The notes beneath the pieces were generated by a model. The model did no database searches. It saw only the letters and a program-made list of their open reading frames with translations, and was not told where the DNA came from. A program made the translations under genes and the position numbers. This document shows positions 1 to 32,495 of a DNA stretch of 32,495 bases, piece after piece (positions within the stretch are counted from its first letter, which is position 1; every line of letters starts with the position of its first letter). The DNA is from a virus: IMG/VR virus record IMGVR_UViG_3300025168_000348, positions 1 through 32,495 of that record; one strand, written 5' to 3'.

Positions 1-2820
1 GCGTTAGCAAGAAGTTCTTTAGATACCGGTGCCGGTCAGGCAGGATTAGCAGAGTCAGCCCTTGGCGCACGAACCATAGCCAATCAATCTATGGCCGACC
101 AATTAGCGGCATATGACGCTATACCCGGGCAAATTTCACCTGCTCAAACAGCCATGTCTCAGTCAGGGGCTATGGCACAGGATGTTGCAAAAGCTTCAAG
201 AGAGGGTGGAACTAATGTTACCGCCGGGCTAGCAGATCAATTATCTAGAGCAACAACTGGCGGACAAATGGCCGCGGCCACCGGCGCTTCACAAGCTTTA
301 ACTTCAGCAAGAGCGGCGGAAGGTCTTACAGACGATGCGGCTGACAACGCTAGAGCAAATGCCGCGCTTGCACAGAATCAAATCTCACAAGCTAACGCCT
401 TATTGCCTTCGGAAATGTTAACAGCTACGCAACGTGGACGTACCACGGCGCAAGATGCAAGATTTAGCGGTCGTGAAGCAAGCAGAACTGCCGCGCAACA
501 GGCACAACAAGCCGTTCAAGGGGCTGAAGCTACTGCCGCAAGAACATACGGTGATCTTGGTGATGTAACAAGTCGAGCTAGAACTCAAGCCGATGAAACA
601 AGCCAAGGAATTGCTCGAGCGCAACAACAGGCACAACAAGCCGCCGCCGGACTTGCTTCTGGGGTTACAGGAGCCGCGCAACAGGGTCAACAAACCGCGC
701 TTGAGACAATGGGCGGAGCTTTGCAAGCGGCTGATCGTTCTAGACAACAAGCGGCAGGTGCTCAACAAGGCTTAGATCGAGCTACGCAAGGTGGATTAGG
801 TGCTTATGAAGATGCCTTGTCCGGTGTTAGTGATGTTGCTAAAGCCGCTAAAAGTATACAATCTGATACTCAATTTGGCGCAACAAGTGCGGCAGATCAA
901 GCGGCAATGCAAACGCGAAGGGCTGTCCAAGGTGCTAGAGACACTACAGGTAAAGCGGCTACAGCGTTAGAACGCGCAGGTCAAATGGGTGTTGGAAGAG
1001 CAGAACAAGGCATTTCTCAATTAGCCGGTACAACAGGTGGGTTTGATCCTAGCTCTTCCGGCGCTTTTATGAATCAATTTGAAGATGCCGCAGTACAACA
1101 AGCTCTTAAAGATATTCAACGAGCCAGTGATATTCAACAACAGGGTAATCGTGCGCAAGCTGTTAGCGCCGGTGCTTTTGGTGGATCTCGTAGCGGAATC
1201 ATGGAAACAGAACAAGCTCGAAACACATTGGAGCAACAAGCGCGGACCGCGGCACAAATGCGGCAAACTGGTTTTGAAAGTGCTTCACAAAGAGCACAGC
1301 AAGCGTTTGAGCAACAACAAGCTAGAGCACAGCAAGCGGCGTCCTTAACAGGTTCTCTGGGTCAAGCCGGAGCAGGGTCTGCCACTCAAGCGGCGCAAGC
1401 GGCGGGTCAGTTAGGGCTTTCAGCAGAACAATTAGCCTCACAAGCGGCTCAACAGCAGGGTCAACTTGGCCTGTCGGCCACGGATCTTGGCGCTAGAACA
1501 GGTATGCAAGCGCAAAATCTTATACAATCCGGCGCTTTGCAGGGTGGTCAAATGGGTCTGTCTGCAAATCAACAAGCGGCGGCTAATGCGGCACAAGCCG
1601 GACAATTAGGCATGTCTGCCGAGCAAATGGCGCAACAAGGTATTTTACAAAGTGGTCAGCAACGACTTGCGGCAGATCAAGCGGCGCAACAAGCGGCGCA
1701 ACAAGGCGGTCAAGCTTTGATGTCTGCGGCTCAAATGGGTCAAGCGGGTGCTTTGCAGGGTGGTCAAGCCGGTCTAAGTGCCGAACAGCTTGCCGCATCG
1801 AACGTGGCTCAAGGCTCCCAAGCCGGAATGTCTGCCGCGCAGTTAGCCGGACAACTTTCTCAGCAACAAGGTCAACTAGGTCTTTCTGCCGAGCAGTTAG
1901 CGGCGCAAACAGGTTTAACTGCCGAGCAACAAGCGGCTAGAAATGCTCAGACAACTGCTCAATTAGGCACAAGCGCGGCGCAAGCCTTTGGTCAGCAGGG
2001 TCTTGCGGCAGAGCAACTAGCGCAACAGGGTGCCTTGCAAGCAGGTCAGTTAGGTGTGTCCGCGGGTCAAACCGCAGGTCAGTTAGGTCTGTCAGCACAA
2101 CAACAAGCCGCACAGAATGCACAAGCTTTAGCGCAACAAGGCATGTCTGTAGAGCAGTTAGCGGCACAGTCCGGTCTTAGTGCGTCACAGCTTACTGGTC
2201 AGATGGCACAACAAGCCGGACAGCTAGGACTACAAGGCGCTCAAACTCAGGCTGACATTGCAAATCGTGCAGGACAGCAAGGAATTGGCGCAGAACAACT
2301 AGCCGGTCAACTTTCTGGGCAATATGCGCAATTAGGTCAAGGGCTAGGTACGCAGGGTATGCAAGGTGCTCAAAGTGCCGCACAACTTGGACTGCAAGGT
2401 CGGGAAATGTACGGTAGAATGGGTGAAGGTATAGGTAATTTAGGTACGCAATACGGTCAACTTGGTTTGCAAACTGCTGATGCTCTAGGAAATGCAGGGC
2501 TTCGTCAGGCAAGCTTGGGTCAGATGAACCAACAGTTAATGCAGGGTGAGCAAGGATTCCTGTTTGATGTTGGTAAGACTCAACAAGCTCAAAATCAAGC
2601 AGTACTGGAAGCCAATCGTCAGTCTGATATGGCACAATTGTACGAACCTTACCAGAGAGTTGGTTTCCTTTCAGATATTTACAAAGGTGCTCCAACATCT
2701 CAACAATCAATTACGGGCTCGACAGCACCTAGTGTTTCTCCGGCACAATCCATGCTTGGGTTGGGAGTAGCCGGTCTGTCAGCCGCAACAGGAGCATCTA
2801 AAGCGGGGTTATTCGGATGA
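1..2820 (+). CDS. Large Gln/Ala-rich repetitive virion protein (5' end missing)
   Basis: The frame is open from the first base, so the true start probably lies upstream; the first ATG is at 91. What is visible (about 940 codons) is extremely rich in Gln, Ala and Gly. From about base 1350 to 2500 it is built of degenerate repeats of the type QLGLSAEQLAAQ, with successive copies about 11 and 17-19 residues apart, a spacing typical of long alpha-helical or coiled-coil rods. The last 100 residues are not repetitive (LYEPYQRVGFLSDIYKGAP, then a hydrophobic Gly/Ala tail) and look like a conserved C-terminal domain. The gene overlaps the next one by ATGA. Its place ahead of two other giant proteins and the lysis genes suggests a virion protein, perhaps injected or tail-internal. 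The function is inferred from context only. Confidence 0.8.
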   Translation, partial: ALARSSLDTGAGQAGLAESALGARTIANQSMADQLAAYDAIPGQISPAQTAMSQSGAMAQDVAKASREGGTNVTAGLADQLSRATTGGQMAAATGASQALTSARAAEGLTDDAADNARANAALAQNQISQANALLPSEMLTATQRGRTTAQDARFSGREASRTAAQQAQQAVQGAEATAARTYGDLGDVTSRARTQADETSQGIARAQQQAQQAAAGLASGVTGAAQQGQQTALETMGGALQAADRSRQQAAGAQQGLDRATQGGLGAYEDALSGVSDVAKAAKSIQSDTQFGATSAADQAAMQTRRAVQGARDTTGKAATALERAGQMGVGRAEQGISQLAGTTGGFDPSSSGAFMNQFEDAAVQQALKDIQRASDIQQQGNRAQAVSAGAFGGSRSGIMETEQARNTLEQQARTAAQMRQTGFESASQRAQQAFEQQQARAQQAASLTGSLGQAGAGSATQAAQAAGQLGLSAEQLASQAAQQQGQLGLSATDLGARTGMQAQNLIQSGALQGGQMGLSANQQAAANAAQAGQLGMSAEQMAQQGILQSGQQRLAADQAAQQAAQQGGQALMSAAQMGQAGALQGGQAGLSAEQLAASNVAQGSQAGMSAAQLAGQLSQQQGQLGLSAEQLAAQTGLTAEQQAARNAQTTAQLGTSAAQAFGQQGLAAEQLAQQGALQAGQLGVSAGQTAGQLGLSAQQQAAQNAQALAQQGMSVEQLAAQSGLSASQLTGQMAQQAGQLGLQGAQTQADIANRAGQQGIGAEQLAGQLSGQYAQLGQGLGTQGMQGAQSAAQLGLQGREMYGRMGEGIGNLGTQYGQLGLQTADALGNAGLRQASLGQMNQQLMQGEQGFLFDVGKTQQAQNQAVLEANRQSDMAQLYEPYQRVGFLSDIYKGAPTSQQSITGSTAPSVSPAQSMLGLGVAGLSAATGASKAGLFG

Positions 2821-5219
2821 TGAACAGAAGTTTGATGGGCAGACAAATGTTTGCTAAAGGCGGAGAAGCAAAATCATTCCCGGATTACAGCGGAGATGGA
2901 CAAATAACGCAAAAAGACATTTTGATGGGTCGTGGTGTGTTGCCTATGCAAGAAGGTGGTACGGTTCCCATGGACCCCATGATGGCTGACCCCATGATGG
3001 CTGATCCCATGATGGCTGATCCCATGATGGACCCTTCTTCAGGTTTTACTCCTGAAAACAATCCAGAAGCTGTGCAAAATGCAATGATGGCCGCCGCTGA
3101 AAACTTTGGCAACTTAGATGATGCTGATGATTATGAAAGCATGATCAATATGATCCGGGGCGATCAAGCTCCGATGGCAGAAAGAGTTAATGAGCTAGCT
3201 GAACTAGTTGGTTTAGAGGACGCCCAACAGACTCCGCAGTCCGTTGTTGCTCTTATACAACCTGTAATGTTAATGACTAATTTGGACGAAGGTATAGGAA
3301 GTATTGCACAAGGTGCGATGGATCAGGAAATGACCGGGGATATGGCCGGAGGTATCATGTCTACCGTCAATATGGATTCTGGACCTGAAATGAGCCTTGA
3401 CCCTAACATGGACCCTCAAATGGGAATGGGGGTTGGTAACGAACCGCCTGTAAATTTTAGGTTTGGCGGCCCGGTCGCCAGAATGCAAGACGGCGGCGAA
3501 TCAAGACTTTCCCAGTTGTTTGCAGAACAACAAGGTGTTTTAAATCAAAACTTTGCGCCTCGATCGGGTGTTGATGCTGATTTAGAACGTCAAAAAGAAC
3601 TTACCGAAGCGCAAATGTTGTTTGATGTTGCCGGTACGGCCTTGGCATTTGCAACACCCGGATCTCGTCAGATGAGTCCTGCACAAAGATTAGCTGAAGC
3701 GGCCACTGAAACCAAACTTTTTGACAAACTAGGTGCTCGAGCACAAGGTCAATTCGAAGCTGAAAAAGCCTCTAAAGAAGCTTTGCGGTCTGAAAAACGC
3801 GACCTCGATTTATTAGCGTTTAAAGGCGCTCAAGATCAGCTAGATCGTGAGCTTCAAATGACTCCTGCTAAATTGTTTGATTTTAAAGTTGTTGATGGAC
3901 AAATAGTTAAAACTAACAATAAAACAGGCGGTGTTAGTTTAGCATTTACCGGAAGAGACAAAATAGATTTTTTGACTATGGGCGACAACATCCTCGCCGC
4001 AAACCCTATTAGCGGCAACGTAGAAGTAGCTTTTACAGACACTTCTCCTAATTTAAAAGTTTTATCTAAAGGTCAACAAATTATAGATGCAGACACAGCC
4101 GAAGTAATTTACACAGCACCTGAAAACGCGCAATTGGAAAAAATGGGTAACTTCTTAGTTGACACTACTAATCGGACGCCTGACGGGAATGCCACTGTAA
4201 TTTTTGAAGCGCCTGATTATGAAGTAGATGAAATAAACGGTCAGTTAGTTCAATACAAAAAAGGCGATCCCGATTCGGCGGTTGCTATCTTTGGCGAAGA
4301 AGGTATTGATATTGATCCTGTTTACATGGTCCAAACAGATATGAACACCGGTGTAAAAACCACTTTTGATGCTACAACGCCAAATGGTGCGGCTATGTTG
4401 AAAAACGCTAACCAAGCTAATCAACAAGCCGGGTCGACTGTATTTACAATAGGTAAATTAAGTTCAGATAAAACACCTTCTGCACAAGCATTCAACCTAG
4501 GCAGTGAAATAGTGCTAAGTTTTGATGGTGGAAGAACTTACGTAAACTCTTTGGGCGTTACAACGGCCATGCCTACTACCGGCGCCGTTCCTGTAAGTGA
4601 CACCATCGCGTCGGAAGTAATGAAGAACCAACGCATATCGCAAAGAGCCGGTGAAGAATCAAATGCTTTTTACGATCGTTTTTATGAAGAGCAAGGTTAT
4701 GAAGCAGAAGATAGAAAGTTGTTTAGAGATACCGCTAAAGCGGCTATGAATGGAACAGGATTTGCGGCTAAACTACGAAGTGCCGTAGATAAAACTTTAG
4801 GTCAACTAGGGGTTGACTACGGAGAAGAGACTGAAGCTGACAAGCAATATTTACGTGCAATTCGACAAATGACAAAAACCGCTCTAATTGTAAATCCACG
4901 GTTCCCGGTTGCTGAATTATCAAAAGTTGAAGATTTGTATCCAGATGTAGACAGTTTTTTTGTAAGCCCTGATTCTCAGGTTAATCGGTTAAGAGAGTTG
5001 AAAAGAGTTGTTCTAGCGCAAAAGGAACATAACTTAACCAAGTTAGCAGGAGGCGCTTTAAGTGCCGATGACAACGCTAAAGTATTAGCAAATAACCAAG
5101 AGATAAGTCGATTGTTGATGTATATAGGGCCTTTGGGCGTTGGGTCTACGTCTTACGGTGGTAATAAAGAAGAAATGGAAGCTTCATTTAAGAAATTGCA
5201 AGAAAAAGTAAGAAATTAA
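2817..5219 (+). CDS. Large virion-associated protein with EF-hand-like loop
   Basis: An 800-residue protein whose ATG overlaps the stop of the preceding gene by four bases, which suggests translational coupling. The N-terminus is Met/Gly-rich. It holds a calcium-loop-like DYSGDGQITQKD at residues 23-34, with Asp/Ser/Asp at loop positions 1, 3 and 5, Gly at 6 and Asp at 12, as in EF-hand or dockerin loops. A Met-Met-Ala-Asp-Pro tandem repeat follows around residues 52-70. Short Gly-Gly motifs (MFAKGGEAK, RFGGPVARMQDGG) punctuate the first 230 residues. The rest is a mixed-composition domain with no catalytic motif I recognise. Position between two giant structural proteins suggests a late virion component. 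The exact role is unknown. Confidence 0.8.
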   Translation: MMNRSLMGRQMFAKGGEAKSFPDYSGDGQITQKDILMGRGVLPMQEGGTVPMDPMMADPMMADPMMADPMMDPSSGFTPENNPEAVQNAMMAAAENFGNLDDADDYESMINMIRGDQAPMAERVNELAELVGLEDAQQTPQSVVALIQPVMLMTNLDEGIGSIAQGAMDQEMTGDMAGGIMSTVNMDSGPEMSLDPNMDPQMGMGVGNEPPVNFRFGGPVARMQDGGESRLSQLFAEQQGVLNQNFAPRSGVDADLERQKELTEAQMLFDVAGTALAFATPGSRQMSPAQRLAEAATETKLFDKLGARAQGQFEAEKASKEALRSEKRDLDLLAFKGAQDQLDRELQMTPAKLFDFKVVDGQIVKTNNKTGGVSLAFTGRDKIDFLTMGDNILAANPISGNVEVAFTDTSPNLKVLSKGQQIIDADTAEVIYTAPENAQLEKMGNFLVDTTNRTPDGNATVIFEAPDYEVDEINGQLVQYKKGDPDSAVAIFGEEGIDIDPVYMVQTDMNTGVKTTFDATTPNGAAMLKNANQANQQAGSTVFTIGKLSSDKTPSAQAFNLGSEIVLSFDGGRTYVNSLGVTTAMPTTGAVPVSDTIASEVMKNQRISQRAGEESNAFYDRFYEEQGYEAEDRKLFRDTAKAAMNGTGFAAKLRSAVDKTLGQLGVDYGEETEADKQYLRAIRQMTKTALIVNPRFPVAELSKVEDLYPDVDSFFVSPDSQVNRLRELKRVVLAQKEHNLTKLAGGALSADDNAKVLANNQEISRLLMYIGPLGVGSTSYGGNKEEMEASFKKLQEKVRN
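2976..3035 (+). repeat. 15-nt tandem repeat encoding PMMAD
   Basis: Four consecutive 15-base units starting at 2976, 2991, 3006 and 3021 encode Pro-Met-Met-Ala-Asp, the last unit diverging to Pro-Met-Met-Asp-Pro. The first three differ only at the third base of the Asp codon. This looks like recent in-frame slippage in the N-terminal segment of the 800-residue virion protein. Confidence 0.8.
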
Positions 5220-5231
5220 AGGTTTTTTGTT

Positions 5232-8200
5232 ATGCAAGAAAACGAAATTCAAAATTTAAAAATTGATCCAGTTACTTTTTCTAAAGAAGAAATGGACGAA
5301 TATGTTCAAAGGTTTTCTGATTACGAAGGCGGTCCGGCACGAGCTATTGCAGAAACTTTGGCTTCTGAATTCGAAACTAAGAATCCTGCTTTAAATTACA
5401 ACTTATTAAAAAGCGGAAATTCCCCGTTATTTAAAGACCCTGATTACGCGGTTTTTGCAGACGGCTTAACTGATGAACAAATGCTTATGTTGTTTATTCA
5501 GGATGAGCAAGGAAATCCTATTAGAGAAAAAGGTTTTTTTGATGGGGGTGTTTCAAGAAGGGTTGTTCCGGCTACAACAGGTGCCGCGGGTTTTGCCGGC
5601 GGTTTTAAAGCAGGTGTTGCCGCACAATCTCCTATACCTCCCGCCGGTCCTGCGGCACTAGTCGCAAAAGCAGTCATTCCTGTTGCAACAGGTATTCTAG
5701 GATCTTTATTCGGATACACCGTAGGTGAGGAAGCACAAGAAGCTGTTATTGGACCAGAATCTCCTACATTACCTAGTGATCGTAGCGCCGTGGCCGCAGG
5801 TCAAACTTTTACGGACGTTGTGTCTGGGGTTTTAACTCCGGGAATGATGCCTAAAAATGTTGTATTAGGTGGAGGAGCTTATTTAAAAAATCTGAGCAAA
5901 ATGCGCGAAGAAATGCTAACTCCTGAAGGAGCGTTGCGCTCAACAGGTGATGTTGGTGAGGATATAAACAGAGCATTTTCTCCTGAAGCAAAAGCCGTGC
6001 TCAATAAAGATCCTCTAGGAGCTCGATTAAATCGCGGGATAGAAAATTTTGTAGGAAGACAATCCGCAGATATGTCAGAAAAAGGAATTTTAGGGTTTAC
6101 TAAAACTGAAGCTAAGTTTGGAGCAGGAGCCGCGGGAGGTGCTTATTTAGCAGAAGAAATTGCTCCGGGGTCAGGCGGTGCACGTTTTGCGGGTGAAATG
6201 GCCGGAGGATTAGGCAGTAATTTGGTAGTTTCCCCACTAATGCTTCTAGTAAACAATAGACAAAATATTATTGATGCTAGTAAATCAAAAGTTCGTGGTT
6301 TAACAAAATCAGGTCGACAGCAAAATGCGGTTAATCGGATTGCTGAAATATTAGAGGCTTCTGAAACAGAAGATCTTGCTGACATTATTCGCAGATTAGA
6401 AACTGCAAATTTAGGTGATTCCCTAGTAGATGAGGCGGGTCAAGTCATACCACAAACTGCCGCAATGAAAAGTGGTAGTCCTATTCTAATGGCAATAGAA
6501 GCTTCATTAGATCAGTTAGGATCAGATCTAGGTCAACAACGCTCTACCTCTTCCAAAGCAAGCATTCAGGCTATTAGGACTTTAGTAGTAGGTATGGCAA
6601 GGTCTGGAGATCAACAACAATTACAGGTTGCGGCTGATCTTGCACAAGATATTTTTACTTCTGCACAAACTAAACGATTGACAGAAGCTACAGATCGTGT
6701 ACTTTCCGCTTTCGAGTCAGTAGAAGGACGTAATCCACAAAACAATATGCAATTATCTGAAAAATTGTATGATGTTGTTCGACAACAAATAAAATTTGCC
6801 AGAGCTAGAGAAAACGAACTCTGGAAAAATGTTAAAAATGTAACAATTCCTATTGACGACATAAGTGATGGATATAAACCTCCTTTTATAACCGCTTGGG
6901 ATGATCTTTTACCGGATACGCCTGAAGCTAGAGATGAGGTTATAGGTCCTCTTCGTGCGTTAAATAAATTTGTAAATCGCAAAAGCGCAGAGTTTGGGTT
7001 AGATGCTGATGGGGTTCCTACAGCCGGTGCAACTTTATCTACCCGCGAGCTAACAGACATGCGTTCTATTGCTTTGAACGAAGCTAGAAAATTACGTGCT
7101 TCAGGTGACAACAACGCGGCACGAATTGCAGAAGAATTTTCTGAAAGTCTTTTGGACACATTAGACAACGTGCAAGGATTAACAAAAACAGGAGTTTTTG
7201 TCGATAATCAAACTGATTACGAAATGGCCCGAGCTTATTCTAGGTCTTTGAACGATACTTTTACACGTGCTTTTGCCGGAGAAGTTTTAGATAAATCTAA
7301 AAAAGGTGGAACTCGAACGCCGCCAGAATTACTCGCTCACAGATTGTTTCAAGGTGGCGCTGATCCTACTTATGTGCGAAGTGCGCAAATTTCAGAAATC
7401 GGCAACTTTGCAATAGAGCAAGGACTGCCCGATGCGGATCTCACTGTCAACACTTTGGCCGGCGTAACTGAAGCTTTATTAAGAAATGCAAGGTCTGCTA
7501 CTTTTGATCAAAATACTGGTGCAATCAATCGTAAAGCTTTAGAAAAGTGGATGAATGCTAACGAGTCTGTGCTAGAACAATTTCCAAATTTAAAACGAGA
7601 TTTAAATAATTCTTTATTAGCCGATCAAATGTTATCTGAAGCGTATATTACAAATAAAGCGCAAGATGCAGGTCTAAAAGGTCAAGTCACTTTCAAAAAC
7701 TTGTTGAGCAGTAGCAGAGATGGTGGTACAGAGAGCCCTACAACAGCGGTTGCAATGGCGCTATCAAATGCTCAAAAAACGCCTATAAAACAACTTAATA
7801 ATTTACTTGAAGTAGCAAATAGTCCGGCAGATGAGGCGTTAAGACAAGAAGCTCTAATAGGACTAAAGTCATCTATTTTGGAATGGGCTTTCACAAAAGG
7901 CGGTGCAACTTCTAAGGGTTTTAGCCCACAAGTTTTATTTAAAACTATGTTTGAAGAAATGCCGAAAGCTGAAGGACGTATTAGTTTAGCTGATTGGATG
8001 ACATCCAATAATGTCATTGGTAAAGACGACTTAAAAAATCTTAAAACTTACGTTGCTGAAATGGTGCGTTACGAAGGCGCACAAGCTGACGGCACTTTAG
8101 ATGAGTTAGTTGAAAGAGCCGGTCCTGTCCTTGATATGTATTTAGCGATATCCGGTTCTGTTTTAGGTACTGGAGTACAACGAGCCATGGGTATGGAAGG

Positions 8201-8723
8201 TGGTCCCGGATCTTTAATTGCGGCAGGTGCAGGTGCAAAAGCAATGCGTAAAGTTTTTGACGATTTACCGGCAAGTGCAAAAATAGATGTTATGACAGAA
8301 GTAATGGAAAACCCAAAATTGTTGGCCATGATGTTGCGAAAGTCTTCTACAGACACAGAAAAAACAAAACAAGCTTTAAACATACGATCTGCATTTATAG
8401 ATGCAGGGATATTATATCCACTTCGTAGAACAATTCCGTTGACTACGAGTGACGAAGAGATAGTTATAGAAGAAGAAACTCAAGCGCCTGTGCAAGTACA
8501 ACCACAAAGAAGTCCGCCGCCTGTACAAGTACAATCACAGCCGCCACCGGCTCCACAACTTCAAGTACCGATGCCACCTCCCACCCCGGCACCGGCACCT
8601 GTCGCGCAATCCACGGCTCCGAATCCGGGGCCCGTGGATCGCTCTATGTATGCGGCAATGTTTCCCAACGATGTTGCTTCAAGTTTGATTCGTCAACAGG
8701 GAATTGGAAGCTTGATGGGATAA
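5232..8723 (+). CDS. Giant internal virion / ejection-like protein
   Basis: A 1163-residue protein starting 12 bases after the previous stop. Residues about 110-165 form a Gly/Ala-rich hydrophobic stretch with short membrane-like segments, and a similar Gly/Ala stretch recurs near residues 295-340. The centre is mostly charged and helical. Residues about 1080-1140 form a Pro/Gln/Val-rich linker with PPP and PVQVQ repeats, followed by a conserved-looking C-terminal tail (RSMYAAMFPNDVASSLIRQQ). Large size, membrane-like patches and position at the end of the structural block resemble ejected internal virion proteins of podoviruses, but I see no lytic transglycosylase signature. The role is inferred from context. 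Confidence 0.75.
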   Translation: MQENEIQNLKIDPVTFSKEEMDEYVQRFSDYEGGPARAIAETLASEFETKNPALNYNLLKSGNSPLFKDPDYAVFADGLTDEQMLMLFIQDEQGNPIREKGFFDGGVSRRVVPATTGAAGFAGGFKAGVAAQSPIPPAGPAALVAKAVIPVATGILGSLFGYTVGEEAQEAVIGPESPTLPSDRSAVAAGQTFTDVVSGVLTPGMMPKNVVLGGGAYLKNLSKMREEMLTPEGALRSTGDVGEDINRAFSPEAKAVLNKDPLGARLNRGIENFVGRQSADMSEKGILGFTKTEAKFGAGAAGGAYLAEEIAPGSGGARFAGEMAGGLGSNLVVSPLMLLVNNRQNIIDASKSKVRGLTKSGRQQNAVNRIAEILEASETEDLADIIRRLETANLGDSLVDEAGQVIPQTAAMKSGSPILMAIEASLDQLGSDLGQQRSTSSKASIQAIRTLVVGMARSGDQQQLQVAADLAQDIFTSAQTKRLTEATDRVLSAFESVEGRNPQNNMQLSEKLYDVVRQQIKFARARENELWKNVKNVTIPIDDISDGYKPPFITAWDDLLPDTPEARDEVIGPLRALNKFVNRKSAEFGLDADGVPTAGATLSTRELTDMRSIALNEARKLRASGDNNAARIAEEFSESLLDTLDNVQGLTKTGVFVDNQTDYEMARAYSRSLNDTFTRAFAGEVLDKSKKGGTRTPPELLAHRLFQGGADPTYVRSAQISEIGNFAIEQGLPDADLTVNTLAGVTEALLRNARSATFDQNTGAINRKALEKWMNANESVLEQFPNLKRDLNNSLLADQMLSEAYITNKAQDAGLKGQVTFKNLLSSSRDGGTESPTTAVAMALSNAQKTPIKQLNNLLEVANSPADEALRQEALIGLKSSILEWAFTKGGATSKGFSPQVLFKTMFEEMPKAEGRISLADWMTSNNVIGKDDLKNLKTYVAEMVRYEGAQADGTLDELVERAGPVLDMYLAISGSVLGTGVQRAMGMEGGPGSLIAAGAGAKAMRKVFDDLPASAKIDVMTEVMENPKLLAMMLRKSSTDTEKTKQALNIRSAFIDAGILYPLRRTIPLTTSDEEIVIEEETQAPVQVQPQRSPPPVQVQSQPPPAPQLQVPMPPPTPAPAPVAQSTAPNPGPVDRSMYAAMFPNDVASSLIRQQGIGSLMG

Positions 8724-8755
8724 TGTTTTACAATATATTTAACGAGATACGATAC

Positions 8756-8938
8756 ATGGCTACAGTAAAAGAGGCGCTAATTCGCTTGGAAACACACGAA
8801 AAAGAATGTTTGGTGCGATACACCAACATCGAAAAAAGATTAGATCACGGGAAAGCTAAAATGGATAGGCTTGAGCTAATGTTGTGGGGCGTGTATCCTT
8901 TTATTTTAGGTGCTATTTTTATATCAAAAATGTTTTAG
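8756..8938 (+). CDS. Small membrane protein, holin/XhlA-like
   Basis: A 60-residue protein with an N-terminal charged helix (VKEALIRLETHEKECLVRY), a heptad-like middle and one C-terminal hydrophobic segment (LMLWGVYPFILGAIFISKMF). This layout, a soluble coiled coil followed by one C-terminal transmembrane helix, matches hemolysin XhlA-like accessory lysis proteins. I chose the ATG at 8756 because the family-like sequence begins there. An in-frame ATG at 8723, overlapping the previous stop as TAATG, would add 11 residues and is possible. It probably acts in the inner membrane with the next gene during lysis; this is inference from topology and position. Confidence 0.7.
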   Translation: MATVKEALIRLETHEKECLVRYTNIEKRLDHGKAKMDRLELMLWGVYPFILGAIFISKMF

Positions 8939-8947
8939 GAGAGATTT

Positions 8948-9250
8948 ATGTCAGACGGTACTATTAGTATACCTACATGGGCAATGCCCTTTGTGATAAG
9001 TGGTTTAGGTGTAGCTATTGCTTACGGATCTTCTATGGCTCAAGCGGATGCCACTAAAGAAGAAGTCAAGCGTATAGAGGTCATTGTAAAAGAAACAGCA
9101 AAGCAAGCAACTGAAAACGGGCAAGCTGTTGCTGTGACGGAAACCAAGGTAGATGCCATTGTGGAAAGCTTGGCAAGACAAGAAAAAATACAAGAAAAAA
9201 CTAACGAACAAATTCAAGCGTTGGTTGCGGCATTATTGGCTAAAGGATGA
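8948..9250 (+). CDS. Small membrane-anchored coiled-coil protein, possible holin
   Basis: A 100-residue protein preceded by an AGGAGAG ribosome-binding site. Residues about 8-28 (IPTWAMPFVISGLGVAIAYG) form one transmembrane segment near the N-terminus. The remaining 70 residues are polar and helical, with repeated Lys/Glu/Thr, and likely form a coiled coil. It sits between the XhlA-like gene and two small exported-looking genes, and it overlaps the next gene by ATGA. Topology and neighbours suggest a holin or spanin-like lysis protein, but no family motif proves this. Confidence 0.65.
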   Translation: MSDGTISIPTWAMPFVISGLGVAIAYGSSMAQADATKEEVKRIEVIVKETAKQATENGQAVAVTETKVDAIVESLARQEKIQEKTNEQIQALVAALLAKG

Positions 9251-9444
9251 AACAAATAGCATTCGCCCTTGTGTTTTTTATGCAAGATGGGAGTGTTGAC
9301 GAATCCTTAACTAGGTTGTATGCAAAAAAACATAACTGCCTATACATTTGCCAAGAGCTATCCAAGTCATCTATAAACTACACACCGATTAAGTGCACTT
9401 GCGAGGTGCGCTTTGTTGATGCTAAAACAGTTCTAATTCGATGA
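9247..9444 (+). CDS. Small Cys-containing protein, paralogue of the next gene
   Basis: A 65-residue protein overlapping its neighbours by four bases on both sides. It begins with a short hydrophobic segment (MKQIAFALVFFM) and then contains a Cys-x-Tyr-x-Cys pattern (NCLYICQEL) and a Cys-Thr-Cys pair. The downstream gene has the same layout: hydrophobic start, Cys-x-Tyr, Ser-rich helix, late Cys. The two look like diverged duplicates of a family of tiny phage proteins. Function unknown. The position beside membrane lysis genes suggests a late, perhaps envelope-directed product. Confidence 0.6.
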   Translation: MKQIAFALVFFMQDGSVDESLTRLYAKKHNCLYICQELSKSSINYTPIKCTCEVRFVDAKTVLIR

Positions 9445-9653
9445 GAATTTTAGTTTTTGCATTAATGGTAGAAACATTGAACGCAGGGGTGGTGGTCGAG
9501 ACAGAAGAGTTTGGACTTTTTCGGGATATACATCGATGTACGTATTTTAGCCGAGCTATATCGATGCAATCAAACGGCCAATGGGAAATCCCTATACGAA
9601 GTTTTTGCAAGCCTATGTGGCTAGACAAAGATACAGACAAAGAGCTCTTTTAA
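9441..9653 (+). CDS. Small Cys-containing protein, paralogue of the previous gene
   Basis: A 70-residue protein starting inside the previous stop (ATGA). It has a short hydrophobic N-terminus (MRILVFALMVETLNAG), then RCTYFSRAIS and a later single Cys followed by PMWLDKDT. The order of features parallels the preceding gene, supporting an old tandem duplication. The hydrophobic start is short for a signal peptide, so export is only possible. Function unknown. Confidence 0.6.
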   Translation: MRILVFALMVETLNAGVVVETEEFGLFRDIHRCTYFSRAISMQSNGQWEIPIRSFCKPMWLDKDTDKELF

Positions 9654-9761
9654 ATGAACGTATCTATGCAAGATTGGAGTTGGGGTAGCGATACATGGAA
9701 GGGTTTATTTTTGGCGCTTATTCCTTTTTTTTGGACAATCTATATAGTAATTACTAGATAA
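9654..9761 (+). CDS. 35-residue single-pass membrane peptide
   Basis: An ORF starting immediately after the previous stop (TAA then ATG). It encodes a Trp-rich N-terminus (MQDWSWGSDTWKG) followed by one hydrophobic helix (LFLALIPFFWTIYIVI) and a terminal Arg. Direct abutment to the upstream gene supports translation. It is probably a membrane peptide of the lysis cluster; function unknown. Confidence 0.5.
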   Translation: MNVSMQDWSWGSDTWKGLFLALIPFFWTIYIVITR

Positions 9762-9793
9762 AATTTATTATAAATATTTTCGCACAGAGGAAC

Positions 9794-9928
9794 ATGGATA
9801 TGGCAGACCTTACTAAAGCTCAGACAAAAAAAATGATTAAAGAGTTGAAAAACGCATCTCGGCTTCACGCTAATCAGGCAAAAACTTTAGAAAAAACTTT
9901 GAAGAAAATCAAGAAAGCCAGTTCTTAG
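9794..9928 (+). CDS. 44-residue basic helical protein
   Basis: It is preceded by a good Shine-Dalgarno sequence (AGAGGAAC ending one base before the ATG). The product is Lys-rich and strongly helical (LTKAQTKKMIKELKNASRL, then LEKTLKKIKKASS). A second ATG lies two codons in. Its last 20 bases overlap the 3' end of the minus-strand helicase gene, and no terminator is visible between these convergent genes. It may bind DNA or acidic partners; function unknown. Confidence 0.55.
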   Translation: MDMADLTKAQTKKMIKELKNASRLHANQAKTLEKTLKKIKKASS

Positions 9929-11366
9929 TGTTTTCACCGAGCACTTGACCTGCTAAATTTACTTTGTTCCGCAACGCCTGTAATATTTTTTCATCAATCG
10001 TGCCCGGCGCAACTAGATCTATGTACGTCACTGCTTTCTTTTGCCCTATTCTATGCGCACGATCCTCAGACTGTAGCCTTATCTCCAAGTCATAGCTGTT
10101 ACTGTAATAAATGACCGTGTTTGCTTCGGTCAGAGTAATGCCGTAACCTCCTGTTTTTGGTTGCCCTACAAAGAATCGTAGTTCAGACTCGGGCTTCTGA
10201 AACTCCTCTACAATGTTTTGTCGTTCATCTTGTTCCGTATCTCCATAATAAGTAGCCACGGCTCCCGGTCCAAATTTATCTTGCAAACTTTTAGCTATCT
10301 CTTTGATATCATGCGTGTATGAAGCCCAGATAATAACTTTTCCCTGTAGCTCGTCTGTAATTTCCAAAAGTTCTTTCATTCGGTTGTTTGGTAATAACTC
10401 TATTTCTCCATCATCTGGTTGCAAAAATCCGCAACAGATTTGTTGTAACCTCATAATTTGCGTTAACACACTAGCGGTCGTAGCAAGCTCTCCGCTTTCT
10501 AGTTTAGCAAGAGCTAGCTTTTTCATTTGGTTATAAACCCTAATTTGTTCGTCAGTAAGGGTAATGTCTCGACGTATGTACAACTTTTCTGGTAAGTCTA
10601 AACAATCTATTTTAAGCACTCTGTTGCTAAACTTATCTAGTTTCTCGTTAAGCTCATCTAACCGACGGTAACCCGTAATTTCTTGAAAACTACGTTGTCC
10701 CATCACCCGGCGTTGCACAATCGAGTACCGACTTTGAAATGCAAAGTAACTATTAAACCCTAAAGCCTTGTCTGTCAGAAACAAGCACTGGCTAAACAAA
10801 TCCATTGGGCTTTTTGTGATCGGACTTCCGGTTAGTATCCTGCGATACTTGCTTATCTTATTCATTCCTATAATGTTTTTAGTCCGTGCGGCTTGTCTGT
10901 TTTTGATTGTGGTCGACTCATCAACAATCACTAGGTTTTGTGGGTTTTTGTTTAAAAATTCGTAACCTTTTCGTGCGGCTCTCGGCGTTGAAAAAGCTTC
11001 TGTGTTCATGACAAATATTTTAAGATCCTCGTGATCTCTGTATATAAAATCGTCTAACTCATCGTTATATTTTCGTGCAGAACTAGGTGTCCAACGTAAG
11101 ATAGATTTCTCTATGCGGTCAGGCACGTGCGTGGGTATCTCACCACGGATCCAATTGTCATAAACTCCTTTTGGAGCTATGACTAAACATGCTTTTATCT
11201 TTTTTTCTTCGTACAACATAGACATTGTGTCTAACGCTACTTTAGTTTTACCCGTTCCCATTTCCATCAATAAAGCGTAAAACGGTTTGTCCCACGAGTC
11301 CGATAATGCTTGACGTTGGTGTGCAAAAGGTTGCGTTTTGTACTCAAAATTATTTATTTTTTGCAT
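9909..11366 (-). CDS. SNF2-family DNA helicase/translocase
   Basis: A 485-residue superfamily 2 ATPase. Motif I is MGTGKT at residues 36-41, motif II is DEST at 149-152, motif III-like TGSP at 179-182, and motif VI is RAHRIGQ at 436-442, the characteristic SNF2 signature. It has no extra accessory domain, so it is a minimal SNF2 motor such as many phages carry next to replication genes. It would move along double-stranded DNA using ATP, for example to clear proteins from DNA or aid replication or recombination. It is the only minus-strand gene here and is divergent from the replication operon. Its promoter (TTGACA-N16-TATACT, 11422 down to 11395) overlaps the operon promoter. An AAGGAG site lies about 11 bases ahead of the ATG. 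Confidence 0.93.
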   Translation of the reverse strand: MQKINNFEYKTQPFAHQRQALSDSWDKPFYALLMEMGTGKTKVALDTMSMLYEEKKIKACLVIAPKGVYDNWIRGEIPTHVPDRIEKSILRWTPSSARKYNDELDDFIYRDHEDLKIFVMNTEAFSTPRAARKGYEFLNKNPQNLVIVDESTTIKNRQAARTKNIIGMNKISKYRRILTGSPITKSPMDLFSQCLFLTDKALGFNSYFAFQSRYSIVQRRVMGQRSFQEITGYRRLDELNEKLDKFSNRVLKIDCLDLPEKLYIRRDITLTDEQIRVYNQMKKLALAKLESGELATTASVLTQIMRLQQICCGFLQPDDGEIELLPNNRMKELLEITDELQGKVIIWASYTHDIKEIAKSLQDKFGPGAVATYYGDTEQDERQNIVEEFQKPESELRFFVGQPKTGGYGITLTEANTVIYYSNSYDLEIRLQSEDRAHRIGQKKAVTYIDLVAPGTIDEKILQALRNKVNLAGQVLGENTKNWLS

Positions 11367-11380
11367 TTAATAGATTTCTC

Positions 11381-11423
11381 CTTGACATGCCCGAAGTATA
11401 AGATAATATATGGCTTTGTCAAG
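11381..11423. promoter_or_regulatory. Overlapping antiparallel sigma-70 promoters
   Basis: CTTGACA at 11381-11387 and TGTCAAG at 11417-11423 form an inverted repeat. On the minus strand, TTGACA (11422-11417), a 16-base spacer and TATACT (11400-11395) make a near-consensus promoter for the SNF2 gene. On the plus strand, TTGACA (11382-11387), a 16-base spacer and TAATAT (11404-11409) make a weaker promoter for the replication operon. The two sites occupy the same 43 bases, so RNA polymerase could bind in only one orientation at a time. Confidence 0.6.
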
Positions 11424-11461
11424 ACCCGATAGGTGTCTTTAATAACGATGGAGAAAACGCG

Positions 11462-12043
11462 ATGAACGACATGTTAGAAATGATGGAGGAAGATTTTGTC
11501 AAGAATCTTGCAACATCTGTAGAAAAACTCGATCAGGAGGGCCTTAATTCTGTGGCCGGCATTGCTCGAGCGATCCGTAGCAAAGAGGATATCATCTCGC
11601 ATCTTGAGCAAGAACTCAAGGAGCAAAAGAAAGAACTTCTCAAACTTACGGATGAAGATATGCCCGCGATGCTTGCGGAAATAGGCATATCAAAATTTTC
11701 ACTAGACGACGGATCTGAAGTCATAGTGAAGTCAACTTACGGGGCATCAATCCTAGTCGACAATCGTCCTCAAGCCTTTGAATGGTTACGAGATAAAGGT
11801 TACGACGACATCATCAAGAACACTGTTGCATGTCAGTTTGGTCGTGGAGAAGACGATAAAGCGAGTGCTTTTGCATCCTTTGCAGAGAAAGAAGGTTTCT
11901 ACGCAGAGCAAAAAACTGAAGTACATCCGCAAACCCTGCGAGCGTTTGTCAAAGAACGTGTTGAGGCAGGAGACGAGTTTCCGATGGAATTATTCGGAGC
12001 ATGGGTTGGGCAAAGAGCTACTATAAAGAAAGGTAAAATCTAA
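11462..12043 (+). CDS. Conserved-looking phage protein of the replication operon
   Basis: A 193-residue protein that opens the replication operon; GGAGAAAA precedes the ATG. Residues about 40-65 are a charged coiled coil (LEQELKEQKKELLKL). The remainder is a mixed domain ending in a conserved-looking segment (FPMELFGAWVGQRATIKKGK). The stop overlaps the ATG of the next gene by one base, so the two products are probably made together. Position directly before a likely ssDNA-binding protein and a primase suggests a role in replication or recombination. I do not recognise a catalytic motif. Confidence 0.7.
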   Translation: MNDMLEMMEEDFVKNLATSVEKLDQEGLNSVAGIARAIRSKEDIISHLEQELKEQKKELLKLTDEDMPAMLAEIGISKFSLDDGSEVIVKSTYGASILVDNRPQAFEWLRDKGYDDIIKNTVACQFGRGEDDKASAFASFAEKEGFYAEQKTEVHPQTLRAFVKERVEAGDEFPMELFGAWVGQRATIKKGKI

Positions 12044-12822
12044 TGGCAGAAGCAAAATCAGTGGCGCAAGCCAAAAGCAAAGAACTATCCATGGACGTAA
12101 CTTCGTTGTTTGAAGAAGATGCGGGCTTGGGTATGGAAAACATGGGACAGGAAGATTTAGCATTACCGTTCCTTAAAGTTTTATCAGGCAATGATCCTTT
12201 ATTGGATGATTTAGAAGAAGCCCGTAAGGGCGACATTGTCAACACAGTAACAAACAAGGTTTACAAGGGCGGTAATGGCGTTACGGTAATTCCTTGTGCA
12301 TATCAGCGTCGGTTTATCCAGTGGAGTCCACGTGGCGAGGGCAGTGGAGCGCCTATCGCAATTTACGATCCCTCGCAAGAGCGACCGAAGACCGAGCGTT
12401 CTGCTGATGACAACAAAGAGTATGTTGTCGGTGGTACTGGGGATTACATAGAAGAAACGCATCAGCATTTCGTTGTGGTGCAAAACGATGATGGTTCTGC
12501 CGAGACTGCATTGATTGCAATGAAGTCGACGCAACTGAAAAAGTCACGCAAGTGGAATTCCATGATGCAATCTGTACAAATGCAGGGCAAGAATGGACCA
12601 TTCAATCCACCACGTTTCAGTCACGTGTATCTTCTTAAAACTGTAAAGGAAGAAAATAGCAAGGGCAGTTGGCACGGTTGGGAGATGAGTCGTGTAGAGC
12701 CTGTATCTGATAAGGGTACTTACGTTCGTTGTAAAGAATTCGCTGAGAGCATTACGCTTGGCGAAGTTGTCGTCAAGCATTCAGATGACAGTGAAAATAG
12801 CGGAAGCAACTCTGTTTTTTAA
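12043..12822 (+). CDS. Putative single-stranded DNA-binding protein
   Basis: A 259-residue protein, translationally coupled to the upstream gene (TAATG). The N-terminal 60 residues are acidic (LFEEDAGLGMENMGQEDLAL). A beta-rich, aromatic-containing core follows (GNGVTVIPCAYQRRFIQWSP, later NPPRFSHVYLLKTVKEEN). The C-terminus (VVKHSDDSENSGSNSVF) is acidic and polar and ends in a hydrophobic residue, somewhat like SSB tails. The size, composition and place before the primase fit phage ssDNA-binding proteins found in similar operons. This is family resemblance and context, not a proven motif. A strong terminator directly follows, which would allow this protein to be made in excess over the primase. 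Confidence 0.5.
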   Translation: MAEAKSVAQAKSKELSMDVTSLFEEDAGLGMENMGQEDLALPFLKVLSGNDPLLDDLEEARKGDIVNTVTNKVYKGGNGVTVIPCAYQRRFIQWSPRGEGSGAPIAIYDPSQERPKTERSADDNKEYVVGGTGDYIEETHQHFVVVQNDDGSAETALIAMKSTQLKKSRKWNSMMQSVQMQGKNGPFNPPRFSHVYLLKTVKEENSKGSWHGWEMSRVEPVSDKGTYVRCKEFAESITLGEVVVKHSDDSENSGSNSVF

Positions 12823-12841
12823 AAGTTGTATGTAAGACGAG

Positions 12842-12865
12842 GGGCGGCAGAGGCCGCCCTTTTTT
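12842..12865 (+). terminator. Intrinsic terminator inside the replication operon
   Basis: A GGGCGGC stem pairs with GCCGCCC around an AGAG loop, followed by six T. It lies between the likely SSB gene and the primase gene, and I see no strong new promoter after it. It probably attenuates transcription into the primase, helicase and polymerase genes. Confidence 0.85.
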
Positions 12866-12892
12866 ACCACTTAGGGATAAAGGCACGTGACG

Positions 12893-14425
12893 ATGATTGA
12901 AAAATTCATGACCATTTTTGATGGTCTGCAAGAAGCCTACGGTACATTCAAGATAGAAAAACAGGCCGCCAATGGTAAGGCGCAGGGTAAAGCGCGATTG
13001 GTCCGCGAACCACGCACAAAAATATTGTGGGAACATCATCTAGTTGGAAAAAATGGAATAGGCATAATTCCAATCAATGAACATAATGATTCAAAATGGG
13101 GTTGTATTGATATAGATCAGTACCCTCTCGATCACAAGTTGTTAGTCGAAAAAATTAAAAAATTAAAATTACCTTTGATTGTGTGCCGCTCTAAATCTGG
13201 CGGTGCGCACTGCTTTCTATTCACTCAAGATTGGGTAGAAGCTAAGGATATGCAAAAGACCTTGCAAGCTATGAGCGCGGCGTTGGGATATGGTGAGAGT
13301 GAAATATTCCCAAAACAAGTCAAGCTTCACCTCGACCGGGGTGATGTCGGTAACTTTCTAAACCTTCCTTACTTCAATGCAGAAGAAGGTCTACGTTATG
13401 CAATAAAAGATGATGGAACCTCCGCTACACTTCAAGAGTTTTTTGATATGTACGATGCACGTGCGCAGACTTTAGAACAACTGCAAGCTTTGCAGGTTGT
13501 GGATAACTCACAGTCTTCTTTGTTAGCGGATGGTCCACCGTGCTTACAAATACTGTGTACCAATAAAATCTCAGAGGGAGGGCGAAACAACGGGTTGTTT
13601 AACATTGGTGTTTATCTGCGCAAAGCATATCCAGATTCGTGGGAGGCGGAGGTTCTTAGTTATAACATGCAGTACCTTGTTCCCCCTCTGCCGTTGAATG
13701 AGGTTAATCTAGTTGTTAAACAACTGCACCGTAAAGATTATGCCTACAAGTGTAATGATGCTCCAATCAATTCACACTGTAACAAAGAGCTTTGCCGAAC
13801 TAGAAAGTACGGCGTGGGTGCGGCAATACAGGGCGCGTCCATTGCAAACCTTAGAAAGTATGATTCTACACCTCCGGTTTGGTTTATGGATGTTAACGGC
13901 GAACCTTTGGAGCTTGATACTGAAGGGTTGATGAGTCAACCGGTCTTCCAAAAAGCATGTATGGAGCAGTTAAACTTTATGCCGAGATCCGTACAGAAAC
14001 AAACATGGGAAAGCCGCATTAGTGCTTTGCTTACCGACATGAAAGACAACGAGTCTGCAATTATCGAAGTGGCGCAAGATGCCAGTTCAGCAGGACAGTT
14101 CTACGATTACTTAGAAGAGTTCTGTCGATTTCTACAACAAGCACAAGATAAAGAAGAGATCTTGCTCCGCCGCCCATGGACAGATGATGAGACAAACCTT
14201 ACTTATTTTAGGTTGCGGGATTTTGAAAGTTTTTTATCTAAAAACAAATGGTTTGTATACAAGAGTCACAAGATTGCGCAGAGGTTGCGCGACATTAACG
14301 GGGAGAGCACGGTGTTAAAGATAAAAGGTAGGTCTGTACGGGTTTGGTCAGTTCCGGCATTCGAGTCAGCAGACATTGATATCACTACGCCGAAATTTGG
14401 TGGACAAAATGAGGTTCCATTTTAA
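12893..14425 (+). CDS. Archaeo-eukaryotic-type (TOTE-like) primase
   Basis: A 510-residue primase. The catalytic Asp pair is CIDID (Asp73, Asp75) and the nucleotide-binding motif is SGGAH (residues 102-106). Both are hallmarks of AEP primases, here most like the primase domain named after TOTE conflict systems. The second half carries a PriCT-like segment with Cys/His-rich HCNKELCRTRKYG, seen in many phage primases. It would synthesise primers for PolA. I prefer the ATG at 12893, about 9 bases from AAGG, over an in-frame GTG at 12887, which is too close to that site. The stop overlaps the ATG of the sigma-4-like gene. No DnaB-type helicase is visible, so an associated helicase must be one of the SF1/SF2 enzymes here or a host enzyme. 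Confidence 0.85.
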   Translation: MIEKFMTIFDGLQEAYGTFKIEKQAANGKAQGKARLVREPRTKILWEHHLVGKNGIGIIPINEHNDSKWGCIDIDQYPLDHKLLVEKIKKLKLPLIVCRSKSGGAHCFLFTQDWVEAKDMQKTLQAMSAALGYGESEIFPKQVKLHLDRGDVGNFLNLPYFNAEEGLRYAIKDDGTSATLQEFFDMYDARAQTLEQLQALQVVDNSQSSLLADGPPCLQILCTNKISEGGRNNGLFNIGVYLRKAYPDSWEAEVLSYNMQYLVPPLPLNEVNLVVKQLHRKDYAYKCNDAPINSHCNKELCRTRKYGVGAAIQGASIANLRKYDSTPPVWFMDVNGEPLELDTEGLMSQPVFQKACMEQLNFMPRSVQKQTWESRISALLTDMKDNESAIIEVAQDASSAGQFYDYLEEFCRFLQQAQDKEEILLRRPWTDDETNLTYFRLRDFESFLSKNKWFVYKSHKIAQRLRDINGESTVLKIKGRSVRVWSVPAFESADIDITTPKFGGQNEVPF

Positions 14426-14565
14426 TGAAAGAAATAGCAAGAAACCAAGAGATTTACAGGTTGCGTGTTGAAGAGCACATGACCCTAGCGGCAATAGGAA
14501 TAAAGTATAACCTAACTCGAGAGCGTATTCGGCAGATAGTCAATCAGATGAAGACTTATGTTTAG
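14425..14565 (+). CDS. Tiny sigma-70 region 4-like helix-turn-helix protein
   Basis: A 46-residue protein whose ATG overlaps the primase stop (TAATG) and whose end overlaps the helicase start by eight bases. Residues 19-42 (MTLAAIGIKYNLTRERIRQI) closely resemble the sigma-70 region 4.2 helix-turn-helix that reads the -35 element, including the TRERIRQI recognition-helix core. No region 2 is present, so it cannot be a complete sigma factor. It could bind DNA alone, or bind RNA polymerase beta-flap or sigma and redirect it, as small phage appropriation factors do. The fold call is strong by motif; the function is inference. Confidence 0.75.
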   Translation: MKEIARNQEIYRLRVEEHMTLAAIGIKYNLTRERIRQIVNQMKTYV

Positions 14566-16075
14566 GATATTTGGGCCTCCCGGTACAGGCAAAACCACTA
14601 CTTTGCTGAACATGGTAGACGGTGCTCTTGAGTCAGGCATACAGCCCATGGACATTGCTTTCCTAGCGTTTACCAAAAAAGCCGCAACAGAAGCAAAAGA
14701 GCGGGCCGCCGCACGATTTAATCTAGATCCTAAACATGACCTATTTAACTTCCGTACTCTGCACAGTCTAGCGTTAACGATGTCCGACATACGCGGGGAT
14801 CAAGTTATGCAGAATGAAAACTACAAGGAATTATCTAACGTCACGGGGGTCAGTCTATCTGGATCCAACAGTTCTAACTTTGATGATGACCTGCCTAGTG
14901 TTAATAAATCAAGTGATCCGGTGTTAGGTGTGATTAATTTAGCAAGACTGCGCAAGGTACCTTTGAGAGATCAGTACAATGTTAGTCGGCTCGAGGAGTC
15001 TTGGAACTTAGTTAACTATGTGGATAAGTCTTTGCGCGAGTATAAGCAAAGGTTTGGCTTGTATGATTTTACTGACATGCTCGCTGTATTTGCGGAGCAT
15101 GGAGATAGGGTATGCCCAAGCTTTAAACTGACGTTTTTAGATGAGGCACAAGATTTATCACCATTGCAATGGGATATCGCTCATATGCTAGATCGAAAGT
15201 CTGACAAGATGTATTGTGCAGGAGATGATGATCAAGCTATTTACCGGTGGGCAGGGGCAGATGTCGATCAGTTTATTAACCTACCCGGAGGTTCTGAAAC
15301 CTTATCACAATCTTATCGCGTACCACGCTCAGTTCACCGTATTGCCGAAGGCGTTGTAAAAAGAATTAACCGACGTTTTCCAAAGAAGTATGAGCCCAAG
15401 ACAGAAGAGGGTATTGTGTCTCGTATATCAACCCTTGCATCTGTAGATATGGCAGAAGGATCATGGTTAGTGTTATCGCAAGCAGGATACCTTTTACAGC
15501 CCGTTGTGGCAGACCTCAAGGCAAACGGTTACCTTTTCAACTATCGCGGCCACCGGTCCATATCTTCGCGAATAAGCGATGCTGTGAATGGTTGGGAACA
15601 ACTGCGTAAAGGTAATCAAGTTACTGGTGAAGTAGCACGTAAGATATATGGGTTTATGTCTATCAAGACTCGCATTACGCGGGGCTTTAAAAAGCTTCCC
15701 GGGTTACTGGATGAAGACCTTGTTACATTGGGACAACTGCAAAGCAATCACGGGTTGCTAATTGACAATGATTTAATCTGGCACGAAGCTATGGATAAAT
15801 TACCCGAGACAGATCGGGCTTACATCATTGCAATGTTGCGCAGGGGTGAGAAGTTTAACGGCGAGGCCCGCATCACAGTGTCCACGATCCACGGGTCAAA
15901 AGGCGGCGAAGCTGATAATGTTGTATTATTCACGGATCTGTCCCCGGCGGCAGATGATGAGATGAGAATGAATCCAGATGATATGCATCGGGTCTTTTAT
16001 GTGGGTGTCACTCGCACAAAGCACACTTTATTTATTGTCGAACCTGAAGATATGAGCAGAAGTTACGAACTGTAA
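14558..16075 (+). CDS. UvrD/Rep-like superfamily 1 DNA helicase
   Basis: A 505-residue SF1 helicase. Walker A is GPPGTGKT (residues 6-13), motif Ia is FLAFTKKAA, motif II is LDEAQD (Asp195, Glu196), motif III is GDDDQAIYRWAG, motif IV is LSQSYRVP, motif V is TIHGSKGGEADNVVL and motif VI is YVGVTRTKHTL. The order and wording match UvrD/PcrA-like enzymes, shortened relative to UvrD (about 720 residues), with a compact accessory domain. It should unwind DNA 3' to 5' with ATP and may act as the replication-fork helicase in a genome without DnaB. It starts inside the end of the sigma-4-like gene. Confidence 0.93.
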   Translation: MFRIFGPPGTGKTTTLLNMVDGALESGIQPMDIAFLAFTKKAATEAKERAAARFNLDPKHDLFNFRTLHSLALTMSDIRGDQVMQNENYKELSNVTGVSLSGSNSSNFDDDLPSVNKSSDPVLGVINLARLRKVPLRDQYNVSRLEESWNLVNYVDKSLREYKQRFGLYDFTDMLAVFAEHGDRVCPSFKLTFLDEAQDLSPLQWDIAHMLDRKSDKMYCAGDDDQAIYRWAGADVDQFINLPGGSETLSQSYRVPRSVHRIAEGVVKRINRRFPKKYEPKTEEGIVSRISTLASVDMAEGSWLVLSQAGYLLQPVVADLKANGYLFNYRGHRSISSRISDAVNGWEQLRKGNQVTGEVARKIYGFMSIKTRITRGFKKLPGLLDEDLVTLGQLQSNHGLLIDNDLIWHEAMDKLPETDRAYIIAMLRRGEKFNGEARITVSTIHGSKGGEADNVVLFTDLSPAADDEMRMNPDDMHRVFYVGVTRTKHTLFIVEPEDMSRSYEL

Positions 16076-16085
16076 GGAGGATACA

Positions 16086-16334
16086 ATGTTAAGAGCAGAT
16101 GGTTACAACAGTGCAATTATGGGTATCGTTCAGAGATGCGGTCAGGATCCTGTAATCTTGTATGACACCGACAAGATAATACAAATCTTGGTTTACGATG
16201 ACGGCATGAGCGAAGATGAAGCCATAGAATATTTTGAGTTTAATATTTTAGGCGCGTGGGTAGGAGATGAAACACCTGCCTTTTTCTCGAAGTCTAGCCT
16301 TGCTGAGTTAGAAGAGATAGGGGATGTTCTGTGA
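16086..16334 (+). CDS. Conserved-looking small phage protein
   Basis: An 82-residue acidic protein with a very strong ribosome-binding site (AAGGAGG, six bases before ATG). Its C-terminal half (DEAIEYFEFNILGAWVGDE) is a segment I recognise from many small hypothetical proteins in phage replication operons. It is helical and acidic, with no catalytic motif. The stop overlaps the GTG of the next gene. Function unknown; co-expression with helicase and polymerase suggests a replication or metabolism accessory. Confidence 0.75.
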   Translation: MLRADGYNSAIMGIVQRCGQDPVILYDTDKIIQILVYDDGMSEDEAIEYFEFNILGAWVGDETPAFFSKSSLAELEEIGDVL

Positions 16335-16606
16335 AAAGTCAAGAAATAATTTATGAGGGAATTAACTTGCAAAACACAAAAGATGAAATGATTTCGCAAC
16401 CAGATCATTACGCGGACTCTGAGATAGAATGCATTGATGCAATGGTTTCTGCATTTGGTCAAAAGAATGTAAAAATTTATGCGGAGGTTGCCGCGTTTAA
16501 ATACATTTGGCGAATGAATCGCAAACATCAAAGCTCTGATCAGGATAAAAAGAAAACAATCTGGTACCTGCGGTACTCCATGGGCGATGACCCAAGGAAA
16601 GATTGA
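16331..16606 (+). CDS. DUF3310-family small protein
   Basis: A 91-residue protein with the DUF3310 pattern: QPDHY, IECIDAM, a central region ending FKYIWRMNRK and a final KKTIWYLRYSM. Proteins of this family are common in phage replication clusters and have no established function. The GTG at 16331 overlaps the previous stop (GTGA). An in-frame ATG at 16388, beginning MISQPDHY, would give the minimal domain and is a real alternative start. Confidence 0.8.
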   Translation: MKSQEIIYEGINLQNTKDEMISQPDHYADSEIECIDAMVSAFGQKNVKIYAEVAAFKYIWRMNRKHQSSDQDKKKTIWYLRYSMGDDPRKD

Positions 16607-16713
16607 TGTTCTTGTACAGTTTTTTAATCTTTTTAGATTGCTTGGTGCTCGTGCTGTTTATACAAAACATAATTGATATCCGTCGATTACTCAAAGAGAG
16701 GAAGGACAAATGA
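16606..16713 (+). CDS. 35-residue membrane peptide
   Basis: Its ATG overlaps the previous stop (TGATG) and its stop overlaps the polymerase ATG (ATGA). The product is one hydrophobic helix (FLYSFLIFLDCLVLVLFI) followed by a basic tail (RRLLKERKDK), so a single-pass inner-membrane peptide with positive-inside orientation is likely. The 3' end of its coding sequence also supplies the GAGAGGAAGG ribosome-binding site of the polymerase, so its translation may be coupled to polymerase synthesis. Function unknown. Confidence 0.55.
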   Translation: MFLYSFLIFLDCLVLVLFIQNIIDIRRLLKERKDK

Positions 16714-18602
16714 GTTTACAAATGGCTATGTTTACTCCGAAGACAGAATGGATTCCGCCAACAGAATTGCCCGACTTGACAAGTGCTACGCGCATAGCAA
16801 TTGATGTTGAAACAAGGGATCCTAATCTTAAAACCAACGGACCCGGATGGCCAACTGGCGACGGCGAGGTCGTAGGTTATGCTATTGCGGTCGACAATTG
16901 GTCAGGCTACATACCTATCCGGCATAAAGGCGGCGGTAATCTAGATGAGCGCATCGTTAACAAATGGCTAAAAAAAGTGTTCGAGTGTCCGGCAGAGAAG
17001 ATCATGCACAATGCACAGTATGATCTGGGTTGGATTTACAGAATGGGGTTCACGGTCAACGGTCGTATCATCGACACTATGTTGATCGCATCTCTATTAG
17101 ATGAAAATAGATTTAGCTACACGTTAAACGCCCTAGCATACGACTACCTTAACAAAACAAAGTCAGAGAAAGCATTAGTCGAGGCGGCTCGCCAGTTTGG
17201 TATCGACCCAAAAGCTGAGATGTGGAAGATGCCCGCCATGTATGTCGGTCCATACGCAGAGGTTGATGCTGAGTTAACACTGGAGTTATGGGCTTACTTT
17301 TCCGTGCAACTAGGCAAAGAAGATCTATGGCCAATTGCTAATCTTGAGCTTGACTTGCTCCCCTGTCTAGTTGACATGACGATGCGTGGTGTACGCATTG
17401 ATACGGACAGGCTAGAGCGAACAAGAGATCAAATTCTTAAACGCGAGAAAAGCGTTATCAAACAAATTAAAGACGTTACCGGGTCCAACGTAGAGATATG
17501 GGCGGCGCAATCTTTGGCAACAGCGTTTGATAAAGTCGGAGTTAGTTACCCAAAGACAGAGAAAGGTGCACCGTCGTTCACGAAACTGTTTTTACAAGAC
17601 CACAAGCATCCACTAGCACAACTGATTCTTGAGGCGCGAAACCTCAACAAGACCTCCGGGACGTTTATCAATACCATCATGAAGCACTGCCGCAATGATG
17701 GACGCATTCATAGTCACATAAATCAAATACGATCGGATGATGGGGGAACAGTGTCAGGCCGCATATCAATGTCCAACCCTAACTTGCAACAAATCCCGGC
17801 CCGCGACCCGGTGATCGGACCCATGGTACGCTCGTTATTTTTACCTGAAGAAGGGGACCAGTGGGCGGCAATAGACTTCTCGCAACAAGAACCACGCATC
17901 TTGGTGCACTATGCTCACGTGTATGGAAAGATGAGGGGCATAGAACTAGAAGCCTGTAAAGAATTTGTAGAAGGTTACAAGCATGATCCAGACATGGACT
18001 TCCATACAATGGTAGCTGAGATGGCTAACATCTCCCGCAAGCAAGCCAAAACAATTAATCTGGGTATGATGTATGGCATGGGTGTTAACAAATTGTCTGA
18101 GCAAATGGACATAGAAGTTGCAGAAGCCAAACAATTAGTAAGTCAGTACCACTCCCGGGTACCTTTTGTCAAGGGTTTAATGCAAGGAGTAACAAATAGA
18201 TTGAATGATAAAGCCAGTGCCGGGTCCATCCGGTCTATCTTAGGCCGCAAATGTCGTTTTGACTTGTGGGAACCAGATACTTTTGCAATGAATAAAGCAA
18301 TGCCATACCGGGATGCGGTTAAAGAGTATGGTGAAACAACCCGACTAAAAAGGGCTTACACTTATAAAGCATTGAACCGTTTGATACAGGCTTCCGCGGC
18401 GGACATGACTAAAAAAGCAATGGTAGATATATACAAATCAGGGCGCCTACCTATGATACAGATACATGATGAGGTAGCTATGTCGGTCAAAAACCGGGAA
18501 GAAGCCGTAGAGATTGCAAAAATCATGGTAGATGCTGTACCTCTTGAGATTCCTAGCAAGTGTGATGTTGAGATAGGGGGATCGTGGGGCGAAGCTGAGT
18601 AG
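16710..18602 (+). CDS. polA: DNA polymerase I family A with 3'-5' exonuclease
   Basis: A 630-residue family A polymerase. The N-terminal DnaQ-like exonuclease has AIDVETRD (Asp32, Glu34), MHNAQYD (Asn101, Asp105) and YAEVD (Tyr182, Asp186), so proofreading residues are intact. The polymerase has motif A DFSQQEPR (Asp389), motif B RKQAKTINLGMMYG and motif C IQIHDEVA (Asp587, Glu588). In motif B the residue equivalent to E. coli Phe762 is Leu451; this position is variable among marine phage enzymes and affects dideoxynucleotide discrimination, speed and fidelity. There is no 5'-3' exonuclease domain. It should replicate the phage genome. It closes the replication operon, overlapping the upstream 35-residue gene by four bases. 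Confidence 0.97.
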   Translation: MSLQMAMFTPKTEWIPPTELPDLTSATRIAIDVETRDPNLKTNGPGWPTGDGEVVGYAIAVDNWSGYIPIRHKGGGNLDERIVNKWLKKVFECPAEKIMHNAQYDLGWIYRMGFTVNGRIIDTMLIASLLDENRFSYTLNALAYDYLNKTKSEKALVEAARQFGIDPKAEMWKMPAMYVGPYAEVDAELTLELWAYFSVQLGKEDLWPIANLELDLLPCLVDMTMRGVRIDTDRLERTRDQILKREKSVIKQIKDVTGSNVEIWAAQSLATAFDKVGVSYPKTEKGAPSFTKLFLQDHKHPLAQLILEARNLNKTSGTFINTIMKHCRNDGRIHSHINQIRSDDGGTVSGRISMSNPNLQQIPARDPVIGPMVRSLFLPEEGDQWAAIDFSQQEPRILVHYAHVYGKMRGIELEACKEFVEGYKHDPDMDFHTMVAEMANISRKQAKTINLGMMYGMGVNKLSEQMDIEVAEAKQLVSQYHSRVPFVKGLMQGVTNRLNDKASAGSIRSILGRKCRFDLWEPDTFAMNKAMPYRDAVKEYGETTRLKRAYTYKALNRLIQASAADMTKKAMVDIYKSGRLPMIQIHDEVAMSVKNREEAVEIAKIMVDAVPLEIPSKCDVEIGGSWGEAE

Positions 18603-18609
18603 TCTTTAG

Positions 18610-18638
18610 TTGCTTTATTATATATACTCCTATATAGT
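18610..18638 (+). promoter_or_regulatory. Weak sigma-70-like promoter
   Basis: TTGCTT (18610-18615), a 17-base spacer and TATAGT (18633-18638) lie 28 bases ahead of the ribbon-helix-helix gene. The very AT-rich spacer resembles the promoters upstream of other small units in this region. No terminator separates it from the polymerase gene, so it may add to read-through. Confidence 0.4.
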
Positions 18639-18666
18639 CTCAGACATAGGTAATTGGGAGTGTAAA

Positions 18667-18828
18667 ATGGACACAGAAAAATGGAAAAGTGTGCTTGTTC
18701 CAAAAGAAGTTTATGAGGAAATCAAGCTCAGAGCTAAAACAGAAGGGCGTACAATTAGCGGTCAGCTACGTGTTATGTTTAGTTCTTACAAAGAATCTGA
18801 AAAATTAAAAAAAATTTATAAAGATTGA
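18667..18828 (+). CDS. Small ribbon-helix-helix (Arc-like) DNA-binding protein
   Basis: A 53-residue protein with GGGAG seven bases ahead of the ATG. The sequence WKSVLVPKEVYEEIKLRAKT then ISGQLRVMF has the beta strand plus two-helix pattern of Arc/MetJ-type repressors (strand KSVLVP, helix 1 VYEEIKLRAKTEG, helix 2 TISGQLRVMFSSYK). Such proteins dimerise and bind operators through the strand. It is the first gene of the small-gene region and probably regulates early or delayed promoters nearby. Targets are unknown. Confidence 0.7.
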   Translation: MDTEKWKSVLVPKEVYEEIKLRAKTEGRTISGQLRVMFSSYKESEKLKKIYKD

Positions 18829-18835
18829 TTATTTC

Positions 18836-18864
18836 TGTACTAATCCCATATTATCGCGTATAGT
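18836..18864 (+). promoter_or_regulatory. Promoter of the candidate small RNA
   Basis: TGTACT (18836-18841), a 17-base spacer and TATAGT (18859-18864). The segment CCCATATTATC in its spacer is repeated at 18950-18960 before the next gene. The promoter faces a stretch with no ORF that ends in a terminator. Confidence 0.45.
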
Positions 18865-18870
18865 TTACTC

Positions 18871-18939
18871 CGTGCTCCGTAGGCACTAAGTGGTCTAAAA
18901 AGGTCCTCGTAATGTTATTCATTGCGGGGGCTTTTTTTT
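18871..18939 (+). ncRNA. Candidate small RNA with anti-Shine-Dalgarno loop
   Basis: This stretch holds no ORF but lies between a sigma-70-like promoter and a strong intrinsic terminator, so an RNA of about 70 bases is predicted. Its 5' part folds as GTGC (18872-18875), a seven-base loop TCCGTAG (18876-18882) and GCAC (18883-18886). CTCCGTAG at 18875-18882 is the exact complement of CTACGGAG, the ribosome-binding motif ahead of genes at 20081, 21057, 23429, 24242 and 24745; genes at 19001 and 22817 share seven bases (TACGGAG). A second CTCCGT sits just upstream (18868-18873). It could repress these genes by pairing with their ribosome-binding sites. The promoter, RNA and regulation are all inference from sequence. 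Confidence 0.4.
18905..18939 (+). terminator. Intrinsic terminator
   Basis: Ten-base stem CCTCGTAATG / CATTGCGGGG with two G-T wobbles and loop TTATT, followed by GC and eight T. It ends the noncoding unit that starts at about 18871. Confidence 0.85.
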
Positions 18940-18993
18940 GTTGCAAAGTCCCATATTATCCTATAGAGTCTTACTACTTTTTAACTTACGGAG
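18938..18993 (+). promoter_or_regulatory. Promoter and TACGGAG leader of the 19001 gene
   Basis: A possible promoter TTGTTG (18938-18943), 18-base spacer, TATAGA (18962-18967), then TACGGAG (18987-18993) seven bases ahead of the ATG. CCCATATTATC at 18950-18960 copies the spacer of the preceding promoter. The -35 is poor, so the promoter call is weak. The ribosome-binding site is clear. Confidence 0.35.
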
Positions 18994-19000
18994 TGCAAAA

Positions 19001-19222
19001 ATGAGCGAGAAACAATTTGTTGATGGTCTGATGATCAAAAAACCTAATCCCAATGCGCCTGATTGGATAAAATTTAACGGATCTATCAAACGTGAGGACA
19101 TGATCACGTGGTTAAACTCGATGACCGGGGATTGGATTAACATACAGGTTTGCGAGTCTAAGTCTGGAAAATGGTATGCAGAGGTTGACAATTGGAAGCC
19201 AGAAAGTCAAGGTGGTCAATGA
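19001..19222 (+). CDS. Conserved-looking small protein of the early region
   Basis: A 73-residue protein starting at the ATG after the TACGGAG site; an upstream in-frame ATG at 18938 falls inside the terminator and promoter and is not credible. The sequence (KQFVDGLMIKKPNPNAPDWI, then KSGKWYAEVDNWKPE) is of a type I recall from several unrelated phages, with a conserved ESKSGKWYAEVDNWKP end. It is probably a small beta-rich domain. Function unknown. It overlaps the next gene by ATGA and likely heads a four-gene operon reaching 19795. Confidence 0.75.
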   Translation: MSEKQFVDGLMIKKPNPNAPDWIKFNGSIKREDMITWLNSMTGDWINIQVCESKSGKWYAEVDNWKPESQGGQ

Positions 19223-19437
19223 TGAGCTTTGGAAAACCTAGAAAAAAATTTAGTTTAAACACTGAACTTTTATTGCCAATGCAAGAATCAGAAATGTCGT
19301 GGAAAAAAGCTGATAGTATTATTGATGAACTTATCAGCCGGGAAGCTGAAGAGCTTGATAAGAATGTGCTTAATCAGCGCGACGTTATTAAAGCTAAACA
19401 ATTACGTGAAGCTTGGAAAAGATTGCGACAAGGATAA
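19219..19437 (+). CDS. Small hypothetical protein
   Basis: A 72-residue protein starting with two Met codons at 19219 and 19222, the first overlapping the upstream stop as ATGA. It has a basic N-terminus (GKPRKKFSL) and a long charged helix (WKKADSIIDELISREAEELD, then AKQLREAWKRLRQG). No family recognised. It sits in a tight operon with its neighbours. Confidence 0.6.
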   Translation: MMSFGKPRKKFSLNTELLLPMQESEMSWKKADSIIDELISREAEELDKNVLNQRDVIKAKQLREAWKRLRQG

Positions 19438-19439
19438 TT

Positions 19440-19658
19440 ATGAATATTAATTCGGAAGATTGGGACACTGTTTTGATGACAATGCATAAAATGTTACCAA
19501 AAAATATGGACGATGCGTTGCTCGTGGACCTGATTCACTTCGTCCTTGTGCAATACAACGTGGATTGGCCTCGCGCCCTACGGATCATGCATATTGTTTG
19601 TGATTTACATGCAACACATACCGGGGAGAAGGTCATATCTGACAAAAGCATTCACTAG
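19440..19658 (+). CDS. Small hypothetical protein
   Basis: A 72-residue protein starting two bases after the previous stop. AAGGATAATT upstream supplies a ribosome-binding site overlapping the end of the previous gene. The product is helical and mildly hydrophobic (DALLVDLIHFVLVQYNVDWP, then ALRIMHIVCDLHATH) with several His and one Cys. No family recognised. Confidence 0.55.
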   Translation: MNINSEDWDTVLMTMHKMLPKNMDDALLVDLIHFVLVQYNVDWPRALRIMHIVCDLHATHTGEKVISDKSIH

Positions 19659-19669
19659 AGAGGGTTGCT

Positions 19670-19795
19670 ATGTTAGAGGGTATATTAAGTATTGTTGGTT
19701 TGTTATTTTTTATGGCGTGTTTACAAGGAGCTTGGCTCATAGTCCAAGATAAAGAGGAAGCTTGGAAAGCACGTAACACCAAAAATGGGGAGTAA
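19670..19795 (+). CDS. 41-residue membrane peptide
   Basis: An ORF 11 bases after the previous stop with AGAGAGGG ahead of its ATG. It encodes an N-terminal transmembrane helix (ILSIVGLLFFMACLQGAWLI) and a short charged tail. It is probably an inner-membrane peptide ending the four-gene operon. Function unknown. Confidence 0.5.
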   Translation: MLEGILSIVGLLFFMACLQGAWLIVQDKEEAWKARNTKNGE

Positions 19796-19974
19796 AACAG
19801 CCCGGTGAGCGGTGGCGTCGGGTATTCCTCTTTTCCTCGGAGAAGTTCAAAAAAGGGCAGATGCTGTGTCGGTCCCCAAAGTCAGATTTCATTCCGATCA
19901 ATTTGTCCAACCACCGCTTTATAACTTTTAGTTATTAAAATATTTTTCTTATTCCAAAAAGATATAACCGTAAC
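19796..19974 (+). other. Noncoding stretch with possible structured RNA
   Basis: No ORF with a ribosome-binding site is visible. AGCGGTGG (19808-19815) is perfectly complementary to CCACCGCT (19911-19918), which could close a domain of about 110 bases. Inside it CTTTTC-CTCG-GAGAAG (19830-19845) forms a local hairpin. Just after, ATAACT-TTT-AGTTAT (19921-19935) is a perfect hairpin followed by an AT-rich, T-containing run that may be a weak terminator or the upstream element of the next promoter. No known RNA family is recognised. Confidence 0.3.
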
Positions 19975-20002
19975 TTGACAAAATCTTATACTTTGATATA
20001 AT
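19975..20002 (+). promoter_or_regulatory. Consensus sigma-70 promoter
   Basis: TTGACA (19975-19980), a 16-base spacer and TATAAT (19997-20002), both hexamers perfect, preceded by an AT-rich upstream stretch (19930-19960) that could act as an UP element. It is the strongest promoter in the window and faces the operon 20081-21472. It should be read by host RNA polymerase at once on infection. Confidence 0.85.
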
Positions 20003-20027
20003 AGCCTAGTCAAACAATGATTTGACA

Positions 20028-20040
20028 TGTTCTTTAACAA
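20028..20040 (+). promoter_or_regulatory. boxA-like antitermination element
   Basis: TGTTCTTTAACAA lies about 20 bases after the predicted transcription start. It matches the boxA sequence of gammaproteobacterial rRNA leaders (TGYTCTTTAACA), bound as RNA by NusB with ribosomal protein S10. It is in the 5' leader, before the first gene at 20081. It may make early transcription resistant to termination across the hairpins downstream. The match is seen directly; the function is inferred. Confidence 0.6.
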
Positions 20041-20080
20041 TGTGGATAAACCACTTAACCAGTTCTACGGAGATTTACCT

Positions 20081-20500
20081 ATGGATATTAAAAAAGACTT
20101 TTTGGCTTATATAGACTGCGGCGGTTGCGGTACTTGGGGTAGAGACAAAAACCCTAAAGAGGCTGTCGGACTTGCAATCAAAGCTTTCGTTCGAGACTTT
20201 TGTACCGATTCTGGAACCAACACCGGGAAAAAGTTAATAATAGAAGTTGCTGATGTAACAGGCTATGACAAAATCAATTTCGGAGGGAGCCGGGGCATCT
20301 GGTCCGGTGATGGTGATGATAAGACGTTCGACAGTGTGTGGTATACAGCCGTCGTTCCCGCCAAGACCCACAAGAAGCAGGTGTTGCACGGCAGACCTTA
20401 TCAGGCGTTACTCAAGAAAGCTTTGAGTGAAATGGAAGCCCTGCCATCAATCGAAGATGAGAGTGACGACATACTCATCCAAGATGGATTGCCTTTATAA
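20081..20500 (+). CDS. Hypothetical early protein
   Basis: A 139-residue protein. I chose the ATG at 20081 because CTACGGAG sits eight bases before it; an in-frame ATG at 20027 lies in the boxA leader. The N-terminal part contains CGGCG and WGRDKNPKEAVGLAIKAFV. The middle is Gly-rich (INFGGSRGIWSGDGDDKTFD) and the C-terminus is acidic (IEDESDDILIQDGLPL). No family is recognised. As first gene behind the strongest promoter it may be an immediate-early product that acts on the host. This is inference. Confidence 0.7.
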   Translation: MDIKKDFLAYIDCGGCGTWGRDKNPKEAVGLAIKAFVRDFCTDSGTNTGKKLIIEVADVTGYDKINFGGSRGIWSGDGDDKTFDSVWYTAVVPAKTHKKQVLHGRPYQALLKKALSEMEALPSIEDESDDILIQDGLPL

Positions 20501-20503
20501 ATT

Positions 20504-20538
20504 AACCGCCCCTCCCCGGAGGGGCATCTTAACTAGGA
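20504..20538 (+). repeat. GC-hairpin leader repeat, copy 1
   Basis: A 35-base element with the perfect inverted repeat GCCCCTCC / GGAGGGGC and a tail CATCTTAACTAGGA that supplies the ribosome-binding site of the 20546 gene. It lacks a T run, so it is not a typical terminator. A copy with one extra C lies at 20759-20794. Confidence 0.8.
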
Positions 20539-20545
20539 AATTGAT

Positions 20546-20755
20546 ATGAAACATACAGCAAAAAAGATAGCGCCGGGTAAGTATGAGTACCGCGGTTATA
20601 TCATTCAAAAGGCAGGAAAAGAATGGCAATATGTTCAAAAAAAATATGGAACTCAAGTTGTAGCTTACAAAAAAACTAAAAAAGATTGCATATTGCATAT
20701 CGATTTAGTGACAGTGTGGAAAGACACTAACCGTAAACTTAGTGCCATAAAGTAA
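20546..20755 (+). CDS. Small basic hypothetical protein
   Basis: A 69-residue basic protein (KKIAPGKYEYRGYIIQKAGK, then VQKKYGTQVVAYKKTKKDCI) with AGGA eight bases ahead of the ATG. The Tyr/Lys-rich beta pattern EYRGYIIQ...WQYVQKKYG suggests a small beta-sheet domain. It is flanked by the two GC-hairpin leader repeats. Function unknown. Confidence 0.65.
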   Translation: MKHTAKKIAPGKYEYRGYIIQKAGKEWQYVQKKYGTQVVAYKKTKKDCILHIDLVTVWKDTNRKLSAIK

Positions 20756-20758
20756 ACC

Positions 20759-20794
20759 AACCGCCCCTCCCCCGGAGGGGCATCTTAACTAGGA
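20759..20794 (+). repeat. GC-hairpin leader repeat, copy 2
   Basis: Same element as at 20504-20538 with one extra C in the loop, again placed between a stop codon and the next ribosome-binding site (AGGAG). The duplication covers hairpin, spacer and Shine-Dalgarno sequence. Confidence 0.8.
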
Positions 20795-20802
20795 GTAATG
20801 CA

Positions 20803-21060
20803 ATGGAAGAAGTAAAACGCAAGCGCGGTAGACCACCAAGTGGTCTTACCAAAAACGAACTCTCACAGCGTTCTAAAATAAAGCGTGAAACCAAAAACAT
20901 CACCATCAATGGTGAAGAACTACTTAAACGATTTCTGGATTATAAAAAGCTTGAGTCCGGGTCAATCGGGTTTGAAATAAATAACTCGCAGTTCCTCGCC
21001 GTCCTTCTCAACACGTGGATAAGAAGCAAAGCCCAAAACGCTACGGAGGATGAGTCATGA
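20803..21060 (+). CDS. Small basic protein with AT-hook motif
   Basis: An 85-residue protein beginning MEEVKRKRGRPPSG; RKRGRPP is a canonical AT-hook that binds the minor groove of AT-rich DNA. The rest (NITINGEELLKRFLDYKKLE, then FEINNSQFLAVLLNTWI) is helical. It is likely DNA-binding, possibly a regulator or a replication accessory acting at the AT-rich array downstream. Its coding end contains CTACGGAG (21041-21048), which is the ribosome-binding site of the next gene, and the two overlap by ATGA. Confidence 0.65.
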   Translation: MEEVKRKRGRPPSGLTKNELSQRSKIKRETKNITINGEELLKRFLDYKKLESGSIGFEINNSQFLAVLLNTWIRSKAQNATEDES

Positions 21061-21335
21061 AACTAGAACTAGCGCAATGGGAAGTGATGTTCGCCCTAAC
21101 AAACTACATCAAAGAAGAATACGGCATGGAATGCGACCTCACAGATGGAATCGACGAAGCATCTATCCAATACCAAAAACAAATAGTACCACCAAAGAAA
21201 TACAAAAATGGACGACCCATCAAAAACGAACACGGCTACCCCGTACTCGACTACAAAAACGCAACTTACGAAGACAGGATAATATCATGGGGAGAAACAG
21301 ACTCGATAGCCGTGTACCTAACCTCAATCCCATAA
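21057..21335 (+). CDS. Hypothetical early protein
   Basis: A 92-residue protein coupled to the AT-hook gene by a four-base overlap. It shows ALTNYIKEEYGMECDLTDGI and a Lys/Pro-rich middle (IVPPKKYKNGRPIKNEHGYP). Synonymous positions favour C and A more than in neighbours. The 3' end overlaps the next gene by 49 bases in another frame. No family recognised. Confidence 0.65.
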   Translation: MKLELAQWEVMFALTNYIKEEYGMECDLTDGIDEASIQYQKQIVPPKKYKNGRPIKNEHGYPVLDYKNATYEDRIISWGETDSIAVYLTSIP

Positions 21336-21472
21336 CCAAAATAAGCCACTGCAAACCATGCCGCGGAATGGGATACATGCATAAAAACTACGAAATTGTG
21401 AAATGTGTAACCTGTAACAAGTTCAAAACAGATTTAGAAGCAATTGTCTATTTTGAAGAAGGCGGCACGTAA
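21287..21472 (+). CDS. Small zinc-ribbon-like protein, overlapping gene
   Basis: A 61-residue protein with AGGAT eight bases ahead of its ATG. CKPCRGMGYM (Cys-x-x-Cys) and VKCVTCNKF (Cys-x-x-Cys), 14 residues apart, form a four-Cys site of the DnaJ/zinc-ribbon kind. Its first 49 bases lie inside the upstream gene in another frame. A longer frame to 21050 exists, but only the part from 21287 carries recognisable features. Likely a tiny zinc-binding protein with nucleic acid or protein partner; function unknown. Confidence 0.6.
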   Translation: MGRNRLDSRVPNLNPITKISHCKPCRGMGYMHKNYEIVKCVTCNKFKTDLEAIVYFEEGGT

Positions 21473-21493
21473 GGCACGTAGTCCGCGGCTCAC

Positions 21494-21516
21494 AGCCCCT
21501 TTCGAGGGGCTTTTTT
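21494..21516 (+). terminator. Strong intrinsic terminator with TTCG loop
   Basis: AGCCCCT and AGGGGCT pair around a TTCG tetraloop, followed by six T. It ends the boxA-led early operon 20081-21472. Confidence 0.92.
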
Positions 21517-21525
21517 GTATCTGGA

Positions 21526-21695
21526 GGTTACAAAGTTACACGGTTACATATATAGAGCCAAAATTTAAAAAAAAAAAAAAAGTTAAAATATAGGTGTAAC
21601 CGGTGTAACCGGCGTAACCGGGCCTTTTTTGTGAGAAAATTCAACAACTTGCGGGTTACATATTTGGTTACATATTTGAAAAGTAAAATGTAACC
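21526..21695. repeat. Iteron-like array of GGTTACA / TGTAACC
   Basis: Nine copies in 170 bases. Forward: 21526 GGTTACA, 21534 AGTTACA, 21542 GGTTACA (8-base steps), then 21654 and 21666 GGTTACA, part of a 12-base direct repeat GGTTACATATTT. Reverse: TGTAACC at 21595 and 21604 and CGTAACC at 21613 (exact 9-base steps, unit GGTGTAACC), and 21689. A run of 15 A sits at 21567-21581. Such phased repeats next to an AT-rich tract resemble iteron replication origins or a cooperative operator. Which protein binds is unknown; the AT-hook protein, the ribbon-helix-helix protein and TerS are nearby candidates. Confidence 0.75.
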
Positions 21696-21813
21696 GTAAG
21701 CAGATAATTGCGTTAAAGCCCCGAAAATTAAAAAAATATAAAAAAGAGTTAGATATTGGTATATATAAAGGATTATTTTTAGGTAAACTATCGCTTATTA
21801 ACTGGAGTATCGA
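21696..21813. other. AT-rich leader of the terminase small subunit gene
   Basis: Very AT-rich noncoding bases with A runs and TATATAAAGG near 21760. No good -35/-10 pair stands out. CTGGAG at 21802-21807 is the ribosome-binding site of the next gene. With the iterons upstream it could serve as a DNA-unwinding region, or simply hold a promoter I cannot define. Confidence 0.3.
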
Positions 21814-22443
21814 ATGTCTAAGAAAGCCCTGCCGAAATCCGCACCGGTTGTCGAGAAGAAAAAGTCTGGAAGACCGCGGATAAACAAGAATTCTATCCTG
21901 ACTCGCAAGCAAGAACTTTTTGTTAAAGAGTTGGTTAGCAAAGATGGACAGATAACTTTGAGGGAAGCCGCGATCAACGCGGGTTATCCGGCATCGTCCG
22001 CGCACACTAGAGCCTACGAACTAACTAACCCCCACATTTCTCCTCATGTTGTCAACGCGATTAAAAGTTATCGTAACGAACTAGACGAAAAGTTTGGCGT
22101 TACATTCCAACGGCATCTTAGAGATCTGCAAAGCATAAGAGATCTGGCTATACAAAATGGTGCATACTCTGCCGCAGTGCAAGCCGAGTATCGGCGGGGA
22201 CAAGCTCATGGTGATATTTATGTCAGCAAGTCTGAGATCAGGCACGGCAGTATCGATTCGATGAGTAAAGAAGAGGTGGAAAAAGCTTTAATGGAACTAA
22301 AGGATCAATATGCCCCGGTCACCATCGACATTACACCCGAGTCCAATAACACCAGTAACCGTGACAAAGCGAGAAGCCGCCTTTTATCAGCAGATGAAGA
22401 CCGCGGCGAAGACATCGAAGACGCGACGCCTGTCGTTCACTAG
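21814..22443 (+). CDS. terS: Terminase small subunit
   Basis: A 209-residue protein. After a basic, AT-hook-like N-terminus (KKKSGRPRINK) comes LTRKQELFVKELVSKDGQIT then LREAAINAGYPASSAHTRAY, the helix-turn-helix DNA-binding domain of phage terminase small subunits. The middle is a helical oligomerisation region (FQRHLRDLQSIRDLAIQNGA), and the C-terminus is acidic and polar. It should recognise the packaging site and load the large subunit. It is separated from the large subunit gene by about 3.4 kb of small genes, which is unusual. Its last 134 bases overlap the next ORF in another frame. Confidence 0.85.
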   Translation: MSKKALPKSAPVVEKKKSGRPRINKNSILTRKQELFVKELVSKDGQITLREAAINAGYPASSAHTRAYELTNPHISPHVVNAIKSYRNELDEKFGVTFQRHLRDLQSIRDLAIQNGAYSAAVQAEYRRGQAHGDIYVSKSEIRHGSIDSMSKEEVEKALMELKDQYAPVTIDITPESNNTSNRDKARSRLLSADEDRGEDIEDATPVVH

Positions 22444-22771
22444 AATCGAAACAGTCGCAGTTCCGGGAGTTCCTGATTTATTGATTTGTGATGAATCTGG
22501 AAAGTTTCATATGGTCGAGCTCAAGTTTATTACGGGCAATGCAGTTAGTCTAAGACCGCATCAAGTGAGTTGGCTTACAAAACATGATCACAGTAGTAGT
22601 TGGGTGCTAATTAAGAAACAAAGAAACAATCTCGAACAATCAGAGTTGTACCTTTATAAAGCTAATCAGGCGATTGACATAAAAATGGACGGCATAAAAA
22701 CCGAGGCGGTGTTAGTACAAGAACAGCCTTTTGATTGGACGGAAGTATTTAACTTGATTTGTCCGCCATAA
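22310..22771 (+). CDS. VRR-NUC domain endonuclease
   Basis: A 153-residue protein with the PD-(D/E)xK nuclease layout of VRR-NUC enzymes: GVPDLL (Asp56), FHMVELKF (Glu70, Lys72) and LRPHQVSWL. Such stand-alone domains can cut branched or Holliday-like DNA and may trim replication intermediates before packaging. The start is uncertain: ATG 22310 has AAAGGA at a good distance but overlaps terS by 134 bases; GTG 22361 begins just before the family-like part REAAFYQQM and overlaps by 83; ATG 22394 would leave a minimal domain. Confidence 0.8.
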   Translation: MPRSPSTLHPSPITPVTVTKREAAFYQQMKTAAKTSKTRRLSFTRIETVAVPGVPDLLICDESGKFHMVELKFITGNAVSLRPHQVSWLTKHDHSSSWVLIKKQRNNLEQSELYLYKANQAIDIKMDGIKTEAVLVQEQPFDWTEVFNLICPP

Positions 22772-22774
22772 TCG

Positions 22775-22810
22775 CATAATATCGTATACCCATTAACTTA
22801 ACTTACGGAG
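22775..22810 (+). promoter_or_regulatory. Promoter-like element and TACGGAG leader
   Basis: CATAATATCGTATACC (22775-22790) resembles the doubled TATA-type boxes of the other small units, followed by TACGGAGG (22804-22811), six bases before the ATG at 22817. No clear -35 is seen. Confidence 0.35.
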
Positions 22811-22816
22811 GACAGA

Positions 22817-23005
22817 ATGGATTTGTTAGGAGATAGACGAGCCAAACAAAAAGCACAAGTTTTGACAGTCTTGGGAGCGTTGGCTTATGAGACCGAGAAC
22901 TTGATAGAATCAGAATCATCGTCAGATGAAGTTATACACAGTGTGCACGAATTGGCGTGGTCGTTGGTGCATGTTTCAAGAGAACTAGAAACGGAGGATG
23001 CATAA
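22817..23005 (+). CDS. Small acidic hypothetical protein
   Basis: A 62-residue acidic helical protein (VLTVLGALAYETENLIESES, then HELAWSLVHVSRELETEDA) with a strong TACGGAGG ribosome-binding site. It abuts the next gene. No family recognised; probably forms a helical hairpin or dimer. Confidence 0.6.
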   Translation: MDLLGDRRAKQKAQVLTVLGALAYETENLIESESSSDEVIHSVHELAWSLVHVSRELETEDA

Positions 23006-23230
23006 ATGTGGGAATGGATATTGAGTTTGTTTGGTTTCAAAGAAGAGCCGGAGGTCGAGACAAAACCGCCGGAAGTAAAAAAAGAAACTGAACTAAAAGC
23101 GAAGACCGAGGTCAAATCTAAACTAAAAGCTAAACCAAAAGCAAAGAGTGAGGTCAAACCGAAGGCTAAAGCTAAATCAAAAGCCAAAGCCAAAGTTAAA
23201 AACAAGCCTGTATTAAAGGCGGTAAGATAA
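23006..23230 (+). CDS. Lys/Ala-rich low-complexity protein with amphipathic anchor
   Basis: A 74-residue protein starting directly after the previous stop with ACGGAGG upstream. It begins with a Trp/Phe/Leu-rich helix (MWEWILSLFGF) that could sit in a membrane. An acidic/Pro stretch follows, then a long tail of KAK, KAKS and KPKA repeats like histone H1 or TolA-type tails. The tail would bind nucleic acid or form an extended helix. A membrane-tethered DNA-binding role is possible but speculative. Confidence 0.6.
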   Translation: MWEWILSLFGFKEEPEVETKPPEVKKETELKAKTEVKSKLKAKPKAKSEVKPKAKAKSKAKAKVKNKPVLKAVR

Positions 23231-23340
23231 TGTTTATAATTAGTTTTTTTATCGAACTTTTTTATGGGAAGGATGCCGTCGATAATTACGAAAAGAAAAA
23301 GAAACAACCGAGAATTAAACCGAAACGCCGGAAACAATGA
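23230..23340 (+). CDS. 36-residue basic peptide with hydrophobic start
   Basis: The ATG overlaps the previous stop (TAATG). The peptide has a hydrophobic start (MFIISFFIELFYG) and a very basic tail (KKKKQPRIKPKRRKQ). It repeats in miniature the anchor-plus-basic-tail plan of the gene before it. Function unknown. Confidence 0.45.
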   Translation: MFIISFFIELFYGKDAVDNYEKKKKQPRIKPKRRKQ

Positions 23341-23354
23341 ACCCCTTAATATTT

Positions 23355-23381
23355 GCCTGTCTACTTGACGGGCTTTTTTTT
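23355..23381 (+). terminator. Intrinsic terminator
   Basis: GCCTGTC and GACGGGC pair (one G-T) around TACTT, followed by eight T. It closes the three-gene unit 22817-23340. Confidence 0.88.
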
Positions 23382-23387
23382 GTGCGG

Positions 23388-23419
23388 TAATATGCGATAA
23401 GTCTTATATAACTACGGAG
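23388..23419 (+). promoter_or_regulatory. Promoter-like element and CTACGGAG leader
   Basis: TAATAT (23388-23393) and TATAAC (23407-23412) are alternative -10 boxes; no good -35 is visible. CTACGGAG (23412-23419) is nine bases before the ATG at 23429 and is fully complementary to the loop of the candidate small RNA at 18871-18939. Confidence 0.4.
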
Positions 23420-23428
23420 CCAATTAAG

Positions 23429-24121
23429 ATGAAACTGTTAAACATTAGTGGAGCAAATACTAAAATTGCAAAAACAATTAAGACCGGGGGAGACATACGG
23501 GTTGCTAGTCTGTCTCTGATGCCTGACCGAAAAATTTGTGCCGGCAGTAAAGCGGCGGGATGTTTCGAACCCTGTTTAAAATCTAGTGGTAGAGGAGTAT
23601 TTAAAAACGTCGCAAGTGCAAGACAAAAGAAAACAGATTTTTATCTCTCAGATTCGCAGGGATTTCTCAAGCAATTACGATCAGAGTTAACTAATTTTGA
23701 CAAACTTTGCAAACGTCAAAAGCTTGCAGGTTGGGTGCGATTAAATACTATTTCTGATATAGCATATGAGGACCACGGAATACCCCAAAGTTTCCCCGAT
23801 TTAAACTTTTACGATTACACAAAACGCGCTAACCGGTTAGGAAATACACCAGACAATTATAAATTAATCTTTAGCTATAGCGGTCGAAAGCAGTATCAAA
23901 AAAGCGTTATGCAAAGACCGCACAATGTCCCGATGGCGGTGGTTTTTCGCGACGGTTTACCGAGTCATTGGAATGGTCAACCCGTCATCGACGGCGATCT
24001 TTCTGACATTGTCAACGTGAAATCCGGCGCTGTAATAGTTGGATTACGTGCGAAGGGTAAAGCTAAAAAGGATACTTCTGGTTTTGTTGTCGATTCCAAT
24101 TTAATAGCAATCGGAGGTTAA
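23429..24121 (+). CDS. GP88-like phage protein with Cys motif
   Basis: A 230-residue protein alone in its transcription unit. Its first third has a conserved-looking Cys cluster (ICAGSKAAGCFEPCLKSSGR), followed by WVRLNTISDIAYE, DLNFYDYTKR and YKLIFSYSGR. This pattern matches the phage family named after mycobacteriophage gp88, whose function is unknown; the assignment is from memory of the motif order. The three Cys could hold a metal. It has its own leader and terminator, like a moron gene. Confidence 0.6.
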   Translation: MKLLNISGANTKIAKTIKTGGDIRVASLSLMPDRKICAGSKAAGCFEPCLKSSGRGVFKNVASARQKKTDFYLSDSQGFLKQLRSELTNFDKLCKRQKLAGWVRLNTISDIAYEDHGIPQSFPDLNFYDYTKRANRLGNTPDNYKLIFSYSGRKQYQKSVMQRPHNVPMAVVFRDGLPSHWNGQPVIDGDLSDIVNVKSGAVIVGLRAKGKAKKDTSGFVVDSNLIAIGG

Positions 24122-24137
24122 AAAAATCCGTAGGACT

Positions 24138-24162
24138 AGCCCGCCATCGCGCGGGCTTTTTT
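24138..24162 (+). terminator. Intrinsic terminator
   Basis: AGCCCGC / GCGGGCT stem, six-base loop, six T. The stem is identical to those at 24641 and 25361. Confidence 0.9.
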
Positions 24163-24169
24163 ATGGAGC

Positions 24170-24199
24170 TTTACTTATTATATAAAAGTCCTATATAAT
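24170..24199 (+). promoter_or_regulatory. Sigma-70-like promoter of the 24242 gene
   Basis: TTTACT (24170-24175), an 18-base spacer and TATAAT (24194-24199), placed just after the terminator of the previous unit. The same TTTACT-N18 layout recurs before the 24745 gene. Confidence 0.6.
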
Positions 24200-24202
24200 C
24201 CC

Positions 24203-24246
24203 ATACGTGGAATTAACCACATAACTACGGAGTAATAAAAAATGTC
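24203..24246 (+). repeat. 44-base leader direct repeat, copy 1
   Basis: A 44-base sequence identical to 24706-24749, running from ATACGTGGAATTAACCAC through CTACGGAG (24225-24232) to the first five bases of the coding sequence (ATGTC). It contains GTGG / CCAC arms around AATTAA. Confidence 0.92.
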
Positions 24247-24622
24247 CATTGAAATAAAAAGTGATTTAGATTATTTAGACCAACTAGCCGCTGATTCTAT
24301 TGCCGAAGGGCGCGAGGAAATAGCGAAAGATTTTAGAGCCGCCGCGCTAGACATTAAGAATTTATCGGAGGAGGCGAAAAGACGCGAGGAACGGAACGAG
24401 GAGCTCATCGAGAGATTAAACACTCTAGAGGGTAACGCCGGCGTCGTTCTGATTAATGAGTTAGAGAAAATGATCGACCGCAAAATATCGGAGCGGCTAG
24501 AAATTAATGGAAGCACTGATGACCACGTTGAACGCATATTAAGAGAGTTAATTAACGGCGGAGACGTATGTGTTGATGTTGATTACACAAATCTTGAGCT
24601 CGAACTAACCCTATCGTGCTAA
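24242..24622 (+). CDS. Coiled-coil acidic hypothetical protein
   Basis: A 126-residue protein in a one-gene unit. Residues about 20-65 are a charged coiled coil (EEIAKDFRAAALDIKNLSEE, then REERNEELIERLNTLEG), followed by NELEKMIDRKISERLE and a beta-like acidic C-terminus with a final Cys (VCVDVDYTNLELELTLSC). No family recognised. The leader is shared with the 24745 gene. Confidence 0.65.
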   Translation: MSIEIKSDLDYLDQLAADSIAEGREEIAKDFRAAALDIKNLSEEAKRREERNEELIERLNTLEGNAGVVLINELEKMIDRKISERLEINGSTDDHVERILRELINGGDVCVDVDYTNLELELTLSC

Positions 24623-24640
24623 ATAATTTGCGTAGGACTA

Positions 24641-24665
24641 AGCCCGCCGCGACGCGGGCTTTTTT
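24641..24665 (+). terminator. Intrinsic terminator
   Basis: AGCCCGC / GCGGGCT stem with loop CGCGAC and six T, preceded by GTAGGACTA as before the terminator at 24138. Confidence 0.9.
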
Positions 24666-24672
24666 ATGGGTG

Positions 24673-24702
24673 TTTACTTTATACCCTAAACTCTTATATA
24701 CT
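24673..24702 (+). promoter_or_regulatory. Sigma-70-like promoter of the 24745 gene
   Basis: TTTACT (24673-24678), an 18-base spacer and TATACT (24697-24702). Layout and position match the promoter at 24170-24199. Confidence 0.6.
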
Positions 24703-24705
24703 CTT

Positions 24706-24749
24706 ATACGTGGAATTAACCACATAACTACGGAGTAATAAAAAATGTC
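24706..24749 (+). repeat. 44-base leader direct repeat, copy 2
   Basis: Identical over 44 bases to 24203-24246, covering the untranslated leader, the CTACGGAG site (24728-24735) and the start codon. The genes that follow are not similar in protein sequence. Confidence 0.92.
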
Positions 24750-25182
24750 AAACAATCAACAGATATTCAATCTTAGAACCTCAGATCTTGTACTGGATCG
24801 CACCATCAACCCAACGAAAAGCGATAAGTTGAAAAACGCTAAACCCTCAAACATTGTGGAAGCTTGCGGTCTTATCCCCGACTTTTTCGCTGATGCCTGT
24901 CTGGAGTGGGTAGACCGTGATAGTGATCTAACTCTTGAGGCCATTGCTGACAATATGGACCAGATATACGGATTCGGCGGATTTGCTTACCCTTATGATG
25001 GAACCGTCTCTGATGAAGGTATGTATATCAGCAAGCATGAGGAGGATGACCCGCTCCCTCCACTGGCTCGTTACGTGTTCGAAGGGAATACACCCATCTT
25101 CGAATGTTTTGTATATGAATACGCGATTACTGCGATACGTGATACGAGCACCGGTAAAACAAAGGTTGCGAGGTTTGACTAA
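24745..25182 (+). CDS. Hypothetical early-region protein
   Basis: A 145-residue protein behind the second 44-base leader. It includes LTLEAIADNMDQIYGFGGFA and a C-terminal half with EGNTPIFECFVYEYAITAIR. No catalytic motif or family recognised. It is likely a soluble globular protein. It overlaps the next small gene by one base (TAATG). Confidence 0.7.
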   Translation: MSNNQQIFNLRTSDLVLDRTINPTKSDKLKNAKPSNIVEACGLIPDFFADACLEWVDRDSDLTLEAIADNMDQIYGFGGFAYPYDGTVSDEGMYISKHEEDDPLPPLARYVFEGNTPIFECFVYEYAITAIRDTSTGKTKVARFD

Positions 25183-25343
25183 TGAACGACTCACAACAAG
25201 AAACTAAAACGACCGCGCAGTTATTACAATTCCAGTTGCAATGGTTAGGGGTGATGTCAATGTCTGGCCGCGAAGAGGAAGCCGATAAGTGTTATCAAAA
25301 GGCTCAAGAATATACGCAACAACTTATCGACGCCGGCCATTAA
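25182..25343 (+). CDS. 53-residue Gln-rich protein
   Basis: The ATG overlaps the previous stop. The product is Gln-rich and helical (TTAQLLQFQLQWLGVMSMSG, then EEEADKCYQKAQEYTQQLID). It is followed by the terminator at 25361, so it ends a two-gene unit. Function unknown. Confidence 0.55.
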   Translation: MNDSQQETKTTAQLLQFQLQWLGVMSMSGREEEADKCYQKAQEYTQQLIDAGH

Positions 25344-25360
25344 ATACACCCAGTAACACT

Positions 25361-25384
25361 AGCCCGCTATAACGCGGGCTTTTT
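25361..25384 (+). terminator. Intrinsic terminator
   Basis: AGCCCGC / GCGGGCT with loop TATAAC and five T, the third near-identical terminator in this region. Confidence 0.88.
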
Positions 25385-25397
25385 ATTGCCTGTCTAC

Positions 25398-25406
25398 TTA
25401 TCCCCA
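25398..25406 (+). promoter_or_regulatory. DnaA-box-like 9-mer
   Basis: TTATCCCCA differs by one base from the DnaA box TTATCCACA. It lies 104 bases from a perfect box in the opposite orientation. Chance occurrence is possible. Confidence 0.3.
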
Positions 25407-25501
25407 AAGTTATTAACACCTGGACATTTAAGCAGCTACCCCAATCAACGCGGGCTCTAGCTTAATCTGTACAAAAAACGATCAACGCTCTTAGTTTGTA
25501 T

Positions 25502-25510
25502 TGTGGATAA
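25502..25510 (-). promoter_or_regulatory. DnaA box
   Basis: TGTGGATAA reads TTATCCACA on the minus strand, a perfect match to the bacterial DnaA box, in noncoding DNA near a parS site. Two further perfect copies, at 15019 (in a coding region) and 20041, show that chance matches occur. Confidence 0.35.
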
Positions 25511-25520
25511 CTACGTCACG

Positions 25521-25537
25521 TGTTTAACAGTTAAACA
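25521..25537. repeat. 17-base perfect dyad
   Basis: TGTTTAAC-A-GTTAAACA is a perfect inverted repeat in noncoding DNA. It could be an operator or a binding site for a dimeric protein. CACGTG just upstream (25517-25522) overlaps its first two bases. Confidence 0.6.
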
Positions 25538-25539
25538 AG

Positions 25540-25790
25540 CCGCGCCATGGGTCGCGGTCCATTGCTCAAACGTATGAGCCAAAAACCGTGGGCGGCGGTC
25601 ACTGGTCGACGGGTTGCGCACCCAGTGCCGTGTTCCGTGGTCCGTGGTCCATCCATCCGGGTCGATAACCGGATAAAATGCCCGGGTCCCCCGTGTATCG
25701 GGTCATTCGGCGTGGTCCATGGCTCGAGAATCGGCGCAAATCGTGCGCGGTCCGCGTGTCCGCGGGGACGAGGTCAAGGTCCATGTTTCT
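25540..25790. other. GC-rich noncoding field with GGTCCAT repeats
   Basis: About 250 bases clearly richer in G and C than the rest of the window. GGTCCAT occurs at 25556, 25646, 25714 and 25778, with further GGTCC at 25639 and 25749. ORFs exist on both strands here but have no ribosome-binding site and mirror the repeats. Lying directly ahead of the large terminase gene, it is a plausible packaging (cos or pac) or replication site. Confidence 0.45.
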
Positions 25791-25822
25791 CACAAATATT
25801 TAATAAAGATTCCATATGAGCG

Positions 25823-25850
25823 TTAACTGTCTTATATTAGCGGGTAAAAT
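25823..25850 (+). promoter_or_regulatory. Possible promoter of the packaging genes
   Basis: TTAACT (25823-25828), a 16-base spacer and TAAAAT (25845-25850) lie ahead of the parS palindrome and the large terminase gene. Both hexamers are imperfect. Confidence 0.3.
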
Positions 25851-25864
25851 CGCATATATTTGCA

Positions 25865-25880
25865 TGTTCCACGTGGAACA
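25865..25880. promoter_or_regulatory. Perfect parS (ParB-binding) palindrome
   Basis: TGTTCCACGTGGAACA is a perfect 16-base palindrome and matches the conserved bacterial chromosomal parS form (tGTTnCACGTGnAACa), in the GTTCC variant known from pseudomonads. It sits 17 bases before the large terminase start codon. No parA or parB gene is in the window, so host ParB would be the binder. The sequence match is direct; the role is inferred. Confidence 0.75.
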
Positions 25881-25897
25881 ATTTATTAGGGTCCCCC

Positions 25898-27358
25898 ATG
25901 AAAAATTCGTATACAAGCATAAATGATGAAAAAAAATTAAAGTTAGAATTGCGTTTAGCGCAGTTAAAAAAGAATGAAATGTGTAGAAAAAATTTTTTAA
26001 TTTTTGTAAAAAACATGTGGCCCGAGTTTATTGCAGGACGTCACCATAAAATTATTGCTGAAAAATTAGAACGGGTCGCGAGCGGCGATTTAAAGAGATT
26101 GATTATTAACATGGCGCCGAGGCACACGAAGAGTGAATTTGCGTCATTTTTGTTTCCTGCGTGGATGATGGGCAGGAATCCTAAGATGAAGATTATTCAG
26201 GCGACTCACACGACTGAATTGGCTGTAAATTTTGGACGAAAGACAAAAAATCTGTTGGAGACGGACGAATATAAGGAAGTTTTTGACAATGTAAAGTTAG
26301 CTTCTGACAGTAAGGCGTCGGGTCGTTGGGACACGAGCGCGGGCGGTATGTATTATGCGGTTGGTGTTGGGTCGAATTTAGCGGGTCGTGGTGGTGATTT
26401 AATTATTATTGATGATCCTCACTCGGAGCAAACGGCAATGTCGGCGGCGGGCTTTGATGATGCTTGGGATTGGTACACAGGTGGTCCTAGACAGCGTTTA
26501 CAGCCCGGTGGGTCGATTGTATTGGTACAGACTAGGTGGTCTGAGAAGGACATGACGGGTCAGTTGTTGAAGTCTATGGCAAAAGATCCGTTGGCGGATC
26601 AATGGGAGGTTGTGGAGTTACCGGCTATTTTTGAGGATGGTAATCCGTGTTGGCCGGAGTTTTGGAGTCTTGAGGATTTGACCGCGGTCCGCGCTTCTAT
26701 TCCTAATAGTAAGTGGAATGCGCAGTATCAGCAGAATCCTACGGGTGAAGAGAATGCTATTGTTAAGCGTGAGTGGTGGAATGTTTGGGAAAAGGACGAG
26801 GTTCCTAATTTAGAGTATGTAATTCAGAGTTATGATACGGCTTTTAGTAAGAGGGAGACGGCAGATTATAGTGCGATTACTACGTGGGGTGTATTTTATC
26901 CTAATGAATCTGGGACTCCGGCTTTAATTTTGTTGGATAGTAAGAAGGGTCGTTGGGATTTTCCTGAGTTAAAGAACAAGGCGATGGAGGAGTATCGTTT
27001 TTGGGACCCCGATACCGTCATTGTTGAGGCGAAGGCTAGCGGTATGCCTCTGACGCAGGAGATGAGAAATATGGGAATTCCTGTGGTTAACTTTACCCCA
27101 TCTAGGGGTAATGATAAAGTTACGCGTGTACATTCTGTATCGCCTTTATTTGAGGCCGGGATGGTGTGGGCTCCTGACACTGTTTTTGCTGATGAGTTGA
27201 TAGAGGAGGTTGCGGCGTTTCCTAATGGTGAGCATGATGATTTGGTTGATAGTATGACTCAAGCGTTGATGCGTTATCGTCAGGGTAATTTTGTGCAGTT
27301 GCCGACAGATGATTGGGAAGAAGAAGAAAACTCTGTTAACATGAGGGTTTACTACTAA
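25898..27358 (+). CDS. terL: Terminase large subunit
   Basis: A 486-residue packaging motor and nuclease. The ATPase has an atypical Walker A, APRHTKSE (residues 73-80), as in many terminases, Walker B LIIIDDPH (168-175) and a coupling-like QTRW. The RNase H-like nuclease has Asp313 (QSYDTAF), Asp323, Glu377 (VIVEAKASG) and Asp447/448/451 (EHDDLVDS). It cuts concatemers and pumps DNA into the prohead through the portal. The ribosome-binding site is poor (GGGT), and the parS palindrome lies in the leader, so bound ParB could lower its expression. The codons are unusually G- and T-rich compared with the upstream region. Confidence 0.95.
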   Translation: MKNSYTSINDEKKLKLELRLAQLKKNEMCRKNFLIFVKNMWPEFIAGRHHKIIAEKLERVASGDLKRLIINMAPRHTKSEFASFLFPAWMMGRNPKMKIIQATHTTELAVNFGRKTKNLLETDEYKEVFDNVKLASDSKASGRWDTSAGGMYYAVGVGSNLAGRGGDLIIIDDPHSEQTAMSAAGFDDAWDWYTGGPRQRLQPGGSIVLVQTRWSEKDMTGQLLKSMAKDPLADQWEVVELPAIFEDGNPCWPEFWSLEDLTAVRASIPNSKWNAQYQQNPTGEENAIVKREWWNVWEKDEVPNLEYVIQSYDTAFSKRETADYSAITTWGVFYPNESGTPALILLDSKKGRWDFPELKNKAMEEYRFWDPDTVIVEAKASGMPLTQEMRNMGIPVVNFTPSRGNDKVTRVHSVSPLFEAGMVWAPDTVFADELIEEVAAFPNGEHDDLVDSMTQALMRYRQGNFVQLPTDDWEEEENSVNMRVYY

Positions 27359-27371
27359 TTTTGGATTTGCT

Positions 27372-28526
27372 ATGAGAGATCTCAACAGAGGGATTGAGTT
27401 TAGTATAGATCTGGCAGACAAATCAACTTACGATCATATGGCTTATGATCCGGATAAACGTGACGTAAGCTTTCCAAAAAAATATTTAACATATTTACCT
27501 TCGGCAACTCAAAGCGTTATAAAAAACTTGGATTACATGGTTCCGCATAACGAAGCGGTAGGTTTGATTAAAGAAGCGGCTGTTGAACGATTTAGTAGGT
27601 CACGTAAATTAAATGACCCGCAAGCTTTTGGTTTTCACGGAGGGGATCCTGAAGGTGTAAGCAGGGATTCTTTGCATGATTCTGCGATAGAAGACAGAGG
27701 GCGACGGTTTAGTGGGTCTGATCAAAAATTCGAAAGCTCGCCGAGCGTTTACAGAGCCGCCCTACCTAATTCAACACTTTTAACGCAAAAATATTATAGT
27801 AACAAGGGTAACAAATCTTTTCCTGCGGGCGCTAATACCGGCGGCAATGATACGCCCTTTGGAAGTTTTTTTCGCAATATGGATGAACCGCAAGTAAGCA
27901 GACGGTCTAGTGATTCCCATGCGTATTATGCACGGGCTCGTCCTCCATATAAAGTTAGACGGTCTCTTTCGGAAATATTGTACCCGGGTGTTGACTATGA
28001 TAAAAGTATGATTCGCGAGGAATTGGTATTAGAAAGAGGTGCTTCTCCAGAAACGGAAGCCCATGAGCTTATTCATAGAGGTTTTCGTAGTCTACCGAAT
28101 AATGTTTTGCCGGACAACACCAATGAATTCGAACACGAGTACATACACGATTTAGAAAGTGGCGAAGATATGAGTAAATATGATTACCTTATAGACGAGT
28201 TACCCTCTGGTGAAGATAAGGGTATAGTGGCTATAATGGAAAAAAGTAACGATAACGTCGAAAGCTATGGAGGAGAGGAAATGCTTGACGAAGAAGGTCT
28301 CGGTTCTTTAATAAAAACAATTGTTAGTAGTACTCAAGACGCGCCTGAGATAGAAGTTGCAATGACTGAAGCTGATCAAAGAGCTATGGTGCGTGAAATG
28401 GCGGCTACTGCGCAAATGTTGAGAAAAGCCGGGGCTCCTATTACTTCTGAGGAAGACGTTGAAAAGATACCTATGGAAATTTTAGATCAATTAAATACTA
28501 TACTAGACCGTTCTCCAGAGGAATAA
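27372..28526 (+). CDS. Protein with HExxH zincin motif, between terminase and portal
   Basis: A 384-residue protein. ETEAHELIHRGFRSL holds HELIH (His231, Glu232, His235), the zinc-binding active-site motif of metallopeptidases. EHEYIHD 20-25 residues later (His255, His259) offers a third ligand. The N-terminal half is basic and polar, and the C-terminal 100 residues are acidic and helical. Position between terL and portal is where head-maturation functions are often found, so a prohead protease or a virion protease is possible. Known prohead proteases are usually serine enzymes, so this would be unusual. A degenerate, non-catalytic domain is the alternative. Confidence 0.6.
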   Translation: MRDLNRGIEFSIDLADKSTYDHMAYDPDKRDVSFPKKYLTYLPSATQSVIKNLDYMVPHNEAVGLIKEAAVERFSRSRKLNDPQAFGFHGGDPEGVSRDSLHDSAIEDRGRRFSGSDQKFESSPSVYRAALPNSTLLTQKYYSNKGNKSFPAGANTGGNDTPFGSFFRNMDEPQVSRRSSDSHAYYARARPPYKVRRSLSEILYPGVDYDKSMIREELVLERGASPETEAHELIHRGFRSLPNNVLPDNTNEFEHEYIHDLESGEDMSKYDYLIDELPSGEDKGIVAIMEKSNDNVESYGGEEMLDEEGLGSLIKTIVSSTQDAPEIEVAMTEADQRAMVREMAATAQMLRKAGAPITSEEDVEKIPMEILDQLNTILDRSPEE

Positions 28527-28529
28527 AAA

Positions 28530-30992
28530 ATGGCTGAAGAAGATAACAAAACGGTAGGTAGTTTGATGGATAGAAATGTCCCATCTGAGCTACGTGAAGA
28601 GGATATAAGAGCAGAGATAGAGCTAGAAATACCAGATTCACAGAACGATGTTATGGAAATGGTTGAGATGGATCCCTCTATGGATGGTGAGATAGAGATG
28701 ACGGCTGATGACGAGGGAGGCGTTTTAATTGATTTTGATCCGCAAGACACTCGTGGCTTTGGCAGTGATTTTTACATGAATTTAGCAGAAGAGATCCCGG
28801 ATCGCGAATTGTCTAGGATAGCTAGTGATTTATTAGGAGAGTTTGATAGCAACAAAGCTAGTAGAGAGGAGTGGGAAGAGACTTATGCCAATGGTTTAGA
28901 GCTACTTGGTTTCTCTTATCAGGAGCGCACAATGCCTTTCCGCGGTGCTTCTGGTGTAACACATCCTCTGTTGGGTGAGGCCGCTACACAATTCCAAGCA
29001 CAGGCTTTTAATGAGTTATTACCGCCTAGTGGTCCGGTGCGGACTGTTGTGATGGGCAAAGAAACGCGTCAAAAACAACAACAATCACAGCGCGTTAAGC
29101 AGTTTATGAATTATTACATTACAAGTGTAATGGAAGATTTTACTCCGGATATGGATCAAATGTTGTTTTATTTACCATTAGCCGGTAGTACTTTCAAAAA
29201 AGTTTATTATGATGAAAATTTAGATAGAGCCGTTAGTAAGTTTGTACCTGCTGAAAACTTAGTAGTACCTTATGAAACATCTGATTTAGAAACTTGTCCT
29301 AATATTACACAAGTTATCCGCATGTCGTTGAATGATTTGCGCAAGCAACAAGTTGCAGGTTTTTATTTAGATATAGATGTTATACCGGCGCAAGCAGAAC
29401 TTGACTCTATTACAGAAGAAATTAACTTAATAGACGGTCTAGAGCCTTCTCAAATAGATTATGACTGCACTATTTTAGAGTGCCATGTTGATTTAGATTT
29501 AGAAGGCTACGAAGATTTAGATGAAAGCGGTGAACCTACTGGAATTAAAATACCATACATCGTGACGTTGTCGCAAGATAACGGTCAAGTACTTGCTGTA
29601 AGGAGAAACTATAACGAGGATGATTCTAAAAAACAAAAAATTCAATATTTTGTGCATTACAAATTTCTTCCGGGTTTCGGTTTTTATGGATTGGGTCTTA
29701 TTCATACTATTGGTGGCTTGTCTCGTACTGCCACAGCGGCTCTCAGACAGCTCATCGATGCCGGTACGCTGTCTAACTTACCTGCCGGATTCAAGGCCCG
29801 AGGTATGCGAATTCGTGATGACGACGAACCGTTACAGCCGGGAGAGTTTCGAGATGTAGACGCACCGGGAGGCGCGATTCGTGATAGTTTGATGCCGTTA
29901 CCGTTTAAGGGACCGGATCAGACGTTATTCCAGTTGTTAGGATTTGTTGTTGATGCCGGGCAACGGTTCGCGACTATTACAGATTTAAAAGTTGGCGATG
30001 GTAATCAGCAAGCGGCGGTAGGTACAACTATTGCAATGTTGGAGCAGGGCTCACGGGTCATGAGTGCTGTGCATAAAAGATTGCATTATGCCATGCGGTT
30101 GGAGTTTAAGATTCTTGGTCGCGTGATGCACGAGAGTTTACCTCAGACGTACCCGTATTCTGTTGCGGGTGATGATGCTTCTGTGATGGCTAGTGATTTT
30201 GATGATCGCGTAGATATTTTACCGGTTAGTAATCCTAATATATTTAGTCAAGCGCAACGTATTACGATGGCTCAGACTAAGTTAGAGTTGGCAGGTGCCG
30301 CTCCTGAGTTGCATAATATGCACGAGATTTATCGTGATATGTATGAAGCGTTGGGTGTGACTGATGTAGATCGGATAATGAAGTCGTTACCGGATGCCGA
30401 CCCGCGGCCCACGGATCCTGCGCAAGAGAACATAAATGCGTTGGATATGATGGATTTGCAAGCATTTGAAGGTCAGGATCATCAGTCCCACATTATGGCT
30501 CACCTTATATTTGGTGGTACACCGTTGGTTGCTAACTTGCCGCCAGTTGCTGTAGCGTTGCAGAAGCATGTTATGCAACACGTTAAGATGGCCGCTCGAG
30601 AACAAGCGGCGGTAGCTTATATGCAACAGATGGAGGTTCGTGATGGCGAGCCGGCAAGTCCGGAGGAGATGTTAGAGATAGAGGCTTTAACGGCACAGTT
30701 TGTTGCACAAGGTATGCAAATGGTTAAAGATATGTCTCAGCAGTTAGCAGGTGGTGGCGAAGAAGCCGGTCCGGATCCGTTAATAGCATTGAAAGAGAAA
30801 GAATTGGAGATTAAAGCGCAGTCTGAGCAGTCTGATACTGAATTAGACCAAGGCAAGCTTCAATTAGATCAAGAGTCGTTACAAATGCGCAACCGTCAGT
30901 TTGGTGAGCGTATGGCGTCGCAAGAAAAGCAGACTCAAGCCCGTATTAGTGCGGCAAGAGAACGTGAAATTTTGAAACAACAAGGAAAATAA
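28530..30992 (+). CDS. Portal protein, P22-like
   Basis: An 820-residue protein with AGAGGAAT ahead of the ATG. It fits the P22-type portal family in length and features: LSRIASDLLGEFDSNKASRE near residue 95, RGASGVTHPLL, QAQAFNELLPPSGPVRTVVM, FYLPLAGSTFKKVYYD and FGFYGLGLIHTIGGLSRTAT. The long C-terminal part is helical and Gln-rich (LDQGKLQLDQESLQMRNRQF), like the barrel extension of podoviral portals. It forms the dodecameric ring through which DNA enters and leaves and to which tail parts attach. The first 70 residues are acidic. It is followed within two bases by a small basic gene. Confidence 0.88.
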   Translation: MAEEDNKTVGSLMDRNVPSELREEDIRAEIELEIPDSQNDVMEMVEMDPSMDGEIEMTADDEGGVLIDFDPQDTRGFGSDFYMNLAEEIPDRELSRIASDLLGEFDSNKASREEWEETYANGLELLGFSYQERTMPFRGASGVTHPLLGEAATQFQAQAFNELLPPSGPVRTVVMGKETRQKQQQSQRVKQFMNYYITSVMEDFTPDMDQMLFYLPLAGSTFKKVYYDENLDRAVSKFVPAENLVVPYETSDLETCPNITQVIRMSLNDLRKQQVAGFYLDIDVIPAQAELDSITEEINLIDGLEPSQIDYDCTILECHVDLDLEGYEDLDESGEPTGIKIPYIVTLSQDNGQVLAVRRNYNEDDSKKQKIQYFVHYKFLPGFGFYGLGLIHTIGGLSRTATAALRQLIDAGTLSNLPAGFKARGMRIRDDDEPLQPGEFRDVDAPGGAIRDSLMPLPFKGPDQTLFQLLGFVVDAGQRFATITDLKVGDGNQQAAVGTTIAMLEQGSRVMSAVHKRLHYAMRLEFKILGRVMHESLPQTYPYSVAGDDASVMASDFDDRVDILPVSNPNIFSQAQRITMAQTKLELAGAAPELHNMHEIYRDMYEALGVTDVDRIMKSLPDADPRPTDPAQENINALDMMDLQAFEGQDHQSHIMAHLIFGGTPLVANLPPVAVALQKHVMQHVKMAAREQAAVAYMQQMEVRDGEPASPEEMLEIEALTAQFVAQGMQMVKDMSQQLAGGGEEAGPDPLIALKEKELEIKAQSEQSDTELDQGKLQLDQESLQMRNRQFGERMASQEKQTQARISAAREREILKQQGK

Positions 30993-30993
30993 A

Positions 30994-31170
30994 ATGGCTA
31001 TGAAACCCACAAAAGCACCAAAAGCTGTAGAATATGCAGATATCAAAGGCCAAGGTCGTATACCGTATGGTAAGACTGCGGATGTTAAGGTACCGACAAG
31101 TATGACACGCATGACTGCACGAGGAATGGGTGCGGCTAAAAAAGGCGGTGGTTATTTAGGTTGTAAATAA
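30994..31170 (+). CDS. Small basic protein with Gly-rich tail
   Basis: A 58-residue basic protein one base after the portal stop, with AAGGAAAAT ahead. The C-terminus (MTARGMGAAKKGGGYLGCK) is of a type common in small phage virion-associated proteins near portal genes. It may be a minor head component or scaffold accessory. Function unknown. Confidence 0.65.
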   Translation: MAMKPTKAPKAVEYADIKGQGRIPYGKTADVKVPTSMTRMTARGMGAAKKGGGYLGCK

Positions 31171-31200
31171 CCTGAAGATTTAACAGGGTTGGATTTGTAA

Positions 31201-32495
31201 ATGTATAATTTTAATGATTATGGCAATTTTGGCGGTATTACTCCTGAGTTTTTAGCTAGAATGCAAGCGCAAGCGGCTGAAAAGTACGAGCAAAGTCAGC
31301 AAAATTTTGATCCACAAGTTCCTTTGCCCCCGCAAGATGATCCTTCTTTGTACTCTGACCCCAACTTAGGTGGCAATCCTCCGATGGTACAAGAGCCTGT
31401 TAAGGCTCCACCTGCGGGAATCGATTTTTCTAGCGGTGAGACGACTATACCTGCGGGTGTTCCGGGACGTTCTGGCATGGGTGGTATTGACTACTCTAGC
31501 GGTGAGACGACTATACCGGTGGGTGTTCCGGGACCTTTTGGCATGGGTGGTATTGACTACTCTAGTGGTGAGACGACTATACCTGCGGGTGTTCCGGGAC
31601 GTTCTGGCATGGGTGGTATTGACTACTCTAGTGGTGAAGGTGGTATTGACTACTCTAGCGGTGAAACGACTATACCGGTGGGTGTTCCGGGACGTTCTGG
31701 CATGGGTGGTATTGACTACTCTAGCGGTGAGACGACTATACCTGCGGGTATTACCTTCGGAGAGAAAGTCGCTGACTATGCGCCTCTACCGACCGTCCCT
31801 GATCCAGTAACTGGAGGAATAGGGACACTACCTGCCGGTCAAACAGGAGAAACTCCTCCAGAACAATATTCTGATCCTTACATGGGTGGTAATTCTCGAG
31901 AAAGGGGAGAGACAGATGAAAATGGAGAACCGGTTTCAATTCCTCCTTTACCTCCAACATCCCCCAACGATTCCGGCCCACCTGCGGGCATTGATTACTC
32001 TAGTGGTGAGACGACTATACCTGCCAGTAATTTTGCTCCCTCTGGAACAGGTGGTATTGATTACTCTAGTGGTGAGATAACTATACCGCCAAATTTAGAT
32101 CTAGATGAGGAGCCTGTGTACAGCGATCCTGATTTCGGAGGTCCCGATCTTGAGCCGGCTATTTTTGAGGATATAATTATTGATGATCCCTTAGAGGATA
32201 CGGAAGCGGTGGTAGGAACTACACCGGATCCTACATCAGACCCTGCTGTCGATCCTGATCTTAAATCCGATGATCCCTTAGAGGATACGGAAGCGGTGGT
32301 AGGAACTACACCGGATCCTACATCAGACCCTGCTGTCGATCCTGATTTGTACAGTGATCCTGATTTAGGTGGAGGACCGGACCCAGATACCCCTGATCCT
32401 TTTGATGATTCAGATCCCGGCCCACGCCCTAAAGAAGATGTTGAAGTTGTCGTAGGTCCGGATCCAGTTGTAGTTGACGATCCAGTTCCTGATCC
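31201..32495 (+). CDS. Asp/Pro/Gly-rich tandem-repeat protein (3' end missing)
   Basis: The frame is open from ATG 31201 to the window end (431 codons and counting). After a short helical N-terminus (MQAQAAEKYEQSQQNFDPQV) come 22-residue repeats of the form GGIDYSSGETTIPAGVPG, at least eight including degenerate copies. An acidic Asp-Pro-rich region (YSDPDLGG, DPLEDTEAVVG) with a 29-residue unit duplicated exactly follows. There is no catalytic motif. It could be an extended virion protein or scaffold. The repeats produce long shadow ORFs in another frame. Its ribosome-binding site is weak. Confidence 0.75.
   Translation, partial: MYNFNDYGNFGGITPEFLARMQAQAAEKYEQSQQNFDPQVPLPPQDDPSLYSDPNLGGNPPMVQEPVKAPPAGIDFSSGETTIPAGVPGRSGMGGIDYSSGETTIPVGVPGPFGMGGIDYSSGETTIPAGVPGRSGMGGIDYSSGEGGIDYSSGETTIPVGVPGRSGMGGIDYSSGETTIPAGITFGEKVADYAPLPTVPDPVTGGIGTLPAGQTGETPPEQYSDPYMGGNSRERGETDENGEPVSIPPLPPTSPNDSGPPAGIDYSSGETTIPASNFAPSGTGGIDYSSGEITIPPNLDLDEEPVYSDPDFGGPDLEPAIFEDIIIDDPLEDTEAVVGTTPDPTSDPAVDPDLKSDDPLEDTEAVVGTTPDPTSDPAVDPDLYSDPDLGGGPDPDTPDPFDDSDPGPRPKEDVEVVVGPDPVVVDDPVPD
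31414..31746 (+). repeat. 66-nt tandem repeats
   Basis: Units beginning GGTGGTATTGACTACTCTAG start at 31480, 31546, 31612 and 31705, in 66-base steps apart from one shortened 27-base unit from 31612 to 31639. Degenerate copies lie at 31414, 31984 and 32050. Near-identity of neighbouring copies points to recent slippage or unequal recombination. Confidence 0.9.
32182..32346 (+). repeat. 78-nt exact direct repeat
   Basis: Bases 32182-32259 and 32269-32346 are identical over 78 bases (starting GATGATCCCTTAGAGGATAC), separated by nine bases and kept in frame in the Asp/Pro-rich protein. Confidence 0.92.

Follow-up and report, generated by a model that had tools for sequence, protein, structure and literature searches.

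A conserved small-RNA unit of uncultured phages predicted to pair with a Shine-Dalgarno motif shared by a set of the phages' own genes

The DNA analysed here, referred to as the window, is the 32,495 bases of IMG/VR virus record IMGVR_UViG_3300025168_000348. It carries a small ribbon-helix-helix (RHH) gene followed by a candidate small-RNA unit and then by a gene for a conserved 73-aa protein, the FVDG protein. The coordinates of these features, and of the leaders discussed below, are listed in the table. The RHH assignment is supported by a match to Pfam PF07878 (28.2 bits, cutoff 26), and the order of the genes is the same in relatives.

The small-RNA unit comprises a candidate promoter, a 5' hairpin and an intrinsic terminator. 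Positions 18865–18937 fold at -31.4 kcal/mol with a z-score of -6.4, which is dominated by the terminator. The first hairpin is GUGCU-CCGUA-GGCAC, with CCGUA in the loop and an outer stem UUACU/AGUGG, and it is followed by the terminator hairpin. The terminator scan of the window listed no site at the unit, presumably because the T run was counted into the 18-bp stem. The octamer CTCCGTAG occurs once on the + strand of the window, and CTCCGT is present a second time at 18868. The unit contains no ORF reaching 40 aa. The original prediction, which was made from this sequence alone, had described a promoter-terminator unit without an ORF, and both its fold and its coordinates for the octamer, the second CTCCGT and the leader motifs are exact. 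The promoter part of that description is less secure, as it is only a weak consensus match within a block kept in relatives (CCCATA..TATCGCGTATAG). An alternative promoter, TTGATT-18-TATTAT at 18825–18854, also matches the consensus weakly (9/12), and a promoter scan found 3 sites vs 1.2 expected. A search of the window against Rfam gave no match at the gathering cut-off; CopA (RF00042, 22.2 bits vs a cut-off of 60) and ctRNA_p42d (RF00489, 23.4 bits vs 50) were rejected.

Table. Positions in the window of the small-RNA unit, its neighbouring genes and the leaders considered
Feature	Position	Strand	Basis or remark
Small RHH gene (ribbon-helix-helix, CopG-like, RHH_5)	18667..18828	+	Directly upstream of unit; syntenic anchor
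Candidate promoter TGTACT-17-TATAGT	18836..18864	+	Sequence; block kept in relatives
Putative small RNA (hairpin exposing the octamer on the 5' side, intrinsic terminator on the 3' side)	18865..18939	+	Fold; unit conserved in relatives
Antisense octamer CTCCGTAG in hairpin loop	18875..18882	+	Invariant in distinct CTCCGTAG units
Terminator hairpin, 18 bp, loop UUAUU, with T run	18897..18939	+	Folding
Conserved 73-aa gene (FVDG protein)	19001..19222	+	Downstream of unit; syntenic anchor; without match in Pfam or PHROG
Target leader TTACGGAG (G.U pair at end)	18986..19003	+	Gene 19001-19222
Target leader CTACGGAG	20065..20083	+	Gene 20081-20500
Target leader CTACGGAG	21041..21059	+	Gene 21057-21335
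Target leader TTACGGAG	22803..22819	+	Gene 22817-23005
Target leader CTACGGAG	23412..23431	+	GP88-like gene 23429-24121
Target leader CTACGGAG	24225..24244	+	Gene 24242-24622
Target leader CTACGGAG	24728..24747	+	Gene 24745-25182
Non-target control leader AACTGGAG of terS (21814-22443)	21800..21816	+	Essentially unchanged in all groups

The complement of the octamer recurs at the Shine-Dalgarno (SD) position of phage genes. CTACGGAG is present at five of the leaders in the table and TACGGAG also at 18987 and 22804, while a further CTACGGAG at 4817, missing from the original list, is inside an ORF. CTACGGAG has 7 matches on both strands of the window vs 0.43 expected, and TACGGAG-N3-10-ATG has 7 vs 0.27; for neither was 7 reached in any of 100 shuffles. 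The claim that the loop is complementary to the SD of at least seven genes is therefore borne out, as 7 of the 43 window leaders carry the complement there. When the 1,680 permutations of the octamer were compared to the 43 leaders, CTCCGTAG gave an exact match to 5 and a seven-base match to 7, whereas each of the remaining 1,679 matched one at most. Ranking by pairing energy, which had been proposed as a check, covered 40 leaders, and six of the seven top predicted duplexes involve motif leaders. One criterion for a trans-acting base-pairing small RNA is more complementarity to separate mRNAs than chance would give, and the unit fulfils it. The genes concerned encode one GP88-like protein and small proteins without a family match, and all lie downstream of the polymerase gene.

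Other repeats are found in the same region. The terminators following genes 23429 and 24242 (24127–24165 and 24629–24665) start with TCCGTAGGACTAGCCCGCC and GCGTAGGACTAAGCCCGCC, respectively. TCCGTAGGACTAGCCCGCC shares seven bases with the antisense octamer and is similar to 18876–18890 (TCCGTAGGCACTAAG), and it is possible that the terminator at 24127–24165 is a 3'-end relative or the source of the small RNA. Near-identical leader cassettes (ACGTGGAATTAACCACATAACTACGGAGTAATAAAAAATG) occur at 24190–24247 and 24693–24750, preceding two unrelated genes. Within the RNA, the first copy of CTCCGT (TTACTCCGT, 18865–18873) can also pair with ACGGAGTAA in these cassettes.

The region has no DNA match among named phages. 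The DNA polymerase of the window is 50–56% identical to those of phage DSL-LC04, phage 023Pt_psg01 and the Pelagibacter phages HTVC023P and HTVC027P, and the small-RNA unit is absent from all four of these nearest named polymerase relatives. A weak homologue in MW202828 is non-syntenic and was rejected. The downstream protein (19001–19222) has no homologue among named phages and no relative in the bacterial genome collection. On the basis of this last result and of gene content, the phages that carry the unit are inferred to be virulent, apparently without sign of lysogeny.

Relatives were instead found among uncultured viruses. A polymerase search yielded 80 viral contigs, which are metagenomic, often fragments and in some cases near relatives of one another, and whose gene starts were called mechanically. 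In the nearest of these, the unit is likewise located between the RHH gene and the 73-aa gene, and it occupies the same place, between the RHH gene and the small conserved gene, in more than 100 IMG/VR loci. A pattern combining the octamer with the terminator core matches 82 stretches in IMG/VR. All 35 distinct units, which were gathered by their CTCCGTAG, keep the octamer, its spacing and the gene neighbourhood, while the flanking bases differ strongly. The stems beside the octamer are rebuilt with different pairs in different phages (GAACATG/CATGTTC, AACACCA/TGGTGTT and GTGCAG/CTGCAC), and the 5' stem is GTGC/GCAC in the window's group and ACGC/GCGT in contig L045. Further, the octamer is in an apical loop in the window's group, but in most relatives, including the larger sister group, it is in the linker between the 5' hairpin and the terminator. 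Judged from these units, the conserved feature is the exposed octamer and not the exact hairpin. Several relatives have no recognisable octamer (L017, L024, L069, L071 and L081).

Where the octamer differs, the leaders differ with it. Contig L094 has CTCCGTGT in its syntenic unit and ACACGGAG or ATACGGAG in its leaders, so that pairing is retained. Leaders were classified by the two bases preceding ACGGAG at the SD position, in 31 contigs with CTCCGTAG and nine with CTCCGTGT. The former have 73 leaders with CT/TT and 7 with AC/AT, the latter 1 and 12 (Fisher 1.4e-9); this value is uncorrected for relatedness and the counts are not independent by descent. Twenty additional CTCCGTAG contigs, new to the analysis and taken from the pattern scan, give 44 and 4. 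Over 225 kb, the 22 contigs without the octamer contain only 5 ACGGAG leaders, compared with 100 over 404 kb. In the polymerase tree, the window's group is nested within the CTCCGTAG diversity, the CTCCGTGT contigs appear at one or two places, and the octamer has been lost several times independently.

Individual genes follow the same pattern. An orthologous gene of 123 aa (50% identity) has the leader CTACGGAG in contig L063 and ACACGGAG in L094. The DUF932 gene has (C/T)TACGGAG in eight CTCCGTAG contigs and AACTAGGAG in L162, where the RNA octamer is CTCTATAG, at 82–89% protein identity. By comparison, the SD of terS, a non-target, remains AACTGGAG or nearly so across all groups, whatever the RNA. 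The criterion of compensatory change in RNA and targets is met, both by CTCCGTGT with ACACGGAG/ATACGGAG and by the L063/L094 orthologous pair. As far as can be read from sequence, these coordinated changes are compensatory evolution, in nature, between an antisense RNA acting in trans and a set of leaders of its own phage. The covariation of loop and leader which the original prediction had asked for is thus present, in that CTCCGTGT units accompany ACACGGAG/ATACGGAG leaders. Leaders kept by phages that had lost the loop would have refuted it; instead, octamer and leaders are kept together, changed together or both absent.

The pattern does not extend to every group. Groups with CTCTGTAG or CTCTATAG have no convincingly matching target leaders. 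Their CTATGGAG leaders were not counted, because these pair only with G.U wobbles and are present in contigs without the unit as well. Whole-RNA duplex energies averaged per contig did not cleanly separate own from foreign leaders and were, for that reason, left out as proof. A CTCTGTAG match in L095 is not the unit, and a CTCCGTGT match in L024 is a false positive within other sequence. Separately, L129 has an RNA unit without the octamer (ACCTTTAGTTGGTTAGTGAG, 9915–9945) and leaders at 14398, 14885 and 16551 with CACTAAC and AAAGG. This looks like a further independent co-change, as does the L024 leader CAACTAACCGATAGG, with each resting on a single contig or leader.

The largest sister group has a second complementarity. 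Here, the terminator loop of the RNA, UUGCCC, faces leader hairpins with the loop GGGCAA. GGGCAA is located at most 48 bases upstream of the octamer complement in 23 of 47 target leaders vs 6 of 300 others (p 1e-17). Folding places it as the exact apical loop of a leader hairpin in most cases, on a stem that varies from case to case, and places TTGCCC as the exact apical loop of the sister-group terminator. In 22 contigs there are 42 GGGCAA-loop hairpins in sense and 5 in antisense, vs 3.4 for permuted loops; those preceding a target number 23, where 59 permuted loops average 0.14. Twenty further contigs gave 27 sense and 6 antisense hairpins, 9 of them before targets, where the permuted maxima are 7 and 5. 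The order of the two contacts along RNA and leader permits both to form simultaneously.

This second site also varies on both sides. The L094 unit has TTTCCCC as its terminator loop, and where the L063 leader has the loop GGGCAA, its L094 orthologue shows GGGGAAA. DUF932 leaders of the CTCCGTGT group have the loop ACGGGATA, which gives 4–5 pairs with TTTCCCC, ATCCCC or CTTCCCC. A second contact was sought in the window's own group and not found, the terminator loop there being UUAUU and the leader loops AATTAA, ATTTA and TGG. A double contact like that of OxyS, with one site masking the SD, is therefore met as a criterion in the sister group only, and the window's group has one contact. In a target gene of 138–143 aa, a GGGCAA-loop hairpin is present in the coding region, around 85 bases past the start, in L040 (18590), L057 (12994) and L072 (18280); in its orthologues in L053, L062 and L110 the hairpin is upstream of the SD.

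Conservation of the octamer, the SD position of its complements, their coordinated change and the loop–loop complementarity are established at the level of sequence. To explain them, we propose that the unit yields a short antisense RNA, about 70 nt long, which acts in trans and presents the octamer CUCCGUAG unpaired. The octamer would pair with CUACGGAG, which is the SD in a set of small genes lying downstream of the polymerase gene. Pairing would most likely block ribosome binding, and translation of the whole set would drop jointly. In the sister group, the contact between terminator loop UUGCCC and leader loop GGGCAA, upstream of the SD, would add affinity and specificity. We hold with considerable confidence that such an RNA pairs with a set of its phage's own SDs and most likely lowers their translation together, and so most likely serves as the master switch of an entire phage gene set. 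Transcription of the RNA, pairing in trans, repression by SD masking and timing in infection are inferences made without transcript or expression data.

The evidence for pairing is silent on the sign of regulation. The same contacts could allow the RNA to activate or stabilise the leaders, or the leaders could be sponges that titrate an RNA aimed mainly at host mRNAs; phage RNAs with host targets, such as PreS and VpdS, have been reviewed (PMC12197685). We regard this as unlikely, since the paired stretch includes the SD itself, an arrangement that ordinarily blocks initiation, and since several motif leaders per genome are remodelled along with the RNA, which sponges alone would not need. The unit could also be a cis element, that is, an attenuator or leader of the FVDG gene for which pairing with distant leaders is secondary. 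The original prediction had allowed for read-through pairing at 18987, and in the window's group, where the FVDG leader has TTACGGAG, this is possible. In the sister group the terminator immediately precedes the SD of the FVDG gene, and a read-through RNA can pair CTCC with the GGAG found there. The leader of this downstream gene nevertheless lacks the octamer complement, which is present in leaders kilobases away that switch with the octamer. A cis attenuator or riboswitch should have the downstream gene as its conserved pairing partner, and as the larger sister group fails this, cis pairing of the octamer can apply only to the window's group. There, TTACGGAG at 18986 may confer an added cis role, which is not the conserved part; as an account of the unit itself the cis reading is very improbable.

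Still less can be said for a DNA-level element, in which CTCCGTAG/CTACGGAG is the operator of a protein such as the RHH regulator whose gene adjoins the unit. The motif is in strictly opposite orientation in unit and leaders, the leader copies are at SD spacing, and the separate loop–loop complementarity, with its rebuilt stems, is left unexplained by a DNA-binding site. That a lineage-specific SD and an unrelated conserved terminator unit match by coincidence is hardly conceivable. CUACGGAG does include the general SD core GGAG, but the match extends four bases past this core, at most one leader is matched by any of the 1,679 alternative permutations, and the two sides vary in concert.

Bacterial RNAs with anti-SD loops mask the SDs of several mRNAs using unpaired, C-rich loops that match the general SD. 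The loop of the phage RNA, in contrast, fits a distinctive phage SD, and the two are re-coded jointly. OxyS makes two loop contacts with E. coli fhlA, one over the ribosome-binding site, and is proposed to block initiation (PMC2946933). The proposed RNA resembles it in acting in trans and, in the sister group, in a double leader contact with SD masking, although homology is not claimed. OxyS is bacterial and its second fhlA contact is in the coding region, whereas the RNA described here is phage-encoded, faces a set of own-phage leaders and has its second contact, in the sister group only, upstream of the SD.

Among phage RNAs, P22 sar interferes with translation initiation and P1/P7 c4 pairs around the ant ribosome-binding site (PMC12197685). 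Like these and lambda OOP, the proposed RNA pairs with phage mRNA. However, sar, c4 and OOP belong to temperate phages and have one target and a role in the lysogeny decision, while here several dispersed leaders share one motif and there is no sign of lysogeny. VpdS of phage VP882 and PreS of lambda are likewise phage-encoded and trans-acting; they work with Hfq on host mRNAs and, for VpdS, on phage mRNAs also (PMC12197685). The only Hfq-related feature visible in the unit is the U tail. VpdS and PreS come from temperate phages, and that review describes no shared-SD address with co-changing leaders for them. Overall, described phage regulatory RNAs are mostly from temperate phages and target one phage gene or the host (PMC12197685). 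No phage RNA with a shared SD address was found in the open-access papers searched, subscription papers being outside the scope of the search.

We lean towards reading the system as a private translational address, where one RNA reads a phage-specific SD word, in one branch together with a kissing loop, on scattered genes and times the set, the word being rewritten on both sides across lineages. An apparently virulent, widespread group of uncultured phages seems to govern a set of its own genes with one RNA. Because nature already provides compensatory variants of both RNA and leaders, plasmid reporters allow a direct test of the circuit, of how specific it is and of how it evolved, with neither phage nor host required.

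Two additional features were seen near the units. The words TATGCGAT / ATCGCATA are repeated close to promoter-like sequences at sister-group unit promoters and many target leaders (for example, L027, 8750–8800; L053, 16400–16447), and are perhaps operators of the adjacent RHH regulator; they are not enriched in the window (3 vs 1.1 expected). In L149, a glutamine riboswitch (Rfam RF01739, 55.9 bits) is present on the minus strand at 8301–8351, just before the small-RNA unit.

Follow-up and report, generated by a model that had tools for sequence, protein, structure and literature searches.

The window, by which we mean the whole stretch of DNA analysed here, is a 32.5-kb linear virus record (32,495 nucleotides), and because its relatives measure ~55–62 kb we regard it as a genome fragment. 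A 16-bp palindrome of the chromosomal parS type lies in it between a promoter-like element and the gene for the large terminase subunit, and the features of the locus are as follows:

Positions 21814–22443, + strand: small terminase subunit gene, terS (phrog_51, E 6e-11; PF03592, E 7.7e-6)
Positions 25823–25850, + strand: sigma-70-like promoter, TTAACT-16-TAAAAT (promoter scan), within a conserved block
Positions 25865–25880, no strand assigned: chromosome-type parS palindrome, TGTTCCACGTGGAACA, 16 bp, 0 mismatches
Positions 25898–27358, + strand: large terminase subunit gene, terL (phrog_38, E 1.4e-109)
Positions 28530–30992, + strand: portal (head-to-tail connector) gene (phrog_1216, E 4e-52)

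The palindrome starts 15 bp downstream of the sigma-70-like promoter, a call that is weak on its own because one such element was found against a mean of 1.0 in shuffled sequence, and its 3′ edge lies 17 bp from the start of terL. Upstream of terL, a block at positions 25822–25858 (ttaactgtcttatattagcg..gtaaaatcgcatata) is conserved among relatives and is perhaps a late promoter; in the window and its clade, 34 of the 56 exact sites are preceded by the block pattern. The portal gene marks the far end of the zone within which the site shifts among relatives. (Ahead of the site, GC-rich non-coding DNA at positions 25550–25784 holds four copies of a 13-mer resembling GGTC..GGTCCAT at spacings of 90, 68 and 64, and a GGTCCATGTTTCTC-like piece is seen again in relatives.)

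The 16-bp palindrome fits the consensus of chromosome-type parS sites, and the original prediction that a perfect parS palindrome precedes the large terminase gene is thereby confirmed at positions 25865–25880. In particular, P. aeruginosa parS2 and parS3 are printed letter for letter as TGTTCCACGTGGAACA (PMC4368675), and the same word is given as the parS of P. putida in a review that nowhere uses the word 'phage' (PMC7022226). A motif scan of the window returned the palindrome as the sole match at up to three mismatches in 32,495 bases, and shuffled windows gave a mean of 0.12 matches at that threshold. Calculated from the base composition of the window, the chance expectation of an exact match is 6e-6 for TGTTCCACGTGGAACA and 3e-5 for TGTTYCACGTGRAACA. 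We reject a chance origin of the site on the strength of the 6e-6 expectation, the solitary match and the shuffled control words; the earlier judgement that a 16-mer match by chance is very unlikely in ~32 kb was sound.

The isolates related to the window by TerL (54–62% identity) and portal are the Pelagibacter phages HTVC027P and HTVC023P and the phages 023Pt_psg01 and DSL-LC04, with the window TerL being 59–62% identical to that of HTVC027P, 023Pt_psg01 and DSL-LC04. With the HTVC023P-type podoviruses (HTVC027P and HTVC023P) the window shares TerL, portal, helicase, primase, PolA and gene order; unlike the window, HTVC027P carries the one-mismatch form CGTTTCACGTGAAACA 4.1 kb before terL, and HTVC023P carries no site at up to two mismatches. 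023Pt_psg01, DSL-LC04 and Caulobacter phage RW (searched whole) were likewise devoid of a site at up to two mismatches, as were the portions retrieved of MW202675 and of Planktothrix phage Pag-Yong1.

Each search for relatives took the best 80 rows, and three further clades were fetched with 10-kb flanks. Among the whole records of the best 80 TerL relatives, 51 held a site within one mismatch of TGTTYCACGTGRAACA (24/40 plus 27/40), and a reversed-pattern control was found in 0 of the same 80; the 29 without a site include records of 33.6, 31.0 and 25.2 kb, most relative records being fragments. In the fetched DNA, a site within one mismatch was present at 49 of the 80 best loci of the window clade, 40 of 80 of the L106 clade and 49 of 80 of the L148 clade, and at 5 of the 80 best loci of the SAR11-infecting HTVC027P clade, all five in the form CGTTTCACGTGAAACA. 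With 200 composition-matched shuffled palindromes, the number of records hit per clade averaged 0.0 to 0.06 and never exceeded 8. Two marine control clades, the CRP-901 type (a distant relative by portal) and the HTVC010P type (whose DNA is only 33% GC), had the site at 0/80 and 0/80 best loci, and we reject on these counts the idea that it is a general habit of marine phages. Among the matches listed for viral contigs with the two exact words (120 and 118 contigs), 23 and 34, respectively, encode the HTVC023P-type family, these sets being samples rather than counts. The original prediction had named conservation of the site and of its position in related phages as a check: the two nearest relatives (L002 and L003) have the exact word in the same place, at −35 and −34 from terL, but some relatives lack it.

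In three clades we compared pairs of sites (up to three mismatches) whose 30-bp flanks were 55–85% identical. Site identity exceeded flank identity in 189/189, 61/61 and 189/189 pairs, counts that are biased toward conservation because the sites were picked by pattern. Copies lying in frame within coding sequence, which were also found by pattern (up to two mismatches), are less open to this bias. These copies encode V-S/P-R-E-T in 38 distinct contexts, with Val spelled GTT in 38/38, Arg CGT in 38/38, Glu GAA in 38/38 and Thr ACA in 37/37; the swap between Ser and Pro occurs via a base that is variable in parS, and the adjoining codons vary. A search that started from the peptide, V[SP]R[EG]T, across long frames in the four clades turned up 60 occurrences, of which 59 have the parS spelling when near-copies are counted. 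As judged from this codon usage, selection at the site is shown to act on DNA rather than on protein, and the comparison of relatives indicates that the palindrome is a conserved, selected element.

The position of the site shifts among the phages. In the window clade it is located before terL at about −34, −52, −77 (accompanied by another copy at −53) or −120, and in the close relatives L005 (one mismatch) and L006 (exact) it is located 2.7–2.9 kb after the terL start. Its usual place in the L106 clade is 2.4–4 kb after the portal start, and in the L148 clade it is in frame in an ORF after terL, at ~+1.9 kb, sometimes with an extra copy before terL. On a FastTree TerL tree of 158 rows, with 54 rows that had too little flank left unclassed, the position classes required a minimum of 22 changes, compared with an average of 59.9 after shuffling; the position is inherited, yet it has changed many times. 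Early silencing of terL, one of the roles originally suggested, does not survive as a family-wide function, since the site may stand before terL, after the portal gene or inside coding sequence. (In two relatives, L021 at 2924–2963 and L069 at 643–682, paired parS variants lie 24 bp apart, in an order that is swapped between them.) When the 20 records of at least 45 kb were searched whole, 7 held exact sites, 4 held one-mismatch sites and 9 held none. The one-mismatch sites are that of HTVC027P at −4.1 kb and those of L009, L238 and L399, which are far from terL on the linear contig.

Profile searches of the window gave no match to PF02195 (ParB_N), PF13614 (ParA-type AAA_31) or PF17762 (HTH_ParB), in agreement with the original prediction that it holds no partition genes. 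Because the window is a fragment, we base the absence of parAB on longer relatives as well. PF02195 had no match among 29 records (the window, 24 relatives and the four isolates), among a further 26 from the family, or in two sets of 30 and 20 other site-bearing records, many of them outside the family; PF13614 and PF17762 each matched 0 of 27 records. Many of the searched records are fragments, the longest from the family being 51–63 kb, in addition to the four complete isolate genomes. In positive controls, PF02195 had matches in 10 of 14 control genomes, and phrog_38 recovered terL in 7 of 10 virus records. Neither the phage parA nor the phage parB of a self-contained phage ParABS was detected by these profile searches.

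In bacteria of the same habitat, words of this type do lie beside parAB. The SAR11 single-cell genome AG-404-L13 (L523) carries TGTTTCACGTGAAACA 576 bp before parA, with parB adjoining, and two alphaproteobacterial MAGs (L526 and L527) carry exact sites ~0.6–1.1 kb before parA, near parAB; ParA and ParB of hosts were sought here by regular-expression motif rather than by profile. A scan of the whole AG-404-L13 genome gave a match only on contig C2, the carrier of the chromosomal parAB, and a phage contig in the same cell had no site in the 21 kb fetched. By the same motif search, a fetched SAR86 MAG and fetched Verrucomicrobiota MAGs had chromosomal sites without a ParA- or ParB-like ORF in the fetched stretch. 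MAG contigs with a near TerL fell in bins of Verrucomicrobiota (L449, L451 and L475), Rhodobacteraceae (L450), Rhodospirillales (L498), Maricaulis (L452) and others; the Verrucomicrobiota bins are a possible host hint from binning alone, and we draw no host from any bin because binning of phage contigs is unreliable.

We propose that the palindrome is an orphan parS (an "orphan centromere"), that is, a site onto which the infected bacterium's own ParB would load, and we put the probability of this reading at about 0.78. Recruitment of host ParB, as originally suggested, stands as the best explanation because a chromosome-type parS occurs in a family without detectable ParA or ParB, whereas binding itself is inferred from the sequences. 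We commit to loading of host ParB because we know of no other protein with this recognition word. That host ParB binds and spreads at the phage site appears highly probable. After entry of the phage DNA, host ParB would nucleate on the phage parS and form closed CTP-dependent clamps that slide along the adjoining terminase–portal region, and the phage genomes would become cargo of the host ParABS, and possibly SMC, machinery. ParB has been reported to load on incoming phage DNA carrying an engineered lambda-parS (PMC13190303), and a mimic parS on SGI1 to hijack the ParABS system of the IncC plasmid (PMC10954446).

What the phage might gain can be stated more tentatively. The phage genomes might be positioned, retained or evenly distributed within the cell, a role that fits the finding that single sites are the rule and that is a reasonable possibility although short of an even chance. 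HTVC027P, the isolate for which a transcriptome exists, is described as lytic, and its latent period of ~18 h (PMC12753301) may leave time for host division. Timing of late genes or of packaging by ParB clamps that spread from the site would fit its staying near terL and the portal gene, and seems to us unlikely. A further proposal, which we think rather unlikely, is that ParB serves as a copy-number timer: early clamps over the terminase–portal zone would hold off late transcription and packaging, replication would dilute a fixed ParB pool across the genomes, and packaging would be released once genomes outnumber ParB. Such a timer would account for a site that lies before, within or after genes yet near terL and portal.

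Exact sites also occur beyond the family. In a distant clade, in which the TerL of L732 is 27–29% identical to that of HTVC027P, HTVC023P, 023Pt_psg01 and DSL-LC04, the copies form arrays: L732 (10535–11462; −68 to −980) and L705 (2657–3444; −688 to −1460) each have five exact parS before terL, and L741 has three. The Alcaligenes phage vB_Af_QDWS535 (L810, OK172329), whose portal is 35% identical, carries the exact word at 47934–47949 (expected 1e-5), within a short annotated ORF (47878–48042) between leftward genes and the terminase region. Its host is Alcaligenes faecalis 10106, and the host-ParB reading is testable because this isolate combines a named host with an exact site. (A 28.9-kb viral contig, L185, holds five exact TGTTCCACGTGGAACA words at 4324–10457, 1–2 kb apart, and no ParB_N; by terL or portal it is not a family member within the stretch examined.)

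Several alternatives to an orphan parS that serves the phage's own genomes have to be weighed. The phage copies might drain ParB from the host origin, stop chromosome segregation and thereby free resources; titration of this kind is a consequence of ParB loading, not a different kind of site. Sites numbering one to three per genome, up to five in the distant clade, and multiplied by replication would suit such sabotage, as does the report that extra parS in SGI1 destabilise the plasmid whose ParB they use (PMC10954446). However, place should not matter for titration, yet the nine exact sites in contigs of at least 45 kb (seven such contigs have one) all fall in the interval from −1.8 to +5.0 kb relative to the terL start, and single sites are the rule; on balance we find titration unlikely.

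Alternatively, a transcription factor encoded by the phage or the host might use the palindrome as its operator at the late terL promoter, the likeness to parS being incidental. A position 15 bp after a promoter-like element is as expected of an operator, and many relatives have the site between the conserved block and terL. The site is, however, downstream of the TTAACTG element in some phages and upstream of it in others (in the −120 type the element follows the site), other clades have it after the portal gene or in frame inside a gene after terL, and no fixed place relative to a controlled promoter was found. Moreover, variation of the site is confined to bases that parS tolerates, and a Pfam search with 10 window proteins encoded around terL gave only two families above the cut-offs, Terminase_2 and GP88. 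An operator of terL only is rejected because the site moves among relatives, and the operator reading as a whole appears improbable.

Since the window is a fragment, the palindrome might serve a ParB-like protein that the phage encodes outside it, as part of an ordinary phage partition system, but the 0/29 and 0/26 counts for PF02195 take in near-complete contigs of 51–63 kb and the four complete isolates, and with PF17762 and PF13614 at 0/27 each we reject this very improbable reading. An RNA hairpin in the terL leader (attenuator, terminator or stability element) is extremely improbable and likewise rejected. Although a terminator-like stem is scored at the palindrome, asymmetric forms are common, the very frequent form TGTTCCACGTGAAACA (24 sites, L148 clade) breaking the perfect stem, other paired changes allowed in an RNA stem were not seen, and sites lie inside coding sequence.

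If the orphan parS reading is true, a widespread aquatic phage family exploits a bacterial centromere, linking infection to chromosome segregation, and natural phages exist whose DNA could be traced by host ParB, giving an entry to genome location and packaging timing in the cell. Phage-encoded parABS systems are already known (PMC7157519, PMC3585329), as is a phage genus with parB only (PMC10286716); in the open-access literature, to which our search was confined, we found no report of phages using chromosomal ParB via an orphan parS.

The window site uses the same 16-mer as the chromosomal ParABS systems, as in P. aeruginosa parS2 and parS3 (PMC4368675), and related variants lie beside parAB in marine bacteria; unlike those sites, it belongs to a phage, has no accompanying parA or parB, and neighbours terminase and portal genes. 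RedRock and its kin, which are extrachromosomal prophages, also carry parS on phage DNA, but they encode their own ParA and ParB, and the parS loci of RedRock are described as repeats of an 8-bp motif (PMC7157519). SGI1 is, like the window phage, a mobile element that has parS without parAB, and it uses the ParABS of another replicon (PMC10954446). However, SGI1 is an integrative element with a plasmid-type parS, whereas the site described here is of the chromosomal type and belongs to a phage family of which one isolate, HTVC027P, is described as lytic (PMC12753301).
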